Of a stretch of 64,000 bases of DNA, positions 1-64,000 are shown one piece after another. The translations under genes were made by a program, and so were the position numbers. The DNA is from Rhodospirillaceae bacterium (GTDB taxonomy: Bacteria; Pseudomonadota; Alphaproteobacteria; UBA8366). The DNA lies in NCBI GenBank assembly GCA_002722095.1, contig PBKG01000016.1, positions 1 through 64,000 on the forward strand. The letters are read 5' to 3'. Position 1 is the first letter of the stretch. Each line of letters begins with the position of its first letter. The notes beneath the pieces were generated by a model that was not told the origin of the DNA, made no database searches, and worked only from the letters and a program-made list of their open reading frames with translations.

Positions 1-37
1 CTGCCGCCGCATCGGCGGGCTTCCGCATGATGTTCAT
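1..37 (-). CDS. 5' end of an unidentified gene, cut by window edge
   Basis: Reading the minus strand leftward, an ATG at 35-37 opens a frame (MNIMRKPADAAA) that runs off the window edge. A GGGAG ribosome-binding site sits at 46-50, at a good distance. It lies 70 bp downstream of the dioxygenase gene on the same strand, so the two could be co-transcribed. The gap holds a short AT-rich hairpin (52-59 pairing with 66-73). Twelve codons are too few to name a product. Confidence 0.4.
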   Translation of the reverse strand, partial: MNIMRKPADAAA

Positions 38-107
38 GTTGAGCACTCCCTTAAAATCGTTTCCTCGATTTTACGTCAACTGGTGGCCGCGCGCCATGGC
101 GCAACCG

Positions 108-992
108 TTAAATATCGCTCCCGAGCGCATCGGTTTCGATTGTCAGCCGGTTCATCAACCGTTTTTGCGGCCAGTAATCAGCGACCGCGTAATGAAGCGT
201 CGCCCGGTTATCCCAAAAAGCGATCGAATGGTCGCGCCATTGGAAGCGGCACTGAAATTCAGGCCGTTCGTAATGCCGGAAGAGCTCAAGCAGTTTTGCA
301 TCCGATTCCGCCTTCGGCACTCCATCGATCTTGCTGGTAAAGCTTTCGGATACGTACAGGCTCGGTATCCCGGTCACCGCATGGGGACGCACCATGGGGT
401 GGCTAATCGGCGGGTGGTCTTTCGCCATTGCCGCCATGCGCTCGGCATTGTCGCCCTTCCAGCTCCGGGCTTTTTGCGGGCTGCCGTGGAGCTTCATAAA
501 ATCGTGCGTCGCAGTTTTGTCCTGCACATAGGCTTTCATCTCATCCGAGAGCGCCTCGTAGGCTGCGGTCATACTGACGAAGACCGTATCGCCGCCATAG
601 GGCGGCACTTCCTGGGCGTGCAAGATAGACGCGAATTCAGGCTGATCGCGAAAAATCCCGTCGGGGTGGAAATGATTGACGTTGGGTGGGCGTTCCTCGT
701 CATTGACGATCACCGCCACTTCCGGCGCCCCCTCGAGCAACTCGAATGCCGCCTTTCGCGCTTTTCGCAATCGCCCGTAACGACGGGAGAAAGCCGCAAA
801 ATCCGCTGGCGCGATGTCCTGATCGCGAAAAAACAGCACCTGATGGCGCATCAGGGCGAGGTGAATTTCCTTCAGCACTTCGTCATCCGGCATAGGCGCC
901 AATGAAACGTCGGCGACCTCCGCACCGATCACCGGTGTCACCGGCAAAACGGTTATATGCTCGTAAATATCGACGGGCCTGAACATGGACAC
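108..992 (-). CDS. TauD/TfdA-family Fe(II)/2-oxoglutarate dioxygenase (paralogue 1)
   Basis: This 294-residue protein has the usual length and layout of the TauD/TfdA family, which hydroxylates organic substrates using Fe(II), O2 and 2-oxoglutarate. The iron ligands are visible as H109-P-D111 and the distal H267 in WDNRATLH. R278 or R282 would bind the 2-oxoglutarate carboxylate. The N-terminal half carries the family pattern 'GAEV...VLFFRDQ'. It is the first of six such paralogues in the window. The substrate cannot be read from sequence; sulfonates, aryloxyalkanoates and carnitine-like compounds are known for the family. Confidence 0.9.
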   Translation of the reverse strand: MSMFRPVDIYEHITVLPVTPVIGAEVADVSLAPMPDDEVLKEIHLALMRHQVLFFRDQDIAPADFAAFSRRYGRLRKARKAAFELLEGAPEVAVIVNDEERPPNVNHFHPDGIFRDQPEFASILHAQEVPPYGGDTVFVSMTAAYEALSDEMKAYVQDKTATHDFMKLHGSPQKARSWKGDNAERMAAMAKDHPPISHPMVRPHAVTGIPSLYVSESFTSKIDGVPKAESDAKLLELFRHYERPEFQCRFQWRDHSIAFWDNRATLHYAVADYWPQKRLMNRLTIETDALGSDI

Positions 993-1039
993 GTTTTTAC
1001 AGCGCCACTACCTGTTTCGGCAACGGCGTGGCGCCCCGC

Positions 1040-1936
1040 TCAAAATTTTGACAACGCCGACTGGGCGGCGCGGCGACCCTCTTCGATCGCATCCGCAATC
1101 TGGCCCGAATAATCCTTGCGAACAGCACCGACGGCGAAGAGATTCGGCACCGCACTGGCGAACGCTTCATCGGTTGGAACCAGACCGCCTTCGAGTTTCA
1201 ATAGCTCGGCGACGCAGCCGCTGTTGGGTTCGCTGCCGATAAACGGAAACACACCGCTGCAAGAAATCTCTGCTGGCGCTCCGTTATCCACTCGCCGAAT
1301 TCGCAACCCTGACACTGTGTCTCCGCCAACGATCTCTTCGGCGGTTACGCCATCGACATGATGAATATTGTTCGCTGCCGCCAAGCGCTCGCCATACCGA
1401 GCATCCGCTTTCAGCCCGCTGCGCGTCAGCAATGTGACGTTTCGGCAAAACCCAGCCAACACGAGCGCCTCCTGTCCAGCGGCATCACCTCCGCCGACCA
1501 CCACCACATCTTCGCCTTGGAATATAGGGCCATCGCAGGAGGCGCATTGTGAAACGCCACGACCATCGAATTCAGCTTCACCGGGGATACCGAGCTTTTT
1601 CAATCTCCCACCCGACGCGAGGATGAGCACACTCGCGGAATGTGTCTGCTGAGATGTAGAGATGTGAAAGGCATCTCCCTCGGACATCACTACATTCACC
1701 TCCTCCGGGAGGATATCCACACCATTTCCTACGCAACCCTGCATCGCGTCCATCGCGAGCATCAGGCCGGGCGTGGGGGCTTCAAGACCTTCTACGGTTT
1801 CTACATTGGCGATCTGGCCCCCGAACATCGGCGAAGGCTCCACCAGGCCTATTTTTCGGCCCGCAGACGCCATTTCCGATGCCGCGGTAAGACCGGCCAT
1901 TCCACCCCCAATCGCCAATATGTCGTACGAACCCAT
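1040..1936 (-). CDS. Thioredoxin-reductase-like FAD/NAD(P) oxidoreductase
   Basis: A 298-residue two-domain flavoprotein. It has an N-terminal FAD-binding GGGMAG (residues 10-15), a redox pair C131-A-S-C134 followed by DG as in TrxB (normally CATC), and an NAD(P)-binding VGGGDAAG near residue 147. The start is clear: AGGAGGAGG lies just upstream of the ATG. The C-terminal FAD motif reads VGAVR where TrxB has GD, so an FAD-contacting Asp appears replaced by Ala. It is transcribed divergently from the UGSC selenoprotein across about 100 bp, so it could be that protein's reductase, but this is inference from position. It may also serve another thiol partner. Confidence 0.82.
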   Translation of the reverse strand: MGSYDILAIGGGMAGLTAASEMASAGRKIGLVEPSPMFGGQIANVETVEGLEAPTPGLMLAMDAMQGCVGNGVDILPEEVNVVMSEGDAFHISTSQQTHSASVLILASGGRLKKLGIPGEAEFDGRGVSQCASCDGPIFQGEDVVVVGGGDAAGQEALVLAGFCRNVTLLTRSGLKADARYGERLAAANNIHHVDGVTAEEIVGGDTVSGLRIRRVDNGAPAEISCSGVFPFIGSEPNSGCVAELLKLEGGLVPTDEAFASAVPNLFAVGAVRKDYSGQIADAIEEGRRAAQSALSKF

Positions 1937-1948
1937 AACCTCCTCCTA

Positions 1949-1994
1949 ATCCACCATATCACGGGATTACAGAGATATTTTCATGCTGGTGGAT
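1949..1994. promoter_or_regulatory. Inverted repeat in the divergent promoter region
   Basis: The 103-bp gap between the flavoprotein and the selenoprotein contains a perfect 8-bp inverted repeat, ATCCACCA at 1949-1956 and TGGTGGAT at 1987-1994, separated by 30 bp. It could be paired operator half-sites acting on both divergent genes. A chance match cannot be excluded, and no matching regulator is in the window. Confidence 0.3.
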
Positions 1995-2039
1995 AGGGAC
2001 TACAATATGTGCAAACGCGCAGACAAAGGAGAATGCGCC

Positions 2040-2585
2040 ATGGCTCAACTGAAAGGCCGTACCATTCGCGTCTTCGATCCGACCGCAAACGCGGCCGACG
2101 AACAGGATGGTCTCGCCACGCGCTTCAACGGGCTCGATGGCAAGGTGATTGGTTTCCTGAACAATACCAAGGACCACACCGACGTCATTTTCGAGGAAGT
2201 CGGCAAGCTCATTCAGGAACGTTTCCCGGAAGCGGAGCTTCGCTTCTACCGCAAGGAAAGCGTTACCGGCATGAAGCCCGAAATGATGGCGGATATGAAG
2301 GCCGAATGCGACGCTGTCGTTACCGGCCTTGGCGATTGAGGATCCTGCACGTCGTGGAGTGTCCATGACAGCATGACTTTCGAACGCGATAACATTCCCA
2401 CCGGCACCATCGTCACCGACGCTTTTTCTGAATACGGCCAAATGCTGACGAAGATGCAAAGTATGGAAAAACTGCCACTGGTGGTGCTTCCCCACCCCAT
2501 CGCCGCCCGACAAGCCGACGAAGTGCGTGACATCGCCCGTGAGGCATTCGAGGAAGTTGTGGGTTCGCTGTTGAGCGCCGGTTAA
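2040..2585 (+). CDS. UGSC-family selenoprotein (selenocysteine at residue 100)
   Basis: Two apparent ORFs are one gene. The frame from ATG 2040 (AGGAG about 9 nt upstream) reaches TGA at 2337-2339 and continues in the same frame to 2585, giving 181 residues with selenocysteine at position 100. The context is GLGD-U-GSCTSW, the signature of the known UGSC family, in which U and the following Cys (here C103) form a probable redox pair. A SECIS-like hairpin begins 6 nt after the TGA. C90 is a further nearby Cys. The substrate is not known. It is followed after 12 bp by a conserved partner gene and lies next to a thioredoxin-reductase-like gene. A nonsense mutation is unlikely because both halves keep a good reading frame and the motif is intact. 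Confidence 0.9.
2337..2339 (+). other. In-frame TGA recoded as selenocysteine
   Basis: The TGA sits in the UGSC motif, and the frame stays open for 82 further codons to TAA at 2583-2585. TGA terminates other genes in the window (for example the genes ending at 29771, 26752 and 33374), so genome-wide reassignment is not the explanation. Selenocysteine insertion would need SelA, SelB, SelC and SelD, none of which are in this window. Confidence 0.88.
2346..2373 (+). promoter_or_regulatory. Bacterial SECIS-like hairpin
   Basis: Downstream of the TGA, GTCGTGG (2351-2357) pairs with CCATGAC (2363-2369) through seven pairs including one G-U. The apical loop is AGTGT (2358-2362). Three more pairs (2346-2348 with 2371-2373) extend the stem below a small internal loop. 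The loop starts 18 nt after the TGA and has G at its second position. This matches the bacterial SECIS rule of a loop about 16-37 nt from UGA with a G in the first two loop bases. Confidence 0.8.
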
Positions 2586-2597
2586 GGGAATTTAGGA

Positions 2598-3656
2598 ATG
2601 GCGGATCAATCGAGCGACGCTCGGCTCATCGAGCTCGCCGAAGACCCCTATGCGATTTACGAGCATTTCGTCGATCAGGGTTGGACCGACGGGCTGCCTG
2701 TTATTCCACCGACCGAAGAGCGCATCGCCGACATGCTGCGCTTTTCCGATCGTGCACCGGATGACGTGATCGTCGAATTGCCCCCCAAAGGCGGACCCGC
2801 AACCGTGCAACACGTTGCCATCAACGCCGCCATGGCTGGGTGCAAACCGGAATATTTGCCGGTGATAATCGCCGCGCTTCAGGCCACCGTAGAGCCGGAA
2901 TACAATCTCTACGGCCGCCAGACGACGACCCACCCTGGCGCGCATCTCGTTATCGTTCACGGACCGGCACGGACCGAACTCGACATCAATTGCCGCCAAA
3001 ACGTTTTCGGTCAGGGTTGGCGCGCGAATGCCACTATTGGACGCGCGCTCCGATTGCTGCTGATGAACGTGGGCGGCGGCCTCCCTGGGATTACAGATAT
3101 GGCCACCCACGGCCATCCTGGGAAGTACTCCTACTGCATCGGCGAGGACGAGGAAAATAGCCCGTGGCCCGGGTTGCACGCAGACCGAGGCTTTGAGGCG
3201 GATTCCAGCGCCGTCACCGTGCTCTGCGCAGAATCGCCCCATAATATCAATGATATGGTCAGCAAAACGCCGGAGCTCTATTTGGGTAGCGCAGCCTCGG
3301 CGATGAGCCATCTCGGCGCCAACGGCCCCTATCGCGGTCGGCTCGATGCGGAGCAAATGCTCGTGATGACCGCGGAATCCGCCCAATGGCTCGACGAACG
3401 AGGATGGGACAAGCAAACGGTCAAGGAATTCATCTTTGAAAATGCCCGTTGCCGCGTCGGCGATCTCCGCGACCGCGGCGGTTGGGGACAAAGTAAGATG
3501 GCCGACTTCATTGACGAAAACGACGACGATGCGTTGGCACCCATCGTTCCTGCGCCGGATCATATCGTCATCGTTGTCGCCGGCGGTCATGGCCGGCATA
3601 TGCAGGCGGTTCTGGCATCTTCTTATTGCAAAAGCGTCACTAAACCGATCACCTAA
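2598..3656 (+). CDS. Conserved UGSC-partner protein of unknown function
   Basis: This 352-residue soluble protein follows the selenoprotein after 12 bp, with GGAATTTAGGA just before the ATG, so the two are very likely co-transcribed. No signal peptide or membrane segment is visible. A repeated 'TDGLPVIPPTEE' opening and a late 'VAGGHGRH' stretch look like conserved family landmarks, but I cannot assign a fold or reaction. It contains several Cys (for example in GCKPEY, INCRQN and VLCAES) without a CxxC pair. By position it is a candidate substrate, chaperone or enzyme partner of the selenoprotein. Confidence 0.85.
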   Translation: MADQSSDARLIELAEDPYAIYEHFVDQGWTDGLPVIPPTEERIADMLRFSDRAPDDVIVELPPKGGPATVQHVAINAAMAGCKPEYLPVIIAALQATVEPEYNLYGRQTTTHPGAHLVIVHGPARTELDINCRQNVFGQGWRANATIGRALRLLLMNVGGGLPGITDMATHGHPGKYSYCIGEDEENSPWPGLHADRGFEADSSAVTVLCAESPHNINDMVSKTPELYLGSAASAMSHLGANGPYRGRLDAEQMLVMTAESAQWLDERGWDKQTVKEFIFENARCRVGDLRDRGGWGQSKMADFIDENDDDALAPIVPAPDHIVIVVAGGHGRHMQAVLASSYCKSVTKPIT

Positions 3657-3814
3657 AGGGACGGAACGGCGGCCAGCTCAATGCAGACATTTATCGGTAC
3701 CTGAGTAAGCGCTGCCCCATTACAGAATCTTGCTTGAAAGTGGCTCCCGTTGAGGAGTTAAATAGCCGTAACATTGACTTCAGAATAATCAGGTCACAGG
3801 GGAAGGAAATCACA

Positions 3815-5017
3815 ATGACCACATCCGACAAACCTACCGCCAAACCGAGCCCGGCACGGCGTAAATTCCTTAAAGGCGCCGGCATTGCCGCAGCCACCGG
3901 CACCGCCGCTCTCGCGCTTGCTGCGTGCGATGACAAAGCGGAAAAAGCCGAAAAAAAGGCTGATAAACCGGCGGCCCCACAGGTTTCCAAAGCGAAGACC
4001 ATCACGCTCAAAGTCCAGACCTCTTGGGGAGCGAAGTCGGTCTTCCAGGATATGGCCAAACAGTACGCCGAACGCGTCGACAAAATGTCCGGCGGCCGCC
4101 TCAAAATCGACCTTTTGCCCGCAGGTGCCGTGGTCAAGGCGTTTCAAGTTCAGGACGCCTGCCACAAGGGCGTGCTCGACGGCGCCCATACGGTGACCGC
4201 CTATTGGTACGGCAAAAACAAGGCCGCGTCGCTTTTCGGTACAGGCCCGGTGTTTGGCGCCAACGCATCGCAAATTCTTGCCTGGATCCATTATGGCGGC
4301 GGCAAAGAGCTGTACCGCGAGTTGGTACAGGATATTCTGAAGCTCAATTTGGTTGGCTTCTTCTGTATGCCGATGCCGACCCAACCGCTTGGCTGGTTCA
4401 AGAACGAAATCAAAACCGCCGATGATATGAAGGATTTGAAATATCGTACGGTCGGCCTTGCCACGGATATCATGCAGGGCATGGGCCTGAAAGTGACCCA
4501 GCTGCCTGGCGGCGAAATCATACCGGCACTCGAGCGTAACGTGATCGAGGCCTTCGAGTTCAATAATCCCACATCCGATCGCCAGTTCGGTGCGCAGGAC
4601 GTTTCCAAGACCTACATGATGGGGAGTTATCATCAGGCCGCCGAGTTCTTCGAAGTGATCTTCAATAAGGACAGGTTCAACAAACTCGCGCCCGAATTGC
4701 AGGCGATACTGGAATACGGTGCGGAAGCGGCGAACACGGCCAATTACGGCTTCGCCATGGATAGCTATTCCAAGGACCTTCAAGGACTAATTAACAAGGA
4801 CAAGGTCAACGTCTACCGTACCCCCGAAGGGGTGATGCAGGCACAACTCGCCTCTTGGGATACCGTGCTGAAAAAACTCGAGTCCGACCCCTTCTTCGCC
4901 AAGGTGGTGAAAAGCCAGAAGGAATGGTCGCACCGGGTCGCGTTCTACGATCTCATGAACGCCGCCGATTACAAGCTCGCCTTCAAGCATTACTTCCCCG
5001 GCGAGATCAACTTCTAG
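3815..5017 (+). CDS. dctP: TRAP transporter solute-binding protein (TakP-like DctP)
   Basis: A 400-residue periplasmic receptor of a TRAP transporter. The start at 3815 is supported by GGAAGGA at 3801-3807. The N terminus has a twin-arginine signal (RRKFLK, residues 15-20), a hydrophobic run and LAAC with C38, so it may be a Tat-exported lipoprotein. The mature part carries the TakP/chloroaromatic-type motif LPGGEIIPALE followed by acidic and aromatic ligand residues. This subfamily binds 2-oxo acids or other carboxylates with Na+. The membrane genes dctQ and dctM follow. The ligand is uncertain; an organic acid is most likely. Confidence 0.9.
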   Translation: MTTSDKPTAKPSPARRKFLKGAGIAAATGTAALALAACDDKAEKAEKKADKPAAPQVSKAKTITLKVQTSWGAKSVFQDMAKQYAERVDKMSGGRLKIDLLPAGAVVKAFQVQDACHKGVLDGAHTVTAYWYGKNKAASLFGTGPVFGANASQILAWIHYGGGKELYRELVQDILKLNLVGFFCMPMPTQPLGWFKNEIKTADDMKDLKYRTVGLATDIMQGMGLKVTQLPGGEIIPALERNVIEAFEFNNPTSDRQFGAQDVSKTYMMGSYHQAAEFFEVIFNKDRFNKLAPELQAILEYGAEAANTANYGFAMDSYSKDLQGLINKDKVNVYRTPEGVMQAQLASWDTVLKKLESDPFFAKVVKSQKEWSHRVAFYDLMNAADYKLAFKHYFPGEINF

Positions 5018-5040
5018 GCGGATCGAGGCATAGTGAAAAA

Positions 5041-5067
5041 TGGGGCGGCATCGCAAATGCCGCCCCA
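5041..5067 (+). terminator. Strong hairpin between dctP and dctQ
   Basis: TGGGGCGGCAT (5041-5051) pairs perfectly with ATGCCGCCCCA (5057-5067) around a 5-nt CGCAA loop, giving an 11-bp GC-rich stem. No U-run follows, so it may be a partial attenuator or a 3' stabiliser of dctP mRNA. That would fit the usual need for more binding protein than membrane subunits. Confidence 0.6.
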
Positions 5068-5110
5068 CTCCTTTCCCGGAAAATTTCCCTAACGTTTAGC
5101 GCTAAAGCGA

Positions 5111-5713
5111 ATGGAAAAATTCATTCTCTTGATCGATACCGTAACCGCCTGGGTGGGCAAGGCATTTGCCTGGTGCATCTTGGTGATGACGTTCGGCGTC
5201 GGTTATGAGGTTTTCGTCCGCTACGTATTGCGTGAACCGACAAGCTGGGCCTTCGATATCAGCTACATGATGTATGGGGCTCTTTTTATGATGGCCGGCG
5301 CCTACACCTTGTCCCGTGACGGCCATGTGCGAGGCGATGTTCTGTATCGCCTCTGGAAGCCGAAGACACAGGCAATCATCGAATTCATCCTCTACTTCTT
5401 GTTTTTTTTCCCGGGCGTTATCGCTCTGATCTTCGCGGGTTGGGACTATGCGGCGGAATCCTGGTCCTACAATTCGGGCAGGGGCGAAGTCAGCGTCATG
5501 AGCCCGGCCAATGTACCGATTTTTCAATTCAAGACCATAATCCCGATTGCCGGTTTTCTGCTGTTTATCCAAGGGATTGCCCAACTCTGCCGCTGTATTA
5601 TTTGCATTCGTACCGGCGAATGGCCGGCCCATCTCGAGGACGTGGAAGAGATGGAAACCATGATGCAACACGCCCATGACTACGGGTCCGCCGACGAGGG
5701 AGAAAAGAAATGA
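5111..5713 (+). CDS. dctQ: TRAP transporter small membrane subunit DctQ
   Basis: A 200-residue inner-membrane protein with about four hydrophobic segments, matching the small TRAP subunit. It contains the family pattern 'YEVFVRYVLREPTSWAFD' after the first helix. It is followed by dctM with a 4-nt overlap (ATGA at 5710), showing translational coupling. The ribosome-binding site is weak (AAAGCGA). It pairs with DctM to form the Na+-driven importer for the ligand delivered by DctP. Confidence 0.92.
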   Translation: MEKFILLIDTVTAWVGKAFAWCILVMTFGVGYEVFVRYVLREPTSWAFDISYMMYGALFMMAGAYTLSRDGHVRGDVLYRLWKPKTQAIIEFILYFLFFFPGVIALIFAGWDYAAESWSYNSGRGEVSVMSPANVPIFQFKTIIPIAGFLLFIQGIAQLCRCIICIRTGEWPAHLEDVEEMETMMQHAHDYGSADEGEKK

Positions 5714-7065
5714 CCGACCCTCAAGTCGCGGTGCTGATGCTGGGCATTTTTATCTTCACCATCCTGCTGGGTTTCCCGATCAGCTTTACGTTGATGGCGA
5801 TGGGCGTGGTGTTCGGCTACTACGCCTACTACGACGCCGAACGCATGCAGTCGATTTTCGACAACCGAATCTTCGATCTGTTCGTCAATCAGACCTATTC
5901 GGTGATGGCAAATGATGTGCTGACCGCCGTCCCGCTGTTTCTATTCATGGGCTATATCGTCGAGCGAGCTAATATCGTCGACCGGTTGTTCTTCACTTTG
6001 CAGATCGCGATGCGCCGGATGCCGGGCTCGATGGCGATCGCCGCTCTCGCCACTTGTGCGATGTTTGCAACCGCCACCGGAATCATCGGCGCCGTCGTCA
6101 CTCTAATGGGATTGCTCGCGTTCCCGGCGATGTTGAAGGCGCGTTACGACACCAGCTTTTCCGCCGGGGTGATCTGTGCCGGCGGCTGTCTCGGCATTCT
6201 GATCCCACCCAGCATCATGCTGATCGTTTATTCCGCCACCTCCAATGTGTCGGTGGTGAAGCTGTATGCGGGAGCGATCATTCCGGGCTTCATGCTGGCC
6301 GGCCTCTATATTCTCTATGTCATCGGCCGCGCGGCGTTGAACCCGAGCCTGGCACCGAAACCCAAAGAAGAGGATATCGAAGACACATCGCTCGGCGGCG
6401 TAATTTGGATGATGGCGACGTCGTTTTTCCCGCTCGCCTTTCTTATCCTCTCGGTATTGGGTGCGATCCTTTTCGGCCTCGCAACGCCTTCGGAGGCCGC
6501 CGCGGTCGGCGCCCTGGGCGGGTTATTGCTGGCCACTTGCTATCGCGCGCTTAGTTGGGAGCGTTTGAAAGAATCGGTTTATCTCACCGTCCGAACTTCG
6601 GCCATGGTGTGTTGGCTTTTTGTCGGCTCCTGGACCTTCGCCTCGGTATTCTCCTATCTGGGCGGGCACGACATCATCAAGGATTTCGTACTGTCGATGA
6701 ATCTCACACCTTTGATGTTCCTGATCCTTGCGCAATTGATCATTTTCCTGCTCGGTTGGCCGCTGGAATGGAGTGAAATCATAATTATCTTCGTTCCCAT
6801 TTTCCTGCCGATGCTCGGACACTTCGACGTCGACCCGCTGTTCTTCGGCATTCTGGTCGCGCTTAACCTCCAGACGTCTTTTCTTACGCCCCCAATGGCG
6901 ATGGCCGCCTACTATTTGAAAGGTGTGGCACCGCCCCATGTGCAATTGATGGAAATCTTCAAAGGCGTAATGCCGTTCCTCGCCATGGTCCTGCTTGCGA
7001 TGGTTATTCTTTACAACTTCCCCGAGATCGCGCTTTGGCTGCCAAATCAACTCTACGGCAAGTAA
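5710..7065 (+). CDS. dctM: TRAP transporter large permease subunit DctM
   Basis: A 451-residue, highly hydrophobic protein of normal DctM length with about 12 membrane segments. It has the typical 'AMFATATGIIGAVVTLMG' and 'GGCLGILIPPSIMLIVYS' stretches, the latter being the proline-rich re-entrant hairpin region of this ion-transporter family. It overlaps dctQ by 4 nt and is followed by the amidase gene 16 bp downstream, so import and amide cleavage may be one pathway. Confidence 0.94.
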   Translation: MTDPQVAVLMLGIFIFTILLGFPISFTLMAMGVVFGYYAYYDAERMQSIFDNRIFDLFVNQTYSVMANDVLTAVPLFLFMGYIVERANIVDRLFFTLQIAMRRMPGSMAIAALATCAMFATATGIIGAVVTLMGLLAFPAMLKARYDTSFSAGVICAGGCLGILIPPSIMLIVYSATSNVSVVKLYAGAIIPGFMLAGLYILYVIGRAALNPSLAPKPKEEDIEDTSLGGVIWMMATSFFPLAFLILSVLGAILFGLATPSEAAAVGALGGLLLATCYRALSWERLKESVYLTVRTSAMVCWLFVGSWTFASVFSYLGGHDIIKDFVLSMNLTPLMFLILAQLIIFLLGWPLEWSEIIIIFVPIFLPMLGHFDVDPLFFGILVALNLQTSFLTPPMAMAAYYLKGVAPPHVQLMEIFKGVMPFLAMVLLAMVILYNFPEIALWLPNQLYGK

Positions 7066-7081
7066 TCTAGGAGGTAGCGAC

Positions 7082-8416
7082 GTGAGTTTGGCCGAATTAA
7101 ATGCACTCGATGCCGCCAAAGCATTGGAAGAAGGCGCATTTTCAGCTTTGGAGCTTACTCAGGCCTGCCTCGATCGTATCGACGAAATTGACGGTGATAT
7201 CGAAGCCTGGACCCATATCGACCGAGACCATGCTTTGGCTCAAGCCGGGGCCGCAGACGAGGTACGCCAAGCGGGACTGCCAACAGGACCGCTGTTCGGA
7301 TTACCTGTCGCAGTAAAAGATATATTCGATACGCACGACATGCCGACCGAATGCGGCACACCACTTTATGCGGCACGAACACCAAGCTCGGATTCCACCG
7401 TCGTTGCGCTATTACGTCAGGCAGGCGCAATCATTATCGGTAAGAGCGTGACCACCGAACTAGCCATGTACGGACCCGGTAAGACGAAAAACCCTCATGA
7501 CCGGGAACGCACACCGGGTGGGTCCTCAAGCGGATCGGCCGCCGCGGTCGCCTCGGGCATGGTGCCGCTTGCGATCGGCAGCCAGACCAACGGATCGATG
7601 ATCCGGCCCGCCTCATTTTGCGGGACCGTCGGCTTCAAACCATCCCACGGACGCATATCGCGAACAGGCGCGCTATTGCTTTCGCGCGCACTCGATACGG
7701 TGGGTGTGTTCGGACGTACAATTGCCGATGTAGCGCTAATCGGCGACGCGCTCGCACATTACGATGCCCAAGACCCGGACATGCGCCCCCTCGCACCGCC
7801 GCGCCTGCTGGAAACAGCACTTAGCGAGCCTCCGGTCGAGCCGATGTTTGCCTTCGTTAAGTCACCGGTTTGGGAAAAAGCCCGGGATGACGTCCAGGCG
7901 GGTTTCAGCGAGATCGTCGACGCACTCGGGAACCAATGCGACGAGGTGACGTTGCCCGAACCGTTCGACCAAGGTGTCGATCTTCATCGCACAATTATGA
8001 TCTCGGACATTGCGCGAAATATCGGCCCACTCTACGACCGAGGAGCCGAACAATTGAGCCCGCAACTCCGCGAGATGGTCGAAGCAGGCCGTGACGTACG
8101 GGCAGTAGATTACGCCAACGCAATCGAGCTTCGCGAAACGCTGAATGCGGGCCTCGATCAGATTTTCGCCCGCTATGATGCGATCGTCACCCCGGCAGCA
8201 ACAGGCGAAGCGCCGGAAACACTCGACTATACCGGCAACCCGGTCTTCTGTTCGCTTTGGACTTATTGCGGGGTGCCGGCGATCAGCCTACCGTTGCTAA
8301 GCGGATCGAACGACATGCCGATTGGCGTTCAATTGGTCGGCCAACGGGGCCATGATGGCCGGTTGTTGCGCACGGCGCGGTGGATGGCCGATCGACTGGC
8401 CAAGGAAGAAGGATAA
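7082..8416 (+). CDS. Amidase-signature family hydrolase
   Basis: The start is GTG at 7082, supported by AGGAGGT at 7069-7075, giving 444 residues. The amidase-signature triad is visible: K79 in AVKDIF, the cis-Ser in GGSSSGSAA (residues 146-154) and the nucleophile S172 in TNGSMIRPAS. The family hydrolyses carboxamides through an acyl-enzyme in the cytoplasm. It sits 16 bp after dctM and probably belongs to that operon, hinting that the imported compound is an amide or that the product is an organic acid. No GatB or GatC partner is nearby, so a GatA role is unlikely. Confidence 0.88.
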   Translation: MSLAELNALDAAKALEEGAFSALELTQACLDRIDEIDGDIEAWTHIDRDHALAQAGAADEVRQAGLPTGPLFGLPVAVKDIFDTHDMPTECGTPLYAARTPSSDSTVVALLRQAGAIIIGKSVTTELAMYGPGKTKNPHDRERTPGGSSSGSAAAVASGMVPLAIGSQTNGSMIRPASFCGTVGFKPSHGRISRTGALLLSRALDTVGVFGRTIADVALIGDALAHYDAQDPDMRPLAPPRLLETALSEPPVEPMFAFVKSPVWEKARDDVQAGFSEIVDALGNQCDEVTLPEPFDQGVDLHRTIMISDIARNIGPLYDRGAEQLSPQLREMVEAGRDVRAVDYANAIELRETLNAGLDQIFARYDAIVTPAATGEAPETLDYTGNPVFCSLWTYCGVPAISLPLLSGSNDMPIGVQLVGQRGHDGRLLRTARWMADRLAKEEG

Positions 8417-8421
8417 AGGCG

Positions 8422-8598
8422 ATGATCGACAAAGTTATAGCCGCCATTTCGCTCGTACTCTTGATCGCCTTCTTGGGCGTCGTGGTGGCCTTTGTGCGCG
8501 AAATCGACCTTGCGATCGTCATTCTCCTTGGCATCGGCCTCGCATCATACGATTTCTGGACCAGCGTCTTTAGAAACGACGGCAATACCAACTCTTAG
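8422..8598 (+). CDS. Small two-helix membrane protein
   Basis: A 58-residue ORF beginning 5 nt after the amidase stop. Almost all of it is hydrophobic, with two likely membrane helices (residues about 5-25 and 30-47) separated by REID. I do not recognise a family. The tight spacing makes it a probable last-but-one member of the TRAP-amidase operon. Confidence 0.6.
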   Translation: MIDKVIAAISLVLLIAFLGVVVAFVREIDLAIVILLGIGLASYDFWTSVFRNDGNTNS

Positions 8599-8610
8599 AG
8601 AAATTCCGCT

Positions 8611-8970
8611 ATGCGAGGGCTTCGACGCTACAGAACCGGCTTCGAACGGATCGGCATGGTTACCTTCGTAAGCGTCGCCGTGGCAATCGCCTTACTGCAT
8701 TTGTTAGCGGAAACCGGCTATGTACCGACACCGGATCTTGACCAAACAATCACGCAAGAATGCGGCTTAGGCGGAACCGATCCTATGGTTTATCTTTGCC
8801 GCGAAGCGGCGAAGGCGGAACACCGCTGGCACCACTACACCGCGGCAACTGACACCCGGATTTATCTCATTGTAGTGTTGATCGTTTTATCAGCAGCGAT
8901 TTTGCTAGCCGGCCGCTGGAGCCTGACCTGGATTGCGGAAGGATTCCGTACTGGCGTGAAAGACGATTAG
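8611..8970 (+). CDS. Small membrane protein with a periplasmic loop
   Basis: A 119-residue protein with one hydrophobic segment near residues 15-34 and another near 82-101. The intervening loop of roughly 45 residues contains two Cys (in ECGLGG and YLCRE) that could form a disulfide outside the membrane. It follows the previous small ORF by 12 bp and overlaps the 3' end of the convergent gene by 4 nt. Function is unknown. Confidence 0.65.
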   Translation: MRGLRRYRTGFERIGMVTFVSVAVAIALLHLLAETGYVPTPDLDQTITQECGLGGTDPMVYLCREAAKAEHRWHHYTAATDTRIYLIVVLIVLSAAILLAGRWSLTWIAEGFRTGVKDD

Positions 8971-9608
8971 ATCTTCTCGTCCGGCAAACCGGTCGCCAGG
9001 CCTTTACGCGCCGGACCACCGCTAATCATGATGTTGAAGCTGATACTGAGACGATCACCTGCCGACGTATTGAGTTCGGTGCTGTGTTCCAACCAAGACG
9101 GAAACATCATCAACAGGCCTTCCGCCGGCTGCACATAGCGTTGGGCAATGTTGTGCTCTGTCGGCTGTTTGATCGCCGGGACGAAAATACCCGCCTGCGG
9201 CCTGGGATCATGGAAAATGATGTCGCCACCGTTTTCAGGAGTGCGAGCATAATAGACCCCGCTTAACACGCAATTTGGATGATTGTGGCGGGTATGGGCT
9301 TTACCGGGATCGTCGAGATTGGCCCAACTATCGGTGATGTAAAAGTGTTCGAATTCATATTGCAGGAAGTTCAGCACACCCTGTGCGGCACCGACGATGT
9401 ATTCCATCAACGGCGCGAAATCGTCCATCTCGTTGAGATCGGTATAGCTGACCCAACCACCACCATCGGTGCGGTCATAGCCATGGCCTTGGGTTTGCAA
9501 CTTCTTCACTGCAGCAAAAATGTCGTCATTCAACCTCTCGCAGTCGCCGATCTCATGGATCCAGACGCTGGTCGGGAAAATATCGATGACATCGGTGCCC
9601 GCAAACAT
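8967..9608 (-). CDS. TIGR02466-family putative 2OG-Fe(II) oxygenase
   Basis: A 213-residue protein matching the TIGR02466 type of double-stranded beta-helix oxygenase. It shows the family pattern 'SGVYYARTPENGGDIIFHDP' preceded by RHNHP, and a late 'FPSWLEHSTELN' with 'GDRLSISFN'. The His residues in HNH and LEH and the Asp of the FHDP stretch are the likely iron site; members are thought to need Fe(II) and 2-oxoglutarate, with substrates unknown. It is convergent with the preceding small membrane gene. It starts a region rich in TauD enzymes but is only distantly related to them. Confidence 0.82.
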   Translation of the reverse strand: MFAGTDVIDIFPTSVWIHEIGDCERLNDDIFAAVKKLQTQGHGYDRTDGGGWVSYTDLNEMDDFAPLMEYIVGAAQGVLNFLQYEFEHFYITDSWANLDDPGKAHTRHNHPNCVLSGVYYARTPENGGDIIFHDPRPQAGIFVPAIKQPTEHNIAQRYVQPAEGLLMMFPSWLEHSTELNTSAGDRLSISFNIMISGGPARKGLATGLPDEKI

Positions 9609-9822
9609 GGCTGTCTCGCTTTACCTCTCGAATCCCAAAATGTTGCTCGGCACGTTATCCGATTTCGCGATGAAGACCGAGAAACTTAATGCCACATAGG
9701 CATTTATCTTTACTCTCTTTGAAGATTACCACCATCGAGATGGCCTTCGCCATTGCCCAACATATCGCCTTTTTGCAACCGGCCAATTGCGCTACTCTTT
9801 CCATCGAGTGAGGAGAAATCGC

Positions 9823-10704
9823 ATGGGCCAGCAGTTCGGCATTATCCCGACCGGCAAGGCGCTCGGCGCCGACATCATTGATTTTGACATCCACAAAATG
9901 GATGAGGACGACGCGACGCGTATTCGGTCCGCTTGGCTCGAGCATCTGGTTTTACGCTTTCGAGGACTGGACTTCGGTGATGCGGAACAGGTGCGCTTCA
10001 CCAAGTTCTTGGGAGATCCCGAGCTATCCCCCCGCGCACTTTGCACCGGCGAGGAACTGGTCGAAAATCACCCAGAAATCGGTGTTATCAGCAATGTGCT
10101 CGACGAAAAGACCGGCGAGCCCATCGGCACCCTCGGTGACGGCGAATGCATGTGGCACACGGACATGTCCTATATCGAAAAACCCCCCACCGCGAGCATG
10201 CTGCATGCGCTGGAACTACCTCCAGCAGGCACCGGAGGTGATACGGAATTTCTCTGCATGTACACGGCGCTGGAGACGCTCGATCCGGCCATCGTCGAGC
10301 GTATCGAAGGCAAACTACTGCGCCACGAAAACGTGACGCTCTCCAGCGGCGGCGTACGCAAGGGTATGGAAGACAAAATTCCCACCTCCGGCGATGTCCG
10401 CGACTGGCAAGGGCCATCGCATCCGATCATTCGTGTGCATCCGGAAACAGGCCGTAGATGCCTGTTCCTCGGACGCCGTATCCACGCCTATATCGAAAGT
10501 ATGGAAGTGGAGGAAAGCGAGGAAATCCTCGATGCCATCTGGGCGCATATCATGCAGCCCGAATTTTGCTGGCAGCAGGTTTGGAAACTCGGCGACATGG
10601 TGCTCTGGGACAATCGCTGCGTCATGCATCGGCGCGATGCCTTCGACCCCGCCACACGACGGATCATGCACCGCACCCAACTCAAAGGCGACTTGGTCAC
10701 TTAA
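9823..10704 (+). CDS. TauD/TfdA-family dioxygenase (paralogue 2)
   Basis: The start at 9823 is chosen because GAGGAG lies about 8 nt upstream; an in-frame extension to 9787 lacks such a site. The product has 293 residues. Iron ligands are in WHTDMSY (H-x-D) and in WDNRCVMH, with the cofactor-binding Arg in RRIMHRTQ. The 'HPIIRVHPETGRRCLFLG' stretch is typical of the TfdA side of the family. It is followed 89 bp later by an argininosuccinate-lyase-like gene on the same strand. The substrate is unknown. Confidence 0.9.
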   Translation: MGQQFGIIPTGKALGADIIDFDIHKMDEDDATRIRSAWLEHLVLRFRGLDFGDAEQVRFTKFLGDPELSPRALCTGEELVENHPEIGVISNVLDEKTGEPIGTLGDGECMWHTDMSYIEKPPTASMLHALELPPAGTGGDTEFLCMYTALETLDPAIVERIEGKLLRHENVTLSSGGVRKGMEDKIPTSGDVRDWQGPSHPIIRVHPETGRRCLFLGRRIHAYIESMEVEESEEILDAIWAHIMQPEFCWQQVWKLGDMVLWDNRCVMHRRDAFDPATRRIMHRTQLKGDLVT

Positions 10705-10793
10705 CCAGTCCCGTTGATGCCGCCCCGTTGCCGTAAGACGGCCTTCCGCCTACAACCGAACCTAACGAAACCCACTCTCCGGGAGGATCTGCC

Positions 10794-12281
10794 ATGAGCT
10801 TCTTATGGAAGAAGCGTCTGGGCGACAGCGCCAGCGACCTATTGAAACACTATTACGCGGATATTCTCCGCCGCCCGGAGATGCTGGAAGCACTCCACGC
10901 CTACGACAAGGCGCAGTTGATCATGGTCGCGGAATCGGGCCGCGCACCCAAAACCGCGATCAAAAAGTTAACCAAGGCCATCGCCGGCATGGAACGAAAA
11001 GGCGTCGTCGCAGAGCGTGAGGCGCTATGGAACGTAATTCACGGCGGCGAAGATTATCTTCGCCAGAAATGCGGCGAGGATGCGGCTGGCTGGATTCACC
11101 TCGGCCGTTCGAGCCCGACCATTCGCGTCGTTGCAACCCGCATCGCTTTTCGCCAAAAACTGCTGGAAATCATGGATTCCAACCTAGCGCTTCGGCGCGC
11201 GATGATCCGCCTCGCAGGCAAACACCTGAAAACGCTGATGCCTGGCTATTCCTATATCCAGCATATCGAACCCGGTACGTTCGGGTTTTACATCATGTCG
11301 TTTGTCGAACCGTTGGCACGGGATTTCGGCCGTCTGAAGAACGCTTACGAAAACGCCAACATTAGTTCGGTCTGTACCGGCGGTGGATACGGCGTCGAAT
11401 TCGATCTGGACATCGAGCGCCTCGACGACCTGCTCGGCTTCGAGACGGAAATGTGGAACTCCCGCGATTCGATCCGAAATTACGATTATGCGGTCGACGC
11501 CTACATGGCGCTCGCCCTGATGCACAACACGCTTGGACGGCTCGCACTCGACTTCTTGATCTGGCACAGCCAGGAATTCAATTTCATTCGCTTACCCGGC
11601 CGACATTCGATCACCTCGTCCATCGCACCGCAAATGCGCATCCCCTATGTGCTCGAATTTGTGAACGGCACCAGTGGGTTGATTACGGGCCGGTTGATGG
11701 AAATGCTCTCAGTCCTCAAAACCGCCTCCGATCAGCTCGAGGCCGCTACCATGCTTCCGGCGGAGTTCTGGACCTGCTGTGACGAGTCAGGAGCGGCCAT
11801 CGAAGCATTGGTGGACTGCCTCGACGAAATCGAGGTCAACAAGAAGCGAATGGCGGAGAAAGCCCAGGCCCATTGGGTCCAAGCGACCACGCTGATCGCC
11901 TACCTGGTCAATGAAAAGGGGATGTCCTTCCGCGTCGCCCATCAAATCCTCTCGGTCATCGCCCAAGAGGTCGTCGACAAAGGCCTGCCCCCCGCCGACA
12001 TCACCGTCGACATGGTCGAGGATGCTGCGATTGAGCATACGGGCAAGAAGATCGGCCTCACCGAAGACGCACTCAAACACACCCTCGACGCGTGGACCGG
12101 CGTGGAAGGTCGCCGCTACCGAGGCGGCACCGCCCCGGATCGTGTTCGCGACCATATCAAGGCGGCGAAGGCCGCGTGCACAGGGGATACGAAGACGTTG
12201 AAGGCGCTAGCGCGCGGCGTAGAGCGGGCGGAAAAGAAGCGGGATACGGCGTTCGATAAGTTGAAAGCGGCGATGCGTTAG
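10794..12281 (+). CDS. Argininosuccinate-lyase-like protein with altered active-site loop
   Basis: A 495-residue, mostly helical protein of the aspartase/fumarase superfamily. '[14 protein letters not shown]' aligns with the GKLHTGRSRNDQ region of ArgH, and '[16 protein letters not shown]' with PGYTHLQRAQPVTFG. The catalytic loop normally reads GSSxMPxKxN; here it is [16 protein letters not shown], which keeps the Ser pair but loses the Lys and Asn. It therefore probably acts on a different substrate or by a modified elimination, and should not be annotated as ArgH. The C terminus after about 450 is Lys-rich. A good GGGAGGA site precedes the ATG. Its 3' end overlaps the convergent GMC gene by 4 nt. 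Confidence 0.8.
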
Positions 12282-13870
12282 GCGTTCGCCAAAATCATAT
12301 CCGCCGCCTTTTCGGCGATCATGATCGTCGGTGCGTTCGTGTTGCCGCTGCAGAGCCGCGGCATTACTGAGGCATCCACCACGCGAAGGCTTTCCAGACC
12401 GCGCACCTTCAATTCCGGATCGACCACGGCCATATCGTCCGTCCCCATCTTGCAGGTCCCGACCGGGTGATAGAGGGTCGCGCCGGTATTCCGGGCGTGG
12501 TCCAGCAAATCTTCGTCGCTTTCGGCTTTTTCGCCGGGCGCCAACTCGTGAACCACATGGGGTTTCAAGACATCGGTCTCGGTCATGGCGCGGGCGAAAC
12601 GCATTCCCGCCACCAAGACTTCCTGATCCATCGGGTCCGACAAAAAGTTTGGCAGAATTTCCGGCTTGTCCGAGATGTCCGGTGAGACAGCGTGGATATG
12701 GCCCCGGCTTTCGGGACGAAGCTGGCACGGTCCGATGGTCAAACCGGGAAACGGATCGAAGATGCGCTTGTGGGGATCGCGAAAGGTAGCGTGCGCCATA
12801 TGGAACTGAATATCCGCGTCATCGAGTTCGGGCCGGCTTTTGACGAACCCGCCGATAATACCTGCGGCCTGCGCCAATGCCCCTTTTCGCAGGAACCCGT
12901 ATTTCAGCACTTCGCCAACGAGCCGTACACCTCGGGTCAGCTGATTAATCGACCGAACACCGTCAGCCAGCCGCCAGGAGAGCCGCGCGATATAGTGATC
13001 CTGCAAATTTTCGCCGACACCCGGCAGATCGCGCCCAACCTCGATACCAAGGTTCTGTAAGCGTTCCCCCTGGCCAACGCCGGACAGTTCGAGCAATTGC
13101 GGCGATTGCACCGCACCGGCGGCGAGGATCACTTCACGGCGGGCCGTGACCGTATGCTCTTGGCCCGATTTTTCGAAAACGACACCGCTCGCCTTGCCGT
13201 CTTCGAGCAGAATCTTTTTCGCAAAAGCGCGCTTTTCGACCGCAAGATTGGGCCGTTTCAACGCAGGTTCGAGATAGGCATGCTTGGCACTGAAACGGCG
13301 GCCGTTCTTCTGCGTGAGTTGGTAATAGAAAAACCCCGCCTGCTGGTCCGAATTGTAGTCGTGCTCCACCGGATAACCCATGGACCCACCAGCCTCGATC
13401 ACCTTGTCCAGGATATCGTAACGGCTGCGGGTCTCCGCGACGTTGAGCGGGCCACCCTCGCCATGGAAATCGTCGCCACCGGCCTCACGGTTTTCCGAGC
13501 GCTTGAAATAAGGCAACACGTCCGAATAGGACCAGCCGGTACAGCCCGATTGAGCCCACACATCGTAATCCCTGGGCTGGCCACGCACGTAGAGCATGCC
13601 GTTAATCGAACTCGAACCGCCGATCACCTTGCCGCGCGGGATCGGAATCTTACGGTTGCCGGTGCCTTCCTGCGGCGTGGTCTCGAACAGCCAGTTCACC
13701 GACGGGTTGGACATTGTCTTGATGAAACCGACAGGTACGTGAATCCAGGGATTAAGATCGGACCCGCCCGCCTCCAAAAGGCAGACCGTATGGCGGCCGT
13801 CGGCGGTCAGCCGATTGGCAAGCGTACAGCCGGCGGAGCCTCCGCCCACGATGACGAAATCGAATTCCAT
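12278..13870 (-). CDS. GMC-family FAD oxidoreductase (choline-dehydrogenase-like)
   Basis: A 530-residue GMC flavoprotein. The ADP-binding GGGSAG is at residues 9-14, followed by the GMC signature '[14 protein letters not shown]'. The C terminus shows '[10 protein letters not shown]' and '[16 protein letters not shown]', which carry the catalytic His and Asn. The family oxidises primary or secondary alcohols to aldehydes or ketones, often choline, glycol or alkanol substrates. The region upstream on the other strand starts a TauD gene, so the two are divergently transcribed with only 84 bp between them. BetA itself is possible, but no betaine aldehyde dehydrogenase adjoins it. Confidence 0.9.
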
Positions 13871-13954
13871 GCGTTCTCCCCCGGCCTATTATTCGGCTTG
13901 CCTTTACGTGATAGCAATCTATCGTCTATATCGCCACCGAGGGAGGTAGCACCC

Positions 13955-14794
13955 ATGGAAGTTGTCCAGCTGGAAAATTTCGGCGCCGAAGTACGCGGCA
14001 TCGACATGTCCGGCGACTTGGATTCGGAGACCGTCGCCAAACTCCACCGGATATGGGCGGAAAACGGCGTCATCCTGTTTCGCGATCAGGCGCTGGAAGA
14101 GGCGGACGTGGTGGCGTTCAGCCGGCTTTTCGGGGAATTGGAAATCCATGTGCGCGAGGAATATCTGTCGAAAGATCATCCGGAATTACTCATCATCTCC
14201 AACGTCAAAGAAAACGGTGAGCCAATCGGTATTCTCTCCGACCACGAAGTCGGCTGGCATCACGATCAGATATATCTACCTCGCCCGGCGGTAGGCTCCC
14301 TGCTCTACAGTGTCAAAATCCCACCAAGCGGCGGCAACACGGAGTTCTGCGATCTTGCCGGCGCCTATGACGCTCTTTCCGACGAGAAGAAGCGCGAGCT
14401 CGATGGGGTGCGCGCGGTCCACTCCTACGAATATTTCAATCGCAAATGGAGCGAGCCGACCAACGAAAAGCAGAAAAATCGAACACCCGACGTTACCCAC
14501 CCGCTGGTGCGCACCCACCCGACAACGGGCCGAAAGGCAATCTATGCGGATCCCGGAATGACCGCCGGCATAGATGGGATGGGAGAGGACGAGGGGCATG
14601 CCTACCTGGACCAGCTCTACGCGCACTGCCTGAATCCGCAATTTATCTACGATCATGAATGGCGCCTGGGCGATGCGTTGATGTGGGACAATGCCTCCAC
14701 CATGCATCGGCGCGGCGCATTCGATCCGGCCGCCGAACGGATCATGAAAAGAACCACTATCCTGCCGGCCGCAGACCAGGCGATTCCCGTCTAA
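13955..14794 (+). CDS. TauD/TfdA-family dioxygenase (paralogue 3)
   Basis: A long open frame extends upstream to 13097, but that part is antisense to the GMC gene. The true start is ATG 13955 with GGGAGG at 13941-13946, giving 279 residues. Iron ligands are H102-H-D104 and the His of WDNASTMH; Arg residues in ERIMKRTT would bind 2-oxoglutarate. The usual WDNR is WDNA here. A cupin gene follows after 93 bp. The substrate is unknown. Confidence 0.9.
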   Translation: MEVVQLENFGAEVRGIDMSGDLDSETVAKLHRIWAENGVILFRDQALEEADVVAFSRLFGELEIHVREEYLSKDHPELLIISNVKENGEPIGILSDHEVGWHHDQIYLPRPAVGSLLYSVKIPPSGGNTEFCDLAGAYDALSDEKKRELDGVRAVHSYEYFNRKWSEPTNEKQKNRTPDVTHPLVRTHPTTGRKAIYADPGMTAGIDGMGEDEGHAYLDQLYAHCLNPQFIYDHEWRLGDALMWDNASTMHRRGAFDPAAERIMKRTTILPAADQAIPV

Positions 14795-14887
14795 ACCGCG
14801 AAATACCCCTATAATCGCGCGACCGAACGGCGTAAATTTACACTCAGGTGCAGCAGACCTTTATCGAGGCGAAAAGGAGAAACGCAG

Positions 14888-15292
14888 ATGCCCTACTACT
14901 ACCCGAAAGAGATGGAGACCCATCAGGGCAAGGCCAATCCGCATCAAAGCATTCAGCAGGTGGCGGGCGAATTTATGAAGGCCGGCGTGGTGACCAAACC
15001 CGAAGGGTCCGGCCCGCCGCTGCATTCGCACCCGAATGAAGAGCAATTCACCTATATCTTGTCAGGTGAGCTGCATTACATCCTCGATGACGACGAGCGC
15101 ATCGTCAAAGCCGGCGACATGATCCATATCCCGCGTAACACCAAGCATCGGAGCCGTGCCATCAACGGTCCTGCGACCTTCTTCACGGTCAAAAGTCCGC
15201 CGGGCGATACCGGCCATCTCGATGAAGATTACAACAAGGCCGAAGACGCGGAAGAACGCGAGAAGACGTTTCCGGGGACGACAGACAGTTAA
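14888..15292 (+). CDS. Single-domain cupin protein
   Basis: A 134-residue small beta-barrel with the cupin motif: H46-S-H48 and E52 in motif 1, then H87 in 'HIPRNTKH'. These would bind one metal ion. The start has AGGAG about 7 nt upstream. Stand-alone cupins of this size are metal-dependent enzymes or sugar and ligand sensors. Its location between two TauD genes suggests a role in the same catabolic block, though no specific reaction can be named. Confidence 0.8.
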   Translation: MPYYYPKEMETHQGKANPHQSIQQVAGEFMKAGVVTKPEGSGPPLHSHPNEEQFTYILSGELHYILDDDERIVKAGDMIHIPRNTKHRSRAINGPATFFTVKSPPGDTGHLDEDYNKAEDAEEREKTFPGTTDS

Positions 15293-15316
15293 ACGGGATT
15301 CGGTGCGCCGCCGCAC

Positions 15317-16201
15317 TTATTCTGCTGCTGCGGCCGCCTCTTCCTTCGACATCGCGGGCCCGTAAGGCGGTTCGCCCTTCAGGATTATGCGCTGCAACAG
15401 CCGTTCCTGACTCAAATCGTAATCGAAGAAAGCCTGGTGCAGGGCCGAGCGGTTATCCCAAATCAGAAGATCGTTCTTGCGCCACTTATGGCGATAAAGA
15501 AACTCCGGCGTCTCGATCTTATCGAGTAACTCCTGAATGAAATCCCGGGTCTCTTCCGGAGTCATATCATCGATATGGTCGATCTTGATCGCGTGGAAAT
15601 AGATCGCCTTGGTGCCGGCTTCCGGGTGCTCACGCACCAACGGATGCGAACGCGCTTGGCGAGCGAGTTCCTCCTTCGAAAGAATGAAGTTCTTGGTCGA
15701 TTCCGCGAGCCGAGCCCGGCCCGAAGTCACCAGATTATGCATCACCATGGTGTCGAGCTGATTTTTGAGATTCTCGGGCAGCGATTCGTACCCATCACGG
15801 GTATTGAGAATCCCCGTGTCGCCCCCTTCATCGGGCACGGTGACACCGTAAAGTGCGGTGTAATTCGGCGGGTATTTCCTATGGGTCTGATCCGAGTGCC
15901 AAATCCGGCCGTGCATCACCCGTTTGCCCTGCTTGTCGCGATGCTGATTGGAGACATTGGTGACCATCGACGTGCCCTCGATGGCATATTCGGCCGCATA
16001 TTGGCCTCTCATCGGCTCGCCGAATATCTCCACAGCTTTTGCATATTCGGGCGGCGTCAGCTCCTGGTCACGAAAGACAAGCGCAATATGCCGCGTCAGC
16101 GCATCACGCAGCTTGGCGACGGTTTCCGCATCCGGCCGTTGCTTGAGGTCTAGGCCGGTAACTTCCGCGCCGGTATTTTTGCCGAGCGGTGTAATTTGCA
16201 T
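15317..16201 (-). CDS. TauD/TfdA-family dioxygenase (paralogue 4)
   Basis: I start this gene at ATG 16199-16201 because AGGGAGG precedes it closely; an upstream frame to 16243 overlaps the neighbouring oxidase. The 294-residue product has H-x-D in IWHSDQTH and the distal His in WDNRSALH, followed by QERLLQR with the cofactor Arg. An Ala-Glu-rich tail ends the protein. It lies just downstream of a DAO-type oxidase on the same strand (28 bp), a pairing common in amine or sarcosine-like catabolism. The substrate is not readable. Confidence 0.9.
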   Translation of the reverse strand: MQITPLGKNTGAEVTGLDLKQRPDAETVAKLRDALTRHIALVFRDQELTPPEYAKAVEIFGEPMRGQYAAEYAIEGTSMVTNVSNQHRDKQGKRVMHGRIWHSDQTHRKYPPNYTALYGVTVPDEGGDTGILNTRDGYESLPENLKNQLDTMVMHNLVTSGRARLAESTKNFILSKEELARQARSHPLVREHPEAGTKAIYFHAIKIDHIDDMTPEETRDFIQELLDKIETPEFLYRHKWRKNDLLIWDNRSALHQAFFDYDLSQERLLQRIILKGEPPYGPAMSKEEAAAAAE

Positions 16202-16229
16202 AATCGCCTCCCTTAAGCTCCCATCGAAC

Positions 16230-17588
16230 TCAAAGCATCCCACGGCTATTTTGCGCGTGCAAGGCCGCCATCAACTCGGCATCCTCGTAACGCGCCATCG
16301 ACAGCGCGGAGGCATAGTCCGGCATTTTGTTTTCCAATATCCATGCCGCCGTCAGTTCACCGGCAGCACAGGCCGCCATGGTGCCGAAACCCGAAAGCGC
16401 CCCGGCAACGAAGGCGCCGTCCACCCCCATCGGTCCGATCAATGGCCAATTCTCTGCAGTTTGGGTGTAGTAGCCGCCGTAATGGATACGGTTTTTCGGC
16501 AACCGCCCGTAATAGCGTTTGAGTGCCGGGCTCAGACGCGCCGCCCCACGCAACACGATCTCCGGAAAATGATCGAACAGCCGGGGCTCATTCGTTGGCG
16601 CCTCTTCGGCTTCATTGAAAGCCCAGCCCAGCTTGACCCATTTACCCCCCTCGCCGCCATCGGGCCGACAATGGATCGCACCCGGCATTTCGGCCGCGAG
16701 CCACGCCAATCCCTCATCGCCGCCGAGCAAATTCTTTTCCTCGTCGGACCAATCGATCACCTGCGGATCGAGATCGATACCAAACGGCATATCGCGAGGA
16801 ATTGCACCGGACACGTCTTCGAATGCTATTTTCTGCTGCAAGACGTTCGTCACCGGCAGAGTGATGTCGAGCATCGCTGCGATCTCGTTGATAAACGGTC
16901 CGGCGGCATTGACGATCTTCCCCGCCCGCAACGGTGACCGGTCCGACGATAGAGAGAGCAAAAAATCCGCCGAGCGCTCGATCCCTGTGACCTCGGCCAT
17001 TATCCGGTTTCCCCCGGCCGCGCGAAATTCATCGAGCATGGCCTGACCCATTTGCTGACTGGAAATGGCACCGGCCCGGCGGATATGGACCAGTGATTGG
17101 ACTTCCGGATCGATCCACGGAAATTGGCTGGCGATGAAGCTCGACCCGCATAGCATATCGACGCCGTCGGGAGCCTGGCGCCAATCGGCACTGATCGGCG
17201 GTTCATAAGTGCTAGGCGTTTCGTGGAGCCGTATTTCTTCCTCGCCGTCGGCTTGGTAGCCAGCCAATAATTCCGACTTTAGTGCATCTGCATCTGCAGT
17301 CCGCGTCGCCAACAGATAACCGCGGCGGGTCATCTGGATAGCGTTATCGGTTTCGCGTGCCCAATCTTCCATCAAATCGATCGAATGATCGGTGAACTGT
17401 TTCATCACCGGGTGCGGCCACCAATTTCGGTAGTTTTCGCCTGATTGGGCCGATGTCAGTGCCATTGGCGCGGCACGGTCGATCAGCGCCACCCCGAGTT
17501 CGGGCGCAGCTCTTTTCAGATAACTCGCGACCGAAATGCCAACGATACCGGCACCAATAATCGCGACATCGGTTTTCGAATTCGACAT
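16230..17588 (-). CDS. DAO-family FAD-dependent amine/amino-acid oxidoreductase
   Basis: A 452-residue flavoprotein of the DAO fold (glycine/sarcosine/D-amino-acid oxidase type). The N-terminal dinucleotide site reads IGAGIVGISVASYL, and 'SAQSGENYRNWWPHP' occupies the usual substrate-side loop. A conserved 'GFGTMAACAAGELTA' near the C terminus closes the FAD site. It sits between two TauD genes on the same strand and likely oxidises an amine or N-methyl compound to an imine in the same pathway. D-amino acids or sarcosine analogues are equally possible. Confidence 0.85.
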   Translation of the reverse strand: MSNSKTDVAIIGAGIVGISVASYLKRAAPELGVALIDRAAPMALTSAQSGENYRNWWPHPVMKQFTDHSIDLMEDWARETDNAIQMTRRGYLLATRTADADALKSELLAGYQADGEEEIRLHETPSTYEPPISADWRQAPDGVDMLCGSSFIASQFPWIDPEVQSLVHIRRAGAISSQQMGQAMLDEFRAAGGNRIMAEVTGIERSADFLLSLSSDRSPLRAGKIVNAAGPFINEIAAMLDITLPVTNVLQQKIAFEDVSGAIPRDMPFGIDLDPQVIDWSDEEKNLLGGDEGLAWLAAEMPGAIHCRPDGGEGGKWVKLGWAFNEAEEAPTNEPRLFDHFPEIVLRGAARLSPALKRYYGRLPKNRIHYGGYYTQTAENWPLIGPMGVDGAFVAGALSGFGTMAACAAGELTAAWILENKMPDYASALSMARYEDAELMAALHAQNSRGML

Positions 17589-17630
17589 TTGGTTAATTTA
17601 GGCCGCTGCGTACCACCAATCGGGGCTTGG

Positions 17631-18569
17631 TCACGCCGCGACAAGCGGTTTGCCTTCGATCGCCGTCGATTCTTCGCCGTCAACACCGACCGGCACATCA
17701 CCAACCAGTGTGGTGCGGTAAAAATCGCGGTCGAAGTCGCTTGCCCAGATATCGCGCGGCGCCATATGGGCGGTCGAACGGTTGTCCCACATGGCAATCG
17801 AGCCCGGCTCCCACTTGAAGCGCACAGTGAATTCGGGCCGAACCGCATGGGTCTTCAACAGATCGAGCAAAGCGGTGCTTTCGGTCGGGCTCAGGCCTTT
17901 GATCTCGTGCAGGAATGTGGGGCTGATATAGAGGACCCGCTTGCCGGATTCCGGATGCACCCGCACCAACGGATGTTCGGTTATGATCAGATTGTCCTTC
18001 ATCTGATCGAGATAATCCTTGTTGGGTTTGATCCCGGCCTTTGGCGCGTAGTAATGCACCCCACGCAAACCGTCGATGAACTCGCGCATCACCGGCGACA
18101 ACGCTTCGTAGGCCGCGTTGAGATCGGTCCACATGGTATCGCCGCCATAGGGCGGGACGATTTCGCCTCGGAGGATGGAAACTTTCGGCGGATTGATTGC
18201 GGGCGTTACGTCCGTATGCCATCCCTGCCAGGGCAGATAGAGCAACTCTCCCGAGCCGCGGGTCTTGCGGCGGTCCTTCGCGACCCAATAAAGCTCGTTC
18301 CATTTCTTATGGCCGCCATAGACGTGATGGCCCGGAGTCAAATCGCCGAATTGGCGGGACATGGCGATGAAAGCGTCGTTGTCCATCGATTGATCGCGAA
18401 AAAACACCACCTTCCAATCGACCAATGCCTGCCAGATTTCCTCGACTGCCGCGTCCTTCAACGGCTTGGTGAGATCGATACCGTGTATTTCGGCACCGAT
18501 CGTCATCGCCATCGGCCGGATGGTTATCGTATCGAGCTGAATTTCGCTTGCGTGATTGTCCAACGGCAC
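17631..18569 (-). CDS. TauD/TfdA-family dioxygenase (paralogue 5)
   Basis: A 312-residue TauD-like enzyme. H-x-D appears in GWHTDVTP, and the second His in WDNRSTAH followed by RDFYRTTL. This copy most closely resembles taurine dioxygenase in its 'GWHTDVT' and 'HPLVRVHPESGKRVLY' stretches, but the sulfonate-binding pocket cannot be judged by eye. It is 42 bp upstream of the DAO oxidase on the same strand and 152 bp downstream of tRNA-Phe. Confidence 0.9.
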   Translation of the reverse strand: MPLDNHASEIQLDTITIRPMAMTIGAEIHGIDLTKPLKDAAVEEIWQALVDWKVVFFRDQSMDNDAFIAMSRQFGDLTPGHHVYGGHKKWNELYWVAKDRRKTRGSGELLYLPWQGWHTDVTPAINPPKVSILRGEIVPPYGGDTMWTDLNAAYEALSPVMREFIDGLRGVHYYAPKAGIKPNKDYLDQMKDNLIITEHPLVRVHPESGKRVLYISPTFLHEIKGLSPTESTALLDLLKTHAVRPEFTVRFKWEPGSIAMWDNRSTAHMAPRDIWASDFDRDFYRTTLVGDVPVGVDGEESTAIEGKPLVAA

Positions 18570-18721
18570 CGCACTCGCCTCCCCCAGTTGCTTTCACTGG
18601 CAATGATAGGCTGCCCCAGAAGGGCGAACAAGCATATGACGTGTTTGATCCGCGAGGGAATCCGCCGGAGTTTCCCAACTCACGGAAATTCGCATTCTAA
18701 AATAATAATTTAGGGGGAAAG

Positions 18722-18797
<76 letters not shown>

Positions 18798-18892
18798 GTC
18801 TCATGACGAGTCATGAAAGAAGAGGGCAGTCTGATATCTAAAATCGGCGCTAAAGTCCAGCCAAACCCGGATTTTTGGCACCAGCCCATAAT

Positions 18893-19078
18893 TCAGTGAA
18901 GTTTCTGGTAATCGTCATTTGCCGGCATATCTTCGAAATCCGGCGTTTCCTCGGTTTCGATCCGGTACTGGCCGTTGAACCAACGGCCTAAATCCACATC
19001 GGCACAATGTTTCGAACAAAAAGGCCGAAACTCGTGCACCGTTTCCTTGCTGCACATGGGACATTTCGACTTAGCCAT
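18893..19078 (-). CDS. yacG: DNA gyrase inhibitor YacG
   Basis: A 61-residue zinc protein. Four Cys form the zinc site in KCPMC and FCSKHC, followed by 'DLGRWFNGQYRI', the hallmark of YacG, and an acidic tail. It binds the GyrB part of DNA gyrase and blocks DNA binding. The start is ATG 19076-19078; the longer upstream frame overlaps the rng stop. It lies 7 bp after rng in the maf-rng-yacG arrangement found in many alphaproteobacteria. Confidence 0.95.
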   Translation of the reverse strand: MAKSKCPMCSKETVHEFRPFCSKHCADVDLGRWFNGQYRIETEETPDFEDMPANDDYQKLH

Positions 19079-19085
19079 CGCTCTC

Positions 19086-20453
19086 TCACCTTTCGAGAAA
19101 GATTTCGGGCACCGTCTTAGCGTTATCGGTGCGTAATTCCAAGCTTTGTCCGAGACGCCGTTCGGTCTCGGCGCGTGCCTCCGCAAGTATGCCGGTCAGA
19201 ACCGCGATAATTTCCTGCCTCGCCTCGATGACGGGTCGCCCGGGCCCGTTCAACCCAATCACCCGGCGGAGCAAGCCAGCGGCTTCGCACTCCGCATTGA
19301 AGGTGATGCCCCGGCTTCGTGGTGCCAATGCGTCCGCAGACAGGCTCGGCCCCTGGCGTTGCCGAGTCATTTCAACCAGGCCCGCCGATGTCATCCCCAA
19401 CACATCCGTGGCCCGATCGTCCCCTTTCATCTCCCGGCGGAGCGCATCGACCATTTGCTTGCGGTGCCCCCGATTACCCGTGGTGATCGGATCTATCACG
19501 ATCAGCCCCCCGAGATTGCGAAGCACGATTTGGCGGGCAATTTCCGCCATAGCCGCCAAATTGGCTCGGCGAATGCCGTCCGGACCGCCCCCCACATTGC
19601 CGCTATCCACATCGATGGCGACCAAAGCTTCGGTCTCGTCGAAGGTCAGTTGGCCACCGCCCTCGAGCGCTACCTTGCGCTCAAGTGCTGCCTGCCACTC
19701 TGTTTCCACCTCCGCTGCCTCAAACAGACCGGGCGTTTTGTCGTGAAAGACAATCCGGCCCTTAAGGTCGGGACAACGAGATGCGCTGCTATCCTTCAGT
19801 TCGGAGAACAATCCCCGGTCATCCACATAAATTCCCTCTTCCGGTTGGCAATCGCGGAGCAACCGGTGAGCCAGGCCGGGCGGCGCCAATAAACATTCCG
19901 GCGCTGATTTTTCTTCGGAGGATTGTTCGATGCCGGCCCAGATTTCACCAAGCCACGCCAGCTCGTCTTGCAATTGCTCCAAGCTCACCTCAAGCGCCGG
20001 CTTTCGAACGATAATCCGACCCCCAACAGACGCTGCCAGCTCGTCACGGATGGTCTGGGCGGCGCGGGATTTCGGCACACCGCGCTCCGTCTCGACCCCC
20101 TTGCCTGTCGACTGCCAACCGAGATAACGCCCGCGCAGGACAGGTGACCTGGTAACAACCGCTCCCTTCTCGCCCCAACCGTCACGCAACACCTGCACCA
20201 CCAACGCCTGGCCCTCGGTAAGGCCTTTGGCGCGGGGCAGATAAGCCGCGGTCGAAGCGCCGATTTCGACAAAGGCTCCACCGGATGCCTTGTCGAGCGC
20301 GGAAATACGTCCTCGATAAATCCCGTCGACCAGACTTTGGCGGTGATGGGGTTCGCGCAAAAATCGTATCAACCGGCCCTCGCCGTCGATCAACGCCGCG
20401 CGGGTTTCCACCGGTGACGTTTCGATCAGAATATCCGCCGGTGTGCTCACCAT
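19086..20453 (-). CDS. rng: Ribonuclease E/G family endoribonuclease
   Basis: A 455-residue protein with an N-terminal S1-like RNA-binding segment (about residues 35-105, with 'YRGRISALDKASGGAFVEIG') and a catalytic core. The core holds 'LVAIDVDSGN' and 'LGGLIVIDPITTGN', matching the metal-binding Asp regions of RNase E/G (the second normally DFIDM). The zinc-link CPxC of full RNase E/G is absent, as in other short alphaproteobacterial members. The start overlaps the maf stop by a few bases. It would process 5' monophosphate RNA. The altered DFIDM segment is a caution. Confidence 0.85.
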   Translation of the reverse strand: MVSTPADILIETSPVETRAALIDGEGRLIRFLREPHHRQSLVDGIYRGRISALDKASGGAFVEIGASTAAYLPRAKGLTEGQALVVQVLRDGWGEKGAVVTRSPVLRGRYLGWQSTGKGVETERGVPKSRAAQTIRDELAASVGGRIIVRKPALEVSLEQLQDELAWLGEIWAGIEQSSEEKSAPECLLAPPGLAHRLLRDCQPEEGIYVDDRGLFSELKDSSASRCPDLKGRIVFHDKTPGLFEAAEVETEWQAALERKVALEGGGQLTFDETEALVAIDVDSGNVGGGPDGIRRANLAAMAEIARQIVLRNLGGLIVIDPITTGNRGHRKQMVDALRREMKGDDRATDVLGMTSAGLVEMTRQRQGPSLSADALAPRSRGITFNAECEAAGLLRRVIGLNGPGRPVIEARQEIIAVLTGILAEARAETERRLGQSLELRTDNAKTVPEIFLER

Positions 20454-21028
20454 TCGTAGCCGCTTCCCCGCAATAGCTGCGCAACTTCGAAAAGCGGCAA
20501 GCCCACAACGTTGCTGAACGAGCCGGACACGAACTTCACGAATTCGGCCGCACGCCCCTGAATGGCATAACCACCCGCTTTGCCGTCCCACTCGCCGGTA
20601 GCCACATAAGCATCAATTTCCGAAGACGACAGCCGCTTGAAACCAACCGAGCTCTCGACCAAACGCTCACGCCGGGTGCCGTCGGGGAGAAGCAAGCAGA
20701 CCCCGCCCAACACCCTATGGCGTCGACCGGACAATTGCTGAAGACACTCTCGAGCAGCGGCTTCGTTCTCGGCCTTCGGCAAAATACGCCGACCGCAGGC
20801 AACCACCGTATCGGCGGTGAGCACGAACGCATCCGGTACCGAGGCGGCCGATGCCTTGGCGCGTGCCATTCGTTTTGCGTACTCGCGCGGAAGCTCATTT
20901 CGCTCCGGTGTTTCGTCGATATCTGTCGGCTCGATGGAGTTCGGCACGATGCCGATTTGCGCCAATAGATCGCGGCGTCTCGGAGAGGCCGAGGCCAACA
21001 CAAGTTTGGATGCACTATTGCGGGTCAT
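20447..21028 (-). CDS. maf: Maf-family nucleotide pyrophosphatase
   Basis: A 193-residue Maf protein that hydrolyses non-canonical or modified nucleoside triphosphates to monophosphates. The N-terminal 'LASASPRRRDLL' loop and the catalytic-base region 'LTADTVVACGRRILPK' are intact. The next gene, rng, overlaps its end. UPF0262 lies 30 bp upstream; infA, which often occupies this gap, is not there. Confidence 0.93.
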   Translation of the reverse strand: MTRNSASKLVLASASPRRRDLLAQIGIVPNSIEPTDIDETPERNELPREYAKRMARAKASAASVPDAFVLTADTVVACGRRILPKAENEAAARECLQQLSGRRHRVLGGVCLLLPDGTRRERLVESSVGFKRLSSSEIDAYVATGEWDGKAGGYAIQGRAAEFVKFVSGSFSNVVGLPLFEVAQLLRGSGYEW

Positions 21029-21058
21029 GCTTGAATGAAGCCGCCAGCCAGCACAGCG

Positions 21059-21532
21059 TCAAGCCCGGATGTGTAGCACGCAAATCAGCGTGAATAGCCG
21101 ACGCGCGGTATCGATATCGAGTTCGATCTTCCCTGCAAGCCGGTCGCTCAGCAGTTCGGCCCCTTCGTTGTGCAGACCCCGGCGGGCCATATCGATGCTT
21201 TCCAGCCGCTGAACAGTGCGCTTTTTGAGGGCATCGAAATAGCTTTCACAAATCTGGAAATAGTCTCGTACCACGCGCCGCAAAGGCTTGAGCGATAGGG
21301 TGATAATACGAAGGGGCTGGTCTTCTACATCACGAATATCGAATTTCAGTCGATCGCCTTCGGTGACCCCTAACCGTACCCGATAAGGTCCTTCCGTCTC
21401 CCCCGACGGCGCGAAGTAATTGCTTTCCAGCAAATCGTAGATCGCGACCTTCCGCTCATGTTCGACTTCGGCACGGTAGCGGATCAATGAAACCTGATCG
21501 AGTTCGATATCGGCGATTCTGTGCTCGCCCAT
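21059..21532 (-). CDS. UPF0262 family protein
   Basis: A 157-residue conserved alphaproteobacterial protein that almost always sits next to hisD. It has the family start 'RIADIELD' and the 'ERKVAIYDLLESNYF' stretch. No enzymatic motif is visible and the role is unknown. It begins 4 bp after the hisD stop codon. Confidence 0.88.
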   Translation of the reverse strand: MGEHRIADIELDQVSLIRYRAEVEHERKVAIYDLLESNYFAPSGETEGPYRVRLGVTEGDRLKFDIRDVEDQPLRIITLSLKPLRRVVRDYFQICESYFDALKKRTVQRLESIDMARRGLHNEGAELLSDRLAGKIELDIDTARRLFTLICVLHIRA

Positions 21533-21536
21533 CCGC

Positions 21537-22835
21537 CTATTCCTTTTGCTTCAGGCGCACAGCCACCGATCGCGCATGGGCGCCAAGCCCTTCGGCTTCT
21601 GCAAGCGTTACAGCCGCAGGTCCTATTTCCTGGAGGTTTTCCTCATCGCACTGCACCAGCGTCGTTCGCTTCATAAAGTCGAGCACATTCAAACCGGACG
21701 AAAAACGCGCACTACGCGATGTCGGCAGCACGTGATTGGGCCCCGCTACATAATCGCCGATCGCCTCCGGCGTGTGGCGACCGAGGAACATTGCTCCCGC
21801 ATGATGAATTTTGTCCGCCAAGGCATCCGGCTCCGCGACCGCGAGTTCAAGATGCTCCGGCGCGATTTGGTCGACCAATGCCGCCGCCTCGGCCCAATCC
21901 TGGACCACAATGACGGCTCCATTTGCTTCCCAGCTTGCCCGCGCAATCGCCTCTCGCTCGAGACTTTGCAATTGAGCCTCGACCGCAGCAGCAGCCGCGT
22001 CGGCGAATGTGCCGTCATTGGTGATTAAAATCGATTGCGCGCTTTCGTCATGTTCCGCCTGACTGAGTAAATCGGCGGCAATCCAGTCGGGATCGTTCTC
22101 TCCATCGGCAACGACGAGGATTTCCGACGGGCCGGCAATCATGTCGATGCCAACCGTGCCGAATACCTGCCGCTTGGCCGACGCGACATAGGCATTTCCC
22201 GGGCCGGTAATTTTATCGACTTGCGGGATCGTTTCGGTACCGTAAGCCAATGCGCCTACCGCCTGCGCACCACCGATGCGGTAAATTTCCGACACACCGG
22301 CGATATCGGCCGCCGCCAGAACCAGCGGATTGATCTCACCATCCGGTGTCGGCACGACAATCACCACCCGCTCCACACCGGCAACCGTGGCAGGTATTGC
22401 ATTCATCAAAACCGAGCTCGGATAGGCCGCCGTGCCGCCCGGCACGTACAATCCTGCAGCAGATACAGGCGTCCATCGCGCGCCGAGCCGAACACCTATT
22501 GCATCTTGATAGGAGAGCGGCTCGGGCAATTGTTTGACGTGAAAATCACGGATGCGTTCGGCGGCAAGGTTCAGTGCCGCGAGGGTTTCCGCATCGCAAT
22601 CCTGCTTCGCGGACGCAATTTCCGCTTCGGTAAATCGCAGCTGACCCGCCTCGAAGCTCAAACGGTCGAAGCGTTCGGTATAGTCGAGCACCGCCGCATC
22701 GCCGCGCGCGCGTACATCGGCAAGAATGTCAGACACGACTTGGTCCACATCCGCCGCCGCCTCGCGTTGGGCGTCGAGAAATTCCGAAAATGCATTTTCG
22801 AAATCTGTGTCTTTCGCATTCAACCTAAGCGGCAT
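21537..22835 (-). CDS. hisD: Histidinol dehydrogenase
   Basis: A 432-residue enzyme for the last two steps of histidine synthesis, oxidising L-histidinol to L-histidine with 2 NAD+. Landmarks are 'GPGNAYVASAKR', 'GPSEILVVAD', zinc-ligand region 'LSQAEHDE', 'APEHLELAV' and 'GPNHVLPT'. The length is normal. In related genomes DUF2948 and murA lie directly upstream; here an 11-kb block separates them. Confidence 0.96.
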   Translation of the reverse strand: MPLRLNAKDTDFENAFSEFLDAQREAAADVDQVVSDILADVRARGDAAVLDYTERFDRLSFEAGQLRFTEAEIASAKQDCDAETLAALNLAAERIRDFHVKQLPEPLSYQDAIGVRLGARWTPVSAAGLYVPGGTAAYPSSVLMNAIPATVAGVERVVIVVPTPDGEINPLVLAAADIAGVSEIYRIGGAQAVGALAYGTETIPQVDKITGPGNAYVASAKRQVFGTVGIDMIAGPSEILVVADGENDPDWIAADLLSQAEHDESAQSILITNDGTFADAAAAAVEAQLQSLEREAIARASWEANGAVIVVQDWAEAAALVDQIAPEHLELAVAEPDALADKIHHAGAMFLGRHTPEAIGDYVAGPNHVLPTSRSARFSSGLNVLDFMKRTTLVQCDEENLQEIGPAAVTLAEAEGLGAHARSVAVRLKQKE

Positions 22836-22989
22836 TTGCTATCTCGCAATATCGATCACCCTGGCCGCCCTTTCGGGAGCGCAAACTTCGAGGGTTCGAT
22901 GGCTAGTTTGTCTCACTCACTGGCACCTGCGGTGCGCTTTTATATTGCACAGCAGCATAAACAGGCCAAGGATGAATCCACCTTTATTT

Positions 22990-23886
22990 TCAGGTGCTTA
23001 TGATTTCTTTGATTTTAAGGGGAATTTCGCCGAGGGAATTCACGACGATGGCACCCGCGTCGGCCAGCATTTTTCGCTTGGCAGAAACAGTATCTTCCGT
23101 CGCGTTGATCATCGCCGCGACATGACCGAAGCTCACGCCTGCCGGATAATTCTCCTGAAATTCGCCGGCCAACAAGGCTATCAACGGTTTGGTACAGGCA
23201 CCGCTTTGCAGAAAAGCCGCCACTTCGTGCTCAGCCTTGGTACCGGGTTCGCCGAACATGACGATGGCGTCCGTATCCGGATCGTCGACGAAACGCCGGA
23301 TGTAATCGACCATCGGATTGCCCGGGATGACATCGCCACCCATGGAAATGCAGGTAGATACTCCGAGCCCGCCCCGCTTTATGGCAAGCGACAACTCGGC
23401 AGACATACCACCAGATCGGGATACAACACCTACCTTGCCGGGCACAAATACTTCCGACGGATCATCGCCGCCGATGGCCCCGAGCTTGCTTTTGCCTGGC
23501 GAAATGATGCCGTTGGTGTTGCAGCCTACAACGACAGCGCCTTTTGCCTTTGCGGTGGCGGCAATGATTGCCGTGTCATGGCGCGGTACGAACTCGGCCA
23601 GCGCGACGACGAGTTTGAGATCCGCCTCCAAGGCTTCGAGGATCGCTCCCTTTGTCGCCAATGGCGGCGCATAGACAACCGACGCGTCGACCTCGTGTTT
23701 TTCGCGCGCTTCGGCAACACTGTCGTAAACCGGCAAGCCGTGCACTTCCGCGCCGCCCTTACCGGGCGTCACACCGCAAATGATATTGGTTCCGTAGCGA
23801 AGACAAAACTCCGCATCTCTCGTGCCTTGGGCTCCGGTCAACCCTTGCGCCAGCACCCTGGTGGTTTCGTCAATCAGGATACTCAC
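22990..23886 (-). CDS. SucD-like acid-CoA ligase alpha subunit (cassette A)
   Basis: A 298-residue homologue of succinyl-CoA synthetase alpha. The phospho-His is kept in VSFGHVAAM, and the partner Glu in MFGEPG. The CoA-binding Rossmann part has 'VVSRSGGMSAEL'; the GPN of SucD is GCN here. The start overlaps the SucC-like stop by 4 nt. It should activate a carboxylic acid with ATP and CoA as an alpha/beta pair. The substrate is probably not succinate, given the divergent beta subunit. Malate-CoA or citrate-type ligase activity is possible. It is a paralogue of 44837-45733. Confidence 0.87.
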   Translation of the reverse strand: MSILIDETTRVLAQGLTGAQGTRDAEFCLRYGTNIICGVTPGKGGAEVHGLPVYDSVAEAREKHEVDASVVYAPPLATKGAILEALEADLKLVVALAEFVPRHDTAIIAATAKAKGAVVVGCNTNGIISPGKSKLGAIGGDDPSEVFVPGKVGVVSRSGGMSAELSLAIKRGGLGVSTCISMGGDVIPGNPMVDYIRRFVDDPDTDAIVMFGEPGTKAEHEVAAFLQSGACTKPLIALLAGEFQENYPAGVSFGHVAAMINATEDTVSAKRKMLADAGAIVVNSLGEIPLKIKEIIST

Positions 23887-25094
23887 GGCGTGTCTCCCAT
23901 CGCATTCCGAATTTCGACCGCGGCCCGAACCGCATCGTCGAGGGATGCATCGAACGGCAAATAAGTGAGACCCGGAAAGTCATCGAGAATTTCCTTCGCC
24001 TCCTCTTCGCCGGGCCCGACCAATCGCACGATAATGGGAAACTTCTCCGTATCTACGTTGCGCTCACGAAGCACTTCCGCCAAGGGCTGGGCTTTGCGCG
24101 CGCAATGGGTCAGCTGCTGGTGATTGAAACTCACCAACAGGCACTTCACCGCCGGATTATCGAGTATGGCCCGGATGGTGACCTTGAACTTTTCTTCGAT
24201 CCCGGCGCCCGGGTTGGTATCCGTGTGGTTTGCCGGTCGCCCGCCCATGGCCAACATCATGTCATGCTGCAGCAACCCGGCACCGCCACCGCCGACCAAG
24301 AGCGCGATATCGCCGTCGAGCTCCGTATAGCGCACAGCGCCGCCCTTGATCTTGCGGTTGGCCTCGGAAACGCTGAGCTCCCGTTCATTGAATTGCCGCC
24401 AGGCGGCGATCAAGCTGCCGTCGGCAATCTCGGCCCAGTGCGGGTGACGGGGCAGACCATTCTCGTCGACACCCATCATCGCACCGACGATCGAGGCGTT
24501 TCCGTCCGCGTCTAAAACCAGCGGGTTGATTTCCATCATAACAGCATCCGCCGCAACGAAAGCCTGATAAAGCGCGACCGTCGTCACGACCGTAGTCGCC
24601 AATTCGTCGCCTTCGAGGCCTGCTTGTCGCCACAGATCTTGCGCCAGACTCTCAGTAACCCCGTCGATTGGGCAAATATCCGCGCGGATAACCGCCTCAG
24701 GATCGTTTTTGTGCGTCTCTTCGATATCGACGCCGCCTTTCGAAGACAGCAAAATTTGGCCGGGAAAGCCCTCCAGGCTGAAACTGAGATAAAATTCCTT
24801 GGCGATGTCGATTTTGGCTTCCACATAGACTTTCTCGACGTCGAAACCATGGACCTCGGTGCCGAGCATCGCATCTGCCGCTTTGGTCACGGCGGCGCTG
24901 TCGCCCACCAGCTGCACAGCACCTGCTTTTCCACGTCGGCCGGTCGGGATCAAGGCTTTCACCACCGCGCCACCCGTCAAACCGTCAGAGAACGCACCCG
25001 CATCTCCAGACTCCGCAAATGCCGCGCCTTTCGGCACCGGCAGTCCCGACTCGCTCAAAAACTCCTTGGCCAGATCTTCGGTCAGCGTGAACAC
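23883..25094 (-). CDS. SucC-like acid-CoA ligase beta subunit (cassette A)
   Basis: A 403-residue ATP-grasp protein. The nucleotide loop 'IPTGRRGKAGAV' and the metal-binding 'EINPLVLDADG' are intact. Positions that are DAKI, DVGGGA and VNIFGG in E. coli SucC read GAMMG, DTNPGA and VSFNHQ here, so the part that meets the phospho-His and the CoA acid substrate has changed. It therefore likely uses a different acid. It is divergent from the carboxyltransferase gene (107-bp gap). It matches cassette B in length (403). Confidence 0.87.
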   Translation of the reverse strand: MFTLTEDLAKEFLSESGLPVPKGAAFAESGDAGAFSDGLTGGAVVKALIPTGRRGKAGAVQLVGDSAAVTKAADAMLGTEVHGFDVEKVYVEAKIDIAKEFYLSFSLEGFPGQILLSSKGGVDIEETHKNDPEAVIRADICPIDGVTESLAQDLWRQAGLEGDELATTVVTTVALYQAFVAADAVMMEINPLVLDADGNASIVGAMMGVDENGLPRHPHWAEIADGSLIAAWRQFNERELSVSEANRKIKGGAVRYTELDGDIALLVGGGGAGLLQHDMMLAMGGRPANHTDTNPGAGIEEKFKVTIRAILDNPAVKCLLVSFNHQQLTHCARKAQPLAEVLRERNVDTEKFPIIVRLVGPGEEEAKEILDDFPGLTYLPFDASLDDAVRAAVEIRNAMGDTP

Positions 25095-25123
25095 GCGTCA
25101 CCTCTCCCCAAATTGAAACTGTC

Positions 25124-25134
25124 TGGTATAACCA
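25124..25134. promoter_or_regulatory. Possible GntR/FadR-type operator
   Basis: The gap between the divergent SucC-like and carboxyltransferase genes contains TGGTATAACCA, a TGGT-n3-ACCA dyad that fits the operator type of FadR-subfamily GntR regulators. Its central position would let one regulator control both genes. No GntR gene is in the window, so this is a motif match only. Confidence 0.3.
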
Positions 25135-25201
25135 ACCCCCGAATGGAGAAACGACTCCTAATCGATATTTGACATAAAAACAACGTGACGACGGAACGCA
25201 C

Positions 25202-26752
25202 ATGAACTGGAAGCCGGAAATAGAAGAATTAGAAAAACGCGGCGAGTTTGCTGAAGAACTTGGCGGTAAAAAAGGCCGCGATTATCAACACTCCATCGGC
25301 AAGAATACCGCCCGCGAGCGCATAGATATGCTGCTCGATTCCGGCACCTTCCGGGAACTCGGCAAAATCGCCGGGAAGGCGGAGTACGACGAAGACGGTA
25401 ATCTGGTCAACGCCACACCCTCCAACGCCATCATCGGCAAAGGACTGATCGAGGGCCGCAAGGCGGCGCTTTCGATCGACGATTTCACCATTCGCGGCGG
25501 TTCGTCGGAAGCGACGATCTCCGACAAATGGCTTTATATCGAGCGCTATGCCTTGGAAATGAAAATGCCACTGCTGCGCCTGGTGGATAGTGCCGGCGGT
25601 AGCGTGAAACTCCTCGAACAAATGGGGCACACGAAAATCCCCGGCTATCCGAGCTGGCCGCAATTCCAACTCATGGGCGAAGTGCCGGTGGTCGGCATCG
25701 CGCTCGGTGCGTGCGCTGGTCTCGGCGCGATCAAGGTGGGTTATGCCCACTTCTCGATCATGGTCAAAGGCACCAGCCAAGTCTTTGCCGCGGGCCCACC
25801 GGTGGTCAAAGCGGCGATGGCGGAAGATCTGGACAAGGAAGAGCTTGGCGGCTGGCGGGTCCAAACTCGCGACAATGGGGCGGTGGACAACGCGGCAAAG
25901 GATGAACAGGACGCCTTCGATCAGGCGCGGAAATTCCTGTCCTACATGCCTCAGAACGTCGATTATCTGCCCCCGAAAATCGATCCCACCGACGATCCGA
26001 ACCGGCGCGAGGAATCTCTGCTGGAGGCAATCCCCAGGAACCGACGGCAGAGCTACAAGGTGCGCGACATTCTCGCTGCCGTGCTCGATAAGGACTCGAT
26101 GTTCGAGATTGCACCCAAGATCGGACCTTCGATTGTCACCCTGTTGGCCCGCCTCAACGGCAAGGTTGTCGGCGTGATGGCGAACGACCCCAACTATGCA
26201 GGCGGCGCGATGACCCGCTCCTCGGCCATGAAGACCGAGAAGTTCATCGATCTTTGCGACACCTTCCATATTCCGATCGTCAATTTCGTCGACGTGCCGG
26301 GCGTTATGCCGGGTTTATCGGCGGAGAAGTCGGGCACTATCCGCGCGGTCCTCAAATGCCTGGCGTCGATCGAGCAGAGCCAAACTCCTTGGTGTTCGAT
26401 CATCATGAAGCGCGCTTTCGGGCTTGCAGGCGGCATGCATGGGCGAAAACGCGGCATCAATCTGCGCTTTGCCTGGCCGTCCGCCTATTGGGGCTCCATC
26501 CCTCTCGAGGGCGGTATTTGGGCCGCCTATCGAAAGGACATCGAAGGGTCGGAAGACCCGGATGCTCGGCTCGCGGAACTGGAACAGCACTATGCGAAAT
26601 TCACCTCGCCCTTCCGCACTGCCGAGAGGTTTGCCGTTCCCGATATCATCGACCCCCGCGACACGCGCGCGATCTTGTGTGATTGGATTGACGAAGCCTA
26701 CGAAGTCACCAAATCCCAACTCGGCGCCGTCGCCAAAACCATGAGGCCTTGA
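25202..26752 (+). CDS. Acyl-CoA carboxyltransferase beta-type subunit (cassette A)
   Basis: A 516-residue crotonase-fold carboxyltransferase with N and C domains, related to PccB/MmdA. Oxyanion-hole regions are 'LGACAGLGAIK' in the N domain and 'RAFGLAGGMHGRKRG' in the C domain, followed by 'FAWPSAYWGS'. These enzymes move CO2 between biotin and an acyl-CoA. No biotin carboxylase or biotin carrier gene is in the window, so the biotin partner is elsewhere or the reaction is different. The ribosome-binding site is weak. A TauD gene follows after 16 bp. Confidence 0.87.
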   Translation: MNWKPEIEELEKRGEFAEELGGKKGRDYQHSIGKNTARERIDMLLDSGTFRELGKIAGKAEYDEDGNLVNATPSNAIIGKGLIEGRKAALSIDDFTIRGGSSEATISDKWLYIERYALEMKMPLLRLVDSAGGSVKLLEQMGHTKIPGYPSWPQFQLMGEVPVVGIALGACAGLGAIKVGYAHFSIMVKGTSQVFAAGPPVVKAAMAEDLDKEELGGWRVQTRDNGAVDNAAKDEQDAFDQARKFLSYMPQNVDYLPPKIDPTDDPNRREESLLEAIPRNRRQSYKVRDILAAVLDKDSMFEIAPKIGPSIVTLLARLNGKVVGVMANDPNYAGGAMTRSSAMKTEKFIDLCDTFHIPIVNFVDVPGVMPGLSAEKSGTIRAVLKCLASIEQSQTPWCSIIMKRAFGLAGGMHGRKRGINLRFAWPSAYWGSIPLEGGIWAAYRKDIEGSEDPDARLAELEQHYAKFTSPFRTAERFAVPDIIDPRDTRAILCDWIDEAYEVTKSQLGAVAKTMRP

Positions 26753-26768
26753 GGGAGAACATCGAGCC

Positions 26769-27605
26769 ATGGCCGTAGAAGTGAACCGTCTGGGAGAGGT
26801 CATGTTGGCCGAGGTCAAAGGCCTCGACATCACCAAACCCATCGATCCGGATACCTGGAGCGTCGTGAACCAGGCATTCCTCGATCACGGCGTACTGGTA
26901 TTTCGAGATCAACCGCTGACGCCGGCGCTCTTCGTCCAGTTCGGCAATCATTTCGGCGAACTCCAGCCGCACATCACCAAAAAATATTGGCACCCGGAGT
27001 TCAACGAACTCATTATCATGACCAACCTCAACGAACATGGCGAAATCAATCCGTCCGACGATACCCGTGGCGATGCCTGGCATACGGACATGTGCTATCT
27101 CGAAGCGCCCGCCAAGGCGACGATGCTCCATACCCAGCAAATCCCCGACGCGGGGGGAGATACGGAATTCGCCAATATGACATTGGCCTTCTCGGAAATG
27201 CCCGAGAAACTGAAAAGCCGCATACAAAACAGGATGGCGACCTTCCGCTATGGCGGTATCGCGGCGCGTGGTCATGAACGGCTCTCCGCCGAAGACCGCG
27301 AGCGAAAACCCATCCCCCACCCCGCCATCCGTACTCATCCGGAAACCGGCGGACGGTCGGTATTCGTCAATCCCGCGCATGCGGTCTCGATCGATGGCAT
27401 GGAAGAAGACGAGGCGTGGGAATTGCTCGACGAGGTATTCGCCTGGTGCATCCAGGAACGCTTCCAGGACCGCCACCATTGGCGCATGAACGATACGGTG
27501 GTTTGGGACAACCGCTGCTGCTGGCACCGGGCCACCGGCGACAACCCGCTGCAACAGCCGCGAATTTTCCTAAGGACGACGGTGCGGGGGTTGCCGACTC
27601 ATTAG
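26769..27605 (+). CDS. TauD/TfdA-family dioxygenase (paralogue 6)
   Basis: A 278-residue enzyme with H-x-D in AWHTDMCY and the distal His in WDNRCCWH. Cofactor Arg is in PRIFLRTT. GGGAG lies about 12 nt upstream of the start. It follows the carboxyltransferase by 16 bp on the same strand, so the oxygenation step and the acyl-CoA step are likely co-expressed. It is convergent with queE. Confidence 0.9.
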   Translation: MAVEVNRLGEVMLAEVKGLDITKPIDPDTWSVVNQAFLDHGVLVFRDQPLTPALFVQFGNHFGELQPHITKKYWHPEFNELIIMTNLNEHGEINPSDDTRGDAWHTDMCYLEAPAKATMLHTQQIPDAGGDTEFANMTLAFSEMPEKLKSRIQNRMATFRYGGIAARGHERLSAEDRERKPIPHPAIRTHPETGGRSVFVNPAHAVSIDGMEEDEAWELLDEVFAWCIQERFQDRHHWRMNDTVVWDNRCCWHRATGDNPLQQPRIFLRTTVRGLPTH

Positions 27606-27624
27606 GGCAGGACTTCCAGGTCTG

Positions 27625-28263
27625 CTAAACTAAGCCAACCAGCTTGTGGGTCTGCAAACTGACCCGCCATTCTGGGTGTGCCGCGCAATAGTCAGACGCC
27701 AGTGCGGTATTCGTTTCCTGGTCGGGCCCGTCCATGGGCTGCAAAAGAAAATGCTCAAAAGCGAGCCCCGCATACCGTTCCGGCTGAGCCCCATCCTGCG
27801 GATAGACCAGCTTTAGCTCGTTCCCGGATTTCTGTACCAGGTCCGCTGCCGCCTTGGGACTGACGCAAATCCAATCGAGGCCTTCGGGCGCCTGGAGCGT
27901 ACCGTTGGTCTCAATCCCCACTTGAAAGCCTTCCGCTTTGAAGGCTGCTATCAACGGTGCGTCCAACTGAAGTAACGGTTCGCCGCCAGTGCACACCACG
28001 TAAGGTACGCCCTCTTCCGCCTCCGCAGCCCATGTCTCGGCCACCGTGCGGGCCAAATCTTCGGCCCGCTTGAAGCGCCCGCCGTCGGGACCATCGGTGC
28101 CGACGAATTCGGTATCGCAAAACTGGCAGACCGCGTCGGCTCGATTCTGTTCGCGCCCGGTCCACAGATTGCAGCCGGCAAAACGGCAGAATACGGCCGG
28201 ACGTCCTACTTGGACGCCTTCGCCTTGCAGCGTGAAATAGAGCTCTTTGACGCTATAGTTCAT
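27625..28263 (-). CDS. queE: 7-carboxy-7-deazaguanine synthase (QueE)
   Basis: A 212-residue radical-SAM enzyme converting 6-carboxytetrahydropterin to 7-carboxy-7-deazaguanine, a precursor of queuosine and deazapurine DNA bases. The cluster ligands are C31-x14-C46-x2-C49, the longer spacing seen in QueE. 'LQGEGVQVGRPAVFCR' and 'TGGEPLLQ' are typical. I start at 28263 (MNYSVKE), since the frame's upstream extension to 28290 lacks a better site. It stands alone without queC or queD. Confidence 0.9.
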   Translation of the reverse strand: MNYSVKELYFTLQGEGVQVGRPAVFCRFAGCNLWTGREQNRADAVCQFCDTEFVGTDGPDGGRFKRAEDLARTVAETWAAEAEEGVPYVVCTGGEPLLQLDAPLIAAFKAEGFQVGIETNGTLQAPEGLDWICVSPKAAADLVQKSGNELKLVYPQDGAQPERYAGLAFEHFLLQPMDGPDQETNTALASDYCAAHPEWRVSLQTHKLVGLV

Positions 28264-28341
28264 CTCGTTTTCGCCGGCTTTCGGCAGCACTCTTGCCGCT
28301 TCGCAATGTTCGGGCTTTAATGCCGCAAAACTTTACAACAA

Positions 28342-28360
28342 TCGAGCTTTATTCGAGCTT
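28342..28360 (+). repeat. Short direct repeat upstream of PrpD gene
   Basis: TCGAGCTT occurs at 28342-28349 and again at 28353-28360, one helical turn apart, in the 125-bp divergent gap between queE and the PrpD gene. Spacing of about 11 bp suggests a possible activator site, but such a short repeat may be chance. Confidence 0.25.
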
Positions 28361-28388
28361 AATTTCCAGCCCAAGGGAGGGACAGCCC

Positions 28389-29771
28389 GTGACCATCACT
28401 GGCGATCTCGTGGACATCCTCGTGTCCACCGAGACCAAGGATATCCCCGACGAAGCCCAAGAAATCGCCCGTCAGGTTTGCCTGGACGGTATCGGCGTAA
28501 TGATTGCAGGCGCCGGCGAGCCTCTCGGTCTGGGTCGGATCGCTTTCGAATACACCAAAGAACTCGGCGGCGAGCCCACCTCCAGCGTCATCTGCGGCGG
28601 TTTCAAGTCGAATGCGCTCAACACCGCCTACGCCAATGGCTGCCTCGCGCACGCGCTCGATTTCGACAACACATGGTGGCCATTGAACCATCCCACCTCA
28701 CCGACCCTGCCGGCGATCCTTGCGATTGCCGAACGCGACGGCATTCCCGGCAGTGAGATCATTCGCTCGATCGTGCTTGGGTTCGAAGTGCAGGGCCGGA
28801 TGCGGGTCGCCTCCGCCTCGATCGATGCGGGCACGGGCTTCCATAAGCCGGGCGTTTCCGGGCTGATGGGCGCGGTGACAGCGTCCGGAGTTCTGCTCGG
28901 GCTCGATACGGACCAATTCCTGCGCGCCTTCGGCATCGGCGGCTCGCGGGCCGGTTCCATATCGACCAATACCGGCACCATGACCAAATCCAGCCATTCG
29001 GGCCATGCGGCGCGCATGGGCGTCGAATGCGCAACGCTCGCCAAACTGGGTTGGACCGCGAACCGGGATATGTTCGGCGCCGGTGGATTTTTCGAGCTTT
29101 TCTACGGCAAGGATCATGTGGAAATCGATCTCTTCCTGAAGGGATTTGCCGATCCGTTCCGAATGATCGAGCCCGGCGTCGGTTTCAAGAAGCATCCGGC
29201 GAATTACTTTACCCATAGGCCCATCGACGCCTCGATAGAACTCGCCAACAAGCGCGACTTGCAGGCGGACAATATCGATAGCGTCACTGTCGATTTTCCC
29301 ACCTTCCATTACGTCAACCGGCCGCAACCGGAAACCGGGCTCGACGGCAAATTCAGCGTCCAATATGCGACCACCGTCGCGCTGTTGGATCGCAAGGTGA
29401 AGGTCGCCACGTTCTCGGATGCCCGCCGCTTCGCGCCAGACGTGGTCGATTTGCTGCCGCGGGTTCATCTGAACATGCGCGACGACATTCCGAGAAGTTT
29501 CCAGGACTGCTACGCCATCGTGACGGTCAAAACCAAGGACGGCCAGGAGCTGGTCGAACGTTGCGATAAGCCACGAGGGATCTGGGGTATTCCGCTCTCC
29601 CGCGACGAACGGTTGGCGAAGTTCCGCGATTGCTGCGAACTCGCACTCCCGGACGAGCATACGGAAAAGATCATCGAAATCGTCGAGGGTCTGGATAGCC
29701 TCGATAACATTAGCGAACTCATGGATATCATCCGTGAAGGAAAAGCGGTTACGCCGGAATGGAACGGCTGA
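28389..29771 (+). CDS. MmgE/PrpD family protein (copy 1)
   Basis: The start is GTG at 28389 with AGGGAGGGA just upstream; the longer frame to 28293 overlaps queE's promoter region. The 460-residue product has the family's helical N domain and landmarks 'GCLAHALDFDNTW', 'HKPGVSGLMGAV' and 'KKHPANYFTHRPIDA'. Members include 2-methylcitrate dehydratase and other hydroxy-acid dehydratases or isomerases. It lies 24 bp before a tricarballylate-dehydrogenase-like gene. Confidence 0.88.
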   Translation: MTITGDLVDILVSTETKDIPDEAQEIARQVCLDGIGVMIAGAGEPLGLGRIAFEYTKELGGEPTSSVICGGFKSNALNTAYANGCLAHALDFDNTWWPLNHPTSPTLPAILAIAERDGIPGSEIIRSIVLGFEVQGRMRVASASIDAGTGFHKPGVSGLMGAVTASGVLLGLDTDQFLRAFGIGGSRAGSISTNTGTMTKSSHSGHAARMGVECATLAKLGWTANRDMFGAGGFFELFYGKDHVEIDLFLKGFADPFRMIEPGVGFKKHPANYFTHRPIDASIELANKRDLQADNIDSVTVDFPTFHYVNRPQPETGLDGKFSVQYATTVALLDRKVKVATFSDARRFAPDVVDLLPRVHLNMRDDIPRSFQDCYAIVTVKTKDGQELVERCDKPRGIWGIPLSRDERLAKFRDCCELALPDEHTEKIIEIVEGLDSLDNISELMDIIREGKAVTPEWNG

Positions 29772-29795
29772 CCGGATTACCAAAAGGAGAAAACA

Positions 29796-31298
29796 ATGTC
29801 CGAAGCATATGATGTCGTCGTAATCGGAGCCGGCAATGCGGCCATGTCCGCCGCCATGTCCGCCCATCAAGAGGGCGCAAGCGTCGTCGTACTCGAAAAG
29901 GCGCCGAAGGAGTTCCGTGGCGGCAACACCCGGTTTGCCGGTGGTTTATTCCGTGTGTCCTTTCAGAACCGTGAGCAAATTGACAGTGTCGTCGCCCACA
30001 ATGGCAATGCGGACGAAGTCAACATGCCGGTCTATACCCATGACGATTTCTATAACGACGTTCAACGCGTTGCCGGCGGTCAATCGGACGAAGAACTTCT
30101 CCGGTTTATGGTCGAAAATTCGCTCGATGCGGTGCAATGGATGAGCGATATCGGCATCAACCTCGGCTACAACAAACTTTCGGCCTTGAAAAAGGACGCC
30201 GAAGGCCGGACCGACGTGCCTAAAGGTGGCCCGGTCCGTTCTATCCATGACGGCATCGGCCTTTCCGACGACTGGTTCGACGTGGTCGACAAGGCGGGCA
30301 TTCCGGTCCTGTACGACACCATGGCGCTCGACTTCGTTCGTGCGGAGGACGGCAAGATCACCGGCGTTTTGGTGCGCGGTCCGGAAGGCGAGCGGGTGAT
30401 CGATGCGAAAGCAACCGTGGTCGCCAATGGCGGATTTAGTTCGAGCCCGGCCATGCGGACGGCCTATCTCGGCCAGGACTGGTGCACGGTGAAAGTGCGC
30501 GGCACCCGCTACAACACCGGTGAAATCCTGAACGCTGCCATAGCGCGCGGCGCGGAAGCCTTCGGCGACTGGGCCGGTTGCCACGCGACGCCGATCGATC
30601 TGGATGCGCCGCTATATGGCGACTTGAAACTGACCGATAAGACCAACCGGCTCTCCTATCCGTTCTCGGTCATGGTCAACCTGAACGGCGAACGGTTTGT
30701 CGATGAGGGCGAGGACATCAAATTCAACACCTACGCCAAGACCGGCCGCGCCATTCTCAACCAGCCGTTCGGCGTGGCATTCCAGATTTTCGACCAGAAA
30801 AACGTGCCCTATTTCGAACCGCGCTATTCCACTGGCGTACCGGTCGAAGCCGACACGCTCGAAGAACTGGCGAACGGCATTGCCGAGCGCTTCAAGCCGC
30901 TCGAGTTCAATGTCGAGGCATGCTTGAAAACGCTCGAGGACTACAACAAGGCAGTTGTTGCTGACAAAGAGTTCATCCCGGACGTCAAGGACGGCAACGC
31001 GACCCAAGGGCTCGCGCTCGAAAAGACAAACTGGGCGCTCAAGCTCGACGAGCCGCCCTATCTTTGTTTCGCAGCGGCCTGCGGGCTGACCTTTACCTTC
31101 GGTGGCGTGAAAACCAACCTGGAAGCCGAAATCATCGACATCAACGGCAAGCCCATCGAAGGCTTGTGGGGCGCCGGCGAATGTCAGGGCGGTTTCTTCT
31201 ACAACAACTACCCGGCAGGCTCCGGCCTTACTCGTGGCTCCGTATTCGGCCGCGTCGCCGGGCGCAACGCTGCGAAGTTCGCGCAACGGAACGTGTAG
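29796..31298 (+). CDS. FAD-dependent tricarballylate-dehydrogenase-like flavoprotein
   Basis: A 500-residue flavoprotein of the fumarate reductase/succinate dehydrogenase family, closest by eye to TcuA. The FAD site is VVIGAGNAAMSAA, followed by 'RGGNTRFAGGLFR'. The C terminus has 'GSGLTRGSVFGRVAGRNAA', typical of these enzymes. TcuA oxidises tricarballylate to cis-aconitate. AAGGAG precedes the start. It is flanked by two PrpD-family genes, so a tricarboxylic acid substrate is plausible. TcuB and TcuC are not present. Confidence 0.85.
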   Translation: MSEAYDVVVIGAGNAAMSAAMSAHQEGASVVVLEKAPKEFRGGNTRFAGGLFRVSFQNREQIDSVVAHNGNADEVNMPVYTHDDFYNDVQRVAGGQSDEELLRFMVENSLDAVQWMSDIGINLGYNKLSALKKDAEGRTDVPKGGPVRSIHDGIGLSDDWFDVVDKAGIPVLYDTMALDFVRAEDGKITGVLVRGPEGERVIDAKATVVANGGFSSSPAMRTAYLGQDWCTVKVRGTRYNTGEILNAAIARGAEAFGDWAGCHATPIDLDAPLYGDLKLTDKTNRLSYPFSVMVNLNGERFVDEGEDIKFNTYAKTGRAILNQPFGVAFQIFDQKNVPYFEPRYSTGVPVEADTLEELANGIAERFKPLEFNVEACLKTLEDYNKAVVADKEFIPDVKDGNATQGLALEKTNWALKLDEPPYLCFAAACGLTFTFGGVKTNLEAEIIDINGKPIEGLWGAGECQGGFFYNNYPAGSGLTRGSVFGRVAGRNAAKFAQRNV

Positions 31299-31347
31299 CG
31301 TCCACCCGTACCGAAGGCCCGACAGGCCCACCCGAGGAGACTGACCT

Positions 31348-32700
31348 ATGACTGCCCATACCAAGGAATTGGCCAAGTTTGCCGCAAATCTTCGCTATGA
31401 GGACATTCCGGACTCCTGCATTCAAGTTGCCAAGCAATGCGTGCAGGACAATGTGGGGGTCTGCATCTTCGGCGCGACCACACCGTGGACAAAGATCGTC
31501 ATCGACTACGCGCAGAAGATAGGTCAGGGCGGGAATTCGACGATCCTCGGAAGCAAGGGCCCGAAAGTGCATGCCTCCTTCGCGGCACTCGCCAACGGTG
31601 CTTCGAGCCATGCCTTCGAAATGGATTCGGTTCGGGTACCTTCGACGGGTATCCACCCCGGCGCCTCTGCGGTACCGCCGGCAATGGCGGTCGCCGAAGA
31701 AATCGGGTCTTCGGGCAAGGACATAATTACGGCCTTTGTCGCGGGTATGGAGGTGATGACCCGCGTCGGGCTAGCCACGCACCACACGTCCGAGACCAAA
31801 GGCTTCCATGCACCGGGGCTGACCGGCACCATCGGTTCTACAGCGGTCGCCGGCAACCTATTGGGATTGGACGAGAACCAAATGGCTAACGCGCTTGGCA
31901 TTGCCGGGTCGCTTTGTTCGGGCCTGATGGAATTCACCAAGGCCGGGAACGGAGCGATGGTCAAACGGCTCCATATTGGACGAGCTGCCGAAAACGGCGT
32001 GGTTGCGGCCAATCTGGCGGCTGACGGTTTCGAAGGGCCCGACACCGTGCTCGAAGGCGATTTCGGCTATATGAACGCTTATGCAATCGACGCGGACCTG
32101 GACGAAATTTCCAAGGACCTTGGTACTGTCTGGCATTCGGATACAGTCGGCTACAAACGCTGTGCTATTCATGGCGGCGCCCAGGCACCGGTGCAGGCGC
32201 TCGAGGAATTGCGCGACGAGTGCGGTTTCAAGCCCGAGGACATCGAAGCGATGACCTACGGCACCAGCGTCAAGATTTGCACCAATCACAATATCCAGGA
32301 GCCGGTCGATCTAGTCGGCGTGCAGTTCGGTGTGCCTTTCGCCATCGCCATGTCCGCCTATCGCGACGTGACCGACCCATACCAGGTTTACGAGACCGAT
32401 CCGTTCGACGGCAAAATTCGCGATCTCGCCCTTCGCACGACGATGGAAATCGACGAAGAAACCAAAAAGCCGGGTGCTGCCTGGTGGTGCCGGCTCGACG
32501 TGACCCTGAAAGACGGCAAGGAACATCAGAAGATTATTCCTTGGTTTAAGGGTAGCCCGCAGGCACCGATGAGTACGGAGGAGCACGACCGCAAGTTCCG
32601 CCTTGCCACCGCGCAAGAGGACGAAGCGGCGCGGGAAGGCCTTTTGTCGCGCATCAAGGATCTCGAAAATCAGCCGGATATGGCGGCGTTACTAGGATAA
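31348..32700 (+). CDS. MmgE/PrpD family protein (copy 2)
   Basis: A 450-residue paralogue of the gene at 28389. It shows 'HAFEMDSVRVPSTG' and 'GFHAPGLTGTIGSTAV' at the same places. GAGGAG lies 9 nt upstream of the ATG. Having two PrpD proteins around one flavoprotein suggests consecutive dehydration and hydration steps, or two stereo-specific dehydratases. Confidence 0.88.
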   Translation: MTAHTKELAKFAANLRYEDIPDSCIQVAKQCVQDNVGVCIFGATTPWTKIVIDYAQKIGQGGNSTILGSKGPKVHASFAALANGASSHAFEMDSVRVPSTGIHPGASAVPPAMAVAEEIGSSGKDIITAFVAGMEVMTRVGLATHHTSETKGFHAPGLTGTIGSTAVAGNLLGLDENQMANALGIAGSLCSGLMEFTKAGNGAMVKRLHIGRAAENGVVAANLAADGFEGPDTVLEGDFGYMNAYAIDADLDEISKDLGTVWHSDTVGYKRCAIHGGAQAPVQALEELRDECGFKPEDIEAMTYGTSVKICTNHNIQEPVDLVGVQFGVPFAIAMSAYRDVTDPYQVYETDPFDGKIRDLALRTTMEIDEETKKPGAAWWCRLDVTLKDGKEHQKIIPWFKGSPQAPMSTEEHDRKFRLATAQEDEAAREGLLSRIKDLENQPDMAALLG

Positions 32701-32714
32701 GCCTACACTCGGGC

Positions 32715-33374
32715 ATGTCCGACGAACTTCAAAACCTCACCTACGCTCCCGAAATCTTTCAGGTCGAGAATCTGGAAGAGGCGAAATCGATTATCCTGAC
32801 TCCCGAAGGCGAGTCTTCCACCGAGGAGCGCTGGGAAAAGGAAACGCCTTATCTTCGCGATGAAATTCTAAAATTCCTCGAACCCGCCAAGGATACCCTG
32901 CTGCTCGATTTCGGATGCGGGGTCGGGCGCATGGCGAAGGCACTAATCGAAATTTCCGGCTGCAGGGTAATCGGCGTCGATATCAGCCAACCGATGCGGC
33001 AGTTCGCGCCTGGATACGTAAATAGTCCTCACTTCTCGATCTGCTCGCCGGAGGTGGTCAGAGCGTTGATCGATAACGGGCTGCAAGTAGACTGCGCCAT
33101 AGCGATCTGGATTCTGCAGCATTGCCCCAACGTGGAAGATGAAATTGCCATGCTTAAATCGCTGCTCAAGCCGGGCGGAAGATTGTTTGTCTGTAACAGC
33201 CTCCAGGCAGCGGTGCCGACCGATGTCGGTTGGGTTGATACCGGGTTCGACGTGAAGTCGCTATTGGCCGAAAATCTTGAGGAAATCAGCCGCGAACGCC
33301 TTTCGCCGGATCATGTGGTCCCGCTTCTGTCGGCCACCGGCTTTATGGGAAAATACCAAAAGAAAGAGGATTGA
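32715..33374 (+). CDS. SAM-dependent methyltransferase, class I
   Basis: A 219-residue protein with motif I LLLDFGCGVGRMAKAL and the acidic VIGVDIS that would bind the S-adenosylmethionine ribose. A later 'SLLKPGGRLFVCNS' matches motif III. The substrate is unknown. It follows the PrpD gene by 14 bp and precedes an NTF2-like gene by 3 bp, so all are probably one transcript. Confidence 0.82.
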   Translation: MSDELQNLTYAPEIFQVENLEEAKSIILTPEGESSTEERWEKETPYLRDEILKFLEPAKDTLLLDFGCGVGRMAKALIEISGCRVIGVDISQPMRQFAPGYVNSPHFSICSPEVVRALIDNGLQVDCAIAIWILQHCPNVEDEIAMLKSLLKPGGRLFVCNSLQAAVPTDVGWVDTGFDVKSLLAENLEEISRERLSPDHVVPLLSATGFMGKYQKKED

Positions 33375-33377
33375 ATC

Positions 33378-33755
33378 ATGGATCAAGATCAGGCGATGGA
33401 TGTGCTACGCGCCTTCGGGAAAGCATTCAACAAGGGCGATGTGGATGCAATTCTGGACTGCGTTACCGAGGATTTCGAATGGCGCCTCGCCGAAGGCCCC
33501 GACGCACCGGACGCTCAAATCGTCAAAGGTAAAGACGCCGTACGCGCTGCGCTGGAAGAGCGCGATCGGACCACAAAATCCATGCGCTTTTCAGAAACCT
33601 CGGTCCACTTCGCCGGCGAAACGGTGATCGGCTGCTTTCGCGCAACCGGAGAAATGACCGACGGAAGCCAAATCGACCAGCGTGGCGTCGACATCTATGA
33701 ATTCCGCGATGGAAAAATTTCCCTCAAAGACAGCTACTCGAAACAAATTGTCTAA
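33378..33755 (+). CDS. NTF2-like / SnoaL-like small protein
   Basis: A 125-residue protein of the NTF2-like alpha+beta fold: 'LRAFGKAFNKGDVDAILDCV' at the start and 'RGVDIYEFRDGKISLKDSYS' near the end. Such proteins act as isomerases, hydrolases, cyclases or binding modules; the catalytic residues are not conserved enough to choose. AGAGGA precedes the ATG. Confidence 0.8.
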   Translation: MDQDQAMDVLRAFGKAFNKGDVDAILDCVTEDFEWRLAEGPDAPDAQIVKGKDAVRAALEERDRTTKSMRFSETSVHFAGETVIGCFRATGEMTDGSQIDQRGVDIYEFRDGKISLKDSYSKQIV

Positions 33756-33827
33756 AACGCGCTCACCTATAACCGGGGCTCCGCCGTCGGCCGAATTCCG
33801 TCGAATATTGAAATTATAGAGTAGCTT

Positions 33828-34259
33828 TCAGCTTTCCTCGTGGCTCGGCTGGAAAGTGGTCGGCCGCGGCTCGTCCAAGTCTTCGAGCGCGACCGTCAAA
33901 TCGTCCACATCAAGCCTGATTGCGCCACCACCGGCAAAATGCATCGCGACAGCCCCGTCGGCGAAATTGACCGAGAGCAGTTCGAGAAACTGATTCCTGT
34001 TTTTGCGGTCGATATCCCGGAAAGCGGCTTTCCGCACCTGATCGAAGCGCAGGCCGGCCAAGACCCGCATGCCTGTGCGTTCGCCATCGCATTCCCAGCA
34101 ATAGCGGCTTGCCACCAATACGAAGGAGTTCTCTTCACGCAAGTAGGCGATATCGCCGATCGGCACCACAGCGTCCTGTAGAAGCGCTGAAATCACGGAG
34201 AGATCTTCGAGCGACTGCGCCCGTAAACGCACCGGTGCCGTTTCCTCTCCTTCGCTCAT
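33828..34259 (-). CDS. DUF2948 family protein
   Basis: A 143-residue conserved alphaproteobacterial protein. It has the family opening 'LRAQSLEDLSVISALLQDAVV' and 'LGEI'-like region replaced by 'AYLREENSFVLVASRYCWE'. It sits 3 bp after murA, as in many related genomes where hisD follows directly. Function is unknown. Confidence 0.88.
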   Translation of the reverse strand: MSEGEETAPVRLRAQSLEDLSVISALLQDAVVPIGDIAYLREENSFVLVASRYCWECDGERTGMRVLAGLRFDQVRKAAFRDIDRKNRNQFLELLSVNFADGAVAMHFAGGGAIRLDVDDLTVALEDLDEPRPTTFQPSHEES

Positions 34260-34262
34260 GGT

Positions 34263-35528
34263 TCAATCTCCGATGCGTTCGATCTCCGCGCCACACGCCG
34301 CTAGTTTTTCTTCGACCCGCTCGTAGCCACGATCGAGATGATAGACACGGCTAACGACTGTCTCGCCCTCCGCGGCAAGACCCGCAATTACCAGGCTCAC
34401 CGAAGCGCGCAAATCGGTTGCCATCACCGGCGCGCCGGTCAAGGCGCCTACGCCCCGCACCATCGCCGAACCGCCATGAAGATTCACATTGGCTCCCATG
34501 CGCATCAATTCGGGCACATGCATGAAGCGATTTTCGAAAATCGATTCTGTGATCATCGACGCACCGTCGGCGATACTCATCAAAGCCATAAACTGCGCCT
34601 GGAGGTCGGTCGGAAAACCGGGAAATGGCTCGGTCATCACATCGACGCCCGTAAGCCGACCGTTCGAACATACAACCCGCAACCCGCCATCGGCCTCACG
34701 GATTTCCGCGCCGGCCTCGACGAGCTTGTCGGTCAGAGCGCCCAGATGATCGAGCCTGGCGCCCGCCAGCAATACATCGCCACCGGTGGCCGCCGCCGCC
34801 ATGGCATAAGTCCCGGCTTCGATGCGATCCGGAATAACCCGGTGCTGCCCGCCCCGGAGCGATTTGGCCCCACGGATGGTGAGTGTGTCGCTGCCAATAC
34901 CATCGATTTCCGCGCCCATCATGGTGAGACAATTGGCGAGATCGGTAATTTCCGGCTCCCGCGCTGCATTGATTAGCTTGCTCTCGCCATCCGCAAGGGC
35001 TGCCGCCATCATGATGTTTTCCGTCGCCCCTACAGAGACGAAGGGGAAAGTAATTTCCGCTCCTTTTAACCCTTTCGGCGCTGAGGCAAGGACATAGCCT
35101 CCCTCGAGAGTAATCTCCGCACCTAACTGTTCGAGTGCTTTCAAGTGTAGGTCCACGGGCCGCGTACCGATGGCGCAGCCCCCTGGCAGCGATACTTTCG
35201 CCTCACCCATCCGCGCAACAATCGGCCCCAGCACAAGCACGCTTGCCCGCATTTTGCGAACCAGATCGTAGGGTGCGGTGGTGTTCGAGATTTCGCCGGC
35301 GGTAAAAGATATTTCGCCCTTTCCCCGGTCCCGTTCGACCGCGACCCCATGCTGCGCCAAGAGATCGGCCAATGTCTTGATGTCGGCCAGATCGGGCACA
35401 TTTGTGAGTGTCAGCGTTTCTTCGCTGAGCAGGCTCGCGGTCATCAAGGGCAGGGCCGCGTTCTTGGCGCCGCTAATCGGGATCGTACCTTGGAGCTTTT
35501 GTCCGCCTTTAATACTTATCCGGTCCAT
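34263..35528 (-). CDS. murA: UDP-N-acetylglucosamine 1-carboxyvinyltransferase (MurA)
   Basis: A 421-residue enzyme that adds the enolpyruvyl group of PEP to UDP-GlcNAc, the first committed step of peptidoglycan synthesis. '[11 protein letters not shown]' holds the Lys-Asn pair, and the active-site Cys is in [14 protein letters not shown], so the enzyme should be fosfomycin-sensitive. The C-terminal '[15 protein letters not shown]' is typical. I start at 35528; the frame continues 120 codons further upstream but lacks murA homology and overlaps dcd. Confidence 0.96.
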
Positions 35529-35641
35529 ACCGCTCTTCGTCTTGGTTGGCGCGTCCGCCCGGTCCGTCAGATCAGGCGCTTGATTGTCTGCAATTGTATC
35601 AAAATCCCGCGGCGTCAGTGCACGATCCTCATAGAACCGAA

Positions 35642-36196
35642 CTAAAGCTTGGGCAGGGTCACGCCGCGCTGGCCCATATATTTCCCGCCACGGTCCGCAT
35701 ACGAAACCTCCGGTTCTCCCTCGCCCTTCAAGAACAGGAACTGACACGCCCCTTCTTCGGCATAGATTTTTGCGGGTAACGGCGTGGTGTTGGAGAATTC
35801 CAACGTCACATGCCCTTCCCATTCCGGCTCCAGCGGCGTGACGTTGACGATAATACCACACCGGGCATAGGTGGATTTGCCGAGACAAATCACCAGCACG
35901 TCGCGGGGTATGCGGAAATATTCCATGGTCGAGGCGAGCGCGAAGCTATTGGGCGGGATGATGCAAACATCGGTGTCGCGTTCGACAAAACTTTGATCGG
36001 AGAACGCCTTGGGATCGACGATGGCATTGTCCACATTGGTGAAAATCTTGAACTCGCGGCTCACCCGCGCATCGTAGCCATAGGAAGAAACGCCGTATGA
36101 AATCATGCCATCGCGCCTTTGCGAATCCACAAAGGGCTCGATCATGCCGTCTTTCTCGGCGCGCTCGCGAATCCAACTATCGGGCATAATCGGCAT
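35642..36196 (-). CDS. dcd: dCTP deaminase
   Basis: A 184-residue homotrimer-forming enzyme that deaminates dCTP to dUTP for thymidylate synthesis. Motifs are 'GKSTYARCG' and the catalytic Glu in [12 protein letters not shown], plus 'SYGYDARV' early. The length fits the Escherichia-type monofunctional enzyme. It precedes murA by 113 bp on the same strand. Confidence 0.95.
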
Positions 36197-36242
36197 GAAG
36201 GGCTCCCCCTGGCAAACATAGCGGACCTCGGACCGCGCGTTG

Positions 36243-36267
36243 GAGCGCGCCCTTGGTAAGGGCGAGG
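36243..36267 (+). repeat. Partial copy of tRNA-Thr (anticodon arm)
   Basis: These 25 bases (GAGCGCGCCCTTGGTAAGGG, then CGAGG) are identical to 36649-36673 inside the full tRNA-Thr. Flanking bases do not form acceptor, D or T arms, so it is not a functional tRNA. It is a direct repeat 406 bp apart, either left by recombination or integration at tRNA-Thr or by local duplication. Confidence 0.75.
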
Positions 36268-36348
36268 TCTACTGGATGACTAAACGATGAAAGTGGCGAT
36301 CACAAGGCGAGCATCGGGCGATTCCGAGACCGCCCGCAATAGTACGAG

Positions 36349-36504
36349 TCAGCTCTTGCTGTCGTCCGCCCGCCCCCGCATTTGCGCCTTTCTTTTCAAT
36401 AAGTTCTCGCGGAGGGACGCACTTTGGCGCTCCTTCCGTTTGGCCTCGCGTTCGCTGCCTCTGGCGCTTGCGGCGGGTTTCGGTTTTGCGGGTTTGTCGT
36501 TCAT
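36349..36504 (-). CDS. Short basic conserved protein
   Basis: A 51-residue ORF on the minus strand between the tRNA-Thr and its partial copy. It is Lys/Arg-rich and ends 'LRENLLKRKAQMRGRADD', a pattern I recall from small alphaproteobacterial proteins of unknown function. An amphipathic helix is likely over residues 17-45. No strong ribosome-binding site is seen, so the call rests on composition and the ending pattern. Confidence 0.5.
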   Translation of the reverse strand: MNDKPAKPKPAASARGSEREAKRKERQSASLRENLLKRKAQMRGRADDSKS

Positions 36505-36628
36505 TTGGCGAGTGATTCGCTTGCGATTTTCCGGAAGTCCAACCTAATGCGAGCGAAGATCAAAAACCAGACGCCATCGCTTGCCGGACTCGCGCCCCTA
36601 TGGCATAAGGCGAACCTTCCCATCGCGT

Positions 36629-36703
36629 GCCGCCGTAGCTCAGGGGTAGAGCGCGCCCTTGGTAAGGGCGAGGCCCGCAGTTCGATTCTGCGCGGCGGCA
36701 CCA
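36629..36703 (+). tRNA. tRNA-Thr (GGT)
   Basis: A complete 75-nt cloverleaf: acceptor GCCGCCG/CGGCGGC, D arm AGCTCAGGGGTAGAGC, anticodon stem GCCCT/AGGGC around TGGTA (anticodon GGT), T arm with GTTCGATTC and encoded CCA end. It reads codons ACC and ACU. Confidence 0.97.
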
Positions 36704-36722
36704 TTTTTCTAGAAATTTCGGC

Positions 36723-37118
36723 TTAGGCAGGTGGCGTCGGCACCAGCGAAGAATGATGGTGCAGAAGAGGTGCGGACCGGCTGAGATCGATCACGAAGGT
36801 GAAGCGCGCCGGGAAAGTCTGCAGCTCGCCATCGAGCCTATAGAAAAAGGCGTATGTACCATACGCAACCGCGAGCCCATCGGACGTTTGCGCTGCACCC
36901 ACAGAGTCTTCATCGAGGCGGACACCCACCCCCTCATGCGACAACAGCTTTGCGAAGTAAGCGCCGATCTCCTCGTGCCCAACCGCCGGTACGGGCGAAA
37001 AGGTGGGAAGCAAAGACGCGCCTTCGTCGTATAGCGCCAACACAGCCGCGGCATCGCCTGCGTTCACAAGGTTTACCCAATGAGCCGGAAACTCTTCCGC
37101 AGTAATCGCGCCTGTCAT
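36723..37118 (-). CDS. DUF4440 / CaMKII-association-domain-like protein
   Basis: A 131-residue NTF2-fold protein. 'WVNLVNAGDAAAVLALYDEGASLLPTFSP' and a late 'HHHSSLVP' match the SnoaL-like/CaMKII_AD type found as small stand-alone proteins in bacteria. AGGAGAG lies just upstream of the start. A role in small-molecule binding or isomerisation is possible. It is divergent from recQ across about 160 bp. Confidence 0.8.
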   Translation of the reverse strand: MTGAITAEEFPAHWVNLVNAGDAAAVLALYDEGASLLPTFSPVPAVGHEEIGAYFAKLLSHEGVGVRLDEDSVGAAQTSDGLAVAYGTYAFFYRLDGELQTFPARFTFVIDLSRSAPLLHHHSSLVPTPPA

Positions 37119-37279
37119 GCCTTTGCTCTCCTGATCGACGTAATGATTTCACGCTAGAGCCCTACCCCGCTTTACCGCCAGTCGTCCACAGGCAAATGCG
37201 AAAATCATCGAAATGCGCCTCGCGCTTTGAAAAAAGGGCGCTATGCTGAAAAGATCGCTAGCCGACCCAACTTCTTTTC

Positions 37280-39133
37280 ATGACGCCACCCTCGATCGCC
37301 AAACATCAAATTCTGAAAGACGTCTTCGGATTCGACGAGTTTCGACCTGGCCAAGAGCAGGTAATCGATTGCTTGCTGGGGGGCCGCAATGCACTCGCGG
37401 TCATGCCGACCGGCTCTGGTAAGAGTTTTTGCTTCCAAGTACCGGCCTTGATCCGAGACGGTCTCACCGTCGTCGTCTCTCCCTTGGTCGCGTTGATGCA
37501 GGACCAGGTTGCCGCACTTAAATTGGCAGGCGTTGCCGCCGACAGTATCAATTCGAGCAAGGACCGGCAGGAGAATGTCGATGTCTGGCACCGAGTCATC
37601 GACGGTGACCTGAAGATACTCTACCTGGCGCCGGAGCGACTGATGACGGAACGCATGCTGGTGGCGCTCTCCAAACTTGAAATTGGATTAGTTGCCGTCG
37701 ACGAAGCCCATTGTATTTCACAATGGGGGCCCGCCTTCCGGCCCGAATATGAAATGCTGGGCGATCTAAAAAGCAAGTTTTCCGGGGTTCCTATCGCCGC
37801 TCTGACCGCAACCGCCGATGCGGTTACCCGCCAGGACATTGTCGAAAAGCTGTTCGACGGAGACGTGGACTCGACGGTGTTGGGTTTCGATCGCCCCAAT
37901 ATCCGCCTCGGCGTCGAAATGAAACGCGACTGGAAGCGCCAGTTGCTGGAATTCGTCAACTCCCATGCGGGTGAAAGCGGGATCGTCTATTGCCTGTCAC
38001 GTAAAAAATGCGAGGACGCTGCGATATTTCTTTGTGGCCATGACGTACACGCGCTCCCCTATCACGCGGGCATGACTGCGGAGGCGCGCGATCATCATCA
38101 AAACCTGTTCATGACCGAGCCCGGTGTCGTCATTGTCGCCACCATTGCTTTCGGAATGGGGATCGATAAATCGGACGTTCGATATGTATTCCATTCGGAT
38201 CTGCCGGGCAGCGTCGAGGCCTACTATCAGGAAATAGGCCGCGCCGGGCGCGATGGCGCACCGGCAGACGCACATATGCTCTACGGACTGCAGGACATGC
38301 GCATGCGAAGGGTCTTCATCGAGGAAGAAGATAGCGACCAGAACCGTAAGCGGCGCGAACATCAACGGCTCGATGCGCTGCTCGGGTACTGCGAGGCGCC
38401 GGAATGTCGGCGCCGCACGCTGCTCGATTATTTCGGCGAACAAAGTGCGGCCTGCGGCAATTGCGATCTCTGCCTTAATCCGGCAGAGCGACTGGACGGC
38501 ACCACGGATGCGCAATTGCTGCTTACGGCCATTCGCGAAACCGGGATGATGTATGGCACTGCTCATATCATCGACGTGGTGCGCGGCACCGAAACAGAAA
38601 AAGCACTCAAGGCGGGACATGACCGTTTGTCGACGTTCGGCCAAGGTCGTGATCGTAAAGTGCAGGAATGGCGTTCGATTATCCGCCAGCTGGTCGCGGT
38701 CGGGTTTCTGCGGATCGATATAGAGAACTACGGCGGGCTCAAAATTACCGAAAAGGGCATGTCGCTGGAAAAAGGATTGGAAAGCTTTCACTACCGCGCG
38801 GATACGGTGAAGCGCACGTCCGCCAAAGCTCGTAAGTCCGCTTCCGCCGTGCAAGGGCCGCCGCTGAGCAGCCCGCAAAACGACTTGCTCGCAAAACTAA
38901 AGCAACTGCGGCTCCAACTCGCGAAAGAGAGAAACGTGCCCGCCTATGTAATTTTTCCCGATCGAGCTCTCATCGATATGGTGCACCGCTTGCCACGTTC
39001 GGAATCTGAATTTGCCGAGGTCAATGGGGTGGGGGCAGCCAAACTCCGTGATTTCGCAACACCGTTTCTACAGGTCATTGATAATAATTTGTCGGAAACC
39101 GACACGGTTTCTTCCGATAGCCCCTCGCGCTAA
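37280..39133 (+). CDS. recQ: ATP-dependent DNA helicase RecQ
   Basis: A 617-residue 3'-5' helicase for recombination and replication-fork repair. The order is DEAD-type core with 'MPTGSGKSFCFQ' (Walker A) and DEAH in 'DEAHCISQWG', helicase C domain 'AFGMGIDKSDVRYVFH' and 'QEIGRAGRDG', a zinc-binding Cys4 region ('CRRRTLLDYFGE' and 'CGNCDLC'), a winged-helix RQC part and a C-terminal HRDC domain (about residues 530-600). Length is normal. The start has no clear ribosome-binding site. Confidence 0.96.
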   Translation: MTPPSIAKHQILKDVFGFDEFRPGQEQVIDCLLGGRNALAVMPTGSGKSFCFQVPALIRDGLTVVVSPLVALMQDQVAALKLAGVAADSINSSKDRQENVDVWHRVIDGDLKILYLAPERLMTERMLVALSKLEIGLVAVDEAHCISQWGPAFRPEYEMLGDLKSKFSGVPIAALTATADAVTRQDIVEKLFDGDVDSTVLGFDRPNIRLGVEMKRDWKRQLLEFVNSHAGESGIVYCLSRKKCEDAAIFLCGHDVHALPYHAGMTAEARDHHQNLFMTEPGVVIVATIAFGMGIDKSDVRYVFHSDLPGSVEAYYQEIGRAGRDGAPADAHMLYGLQDMRMRRVFIEEEDSDQNRKRREHQRLDALLGYCEAPECRRRTLLDYFGEQSAACGNCDLCLNPAERLDGTTDAQLLLTAIRETGMMYGTAHIIDVVRGTETEKALKAGHDRLSTFGQGRDRKVQEWRSIIRQLVAVGFLRIDIENYGGLKITEKGMSLEKGLESFHYRADTVKRTSAKARKSASAVQGPPLSSPQNDLLAKLKQLRLQLAKERNVPAYVIFPDRALIDMVHRLPRSESEFAEVNGVGAAKLRDFATPFLQVIDNNLSETDTVSSDSPSR

Positions 39134-39198
39134 ATCGAACTCGCGTGCTTGCCGGTCGTTTCAAACCCGCGCATCTAGCCTTGGCCGTAAAGCGGCCA

Positions 39199-39636
39199 TT
39201 ACTTGCGTTCGACGAAACGCCGCCACACGCCATCTTTGAAATCGCGCAGGACCTTGGCCGCAGTCGCTTTATCGCCACCGATCGCAGCATTGAATTCGCG
39301 CTCGTAGCCGAGAAAACCTTCCATTGTCCCCGCAGCACCGGACGTATCCACAAACGCCATCGACCAGTCGCCGAATTCCTTTTTAGAAACATTATGTTTC
39401 AGAAGAAGTTGAAGTTTGTTGTGCCTTGGGTCTTGCTTAATGACTTCCAGAAGAGTTTCCACCTTTTCTTCCGGTCCTTCCAAGACTTGAAGAAAGGACC
39501 CTTCATGGTATGCGAGCATACCCGATATACCTATTTCGGTATTCTTGGTCCGCGCGACTTCAAGAATTTCCGCCAGTTCTTCGGGGCTCATCTTGTGACT
39601 GGCTGCGCTTGCATAAATGACCTGCAAAAAACTCAT
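39199..39636 (-). CDS. BLUF-domain blue-light photoreceptor
   Basis: A 145-residue protein made of one BLUF domain plus a short C-terminal extension. The FAD-photocycle residues are all present: the Tyr in VIYAS (about 8), the Asn in ARTKN (about 32) and the Gln in FLQVLEG (about 50), and a Trp in GDWSM. It should sense blue light through FAD. There is no attached output domain, so it probably acts through a partner protein. The start at 39636 has AGGAAG nearby. It is 14 bp downstream of a hydroxyacid dehydrogenase gene on the same strand. Confidence 0.88.
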   Translation of the reverse strand: MSFLQVIYASAASHKMSPEELAEILEVARTKNTEIGISGMLAYHEGSFLQVLEGPEEKVETLLEVIKQDPRHNKLQLLLKHNVSKKEFGDWSMAFVDTSGAAGTMEGFLGYEREFNAAIGGDKATAAKVLRDFKDGVWRRFVERK

Positions 39637-39650
39637 TGTCGCTTCACTTC

Positions 39651-40598
39651 CTACGGCACGTAGACCGCTGCCGGCACCGGCTCGCCCGCAAAGAAGGCTT
39701 GCAGGTTCTTGAGACACATTTCTTTTCGAATATTGCGGATGTCCCGCGTACCGGTACCCACATGAGGCACCAGCACTGCATTATCGAGCGCCCGCAAACG
39801 CTCCGGTATGTCCGGCTCGGTTTGGTATACGTCGAGCCCCGCTCCACCTATTGCTTTTTCCTCCAAGGCCACGATCAATGCCTCCTCATCGACACAAATG
39901 CCTCGGCCCACATTGACCAAAATGCCGTCGGAGCCCAGCGCACGGATAATCTCGTCGGTGATGAGCCCGCGCGTCTCCGGTAGCTCCGGGCAACAGACCA
40001 TTAGAAAGTCCGATGACTTCGCCATATCCAACAAATCATCGAAATAGCGATACGCGACATCGTCCTTTTTGTTGGGCCCATAATAGATCACGTCCATATC
40101 GAAGGATGCCGCTCGTTGAGCAACCGCGCGGCCGATCGTTCCCAGCGAGACGATGCCGCAGGTCTTTTCGTAGAGCCCGATCCCTTGCTCGTCGAAAGAC
40201 GTGCTGGCCCAATCGCCGGATTTCACGAAACGATCACCCTCGGCGCATTGCCGTGCCACCGATAGCAAAAGAGCCATGGCAAGATCGGCAACAGCGATAC
40301 GAGAATTATCCGGTGTGTTGGTAAGGATAATGCCCTTCTCCTTGACCACATCGAGATCGGCCGCCTGCAATCCGGCACCCCAAATCGAAATCATTTCGAG
40401 ATTAGGCAGAGCTTCCACCAATGCTCTATCGAACCCACGAAAGCCACTGGTCACCAAGGCGCGCACGTCATCCTTTACTTGAGCGAGTAACGCATCCCGG
40501 TCTTCCGCGTCATAAAGTTTGTGGCAAGTGTAGTGTTCCTCCAGCAAAGCGACGCTGGCGTCATTTAGGTTTGAATTTAATACGATTTCCGGTTTCAC
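39651..40598 (-). CDS. D-2-hydroxyacid dehydrogenase (NAD-dependent)
   Basis: The start is GTG 40598, supported by GGGGAGAG upstream; an ATG at 40614-40616 is six codons farther back. The 315-residue product has the Rossmann site 'LGTIGRAVAQR', catalytic Arg in VNVGRGICVDEE, Glu in QTEPDIPERL and His in LVPHVGTGT. The usual GxGxxG is GTIGRA. Such enzymes reduce glyoxylate, hydroxypyruvate or other 2-oxo acids. It is followed by the BLUF gene 14 bp away. Confidence 0.9.
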   Translation of the reverse strand: MKPEIVLNSNLNDASVALLEEHYTCHKLYDAEDRDALLAQVKDDVRALVTSGFRGFDRALVEALPNLEMISIWGAGLQAADLDVVKEKGIILTNTPDNSRIAVADLAMALLLSVARQCAEGDRFVKSGDWASTSFDEQGIGLYEKTCGIVSLGTIGRAVAQRAASFDMDVIYYGPNKKDDVAYRYFDDLLDMAKSSDFLMVCCPELPETRGLITDEIIRALGSDGILVNVGRGICVDEEALIVALEEKAIGGAGLDVYQTEPDIPERLRALDNAVLVPHVGTGTRDIRNIRKEMCLKNLQAFFAGEPVPAAVYVP

Positions 40599-40877
40599 AA
40601 GCGCTCTCCCCGCCAAAAATACAGTTCAGATTTAGTCACCCTACCGTACATGTTACGCGATTAAGAAATCCGATCGCTCAAATCCGCCTTACACAAATCG
40701 CGTTGGCAGCCCGGCCAGCCAATTTACTACCAATATCGGCTTATCCAAATTCCACCTTTAATTTTATCGTTCCGATTTCAAAATATAACAGATTTACAAT
40801 TACCATTTTAAACCAGCAGTTTAACCTTCACCTTTGGCCACCTTTGCGCTAGTTTTCGGCCATGGGGAGTATAACAA
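40599..40877. other. AT-rich intergenic region upstream of porin
   Basis: A 279-bp gap, clearly AT-richer than the surrounding genes, especially from about 40720 to 40830. It must hold promoters for the porin and for the divergent dehydrogenase. TTTACA-like and AT-rich boxes occur, but I cannot identify a specific sigma-70 promoter or operator. No ORF of note. Confidence 0.5.
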
Positions 40878-42101
40878 ATGGCAAAATTAAATAAGGTATT
40901 GCTGACAAGTACGGCACTTGCATGTGCAATCGCATTACCGGCATTCGCCAAGAAAAAAGATCCGTCGAAAGCACCGAAGGTCGTTTCCAGCGGCAAAAAA
41001 ATGAAATTGAAAATGTACGGGCAAATTACCCGAACGGCTTCGATAGTGGATAATGGTGTAGCCACCGGATTCGGAAACTCGGAAAACGGCAACACGTCAT
41101 CTCGGATGGGGGTCACAGCCGAGGGTGATATCGATAAATCATTGAAATTAAAGCTTCGCTACGAATGGAACATGCGATCGGCCCACGATAATCGGCAGCA
41201 GCAGAATATCAACGATGGCCTAGACAATGATTTCGACATTCGCCACGCGGACATACAGTTCCACCACAAACGGTTCGGCGCAATTTACTTTGGCCGCGGT
41301 CACGGACCAGGCAACAGCTCCTCGCAGACCGACCTTTCCGGAACCTCAACCGGCGCCAAAGGCGGCGGCGAGCACTGGGATTTCCAAGGTGGCCGTATGG
41401 TCGAAACTACAGCGTCGGCCAATGGCGGTCGCCGAAGCCGAGTCTCACCCAACATTATTTACACCAATATGGACGCATCGAACCGCAGCAATCGAATCCG
41501 GTATGACAGCCCGAGCATTCACGGATTCCAATTTCGCACCGGGATTCTTGATCAAGATGGGTATGAATTCGCACTCTGGTACAAAGGTAAAATTGCCGGT
41601 TGGAAAATTGCCGGTGCGATCAATCATTCTCACGGGAAACAAGGCTTATTCCCCGGTGAAGTTCGATCATCCACCACAGGTACAGACACCGAGATTTCGC
41701 TCTATAACGGATCGATTTCGGTTCAGTCACCATGGGGAATAGGGGCTAGCGGCGCGGGTGGATTTAATGTGCGTTCCAAAACACCGGCGATAAACAATGC
41801 CAACGATGGCAACAGTCCGCATTTTTGGTGGGTTGCAATTTGGTATCGGGCCAAGTTTTTCGAACTCGGCGAAACACGTTTCAAGTACGGCTTCCAAACG
41901 ACCGTCAACAATTTGTTCGAAGGCGATGTTGCGCAAGCGCACGGATTCACAATTGTACAAAATATCAAAAATACGGGCACCGACGCCTATGTCGGATATC
42001 GTCGCCTAAGCCTCGATCGGGACATTGCGGGTCCGCCTGGACAGGAAATTGAGGTGGAAGACCAGCAAGCATGGGTACTTGGATTTCGTGCCCGCTTCTA
42101 A
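40878..42101 (+). CDS. Outer-membrane beta-barrel porin
   Basis: A 407-residue protein with an N-terminal signal peptide ending near AFA (about residue 24). The mature part alternates short hydrophobic strands and ends in Phe (VLGFRARF), as outer-membrane proteins do for BAM recognition. Family traits are 'GQITRTASIVDNG' and 'SSRMGVTAEGDIDKSLKLK', like Gram-negative trimeric porins of alphaproteobacteria. GGGGAG lies before the ATG. It is convergent with the PAS gene. Confidence 0.88.
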   Translation: MAKLNKVLLTSTALACAIALPAFAKKKDPSKAPKVVSSGKKMKLKMYGQITRTASIVDNGVATGFGNSENGNTSSRMGVTAEGDIDKSLKLKLRYEWNMRSAHDNRQQQNINDGLDNDFDIRHADIQFHHKRFGAIYFGRGHGPGNSSSQTDLSGTSTGAKGGGEHWDFQGGRMVETTASANGGRRSRVSPNIIYTNMDASNRSNRIRYDSPSIHGFQFRTGILDQDGYEFALWYKGKIAGWKIAGAINHSHGKQGLFPGEVRSSTTGTDTEISLYNGSISVQSPWGIGASGAGGFNVRSKTPAINNANDGNSPHFWWVAIWYRAKFFELGETRFKYGFQTTVNNLFEGDVAQAHGFTIVQNIKNTGTDAYVGYRRLSLDRDIAGPPGQEIEVEDQQAWVLGFRARF

Positions 42102-42119
42102 CCGGGTTGAATCTCCACG

Positions 42120-42728
42120 TTAGCGCCAGCGAGGCCGCGACGTCGATCGTCTGGCCGGCCGTGCGATCGAGCCAATGGTCGCCGAAAAAGGTAAATGGCT
42201 CACCAACAGTCGCGAAAATTTCCCCCTGTCATCGTAAAAGGGCAGAATCAAGCGCTGGCAATCCTTAATCGGCCCTTCCTCCGGCGGTATGTGCGTGGTG
42301 TGATAAATCTTTCCGGATTCCGCCGCGGCCAAAAACAACCCGTGAAAAACGACTACGAGGTTTTCGCCTTCGAGCGGCAGATAATCGCCAGTCTTGTCAG
42401 TGCCATAGCGATCTGCCACCGAGGAGCCGAAGATTAAGAATTTCATCGCCTGGCCTTCGTCGAACGCGAGCACGTGAAGATTGCCAGCGAGCTTGGGGAA
42501 GTCGAGGATATCGAACGCCCCCCACAGCGGGCGTTCATTTTCTGCTTTGGCCTCTTGATACATGCTCCAAAGAGCGTGCACGCCCTCATGCGTAATATTT
42601 TCCGCAACGGGGTTTTCGATGATATTTGCGTCGCTTGATCCGAAACGATCAAAGAAATCGCAGACATCAGCAAGCTTTCCGTTTAGTGCCAGGTCGGAAA
42701 CGTGCTTTGCAGTCAACATGTTAACCAC
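42120..42728 (-). CDS. PAS-fold sensory protein
   Basis: A 202-residue protein (GTG 42728, alternative ATG 42719; a GGAG site fits the GTG better). Its middle part matches the PAS_5 type of sensor: 'LWSMYQEAK' then 'FLIFGSSVADRYGTDKTGDYL'. Such proteins are usually single-domain and their outputs unknown. It ends in a Ser-Arg-rich tail that may be unstructured. Confidence 0.72.
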   Translation of the reverse strand: MVNMLTAKHVSDLALNGKLADVCDFFDRFGSSDANIIENPVAENITHEGVHALWSMYQEAKAENERPLWGAFDILDFPKLAGNLHVLAFDEGQAMKFLIFGSSVADRYGTDKTGDYLPLEGENLVVVFHGLFLAAAESGKIYHTTHIPPEEGPIKDCQRLILPFYDDRGKFSRLLVSHLPFSATIGSIARPARRSTSRPRWR

Positions 42729-42920
42729 AAATTAACAACTCCTTAGCGCGTGTACGAACGATTTATCATCAACTCAAGATGGTTGGATCATCAGGCCCTC
42801 AGAACGACGACTCTTCGTCCATAATCACGTTGGATTAATTCCGTTGCGACAGCCATGCGGGTTTCGCTAGAGTTCAGGCAATAAAACGGAATTCAATTTG
42901 CTTATGGGAGGGACCGCTTC

Positions 42921-43616
42921 ATGGCCAACGACTTCATGCTCGTCAGTTTCAAAACGTGCCCCTGGGTGCAGCGTGCGGCGATTGTGTTGCGCGAAAAAGG
43001 CATTGAGTACGATATCGAGTATATCGACCGGGACAATCGGCCCGACTGGTTTCTCGCCATTTCGCCGCATTCGAAGGTGCCGGTACTGCGGGTCGGCGGC
43101 GAGCATTCGCTGTTCGAAAGCTGCGCGATCGCCGAATATCTCGACGAAGCCACTCCGCCGCAATTACACCCTGCGGATTTGATCACGAAAGCGCAAAATC
43201 GGGCTTGGACCGATTTTCTGCCCGATTTCGCGAGCGCAATCTCACGGGCCGCCTATTCCGATAGCGAAGCCATCCTCAAAGAGCGTGCACAAGAAATTCC
43301 GAAGCGCTTCGAAAAGCTGGAAGCAGCACTCGAAAAACGCGGGAATGACGGTCCCTATTTCAACGGCCCCGATTACTCGCTTGCGGACTGCGGCTATGCG
43401 CCCTTCCTGCAGCGATACGGTTATGTCGAAAATCTTTATCCGCTCGGCATCCTCGAAGACTTTCCGCTCCTCACCCAATGGCGAGACGCGTTGATGGCAA
43501 GGCCATCGACCGCAAGCTCCACGGTGGAGAATTTCGAACATGAATGGCAGCAGAACTTGATCGCGCGTGGCCGTTGGCTTGGCACGCTGGTAAAAAGCGC
43601 CGCCGCAGCCGAGTAA
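42921..43616 (+). CDS. Glutathione S-transferase, Cys-type (omega-like)
   Basis: A 231-residue protein with a thioredoxin-fold N domain and helical C domain. C13 in TCPWVQRA is the likely catalytic residue, giving thioltransferase or glutathionyl-reductase chemistry rather than conjugation. 'HSKVPVLRVGGEHSLFES' is the glutathione-binding part. GGGAGGG precedes the ATG. It leads the second acid-CoA ligase cassette, with 9 bp to the next gene. Confidence 0.88.
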   Translation: MANDFMLVSFKTCPWVQRAAIVLREKGIEYDIEYIDRDNRPDWFLAISPHSKVPVLRVGGEHSLFESCAIAEYLDEATPPQLHPADLITKAQNRAWTDFLPDFASAISRAAYSDSEAILKERAQEIPKRFEKLEAALEKRGNDGPYFNGPDYSLADCGYAPFLQRYGYVENLYPLGILEDFPLLTQWRDALMARPSTASSTVENFEHEWQQNLIARGRWLGTLVKSAAAAE

Positions 43617-43625
43617 GACGCCGCA

Positions 43626-44837
43626 TTGCCAAGATTACTTGAAGACGACGCGCTTCGGCTATTGCACGAAGCGGGGCTCGAGGTGCCTCACTTCGAAACT
43701 ATCGCCAGTGCCGAGGCCAGCGCCAAAGCGACAACGGCGCTCGGCGACAAAGCGATACTGAAAGCGCTGATACCCGCCGGTGGCCGGGGTAAGGCGGGTG
43801 CGGTACGTCTGGCTAACTCGCCCTACGAAGCAGAGACTATTGCTAACGAGTTGCTCGGCCAAACCGTCCTTCACTATCCGGTCACCGAGATCTTGGTAAG
43901 TGCACCGATAGAAATCGAGCGCGAACTGTTCGTATCTTTTGCGTTCGATAGCGACACCCGAAAACCGGTACTGCTTTTTTCTGCAGACGGTGGGGTCGAT
44001 ATCGAAATTATCCTGACAGATCGACCAGGGTCATTAATTAGCCGTCCGATCAGCCTATCGGTTGGATTGGACAAAAACGAAGCACTTGCTGTCGTTCATC
44101 AAGCTGGGCTCAGTGGCACACCGGCGGATGCCGTGGCCACAGCCCTGGTCGCGCTTTGGCAAATCTTCACGAAGCGGGAAGCCGAATTGCTCGAAGTCAA
44201 TCCGCTGGTTCTCACACCGGACGGACGGGCCGTCGCGCCAACAGCGGTGATCAATCTCGACGAGCAAGCCATGCCCCGTCATGACGATTTAATCGCCGCC
44301 GCCGACAGAATTCGCACCAATGGCTGGCGGCCTCTGACCGAACTTGAATGGGAAATGCGCCGGATCGACGCCACCGACCCCGGCTCATCGATCCGCTTCA
44401 ACGAATTTCCGGATGGCGACATCGCTTTGATGGTGAGCGGCGGCGGTACCGGCATGTCCGCCCTAGACGCGCTCTACCGGGCCGGCGGCCGACCAGCCTG
44501 CACCATGGACATTACGCCTGGCCGCATCGAAGAGAAGACCTATCTCGCCACCAAGGCGATCTTGTCGCGTCCCAATGTCAAAGGTCTCCTGGCCGGCAGT
44601 CCCTTCATCAATTTCATTCCAGTGGACGTCAAGGTACGCGGGACGATGCGCGCACTGGAAGAGTTGGCTATCGACCCGACCGAATTTCCCATCGTCTTCC
44701 GCTTCGATGGGCCCAATATCGACGAAGCCAAACAATGTGCAGCCGAACTGCCGGGCATTTGCTTCTTCGATGCCGCGACGCCGATGGAAGACGCGGCGAC
44801 AGAGATCGTGCGGCGTACTTATGGGGAAACGACATAA
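43626..44837 (+). CDS. SucC-like acid-CoA ligase beta subunit (cassette B)
   Basis: A 403-residue ATP-grasp protein starting with TTG at 43626. 'IPAGGRGKAGAV' and 'EVNPLVLTPDG' are kept. The positions of SucC DAKI, DVGGGA and VNIFGG are PTAVI, DITPGR and AGSPFIN, so the power-helix side is altered, as in cassette A but with different replacements. The stop overlaps the SucD-like start by 1 nt. It is a diverged paralogue of 23883-25094 with identical length. Confidence 0.87.
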   Translation: MPRLLEDDALRLLHEAGLEVPHFETIASAEASAKATTALGDKAILKALIPAGGRGKAGAVRLANSPYEAETIANELLGQTVLHYPVTEILVSAPIEIERELFVSFAFDSDTRKPVLLFSADGGVDIEIILTDRPGSLISRPISLSVGLDKNEALAVVHQAGLSGTPADAVATALVALWQIFTKREAELLEVNPLVLTPDGRAVAPTAVINLDEQAMPRHDDLIAAADRIRTNGWRPLTELEWEMRRIDATDPGSSIRFNEFPDGDIALMVSGGGTGMSALDALYRAGGRPACTMDITPGRIEEKTYLATKAILSRPNVKGLLAGSPFINFIPVDVKVRGTMRALEELAIDPTEFPIVFRFDGPNIDEAKQCAAELPGICFFDAATPMEDAATEIVRRTYGETT

Positions 44838-45733
44838 TGAGCATCCTGCTCGACGAAACCACGCGCATCCTCATACAAGGGGCCACCGGACGCCAGGCGC
44901 GGCTCCATGTACGTTACATGCAAAAATACGGCACCAATGTGGTTGCCGGCGTCTCACCCGGACACGGCGGAGAAACCGTCAACGATTTGCCGGTCTACGA
45001 CAGTGTCGCCGATGCGCTCGCCAACCACGAGATCGATATCACGGTTCTTTTCATTCCAGGGATTGCGGTGAAAGACGCGGCCTCGGAAGCGATCGAGGCC
45101 GGCATCCCCCATATCCATATCTTGGCCGAAGGCGTTCCCCACCACGACGCTTCTATCATCATCGAAAAGGCCGCCGCCAAGGGCATTCGCGTTGTCGGAC
45201 CCAATAGCCAAGGCATCATCAGCGTCGGCAAGGCCAAAATCGGCGGGACCGGCGGGCCAGACCCGACACGCATCTATAGCCCGGGTCCGGTCGGCATCAT
45301 CGCGCGCTCCGGAGGCATGGGCGGTGAAATCGCCAATGTGTTGACCCGTGACGCTATCGGCCAGAGCACCTTCGTGCCGATCGGAGGGGATTTTCTCGTT
45401 GGCACCTCGTTCGTGCCGCTATTGGAGCTTTTCGAACGCGATCCCCAAACAGAAGCGGTAGCGATTTTCGGCGAAGCGGGCACCGGGCAGGAAGAAGCGG
45501 TGGCGCGCATGATCAACGAGGGCGGCTTCACCAAGCCATTGGTCGCGCTGATTGTCGGGGATTCCGTCGAAAGATTGCCAAAGGGCCTTAGCTTTGGCCA
45601 TACGGGTTCGATCATCGAGCGCGGCGTGGGATCGCCCGACGAGAAACGCGCGCGATTGAGGGACGCAGGTGCGGCAGTCGCCGATACACTCGCCGAGTTA
45701 CCAGGCCTTGTCCGTACAGCATTGGCCAGCTAG
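44837..45733 (+). CDS. SucD-like acid-CoA ligase alpha subunit (cassette B)
   Basis: A 298-residue protein. Start ATG 44837; the longer frame upstream lies inside the SucC-like gene. Phospho-His is in LSFGHTGSII, Glu in IFGEAGT, and GPNSQG is kept where cassette A has GCN. It should form the catalytic alpha/beta pair with the preceding gene. The carboxyltransferase begins 9 bp downstream. Confidence 0.88.
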   Translation: MSILLDETTRILIQGATGRQARLHVRYMQKYGTNVVAGVSPGHGGETVNDLPVYDSVADALANHEIDITVLFIPGIAVKDAASEAIEAGIPHIHILAEGVPHHDASIIIEKAAAKGIRVVGPNSQGIISVGKAKIGGTGGPDPTRIYSPGPVGIIARSGGMGGEIANVLTRDAIGQSTFVPIGGDFLVGTSFVPLLELFERDPQTEAVAIFGEAGTGQEEAVARMINEGGFTKPLVALIVGDSVERLPKGLSFGHTGSIIERGVGSPDEKRARLRDAGAAVADTLAELPGLVRTALAS

Positions 45734-45742
45734 ACACATGCC

Positions 45743-47311
45743 ATGAGCTGGAAGAAAGAAGCTGACGAGATCGCCCATCGTCGAGCCAAGGCCGATGAAA
45801 TGGGCGGTGAAGACCGCATCGCCAAGCATCGCGAACGCGGCTATCTCACCATTCGCGAACGGATCGCCGGCACCATCGATGTTGGCTCGTTCCAGGAGGT
45901 CGGCCAACTGGCTGGGAGTGGCACCTACGATGACGACGGGAACCTGACCGACGTAAAACCGGCGCCCTATGTCATGGGTCTCGGACGCATCGATGGACGG
46001 TTAGTTGCCATCGGCGGCGAGGATTCGACCATCGGCGGAGGAACCAACTGGGGCGAAATCCGTCGCAAGGGAGGCCAAGGAGGCTTCGTCGACGACCTCG
46101 CCGAACAATACCGATTGCCGCTGGTCCGTTTCATCGACGGCTTCGGGGGAAGCGCCGCCACCGCCAAAAAGAAAGGTTACACGGTGCTGCCCGGTCATGC
46201 GGTTCATCCGCGCGATAATTCGGCGATCTTGTTGGGTAGCGTGCCCGTGGTCTCGGCGGTGATGGGAGTTGCCGCCGGGGCGCCGGCCGGCAAGGCGCTG
46301 ATGTCTCACTTCTCGATCATGATCAAAGGCCAAAGCCAGATTTTCGCCGGCGGTCCGCCATTGGTCGAGCGAGGCACCGGCGAAACCGTGACTCGCGAGG
46401 AACTGGGCGGTTGGAAAATCGCCGTTGAGAAAGCGGGTGTCATACACAATCTCGCCAAGGACGAAGAGGACTGCTTCCGACAAATCAAGCGCTTCCTCTC
46501 CTATATGCCGCAAAATGTTTGGGAAATGCCGCCGATTACCGAATGCACCGATCCCATCGACCGTTGCGAAGACGAGCTGCTGGAGATTGTTCCCCGCGAC
46601 CGGCGCAAACCATACGACATGGACAAGCTCATCCGGCTGGTAGTGGACAAGGACAGCGTCTTCGAAATTCAACCTCGCTACGGAAGGGCCGCAATCACTG
46701 TACTTGCGCGTTTGGGCGGCTATCCGGTCGGTATCATTGCTAACAACCCCATGCAGGGTGGCGTGGTAGATGTAAAATCCGCCCGCAAGCAGGCGCATTT
46801 CATCGATCTTTGCGATTGCTTCCACATTCCGCTTCTCTTCCTAGCCGACGTGCCGGGGTACGCCATCGGCACCGTCGCCGAAGAAGACGGCACGCTTCTG
46901 GAAGGCATGCGCCAGCTTCATGCACGCTTGCAATCTACGGTCCCTCAGATGACGCTGGTCATCCGCCGCTGCTTCGGTATGGCTGGCGGTACCGCGCTCG
47001 ACAAAAATGGGCTCGATTTCAAAATCGCCTGGCCATCGGCGGAATGGGGCTCGCTACCGATCGAGGGCGGCGTTACCGCTGCCTTCCGGCGAGAAATTGC
47101 CGCGGCTCCCGACCCGGACGCACGCCGCAAAGAGCTTGAAGACGAAATGCGCTCCTACGCCAACCCGTTCCGTACCGCCGAGGCCTTTTGTGTCGAGGAC
47201 ATTATCGACCCGCGCGAGACCCGCCCTTACCTCTGCCGATTTTACGAAGCAATGCAGGCGAGGCTAAAAGAACAGGCAGGTCAAAAACCGAAATTCGGGG
47301 TACGGCCTTAG
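45743..47311 (+). CDS. Acyl-CoA carboxyltransferase beta-type subunit (cassette B)
   Basis: A 522-residue PccB/MmdA-like carboxyltransferase. The N-domain oxyanion region is 'AAGAPAGKALMSHFS', the C-domain one 'RRCFGMAGGTALDKNG' followed by 'AWPSAEWGSLPIEGGV'. It is about as long as cassette A's protein and shares the same HFSIMIKG-type core, so it is a paralogue. As in cassette A, no biotin carboxylase or carrier is nearby. An MBL hydrolase follows after 13 bp. Confidence 0.87.
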   Translation: MSWKKEADEIAHRRAKADEMGGEDRIAKHRERGYLTIRERIAGTIDVGSFQEVGQLAGSGTYDDDGNLTDVKPAPYVMGLGRIDGRLVAIGGEDSTIGGGTNWGEIRRKGGQGGFVDDLAEQYRLPLVRFIDGFGGSAATAKKKGYTVLPGHAVHPRDNSAILLGSVPVVSAVMGVAAGAPAGKALMSHFSIMIKGQSQIFAGGPPLVERGTGETVTREELGGWKIAVEKAGVIHNLAKDEEDCFRQIKRFLSYMPQNVWEMPPITECTDPIDRCEDELLEIVPRDRRKPYDMDKLIRLVVDKDSVFEIQPRYGRAAITVLARLGGYPVGIIANNPMQGGVVDVKSARKQAHFIDLCDCFHIPLLFLADVPGYAIGTVAEEDGTLLEGMRQLHARLQSTVPQMTLVIRRCFGMAGGTALDKNGLDFKIAWPSAEWGSLPIEGGVTAAFRREIAAAPDPDARRKELEDEMRSYANPFRTAEAFCVEDIIDPRETRPYLCRFYEAMQARLKEQAGQKPKFGVRP

Positions 47312-47324
47312 AAGGAAGCGTTAT

Positions 47325-48305
47325 ATGCCCCGTTGGCAATTCAGCTCCGGCCTGCACGATATCGGAAACGGCGCATTTGCTTTTTTGCAGCCCGATGGCG
47401 GCTGGGGCCTCAGTAATTCAGGCCTGATCGTCGACGGCGATGAGTGCGTATTGGTGGATACGCTTTTCGACCTGAAACGCACCGCGCAAATGCTAAAGAC
47501 CATGCGCGATGCCGTACCCGCCGCGCAGGATATCGGCGTTCTGATCAACACCCATTCCAACGGCGATCACACCTTCGGAAATCAATTGGTCGAAGGCGCG
47601 GAGATAATCGCGTCGGCCCAATGCGCCGAGGAAATGAAAGCGCGCGGACCCGATGAACTGGCAGCAGCCATGCGGGACGCACCGGATTTAGGCGAAGGAG
47701 GGCGCTTTCTATTGGAAGCGATGGGACCGCACAAATTCGATTTCGAGAATATCAGCTATACCCTCCCGACCCGCACTTTTGAGGATGCGTTGACCATCGT
47801 GGTCGGCGACAAACGGGTGGAACTGTTGAATGTGGGGCCCGCGCATACGGGTGGCGATGTCATTGCTCATATCCCCGAGGACAAAACAGTGTTCACCGGC
47901 GATATTCTCTTTAACGAAAGTCACCCGATAATCTGGGCGGGGCCTGTCACTAATTGGATCAAGGCCTGCGACCTGATGCTCGGCTGGGACCTAGAAACCG
48001 TCATACCCGGACACGGACCGATAGCCGAAAAATCGGCCATTCGAAACATGCGGGACTATTTCGTGTATCTCGACACCGAAGCGCGAAAACGATTCGACGC
48101 CGGCATGGAAGTTGAGGAAGCCGCACTTGATATCGCCATGGACTCATACGACCATTGGCTGGACGGGGAACGGATCACAATCAACGTGCAGTCGCTCTAC
48201 CGCGAATATGGGGCTCCGCCGATGAAATGGGACCGCATTTCGCTCCACGGCATGATGGCGCGCTATCGAAAACATAAGAAGTCAGCGTGCGACCATCACC
48301 ATTGA
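47325..48305 (+). CDS. MBL-fold metallo-hydrolase
   Basis: A 326-residue metallo-beta-lactamase-fold protein with the full metal-ligand set: HSNGDH, His in GPAHTGGD, Asp in FTGDILF and His in VIPGHGP. It resembles glyoxalase-II-like or quinol-type hydrolases. In this operon it may hydrolyse a thioester made by the ligase, which is inference. GAAGGA precedes the ATG. It is convergent with the metallophosphoesterase gene. Confidence 0.88.
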   Translation: MPRWQFSSGLHDIGNGAFAFLQPDGGWGLSNSGLIVDGDECVLVDTLFDLKRTAQMLKTMRDAVPAAQDIGVLINTHSNGDHTFGNQLVEGAEIIASAQCAEEMKARGPDELAAAMRDAPDLGEGGRFLLEAMGPHKFDFENISYTLPTRTFEDALTIVVGDKRVELLNVGPAHTGGDVIAHIPEDKTVFTGDILFNESHPIIWAGPVTNWIKACDLMLGWDLETVIPGHGPIAEKSAIRNMRDYFVYLDTEARKRFDAGMEVEEAALDIAMDSYDHWLDGERITINVQSLYREYGAPPMKWDRISLHGMMARYRKHKKSACDHHH

Positions 48306-48324
48306 TGTAAAGCGAATAGGGCGC

Positions 48325-50358
48325 TTACGAAGATATTAGAATGGCCGGACCAACCAACCCGTCTGGCGCAATATCGCTCTCCGGCCCAATGGCACCACTT
48401 TCTAGATCAAGGACCGTGACAGGACGCGGGACACCGGCACCCCCCACATCCATCGCACCTATACCCGGCAACAGAAGCCAAGCCTCCGCGCCGCCAATCG
48501 TACATTCGCAAACAGACCCGCCTGCCGCTTCGCGCCGCGTACCCAAGGTGACAGTCGCACCTCTCTCCAAAATGAGGCTTTGCAAGTACTTGAATACGTA
48601 ACTCGCCAAACGCGGGTTATATCGCCGGTCGTAGAGGCCATGACGGGGGAAGTAACCCCGGTCCAAATCTATAAAAGTATCGATGAAGACCGACACATTC
48701 TCGTAGGCATAACCGGCGAGCACCGCTTCCGCGACCTGATTGGCCAGCAACCGGTCATCGGTAATGAATTCCGCAGGATTTTCCGATGCCAGCCTGATAT
48801 TTGCGACCACTTTCGTTTCCCGTTCGCTCGCCAAACGATTCAATTCCTGAATGTCCTCCCAAGGCGACCTATCAAGCGCAATCCGGAAGACAAATGCGTC
48901 GACCGCTTCCTTGCCGTCCGGCGCTTGTTCGAGAAAATCATCTATCTGGGAAATTTCCGCCGCGCGAAATCCATGGGCCACGAAATGGCTGAACTTCGAA
49001 CCCGCAGCTACCTTATCCGCGGACGTTTCGATTTTGGTGAGGATGATGTCGAGACCAGTTTCCTCTTTCAAACTTTTCAAGCCCGGCACTGCTTGGGGGG
49101 CGTCGGTCCAGGGCAGTACGACCTCAAGCGATTCGACCGCTTCCCGGTTTGCCACAAGCGCGGCGCGCTGGGGACCCTCCGGAACACCGAAACAAAAAGC
49201 GCCGAAACGGTGGCCAATAGCGCCAAGAGCGATCATACGGTCACGGATCCGGGGCGACATCAATTCGGGCAACGGCACCCGGACTTGCCGGATACCCAAT
49301 TCCCAGAGTGCCATCACGGTGTAATCGTTACGCACCCACTTGCGATGGAACTCGTCCATTGGCCCGTTATAGGGAAGCTCGATTTCCTCGGCCCAAGGAT
49401 GGCGCAAATGAACGCCGATTGCGGCGGCTTCAGCGTCCTTAGTGTGGAAGGTACGAATTCGCTTAGGCAAATCCGGAACAGGTGCATCGGCAGCAAGGCA
49501 CGCGCCGTCGGTGCGCACCAATCGAGCCACGTGGCCGCTCTCGTAAACATCGACCATCATGAAACCGAGTTTGCCCGGATCATTACGGCCATGCTGGTCC
49601 GACGCCTCGATGCGAAACAGTTCGCTGTAATCCTGTCGAACGAACGATGTCGACGGCAGAATATAGCTCTCCGCCATCCCGTGACGGTTATAGAAGAAGT
49701 TATGGACGTGACCGCAGAACAGGGCCTCGACCCAATATTCTTTGATCAATTCCAACAACCAGGCGCGTGCCGGCTCATCGATATTGTCGTAACTCTGCGC
49801 TTCGTCTTCGGCGCGCACGCATGGCGGATAGTGGATGAACACGAATTTTCGCCGGTCACCCGCCGACGCCAAATCCTCTTCCAACCACTCGGCCTGCTCC
49901 TTTTCCCGCGCCAGACCGGAATTCATCAGCTCCGCATTGACCAGCGTGAAATGGCAATCGTCTCTATCGAAGGACGACCAGGTGTCGCCGAACTGCGCTT
50001 CGAACGCGTCCATATTTGCATCGGACACTCCGGCCGCGGGCATCTGCGGGTTGGGTTTGTCGCCCACATCGTGATTGCCGGGAATGAAATGGATCGGCGC
50101 CTCGAGTTTTCCCAATATCGTCTTCGCGGCGGCGCAGGCGGAGTCAAAGGTCGGCAGCATCGGTACCGGATGGACCACATCGCCCAAATGAATGATGAAC
50201 TCGGGATTTAGATCGTTCAGCATAGCAACCGCATGCCGCGCCCGGTCGTTGGCCAAATCGTTGACCTCCCAAGGCGAAGAATCGTCACCCTCCTCCGGGC
50301 GCATGTGGGTATCGCCGAAGACGGCGAAGGTAAAAAGCAGATCGCCCTGGACGGTCAT
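48325..50358 (-). CDS. Metallophosphoesterase with C-terminal barrel-like domain
   Basis: A 677-residue protein. Residues 1-250 form a calcineurin-like phosphoesterase with VFGDTHM, LGDVVHP, IPGNHD, FIHYPP and GHVHNFF. The remaining ~420 residues have alternating strands and helices (for example 'YTVMALWELGIRQVRVPL') that look like an alpha/beta barrel but match no family I can name. The fusion is unusual. GAAGGA precedes the start. A terminator and then a cupin gene lie upstream. Confidence 0.82.
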   Translation of the reverse strand: MTVQGDLLFTFAVFGDTHMRPEEGDDSSPWEVNDLANDRARHAVAMLNDLNPEFIIHLGDVVHPVPMLPTFDSACAAAKTILGKLEAPIHFIPGNHDVGDKPNPQMPAAGVSDANMDAFEAQFGDTWSSFDRDDCHFTLVNAELMNSGLAREKEQAEWLEEDLASAGDRRKFVFIHYPPCVRAEDEAQSYDNIDEPARAWLLELIKEYWVEALFCGHVHNFFYNRHGMAESYILPSTSFVRQDYSELFRIEASDQHGRNDPGKLGFMMVDVYESGHVARLVRTDGACLAADAPVPDLPKRIRTFHTKDAEAAAIGVHLRHPWAEEIELPYNGPMDEFHRKWVRNDYTVMALWELGIRQVRVPLPELMSPRIRDRMIALGAIGHRFGAFCFGVPEGPQRAALVANREAVESLEVVLPWTDAPQAVPGLKSLKEETGLDIILTKIETSADKVAAGSKFSHFVAHGFRAAEISQIDDFLEQAPDGKEAVDAFVFRIALDRSPWEDIQELNRLASERETKVVANIRLASENPAEFITDDRLLANQVAEAVLAGYAYENVSVFIDTFIDLDRGYFPRHGLYDRRYNPRLASYVFKYLQSLILERGATVTLGTRREAAGGSVCECTIGGAEAWLLLPGIGAMDVGGAGVPRPVTVLDLESGAIGPESDIAPDGLVGPAILISS

Positions 50359-50377
50359 TCTTTAATCCTTCTTTGGC

Positions 50378-50416
50378 AAATAAAAACGCGCGCGATCGAT
50401 TAAGATCACGCGCGCC
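50378..50416 (-). terminator. Rho-independent terminator downstream of the cupin gene
   Basis: On the minus strand a GC-rich stem (GCGCGCG-type arms, 50409-50415 with 50388-50394, plus inner pairs) encloses an AT-rich loop and is followed by TTTTTATTT. It lies between the cupin gene and the metallophosphoesterase, so the latter probably has its own promoter, perhaps within the hairpin's 3' flank. Confidence 0.75.
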
Positions 50417-50431
50417 TCAGAAATTCTATCC

Positions 50432-50959
50432 CTATTCCGCCGCAGCGGCCGGTTCCTCGATCGGCTCGAACCGGTCCCGAGAAACGTAATCGAGGTTGGA
50501 CCCCTCAATCCGTATCAGTTTGGTCGGCCCGTCGCGACGCGGCGAATGCAGGTCATGTTCGTTGTAGACATACACATCACCCCGCTGCATGCGGTAGCTC
50601 CTGTTGAGCTTGACCTTGCCTGGCTTATCGCCATCCGGCGCCTCAACCAAATCCCATTCGTTCATGTCGGTGATGCCGTCTGCCTGGCCATAGATCGCCC
50701 ATTGGGGGCCGTGATCATGGGGCGGACTTTGTTTGGCACCGGTATGAACGTGGGCGAATATGCAAAAGCCGAGGTCTTGGTCCTCGTAAATACATTTGCG
50801 CGGATCGTCATTATCGGGTCCGAAATGGGCGGCGATAAAATCGTCATCCAGCAATACCTCACTCAACAGCGCACGAACCTTTTCGCGTCCAGCGGGCCCC
50901 GGTTCCGCTTTCAGCAAATCATGACACGCAGCGCCGAAACTCTCGATCGTGTATCCCAT
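50432..50959 (-). CDS. Cupin-fold metal protein, cysteine-dioxygenase-like
   Basis: A 175-residue cupin with H-x-H in SPPHDHGPQ and a later His in EHDLHSPRR that would complete an iron or nickel three-His site, as in cysteine/thiol dioxygenases. The usual Glu of cupin motif 1 is missing, also as in that group. The protein ends in an AAAE tail. AGGGAG precedes the start. A thiol dioxygenase role fits best but the substrate is not known. Confidence 0.78.
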   Translation of the reverse strand: MGYTIESFGAACHDLLKAEPGPAGREKVRALLSEVLLDDDFIAAHFGPDNDDPRKCIYEDQDLGFCIFAHVHTGAKQSPPHDHGPQWAIYGQADGITDMNEWDLVEAPDGDKPGKVKLNRSYRMQRGDVYVYNEHDLHSPRRDGPTKLIRIEGSNLDYVSRDRFEPIEEPAAAAE

Positions 50960-50978
50960 CGAATTTCTCCCTAACTGT

Positions 50979-50988
50979 ATCCAATTGG
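50979..50988. promoter_or_regulatory. Palindrome in divergent intergenic region
   Basis: TCCAATTGGA is a perfect 10-bp palindrome in the 110-bp gap between the cupin gene and the second metallophosphoesterase. It might be an operator near the cupin start. It is short, so chance is possible. Confidence 0.25.
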
Positions 50989-51069
50989 AAATATCATAAC
51001 CCGTACCGGCAGGATATAAAAAGGCTTGGAGTTTGTGATCACGCCAACTAATTCGGAAGGCATACAGCC

Positions 51070-51939
51070 ATGGCCGTTTTTCGACTTGTTCAGGTTTCCG
51101 ACATCCATCTCAGTCGCAGTCACGCCTATTTTCAGGATAATTGGGACGTTTTCGTCGATTTGATGGCCGATGAAAAGCCGGACATGATTTTGATAACAGG
51201 TGATCTTTGCCTGAACGGGCCGAAACACCCAGACGATTTCGTTTTCGCACGCGAGCAAATCGAGCGGTTGAAGGTTCCGTGGCGTGCCATTCCCGGTAAT
51301 CATGACGCCGGCGATGTCCCACCCGATCCGAAAGGTCAAAAGCAAATTACGCCGAAACGGCGGAATTTATGGCTGAAAAATTTTGGCGACGATTTTTGGG
51401 TCGAAGATTGGGCCGGCTGGCGTTTTATCGGCCTCAACGGTCAGATGATGGAAAGCGGCCTCAAGGCCGAGAGAGACCAGAAGGCCATGCTCGAAGAGGC
51501 CCTCGCTACCGCCGGCGACCGCCCGATTGCCATCGCCAATCACAAACCCCTATGGCAACTGACCGCGGACGAAAAAGGTAAATCCTCCAGTGCCATGTGG
51601 CCGAAAAGCCGGAAATACCTGATGCGGCTCTGCGAGCGCCACAAGGTCAAACTCTATATGAACGGCCATCTCCACACCTACCGCGCAACACGCCATAAGG
51701 GGACAAGGCTGATATGGGCGCCGGCAGTCGCCTTCATCAACTCCAGAAAAGGCAGTTGGGGCCTCAAGATGGTCCGAAGTTCAGGTTATATCCGCTACGA
51801 ATTCGACGGGCGAAAATTCACCCACGAGCTTGTTCTTCCGCCGCTGTTCATCGATAACGATGTCGGCAATTGGCAGACCCATTACGGGTCCACCACATAC
51901 CTGCCGCCCCGCCCTTATGGGCGTCACGCGGCGCGATAG
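51070..51939 (+). CDS. Calcineurin-like metallophosphoesterase
   Basis: A 289-residue single-domain phosphoesterase with SDIHLSR, TGDLCLNG, GNHD, ANHKP and MNGHLHTYR, the complete set of dinuclear metal ligands. It resembles cyclic-nucleotide or other phosphodiesterases (CpdA-like). It is divergent from the cupin gene and the terminal 'YGRHAAR' ends 1 bp before the convergent membrane gene. GGAAGG precedes the ATG. Confidence 0.87.
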   Translation: MAVFRLVQVSDIHLSRSHAYFQDNWDVFVDLMADEKPDMILITGDLCLNGPKHPDDFVFAREQIERLKVPWRAIPGNHDAGDVPPDPKGQKQITPKRRNLWLKNFGDDFWVEDWAGWRFIGLNGQMMESGLKAERDQKAMLEEALATAGDRPIAIANHKPLWQLTADEKGKSSSAMWPKSRKYLMRLCERHKVKLYMNGHLHTYRATRHKGTRLIWAPAVAFINSRKGSWGLKMVRSSGYIRYEFDGRKFTHELVLPPLFIDNDVGNWQTHYGSTTYLPPRPYGRHAAR

Positions 51940-51940
51940 A

Positions 51941-52339
51941 TCAGTCGTCTTTCACCAAAAAGCCCAGGATCGCTCCCGCCGCGAGGGATTCGATAAAAAT
52001 CGCTAGAAACCAATAAACGGCCAGCGATAGCGGCACGGGCATGTAACTGTAATTCCCGAGCCCAAAGCCAACGCCCCAGGCGATACCGATCAATCCGGCA
52101 TATTTCAGCGCGGCCTGCATCGATTTGGGCGAAATCATCAGAACATAGACGGCAGAAAACGCACCTGCACAGATAAGGCCGACAGCGATACCAAGCCCCA
52201 TCTTCATTTCGGCTTGCGGACGCCACAGACTCGCCGTTTGATCGTAAAGTGGCATAAGGAGATTACCGTGGATGATAAAATCCATGATGAACCAAACGAC
52301 CCAGACACTAACGGTTCCTATAATCAATTTCTTAGCCAT
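51941..52339 (-). CDS. Four-helix small membrane protein
   Basis: A 132-residue protein with about four membrane helices. AAAGGAG lies 8-14 nt before the start. It begins 21 bp after the gamma-glutamyltransferase stop on the same strand and ends next to the convergent phosphoesterase. No family is recognised. Confidence 0.75.
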   Translation of the reverse strand: MAKKLIIGTVSVWVVWFIMDFIIHGNLLMPLYDQTASLWRPQAEMKMGLGIAVGLICAGAFSAVYVLMISPKSMQAALKYAGLIGIAWGVGFGLGNYSYMPVPLSLAVYWFLAIFIESLAAGAILGFLVKDD

Positions 52340-52360
52340 CGAATTAGCTCCTTTCCTAGT

Positions 52361-54085
52361 TCAGCCCCCAAGCGCAAGTCCCGGCCGCCGCGGATCCGCG
52401 GCTCCCTCCATGATACCGGTCTCCAGATCCGATTTAATCATGCTGACCGCGCCGGCGCGCCATTCCCAATCGGGCCACATCTTGACGTCATGACCCTTAG
52501 CGCTAAGTGCGTCGCATACATCGGATTCGATACGGCTTTCCGCATTCAGCCGTCCGGCGAAATAGTCATGGGGTTCGGACGATCTGGGGAAATTCGTGCT
52601 GGCGACACGCGGTGCTTCAACGGCTTCCAGGGGACGCATTCCCCATAAATGATGGTTCAGCAACACCTGTAACATCGCTTGCGGCTGAACATCGTTACCG
52701 GGCGACCCGAAGGGCATCACCCATTTGCCTTCTTTCAGCGCAATCGCCGGATTGGGAGTGAGGCGGGGGCGTTTCCCCGGCGCCATGCAGGCGGGATTTT
52801 CAGGATCGGTCCAGCTTTGCGTGCCGCGATTGGAGGGCACGAAACCGAGGCCCGGGATCATCGGCGAGGAATGTTGGCCATCGCTCGGTGTCGCGGAGAA
52901 TACGTTGCCGTCCTTGTCGACGGCGCAGGCATAGGCGGTATCCACTGCCATTTCCTTATAGCCCTCGGCCTTGTCGCCTGCGGGAACGGACGCGCGTGCT
53001 GCGATGCCCAGCTCTTCTGGCGTACCCGCCGGTGGCATTTCACCGAATGCTTTTTCGGGGTCGATCAATGAACGACGCGTCGCGCCATAATCCTTGTCGA
53101 GAATTTGGTCCATCGGCACATCGATAAAGCGCGGGTCGCCCTGGTATGTATGGCGGTCCGCATATGCAAGGTTCAACGCTTCGGTCAGGTTGTGCAGATA
53201 TTCAGGCGTGTTATGCCCCATCGATTTCAGGTCGACGCCGCTCAAAATATTCAGCGTCTCGAGGATGATCGGCCCCTGGCACCATGGGCCGCAGCCATAA
53301 ACGGTGAAATCCATGAAGTCGACCGCATAGGGCTCCTCATGGCCGGATTCGTATTCGGCCAAATCCTCCCGCGTCACCCAGCCGCCGTTTTCTTTGTTGT
53401 AGTCCGCAATCTTGGCCGCAATATCGCCCTTGTAGAACGCGTCGCGTGCCGCCTGGAGACCCGCTTCGCGCCCACCTTTGGCCGCCTTCTCCTCATCCAC
53501 CATATATTGCATGGTTGCCGCCAAATCGCTCTGGACGAAATTTTGTCCCGCAACCGACGGCTTGCCGCCCGGCAGAAAAACCGCCTTGTTGGCCGGCCAC
53601 TTTGCATAGGCATCCTTGTTGGCTTCCATCAGTTCGGCGTTCAACGTCGTTGCCGGATACCCTTCGCCCGCAAGGCGCTTGGCACCCTCAACCACCTCGC
53701 CAAAAGTCATGGTGCCGTAGAGCTGGAGCGCCTTGATCCAGGCATCGGGCGCGGCGGGCATCACGGTACGCCGGACACCAGGCGGCATCTTGCCTCCACA
53801 TTCGTCGATGAAATAGTTGATGTCCGCAGCTTTCGGCCACCAGCCAAGCCCGCTAATCGTCATCACCTTGCCGGTCTCGGCCATACGGATCATGATCGGC
53901 GCGACACCGCCGAAATTGACCTGATCGCAATTGGTCACGCCAAGAACGATACCCGCAGCGACGCCGGCATCGACCGCATTACCCCCCGCTTCCAAAATAT
54001 TCATGCCGACCAACGCGGCATGATAATTACCGGCCGCCACCATGTGGCGGTTCGACAGCGCGCGGGCGCGATGCGGTGCGGGCAT
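52361..54085 (-). CDS. Gamma-glutamyltransferase-family protein
   Basis: A 574-residue Ntn-hydrolase precursor. The likely autoprocessing/catalytic Thr is in AVDTAYACAVDKDGN, and 'GSPGNDVQPQAML' is the oxyanion loop. No signal peptide is evident, so it may be cytoplasmic, unlike E. coli Ggt. In this family some members act on cephalosporin, oxamate or other amides instead of glutathione. It is in an operon with the PrpD (9 bp upstream) and ALDH genes. Confidence 0.9.
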   Translation of the reverse strand: MPAPHRARALSNRHMVAAGNYHAALVGMNILEAGGNAVDAGVAAGIVLGVTNCDQVNFGGVAPIMIRMAETGKVMTISGLGWWPKAADINYFIDECGGKMPPGVRRTVMPAAPDAWIKALQLYGTMTFGEVVEGAKRLAGEGYPATTLNAELMEANKDAYAKWPANKAVFLPGGKPSVAGQNFVQSDLAATMQYMVDEEKAAKGGREAGLQAARDAFYKGDIAAKIADYNKENGGWVTREDLAEYESGHEEPYAVDFMDFTVYGCGPWCQGPIILETLNILSGVDLKSMGHNTPEYLHNLTEALNLAYADRHTYQGDPRFIDVPMDQILDKDYGATRRSLIDPEKAFGEMPPAGTPEELGIAARASVPAGDKAEGYKEMAVDTAYACAVDKDGNVFSATPSDGQHSSPMIPGLGFVPSNRGTQSWTDPENPACMAPGKRPRLTPNPAIALKEGKWVMPFGSPGNDVQPQAMLQVLLNHHLWGMRPLEAVEAPRVASTNFPRSSEPHDYFAGRLNAESRIESDVCDALSAKGHDVKMWPDWEWRAGAVSMIKSDLETGIMEGAADPRRPGLALGG

Positions 54086-54094
54086 TGGCTTCTC

Positions 54095-55474
54095 CTATTT
54101 TACGGCAAGCTCGGCCAACGGCCCGACCTTGTCGAGCGTTTCGAGCTTACCGACCTGTTCGACGAGCTGTGCGGTCTTGTCCGCCCCGATCACCGGTTCG
54201 GCCAGGCCTTCGAATTTCTCCACCAGTCGCGACCATTGTTTTTCCTGATCGGATTCCGGATCGTGAACGTTTCCGCCCTGGCGAATGGTCACGCCGTCCT
54301 TTTTGGTCAACCGAATGTCCGCGACCGCATGATCGTGCTCCAGATCGTCATTGGCGACGACCTGAATGCGGTCGCGCATGGCAACCACGGCGGGATGTGC
54401 GCATTTTTCTTCCGAATAGCTGTCCATGCGTCCGGTATCTTCGCCGAGCAGCCCCATCGCGGTCGTAAAGCGGAGACTGAATTTACCTTCGAGGCCGGTG
54501 CGCGGTTCCTGAATGTTGCACATTTTGAAATAGCTGGACGGCACGTGGAGTTCGACCTTTTCGATATCGTCCGGAGAAACGCCATGGTTTTCGCGAAGAT
54601 CACGGGTGGCTTCGATTGCCGCATGGGTGCCGTAGCAAGCCGCGTGATATTTGAACAACATACCTCGAGTGAGGAAACGTTCGCCGAGCCCGTCGAGCGC
54701 CAGATCCGGCGTAAAAGCACCGGTCTGAGTGTCACCAAACCCTTGTACACATTCAAGAATTTCCGGATTGCTTGTCCAGCCGCGTTTCGCCAACGAAGCC
54801 GCAAAAAGCCCGTTCTGGCAGGCCTTGCCCGCATGCATCGGCTTGCACATGGTGCCGAAATTACTCTTGAGCCCTGCCGCCTGGCTGGCCGCGATGCCGA
54901 ACGCGGTCGCCATACCGTCACCATCGAGACCAAGCAGGTGGCCCGAGGCCGCGGTTGCAGCGAACGTGCCGGCGGTGCCCGTCATATGCCAACCTTTTTG
55001 GTAATGGGATTCACCCATCAACTGCTTGCCGATGCGACAGGCGATTTCCGTGCCCGCAACGAAGGCGGTGACGAAATCGCGGCCGCTGCAGCCGTCGCGC
55101 TCGGCCAGCGCCAACATCGCCGCGAAGGTGATGACCGAGGGATGGCCGATCATGTAGAGATTGACGTCATCGTAATCGAGCGCATGGCTCACCGTGCCGT
55201 TGATCAACGCCGCCTGACTGACCGATGTCTGTAAGCCGTCCCCGATGACCGTCGCCTGCCGATTGCCGCCCTGCTCTTTGGCCTCGGTCACCAGCATTTC
55301 CAAAATCGGATCGTCATGGGCCGCAAGCGTGACACCCAACCAATCGATCAAACAGCAGCGTGCAATCGAAATCACATCGTCCGGCAAATCCTCAAAGGTC
55401 AATCCCGCCGCGTGGTCCGCGAGCTTTGCGGTCAGCCCTTGGGCTTCCGGTTGATCGAATGCGAGTTGCGCCAT
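54095..55474 (-). CDS. MmgE/PrpD family protein (copy 3)
   Basis: A 459-residue PrpD-family dehydratase/isomerase. Landmarks are 'GTVSHALDYDDVNLY', 'GWHMTGTAGTFAATAASG' and 'HAACYGTHAAIEATRDL'. AAGGAG precedes the start. It is the middle gene of the ALDH-PrpD-GGT operon. It is distinct from the two copies at 28-33 kb, so the strain carries at least three such enzymes. Confidence 0.88.
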   Translation of the reverse strand: MAQLAFDQPEAQGLTAKLADHAAGLTFEDLPDDVISIARCCLIDWLGVTLAAHDDPILEMLVTEAKEQGGNRQATVIGDGLQTSVSQAALINGTVSHALDYDDVNLYMIGHPSVITFAAMLALAERDGCSGRDFVTAFVAGTEIACRIGKQLMGESHYQKGWHMTGTAGTFAATAASGHLLGLDGDGMATAFGIAASQAAGLKSNFGTMCKPMHAGKACQNGLFAASLAKRGWTSNPEILECVQGFGDTQTGAFTPDLALDGLGERFLTRGMLFKYHAACYGTHAAIEATRDLRENHGVSPDDIEKVELHVPSSYFKMCNIQEPRTGLEGKFSLRFTTAMGLLGEDTGRMDSYSEEKCAHPAVVAMRDRIQVVANDDLEHDHAVADIRLTKKDGVTIRQGGNVHDPESDQEKQWSRLVEKFEGLAEPVIGADKTAQLVEQVGKLETLDKVGPLAELAVK

Positions 55475-55536
55475 GGCTAATCTCCTTTTCTCATTCGCAA
55501 AAATTTCGTCACGGCACCGCCGCTTCGAAACTTGCG

Positions 55537-57024
55537 TTACCTAATTACAAATGGATTGGGCACCTCTGCAGCGGTGCTGATCCAAACGCTCTTGGTCTGC
55601 ATATATTCCCTAATCGCTTCTTGGCCGCTTTCCTTGCCGAGCCCGGAACGCTTATAGCCACCGAACGGCGAAACGAAACTGACCGCACGATAGGTATTGA
55701 CCCAGACCGTACCCGATTGAATGCGCTTGGAGATATTCAACGCGCGACGGATGCTCTGGGTCCAGATGCCCGATGCCAATCCGTAAACCACGTCATTGGC
55801 AATCTCGACCGCATGGTCATCATCCTTAAACGGGATTACCGACAGTACGGGCCCGAATATCTCTTCCTGGGCGATGCGCATGGAATTATCGACGCCGGTA
55901 TAGATCGTCGGCTGCACAAACCAACCGTCAGAAAGAGCCGGATCGTCGGGCTTGCCGCCACCAAGCGCACACTCCGCGCCGTCTTCTTTGGCGACATCGA
56001 AGTAGGAAAGAATCTTCTCGTATTGGGGCGGTGTAGTAACCGGTCCCACCTGCGTATCCAACGACATGGGATCGCCCATCTGCGCCGTCTTCGCAAAGGT
56101 CACCAATTTGTCGACGAATTCGTTGTGAATGCTCTCCTGCACCAAAAGACGGGAACCGGCGATACAGGTCTGACCGGTCGCCGCGAATATACCCGAGATC
56201 ACGCCTTTGACCGCATTCTCGATTTCGCAATCGTCGAAAACGATATTGGGCGACTTGCCGCCGAGCTCGAGACTGACCTTTTTGAGCCCACCCGCAGCGT
56301 TTTCGTAAACCCGCGTACCGCTCTGGGTCCCGCCGGTAAACGACACCTTGGCAACCTTGTCATGGGAAACGAGCGCTTCGCCGATTTCCTTGCCGTAGCC
56401 GGAAACCACATTGACCACACCCGGCGGGAATCCCGCTTCTTCAACCAGTTTGACGAATTCGAACGCCGACGCCGAGGTAAATTCCGACGGCTTCAGCACC
56501 ACCGTGTTTCCCGCCGCCAATGCCGGCGCCAGCTTCCATGCGGTGATCAGCAAGGGCGAATTCCACGGCGTGATGGCCACGCAAACGCCGAGCGGCTCGT
56601 GGAGCGTATAGTTGAAGGTTTCGGGCTTATCGATCGGCAGCACCGAGCCTTCGATCTTGTCCGCGAGGCCGCCATAATAATAGTACCACTGGGGGATATA
56701 GCCGAGCTGGGCTCCCATCTCGGCAATTAGCTTTCCGTTATCCTGAACTTCGGTCTGGGCCAGCTCTTGGGCGTTTGCAGCGATCAGATCGCCGAGTTTG
56801 CGCATCAACGCGCCGCGAGCGGTCGGGCCCATCGACGGCCAATCGCCGGAAGTAAAGGCTTTGTGCGCCGCGGCTACCGCGCGGTCCGCGTCTGCCGCAT
56901 CGCCGCGTGGAAATTCGGCCCAGGGTTGGCCAGTGTATGGGTTGAAACTTTCGAGCCACTCGCCGGACGCCGGGTCCACCCATTCGCCGCCGATATAGTG
57001 CTGATAGCGCTTGAGCGATGCCAT
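55537..57024 (-). CDS. Aldehyde dehydrogenase (NAD(P)-dependent)
   Basis: A 495-residue ALDH superfamily enzyme. Catalytic Cys is in TGQTCIAGSRLL, the base Glu in VSLELGGKSPN, and the NAD loop in FTGGTQSGTRVYE. GGGAGG precedes the start. It probably oxidises an aldehyde intermediate to a carboxylate in the same pathway as the downstream PrpD and GGT-family enzymes. The substrate is unknown. Confidence 0.94.
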   Translation of the reverse strand: MASLKRYQHYIGGEWVDPASGEWLESFNPYTGQPWAEFPRGDAADADRAVAAAHKAFTSGDWPSMGPTARGALMRKLGDLIAANAQELAQTEVQDNGKLIAEMGAQLGYIPQWYYYYGGLADKIEGSVLPIDKPETFNYTLHEPLGVCVAITPWNSPLLITAWKLAPALAAGNTVVLKPSEFTSASAFEFVKLVEEAGFPPGVVNVVSGYGKEIGEALVSHDKVAKVSFTGGTQSGTRVYENAAGGLKKVSLELGGKSPNIVFDDCEIENAVKGVISGIFAATGQTCIAGSRLLVQESIHNEFVDKLVTFAKTAQMGDPMSLDTQVGPVTTPPQYEKILSYFDVAKEDGAECALGGGKPDDPALSDGWFVQPTIYTGVDNSMRIAQEEIFGPVLSVIPFKDDDHAVEIANDVVYGLASGIWTQSIRRALNISKRIQSGTVWVNTYRAVSFVSPFGGYKRSGLGKESGQEAIREYMQTKSVWISTAAEVPNPFVIR

Positions 57025-57143
57025 TAAAAACCTCCCGATTTTCTTTTTATAAGTCGGGGACGATTACACCCGGAGTTGGAGCCTGACGCAAGATGGCGCA
57101 GCACATGGTTGAGAATGAGAACCTCAACTGCTAGAGCGTCGAA

Positions 57144-57350
57144 ATGACCTTTACTTGGCCCATGCTGCCCTACCTGCTCGCCATCGCCGCGATCGTGGCA
57201 TTTTGCTTCTGGCAGCCCGCGTTTCCAAAAAAACTCGCGCCAAAGCTCGGAATTCAAAGCGAGCGCGCGCAAATGATATTTCTCGTAATTTATTGGATCG
57301 CGATTCCGGTGGTTATCCACCGGTTGATGGCGATGATGTTGACCGCGTAG
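57144..57350 (+). CDS. Small two-helix membrane protein
   Basis: A 68-residue ORF with two hydrophobic segments (about residues 7-24 and 44-62) and a short basic loop 'PKKLAPKLGIQSER'. It ends 1 bp from the convergent ABC transporter stop. No family is recognised and the ribosome-binding site is weak, so the call is tentative. Confidence 0.55.
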   Translation: MTFTWPMLPYLLAIAAIVAFCFWQPAFPKKLAPKLGIQSERAQMIFLVIYWIAIPVVIHRLMAMMLTA

Positions 57351-60300
57351 CTACTCCGCCGCCTTCTCCGCACCGGCCAATTGATGGGACACCAGTTTGG
57401 CGTAGAGGCCGCCCTTCGCGAGTAGTTCGTCATGGGTGCCGATTTCCGCAACGCGGCCCTCTTCGAGCGCGATAATCACATCCGCATTGCGGATGGTCGA
57501 CAGCCGATGCGCAATAACGATGGTAGTGCGATCCGCCATCAGATCTTCGAGCGCCCCCCGGACCGCTGCCTCGCTCACCGCGTCGAGATGGCTCGTCGCT
57601 TCGTCGAGCACAAGCACCGGAGCGTCCTTCAGGAACGCGCGCGCGATGGCGACCCGTTGCCGCTGACCGCCGGAAAGCTGCATGCCCCGCTCACCCACCG
57701 GCGCCGAAAGCCCTTCGGGCAAGGTAGATACGAAATCCGCCAATGCCGCCCGCTTTACTGCTTCCTCGATCTCCTGGTCGGTCGCATCGGGTTTGGCGAT
57801 CAGAATGTTGTTTTTCAGCGTATCGTTAAAGAGATAGGTGTCTTGCGCTACCAGCGCGATGCGTTGGCGCAGATCGTCGAGCTCGAAATCGCGAAGATCA
57901 TGCCCATCCATGGTGACTTTGCCCGAATCCGGGTCCCAAAACCGCAAAAACAGATGCGCCGTCGTACTTTTGCCAGCGCCGGAGGGGCCGACCAAGGCCG
58001 CCGTCTTACCGGCGGGGATCGTGAAATCGACTTCGTGCAGAGCATTGGCCGTACGGCCGTAATAACGGAAGGAAAGTTTTTCCATCGCCAACGCCACGCC
58101 GCCCGTTTGCGTCGGTGCCGGAACGCCGGCTCCATCTGTAACATCGACTTCTTCCCCATTTACCGCGTAGAGACGACGGGTCGAGCCCAGCGTATCCGCC
58201 AAATGTCGGCCGATATGGGCGATTTCCGAAATCGGCAGGAAAGACGCCATGGCGAGGATAGTAAGAAGCGGCAGCGTGGTCGGCTCGATTTGTCCGGTCG
58301 TCACCAAATGCGCACCAGTGGCGACGACCGCGAGCCCGCCCAGCCCGGTCGCGGTCTCTAACATAGCCATCTGTGACGTCATATCGCTGAAGAAGGGCAA
58401 ACGAATTTTATGGTGCTCGCGTACTTTATCGACGAACTCGCGCCCGCGCCGGCCTTCGTCCTGGAATGCCGCGACCTCGGCCAATCCTTGAACCGTATCC
58501 ACTGCATGGGCATTGAGGTCACCCAGCACCTCGCGCGCACGGGACGCCAGCCGGTCGATGCGGTTTCGCATCAAAAACGGGCTCATGGCCACCCAGATTA
58601 GGAATGGGCTCAGCGCCACCGCCAACAACCAACCCTCAGCCAACAGCAATCCAAAAACGACCGACGGCACCAAGACCGCGACGAATGCGGGCGTGATGGT
58701 GTGAGCAAAGAAATACTCCACTGTTTCCACGTCCTGCGTTGCCATTCCGACAAGGTCACCGGTACGCCGACGCAAAAGATAGGACGGCGCCAATGCTTCC
58801 AGCTTCTCGAAAAGTTCGATCCGCATTTCCGCCAGCATGCGATAGGCGAAATCATGGGCGAGCCAGCTTTCGAGCCAATGAAGAATTCCCGCCGCCGGTG
58901 CCAATATCGCCAACCAGATGAGATAGGCCTCAAACGGCTCGCCCCGCTTGACCGCGCCGACCGCAAGCGCGCCTAACGCACCGACGCCGATAAAGGCGCA
59001 GACCCGCGCAATGCCAAGCAAAAATGTCGCCGACAATTGCATTCGCCACGGACCCGCAAAACGCAGCAATTCTCGGAACACCGCCGTCCATCCCATTCCG
59101 TCCGCGCGCAGGATGGCATCGGTCGGTTCCCGTTGGGCCTCGGCCTCGGCGAGCCGCGTCGCATCCTCGGGCGCCATCGCGGTAATACGCTCCACATTGT
59201 CGGCATTCGCATTGGTGAGTTCTTCGCTCGCTTTCGCGCTCGCCTGGGCGGCCATCAGCTTGTGATAGGTGCCGCCGGCGGCGAGCAATTCCTGGTGATT
59301 GCCTTGCTCGGCAACCTTTCCATCTTCCAGCACCAAAATGCGGTCGGCACCGATAACGCTGGACAGCCGATGCGCAAAAATCAGTACCGTACGGCCTTGC
59401 ATCAACCGATCGAGCGCATCCTGGATCACCGCTTCGTTTTCCGCATCGACCGACGACAAGGCTTCGTCCAGAACCAAGATCGGCGCATCCCGAAGGAGCG
59501 CCCGGGCAATGGCGATGCGTTGACGTTGACCGCCGGACAGGCGAATGCCCCGCTCGCCGATTACGGTGTCGTATTGCTGAGGCAAGCGGCTGATAAATTC
59601 ATGGGCGTTGGCAGATCTCGCCGCTGCTTCCAGCTCCTCCTGGGTCGCGTCCGGTTTGCCGACACGAATGTTGTCCTCGACCGTGCCGTGGAACAAATAA
59701 GTATCCTGATTGACCACCGCCAACTGACGGCGAAGGTCGGCAAAACTGAGATCGCACAGCTTCCTATCGCCAAGACGGACCGAGCCCGACGTCGGGTCGT
59801 ACTGGCGGAGGAGCAACTTCACCACCGTCGATTTACCGCATCCCGATGGCCCGACAATTCCTATGCGCTCGCCTTGGGCAACCTCGAATGAAAGCCCTTG
59901 ATGCGCCTGGCGACGCGCGGCGGGATAAGCAAACGCGACATCCTCGAAGCTTACGGTCGGCGCAAGCTCGGGCGCGGGTTCGGCATCCTTGCGCTCGATC
60001 ACCACCGGGTCTGCGTTAAGCAATCCGAGCATGGCCTCTGCCGCCGAGCGCCCGGTCATACCCGCATGCAACAAGGACCGAAGATCGCGGAGCGGGCGAT
60101 AGGCTTCGGTACCCATCATCAGGATCATCAGAAGCGCGGTTAGGGTCATTTCACCGTCGACCAACCGGTACGCCCCCAAGGCCAGCGTCGCGGCAACGCC
60201 AATCGCGATGCCCGCATCGGTGAGACCCCGGGCGATCTGATTGGTCGCCAGTACCCACATGGTCGATCGCAGCAAATCGCGCGCTTTGACCGCCAAAAGC

Positions 60301-60956
60301 TCGGCCCGCGCCTTCGCTTGCCCGAACGCCTTTAACGTACCAAGCCCTTGAACCGCATCGAGAAATTCCGCGGCGAACGCCTTAAAGGCAATCGATCGCG
60401 TGCGCGCGTTGCCGCCTTCCAATCGATGGAAAATTTGCGGGCCGAGCAGCGTTATCAGTGCGGCCGCGAGCATGACCCCGGCCACCGGCATATCGAGAAA
60501 AGCTACGAACGCGAAGATGCCGATGGGTGTGAGCGTGGCAATGCAAACTTGGGGAATATATTGGCCGAAATAAATCTCCAGCTGCTCGACACCATCGATC
60601 ATCGCGGCAATCACCGCACCGGTGCGCTCATGGCCGAAATAGGCCGGACCCAGTTCGACGACCTTGTCGTAAAGCAGTTGTCGGATGTGAAGCTGGACCA
60701 GCGCCGCCGTTTTGTGGGCAATCATATTGCGCCAATATTCGAGCCAGCCCCGCAACAACATGATCGCAGCAACGAGCGCGAACGGCATAAGCAATTGCTC
60801 GAAGGGAGTGCCCTTCCAGACCTGACCCAGCAGCCAGCCTAATAGCGCCAATCGTCCGATGCCGACCGCCGCCGCAAGCAACCCAACCAATATCGCCCAG
60901 GCGATGCGCAAACGAACGCCTTTGGTGAAGGGCCATAATCTGGGGTCGAAATACAT
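57351..60956 (-). CDS. Fused two-half ABC exporter (CydDC-like)
   Basis: A 1201-residue protein that joins two transmembrane-ATPase halves. Each half has about six membrane helices and a complete nucleotide-binding domain: 'GPSGCGKST' with 'LSGGQRQRIAIARALL' in half 1, 'GPSGAGKST' with 'LSGGQRQRVAIARAFL' in half 2. CydD and CydC export cysteine/glutathione as a heterodimer and are normally separate genes. The fused form would be a single-chain version. A lipid or drug exporter is an alternative. The start has a weak ribosome-binding site. Confidence 0.87.
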   Translation of the reverse strand: MYFDPRLWPFTKGVRLRIAWAILVGLLAAAVGIGRLALLGWLLGQVWKGTPFEQLLMPFALVAAIMLLRGWLEYWRNMIAHKTAALVQLHIRQLLYDKVVELGPAYFGHERTGAVIAAMIDGVEQLEIYFGQYIPQVCIATLTPIGIFAFVAFLDMPVAGVMLAAALITLLGPQIFHRLEGGNARTRSIAFKAFAAEFLDAVQGLGTLKAFGQAKARAELLAVKARDLLRSTMWVLATNQIARGLTDAGIAIGVAATLALGAYRLVDGEMTLTALLMILMMGTEAYRPLRDLRSLLHAGMTGRSAAEAMLGLLNADPVVIERKDAEPAPELAPTVSFEDVAFAYPAARRQAHQGLSFEVAQGERIGIVGPSGCGKSTVVKLLLRQYDPTSGSVRLGDRKLCDLSFADLRRQLAVVNQDTYLFHGTVEDNIRVGKPDATQEELEAAARSANAHEFISRLPQQYDTVIGERGIRLSGGQRQRIAIARALLRDAPILVLDEALSSVDAENEAVIQDALDRLMQGRTVLIFAHRLSSVIGADRILVLEDGKVAEQGNHQELLAAGGTYHKLMAAQASAKASEELTNANADNVERITAMAPEDATRLAEAEAQREPTDAILRADGMGWTAVFRELLRFAGPWRMQLSATFLLGIARVCAFIGVGALGALAVGAVKRGEPFEAYLIWLAILAPAAGILHWLESWLAHDFAYRMLAEMRIELFEKLEALAPSYLLRRRTGDLVGMATQDVETVEYFFAHTITPAFVAVLVPSVVFGLLLAEGWLLAVALSPFLIWVAMSPFLMRNRIDRLASRAREVLGDLNAHAVDTVQGLAEVAAFQDEGRRGREFVDKVREHHKIRLPFFSDMTSQMAMLETATGLGGLAVVATGAHLVTTGQIEPTTLPLLTILAMASFLPISEIAHIGRHLADTLGSTRRLYAVNGEEVDVTDGAGVPAPTQTGGVALAMEKLSFRYYGRTANALHEVDFTIPAGKTAALVGPSGAGKSTTAHLFLRFWDPDSGKVTMDGHDLRDFELDDLRQRIALVAQDTYLFNDTLKNNILIAKPDATDQEIEEAVKRAALADFVSTLPEGLSAPVGERGMQLSGGQRQRVAIARAFLKDAPVLVLDEATSHLDAVSEAAVRGALEDLMADRTTIVIAHRLSTIRNADVIIALEEGRVAEIGTHDELLAKGGLYAKLVSHQLAGAEKAAE

Positions 60957-60983
60957 GGGCGGAGTATAGGGCGTAGTGCCCTT

Positions 60984-61868
60984 TTAATCATTCGCTTCGA
61001 ACAGAGCTTGCAATTTTTCGTTCATGATTTCCGGCGCTTCATAGATCGCCCAATGGCCAGCGCCTTCTATAACGTCAACGTCGATATCGATGCCGCGCTC
61101 GACGATCTGCTCGTCATAATTTTTCATGAAGTGTGGGTAGTACTGGTCTGCCGTGCCCCAAAAAACGGTGATGGGGATGCTGAGTTCCGCTAGCGCCTCG
61201 GGCAGCGTAAGCTTTCGCATGAACTTATGGGACTTCACCCGCGCCCGCGGCGTATTCACGCTTTGCAGATAAAGCGCAAGATCGTCGACCGCATCGGGGC
61301 CACTCAACATGACGCGGCCGAGATTGTGACGGTGCGCGTCCATGATTTCCTCTTCGGTTTCGAGCCGTTTCCAGTTGATCAGACCTTCGACCATGGTGCG
61401 TTGCCCCGACAGGCGCGCGGAACCGATCATGCCGAAGCTTTTGAGGCGGTCGCCCAATTTAACAGCCATATAACCGCCCATGGTGCTGCCATAGGAAAAG
61501 CCGGCCATATGGAAGCGCTCGCCGGGAATGACGATATCGAGCCCCGCATTCATGATGTCAGCCATCTCGTCCATCGAGTGCGGTTCAGGTGGCACACCGG
61601 AATCCCCGAGCCCCGGCTCATCGGGGACAAAGACGCGGTAACGCTCGGCAAAATACGGAATATTCTTGAGCCAATGGGTCCAACTTCCGTGATTGCCGTG
61701 GAGCAGCAATAGCGGCTCGCCTTCGCCCCATACGCGCCAGATCACATCACCATCGCCGCATGGGGTGGTTACGACTTCCGACGCGGCCTCAAAGCGAGCC
61801 ACGCATTCCTCCGGCGTTTCGCCGGCCCGCGGCACGCCGCCATCCAGTAGATTTTCGAATTCAACCAC
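60984..61868 (-). CDS. Alpha/beta hydrolase (tandem copy 1)
   Basis: A 294-residue alpha/beta hydrolase starting with GTG 61868 (AGGACGA upstream). The nucleophile elbow is GFSYGS, the acid is in FWGTADQYYP and the His in GAGHWAIYEAPE. The sequence pattern near residue 170 ('RHNLGRVMLSGPDAVDD') is shared with the next three genes. The reaction is unknown; the family includes ester, C-C-bond and haloalkane hydrolases. Confidence 0.9.
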   Translation of the reverse strand: MVEFENLLDGGVPRAGETPEECVARFEAASEVVTTPCGDGDVIWRVWGEGEPLLLLHGNHGSWTHWLKNIPYFAERYRVFVPDEPGLGDSGVPPEPHSMDEMADIMNAGLDIVIPGERFHMAGFSYGSTMGGYMAVKLGDRLKSFGMIGSARLSGQRTMVEGLINWKRLETEEEIMDAHRHNLGRVMLSGPDAVDDLALYLQSVNTPRARVKSHKFMRKLTLPEALAELSIPITVFWGTADQYYPHFMKNYDEQIVERGIDIDVDVIEGAGHWAIYEAPEIMNEKLQALFEAND

Positions 61869-61877
61869 GGCGTCGTC

Positions 61878-62774
61878 CTAATCGTGTTTTCGGAACCATT
61901 CGAGGAACCATTCATTAACTTGTTCCGACGCCTCATAGGGCGACCAATGGGCAACGTTTTCGATGATCTTGAGATCGAGCTCGATGTCATTTTCGTCGAT
62001 CAGTTCGGGCTTACTTTCGAGAAACGGTGGATAAAACCCGTCTTTGGTGCCCCAGATATTGCGGATCGGCAGGCCCTTTAAAGCTATCAATGCCTTTATC
62101 AAATTATCGCGGGGGATGAAATCCTTGGTCCGAATTCGGGCACGGGGCGCATTGCCGCTCTGCAGATAGACCGCGAGATCATCCAGACACTCGGGCTTTG
62201 CGATCATCATCTCTGCGAGATTGTGTTTGTGCGCCTCCCAACGATCTTCGTCGGTCTCCGCCCGTCGCCAGCTCTTCATCACGCGCTGAACCTCGGCCGT
62301 CGCGGTCAGCCGTGCGGACGCACACATGGTGAGCGTCTTGGCGCGGTCCTTGAAACGCAAGGCGGTATTGGCCGCCATCGCGCTACCATAGGAGAAACCG
62401 ACGAAATGCATACGCGCGTCGGCGGGAATAATTTCCGAAACGCCGGTTTCGAATGCATCGATGATACATTCGAGACTGTAGGGCTCCGGCGGCAGGTCCG
62501 AATCTCCCAGACCCGGTGCGTCCGAACAGTAAACAGAGTAGTGCTCGGAAATGATCGGGATATTACGGATCCAATGTGTCCAGGATCCATGATTTCCGTG
62601 GAAAAACAGCACCGGCTCACCCTCGCCCCATTTGTGCCAGACCAACGATCCGTTTCCGCAGGGAGTCTCTATTCGCTCGGCGGCTTGCGCAAAACGGGCA
62701 ACGCACTCTTCATTCGTTTCGTCCGAACGAGGAACAGCCCCCGCCAATAATTCCTGTTGATCTGCCGTCAGCAT
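61878..62774 (-). CDS. Alpha/beta hydrolase (tandem copy 2)
   Basis: A 298-residue paralogue with Ser in GFSYGSAM, acid in IWGTKDGFYP and His in VAHWSPYEASE. The N-terminal 'CGNGSLVWHKWGEGEPVLFF' is shared with copy 1. It lies 9 bp before copy 1 and 6 bp after copy 3, consistent with one operon. Confidence 0.9.
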   Translation of the reverse strand: MLTADQQELLAGAVPRSDETNEECVARFAQAAERIETPCGNGSLVWHKWGEGEPVLFFHGNHGSWTHWIRNIPIISEHYSVYCSDAPGLGDSDLPPEPYSLECIIDAFETGVSEIIPADARMHFVGFSYGSAMAANTALRFKDRAKTLTMCASARLTATAEVQRVMKSWRRAETDEDRWEAHKHNLAEMMIAKPECLDDLAVYLQSGNAPRARIRTKDFIPRDNLIKALIALKGLPIRNIWGTKDGFYPPFLESKPELIDENDIELDLKIIENVAHWSPYEASEQVNEWFLEWFRKHD

Positions 62775-62780
62775 CGCCGC

Positions 62781-63635
62781 TCACCCCTGCAACATCTCGA
62801 GGGCCATGGAGTTGAATTCCTCGGCGGCTTCGTAAGGCGTCCAATGACCTGCGTCCGGGATAACCCGAAAGTCGGAACCCGGCTGGACTTCTTCAAAGAC
62901 GGCTCGCCGCTCGTCCATATACATCTCGGCATAAATGTCTTTCTCGCCCCAAATACCGAGCAACGTGCCTTTCAATTTCGGCAATGCGTCTAGCAAAGCC
63001 GGCGTACTGGCAATATGGCGCGACTTCATGCGAGCGCGGCGCGTATTCCGATCCTGCAGACAAACCGCAACGTCATCGACCTTGGCGGGATCACCGAACA
63101 TGATGACTTCCAGATTGCGCCGATGACAGGCAAGCCGTTCTTCTTCGGTATCCGCCTTGCGCCAATCCTTCAGCCCCGATACCGGACCCTTCTGGCAATC
63201 GAGACCGTTGGAGCCGACGACAAGCAATTTGTGAACACGTTCACCCTGCCAAACCGCCGTGTTGCCGGCCATGATCCCACCGAAAGAAAATCCGCAAAGC
63301 CGCAGCCTGGTCGGCGGAGGCAAAATATGGTCGAGCCCGTCCGACAGGATTTTACTGATATTGGGCGCATCGTGCGGCTCCGGTGCCATCGCCGAGTCCC
63401 CGTGGCAAGGAATATCCGGACAGACAACCTGAAAATGTTCAGCGAAATATTCGATATTATTGATCCAGTGCATCCAGCTACCGAAACCGCCATGGAAGAA
63501 AACCAGCGGCTCGCCTTCGCCCCAAAGATGCCAGACCATCTCGTCGTCGCCGCAGGGCGAGGTCCGCACCTCCGCTTTGGCTTCGATGGCTGCGATATGT
63601 TCTTCCGCTGTCATATCTTCATCCAACCTTGGCAT
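62781..63635 (-). CDS. Alpha/beta hydrolase (tandem copy 3)
   Basis: I start at ATG 63635, giving 284 residues; the upstream frame overlaps the next hydrolase's end. Nucleophile Ser is in GFSFGGIM, acid in IWGEKDIYAE and His in DAGHWTPYEAAE. Its start overlaps the stop of copy 4, suggesting coupled translation. Confidence 0.88.
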   Translation of the reverse strand: MPRLDEDMTAEEHIAAIEAKAEVRTSPCGDDEMVWHLWGEGEPLVFFHGGFGSWMHWINNIEYFAEHFQVVCPDIPCHGDSAMAPEPHDAPNISKILSDGLDHILPPPTRLRLCGFSFGGIMAGNTAVWQGERVHKLLVVGSNGLDCQKGPVSGLKDWRKADTEEERLACHRRNLEVIMFGDPAKVDDVAVCLQDRNTRRARMKSRHIASTPALLDALPKLKGTLLGIWGEKDIYAEMYMDERRAVFEEVQPGSDFRVIPDAGHWTPYEAAEEFNSMALEMLQG

Positions 63636-64000
63636 CCGTTTCTCGGGTATTGACCCCCAGCTGTTCCAGGGCGATCCGATTGAAGGCTTCCGGTGCCTCA
63701 TACATCACCCAATGCCCCGCCTCGTCAATAACCCGGCAATCGGCGCCGGGGCATACCTTTTGAATGAATTCCATCCGTTGGTCGAGGCTAGGGATTGCGT
63801 AGATATCGCCCCGTCCCCAAATGCCGCTCAGCGGTATGCTTACCTGTTCAAGCGCCTGGCCAAGCGTATCGGTACCCGCGATGCGATAACTGCGAAGCCG
63901 CGCGCGGGCGACATTCTCTGATTGGAGATAGACCGCCTGGTCGTCAATGTTGTCGGGATCGCCAATCATCAAAATGCCCAGATTATGGCGATGAACGGCG
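63619..64000 (-). CDS. Alpha/beta hydrolase (tandem copy 4, 5' end outside window)
   Basis: The C-terminal 126 residues or so are visible, running off the window edge. The shared 'HRHNLGILMIGDPDNIDDQAV' pattern, acid in GIWGRGDIYAI and His in EAGHWVMYEAPE match the other copies. The nucleophile elbow lies beyond the window. Its stop overlaps copy 3 by 17 nt. Confidence 0.88.
   Translation of the reverse strand, partial: AVHRHNLGILMIGDPDNIDDQAVYLQSENVARARLRSYRIAGTDTLGQALEQVSIPLSGIWGRGDIYAIPSLDQRMEFIQKVCPGADCRVIDEAGHWVMYEAPEAFNRIALEQLGVNTRETDAKVG

Follow-up and report, generated by a model that had tools for sequence, protein, structure and literature searches.

The features described here lie in one window, the 64-kb stretch of DNA that was analysed as a whole, and are collected in Table 1. 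A gene interrupted by an in-frame TGA is followed closely by a gene for a partner protein. The cluster of TauD-family, thioredoxin-reductase-like, UGSC, partner, TRAP and amidase genes is preserved at locus L007 of a Rhodospirillaceae MAG (genome G001), the nearest relative (78% identity between the UGSC proteins). The flavoprotein at 1040-1936 scored 208 bits against TIGR01292, under the cut-off of 343 for this model. A second ORF resembling the TauD-family gene at 108-992 was observed further downstream in the window (9787-10701; phmmer 1.7e-28).

Table 1. Genes and sequence features at the UGSC locus (positions within the window)
Feature	Position	Strand	Basis and remarks
TauD/TfdA-family dioxygenase	108..992	-	PF02668; L007 tblastx segment 82% identical
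Flavoprotein resembling thioredoxin reductase, CASC motif; transcribed divergently to UGSC	1040..1936	-	PF07992; putative reductant supply
AAAGGAG, Shine-Dalgarno-like, 8 nt 5' of the ATG	2025..2031	+	Direct sequence reading
UGSC-family selenoprotein gene (very probable)	2040..2585	+	181 residues, Sec100; read-through translation, PF24696 (3.4e-48), NF041046 above cut-off
In-frame TGA, very probable Sec codon of the U-G-S-C motif	2337..2339	+	TGA common to 84 aligned copies
Candidate SECIS hairpin	2351..2369	+	Stem of 8 bp closing loop GTG (19 nt from the TGA), or of 7 bp closing loop AGTGT
Partner protein, 352 aa	2598..3656	+	Pfam and NCBIfam gave no family match at E 0.001; start 12 nt past the UGSC stop
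TRAP solute-binding protein (DctP)	3815..5017	+	PF03480; present in L007
TRAP small permease (DctQ)	5111..5713	+	PF04290
TRAP large permease (DctM)	5710..7065	+	PF06808; present in L007
Amidase	7082..8416	+	PF01425; present in L007; start at 6995 in the ORF list, start codon unsettled

The UGSC gene and its in-frame TGA

The original prediction had joined two ORFs of the same frame at the TGA, and the single frame of 181 codons was re-derived here, from the ATG at 2040 to a TAA stop at 2583-2585. Reading through the TGA yields a protein containing GLGD-U-GSCTSW. Its proposed membership of the established UGSC family was confirmed by family HMM searches, with 164.5 bits against PF24696 (cut-off 25) and 139.4 bits against NF041046 (cut-off 125). 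In motif, length and in-frame TGA the gene is like other members of these families and in itself shows no difference from them. Passages from PMC2398784, PMC9312934 and PMC5029168, the last counting 33 proteins across 26 organisms, describe UGSC as a known selenoprotein family with no established function. A passage of a 2026 review (PMC13188914) places UGSC among the selenoproteins with largely uncharacterised functions, and in one survey the family made up 8.2% of marine selenoprotein genes according to a passage in PMC9402790. These passages agree with the earlier statement that the function of the family is essentially undescribed.

A search of a database of approximately 5.8 billion proteins passed 33 UGSC homologues, of which 30 were only 99-118 residues long; one of the 33, P0002, was the upstream half of the window's own gene. 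Among the 16 aligned homologues, 14 stopped just short of the Sec column and two crossed it, P0034 with Cys and P0003 with Trp at the Sec position. P0003 is a protein from a single contig of 1,164 bases. The expectation that standard gene calling would cut the gene in two was thus borne out. Because gene callers split UGSC genes in this way, a large family whose members are probably catabolic enzymes goes mostly unseen.

UGSC copies were collected with a read-through HMM over 80 loci selected by the partner gene, six plasmid loci and the window. This yielded 93 copies at a score of at least 60. A motif filter left 84 copies with TGA and seven with Cys and removed two, the Cys copy of L004 and a piece of the frame-shifted L014 copy. 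Cys replaces Sec in eight copies altogether (L001, L004-L006, L022, L024, L052 and L073). The second Cys of the motif, Cys103, was kept in 76 of 79 aligned copies and replaced by Ser in the other three. Several variants were observed in this set. UGSS takes the place of UGSC at L018:8342-8851, L019:8230-8736 and L034:716-1237, and a divergent subfamily with UG[SA]CTPA, adjoined by lower-scoring partner paralogues, was seen at L039:3494-4012, L056:3073-3594 and L084:914-1453. The copy at L014:8428-8938 is spread over frames, owing to frame shifts or assembly errors, and has the TGA in its middle piece.

Downstream of the TGA, the 7-bp stem GTCGTGG/CCATGAC was found where it had been predicted, beginning at 2351 after a spacing of 11 nt, and the position of its loop falls within the range of 16-37 nt from the UGA cited for bacterial SECIS elements. 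The fold of the window was not exceptional alone, as a 64-nt segment had an MFE of -17 kcal/mol (z -1.09) that was equalled by 24 of 200 dinucleotide shuffles, and the MFE of the whole region reached a z of only -0.6 against synonymous recodings. A hairpin as good as that of the window was found in 3 of 100 synonymous recodings, and the frame of 81 codons after the TGA stayed open in 100 of 2000 random base shuffles. As the window fold is ordinary by itself, the case rests on comparison. Hairpins at SECIS distance were scored in each UGSC copy against 100 synonymous recodings of that copy, and the mean z was -2.22 for the 84 TGA copies versus -0.62 for the seven Cys copies. At most five recodings were as good in 67% of the TGA copies and in none of the Cys copies. 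The 84 TGA sequences aligned without gaps, and 89.2% of the cells of the 8-pair stem were paired, compared with 81.6% in shuffles. Cells changed on both sides numbered 34 against 9.3 in the shuffles, none of 500 of which reached 34, in a test where kinship among sequences can beat shuffles even without structure. Clear covariation was seen at stem pair 21-27, with 61 G-C and 19 C-G. When the pairing side was slid by one to three columns as a control, at most 51.2% of the cells were paired, although on two lesser measures the slid versions gave values similar to those of the unshifted stem.

The part of the protein beyond the TGA is conserved, rather than lacking counterparts in homologues that end at this codon. 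For the post-TGA codons of the window and L007, pn was 0.145 and ps 0.655, by which measure these codons are under purifying selection. The family match, together with the TGA, the hairpin at constant spacing and the downstream protein conservation that most related copies retain, supports the earlier reading as a selenoprotein of 181 residues. It is very probable that the internal stop codon specifies selenocysteine, and the comparisons leave us close to certain that the product of 2040-2585 is a selenoprotein of the UGSC family, with a UGA that would be read as Sec by means of the SECIS element just downstream.

In the 64-kb window no tRNA-Sec exceeded the gathering score, and neither SelA nor SelB of G001, the nearest relative, had a match there. 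In G001 itself tRNA-Sec, selB and selA are adjacent to one another, and selD is present too. The decoding machinery was surveyed in 14 genomes reached from 15 chosen loci. SelB was above cut-off in 11 of them, SelA in the same 11 and SelD in 12; as a positive control, 10 of 13 SelD matches above cut-off contained an in-frame TGA. SelA, SelB and SelD were all absent above cut-off from G010 and G013, and the UGSC matches there (one and two, respectively) had no TGA. In G013 rpoB was not seen either, so that its lack of Sec genes may reflect incompleteness and the solid negative is G010 only. SelD alone was detected in G006 (1.9 Mb, no rpoB). An annotated selB (L003:11955-13730) was observed approximately 4.4 kb from a TGA-containing UGSC gene on a plasmid of Paracoccus ferrooxidans.

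The partner gene

The protein encoded directly downstream of UGSC matched no family in Pfam and NCBIfam, and 7,021 homologues were found among 7,998 candidates scored. Its loci were gathered by a genome scan with two peptide patterns, of which the best 80 of 588 relatives were retained, so that the sample leans to close relatives of the window partner and is not even. In 65 of the 80 loci UGSC lay no more than 2 kb from the highest-scoring partner match, upstream in 52 and downstream in 13, and the gap between the two matches was 3-241 nt in 59 of these 65. UGSC was farther away in four further loci and was not seen in 11, four of which have the partner at a contig end. The 65 nearest UGSC copies comprised 60 with one TGA, four with Cys (L022, L024, L052 and L073, the last from Sphingomonadales) and the split copy of L014. 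In all six plasmid loci opened, the partner adjoins UGSC. The two proteins are also fused, in a Cys form in L006 and behind a TGA in L002 and P0063. A 'UGSC/Unknown_1 fusion' is named in a passage of PMC2398784, and the Unknown_1 portion may be the same partner. In Neobacillus bataviensis LMG 21833 (L075) the pair, with a TGA in its UGSC gene, stands beside TrxB.

Several partner residues, among them G32, R149, E183 and G329, were invariant across 93 sequences, and C82 was kept in 92. The AF2 model of the partner was confident (pLDDT 94.4), and comparison of this model with solved structures gave no convincing match. From their arrangement in these genomes, UGSC and the partner at 2598-3656 are very likely genetically paired as one system, and the two are probably halves of one catabolic enzyme. 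The stop codon of the window partner (TAA, 3654-3656) lies approximately 16 codons earlier than in close relatives, and the frame past it (3654-3701) still reads RDGTAASSMQTF, resembling the KDGTP...F tail of the relatives. This points to a nonsense mutation of recent date or to an error in the assembly.

Fold, ancestry and proposed chemistry

For the AF2 model of UGSC, 79 sequences were used (score above 100 and a length filter, plasmid rows left out). The model (pLDDT 92.8, pTM 0.85) has five strands alternating with helices in the order b-a-b-a-b-Sec-a-b-a-b-a, with Sec100 predicted between the third strand (92-98) and a helix at 101-116, and it aligns with Rossmann- and flavodoxin-like chains. 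In the thioredoxin fold, UxxC follows the first strand. UGSC has the UxxC redox motif in common with the thioredoxin-like UxxC selenoproteins but differs from them in its predicted order of strands and helices, and it is predicted to be Rossmann-like, not thioredoxin-like. The model disagrees with the thioredoxin-like fold that was supposed for UGSC in a passage of the 2008 GOS paper.

The predicted plan resembles that of the GrdB/PrdB family (PF07355), which was matched in 11 of the 14 genomes. In the matches inspected, as in UGSC, a D-A-V-V-type strand is followed by Sec, a helix and a -GIPT-like strand, and there are short forms with UxxC. A comparison of the UGSC profile with a GrdB/PrdB profile of 10 sequences by hhalign gave 95.5% (P 1.5e-8 for this single comparison) and placed Sec on Sec; with the Sec column masked, 93.3% was obtained. 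An earlier profile of nine short forms gave 74.6%. The controls remained at or below 0.6% for 20 column-shuffled profiles and at 0.9% for TrxR and 0.2% for the partner. Against Pfam, in contrast, the window protein matched PF24696 alone at E 0.001, and PF07355 was absent from the four families found at E up to 1. UGSC thus appears distantly related to the GrdB/PrdB Sec domain without being a family member, and shared ancestry with that domain is likely on the profile evidence. The partner profile was also compared with a single L087 ORF that lies upstream of GrdB and that by its place we take to be GrdE, and hhalign gave 0.1%. As the partner is unlike this one GrdE-like sequence, pyruvoyl chemistry of the GrdE/PrdA type finds no support in this comparison and cannot simply be carried over. 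Short PrdB-like proteins with U-P-x-C (L089-L098) were observed in many of the same genomes.

Neighbouring genes were surveyed at 86 loci and in the window, 87 sources in all, and the following counts are lower bounds, given raw and uncorrected for background. A thioredoxin-reductase-like gene was a neighbour in at least seven sources, five by Pfam plus the annotated trxB of L004 and L005, which the ORF calling had missed, and was not seen in the other 80. TctC receptors were found in at least 16 sources, crotonase in 13, CoA-transferase III in 10 and MmgE/PrpD in seven. The picture drawn by these neighbourhoods is that varied organic acids are taken up and degraded, and for this reason a catabolic enzyme is favoured over an antioxidant.

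On balance we lean towards an explanation of the whole locus in which UGSC and its partner would form a two-subunit reductive enzyme that is recharged by thioredoxin and acts on imported organic acids. The TRAP transporter, along with the amidase, would supply an organic acid, which the partner would bind or activate. Sec100, in its Rossmann-like domain resembling GrdB/PrdB, would then attack the acid and assist in the reductive cleavage of a C-X bond. The selenide would be released by Cys103 or by an external thiol, after which the thioredoxin-reductase-like flavoprotein encoded divergently from UGSC would reset Sec via thioredoxin. We infer the chemistry of the pair from homology and neighbours, and the selenoprotein and the pairing are well supported by comparison; reductive C-X cleavage of carboxylates as the specific reaction is put forward with reserve.

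Other explanations were weighed against these data. The TGA could be a true stop, dividing two genes or marking a pseudogene, as the gene callers terminate here and the window fold alone is not significant. This would leave unaccounted for the TGA at the same codon in 84 copies, the SECIS element and the selection downstream. A global reassignment of TGA is contradicted by its use as the commonest terminator of the partner frame (54 of 117) and by the listed rpoB frames, which have no internal stop. Either possibility is extremely improbable.

More weight belongs to two alternatives that accept selenocysteine. UGSC could be a general thiol-disulfide oxidoreductase or antioxidant with the thioredoxin-like fold supposed in 2008, and the partner its client or regulator. 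The UxxC motif and the thioredoxin-reductase-like neighbours in seven of the 87 sources would suit such a role. The modelled order of secondary structure with its Rossmann- and flavodoxin-like alignments, the profile similarity to GrdB/PrdB, the frequency of transporters and acyl-CoA genes among the neighbours and the presence of at least 150 matches in a single genome all argue against it, and we consider it unlikely. The pair could also be a non-redox enzyme, a lyase, isomerase or hydrolase that acts on organic acids with Sec or Cys as the nucleophile, thioredoxin just keeping Sec reduced. Selenocysteine is usually chosen for redox turnover, and together with the likeness to the reductases GrdB and PrdB and the retention of the second Cys this makes a non-redox enzyme rather doubtful. 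What the present analysis adds to the known UGSC family is its regular partner, the fused forms of the two and the link to GrdB/PrdB. The regular partner, the likeness to glycine and proline reductases and the pair beside TrxB in N. bataviensis make the function testable.

UGSC copies in a Chloroflexota genome

The genome behind locus L026 (G005), a 5.0-Mb groundwater Chloroflexota MAG, contains at least 150 UGSC matches; 150 of 208 candidates were scored and all 150 passed the PF24696 cut-off. An in-frame TGA was present in 146 of the scored matches and in none of the other four, and 95 matches lay in open frames of at least 540 residues, the size of a fusion. The TGA position was read in the best 30 copies, all of which have U in the motif, and the remaining 116 were counted by in-frame TGA alone. 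Among these best 30, the partner is joined to UGSC as a fusion in eight, lies next to it in 19 and was not seen in three. Their hairpins had a mean z of -2.25, and in 16 of the 30 at most five of 100 recodings were as good. The motif pattern occurred 128 times in the genome, compared with 18 times for a reversed control. Pairwise identity among the best 30 had a median of 34% and a maximum of 72%, and the copies are therefore old paralogues, not assembly duplicates. A single rpoB gene was found, which occupies one reading frame of a single contig. No tRNA-Sec was found in this genome, where the best match was a tRNA-Ser.

Passages of PMC13188914 put the highest published number of selenoprotein genes in any complete bacterial selenoproteome at 63 and warn of co-assembled strains. 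The 146 copies with an in-frame TGA would more than double this upper bound and, if true, the selenoproteome of this genome would far exceed in size any reported for bacteria; a MAG error behind the copy number is possible. With more than 100 divergent paralogues in this one genome, UGSC and its partner could, as a speculative extension, represent a large unrecognised branch of the GrdB/PrdB type outside amino-acid fermentation, in which many organic acids would be cleaved by Sec-dependent, thioredoxin-driven chemistry. Within the class of this MAG, UGSC was detected in 40 of 119 genomes, with up to 26 candidates scored per genome. A groundwater Betaproteobacteria MAG (G003, the source of L010 and L013) was also observed to hold 32 UGSC matches.
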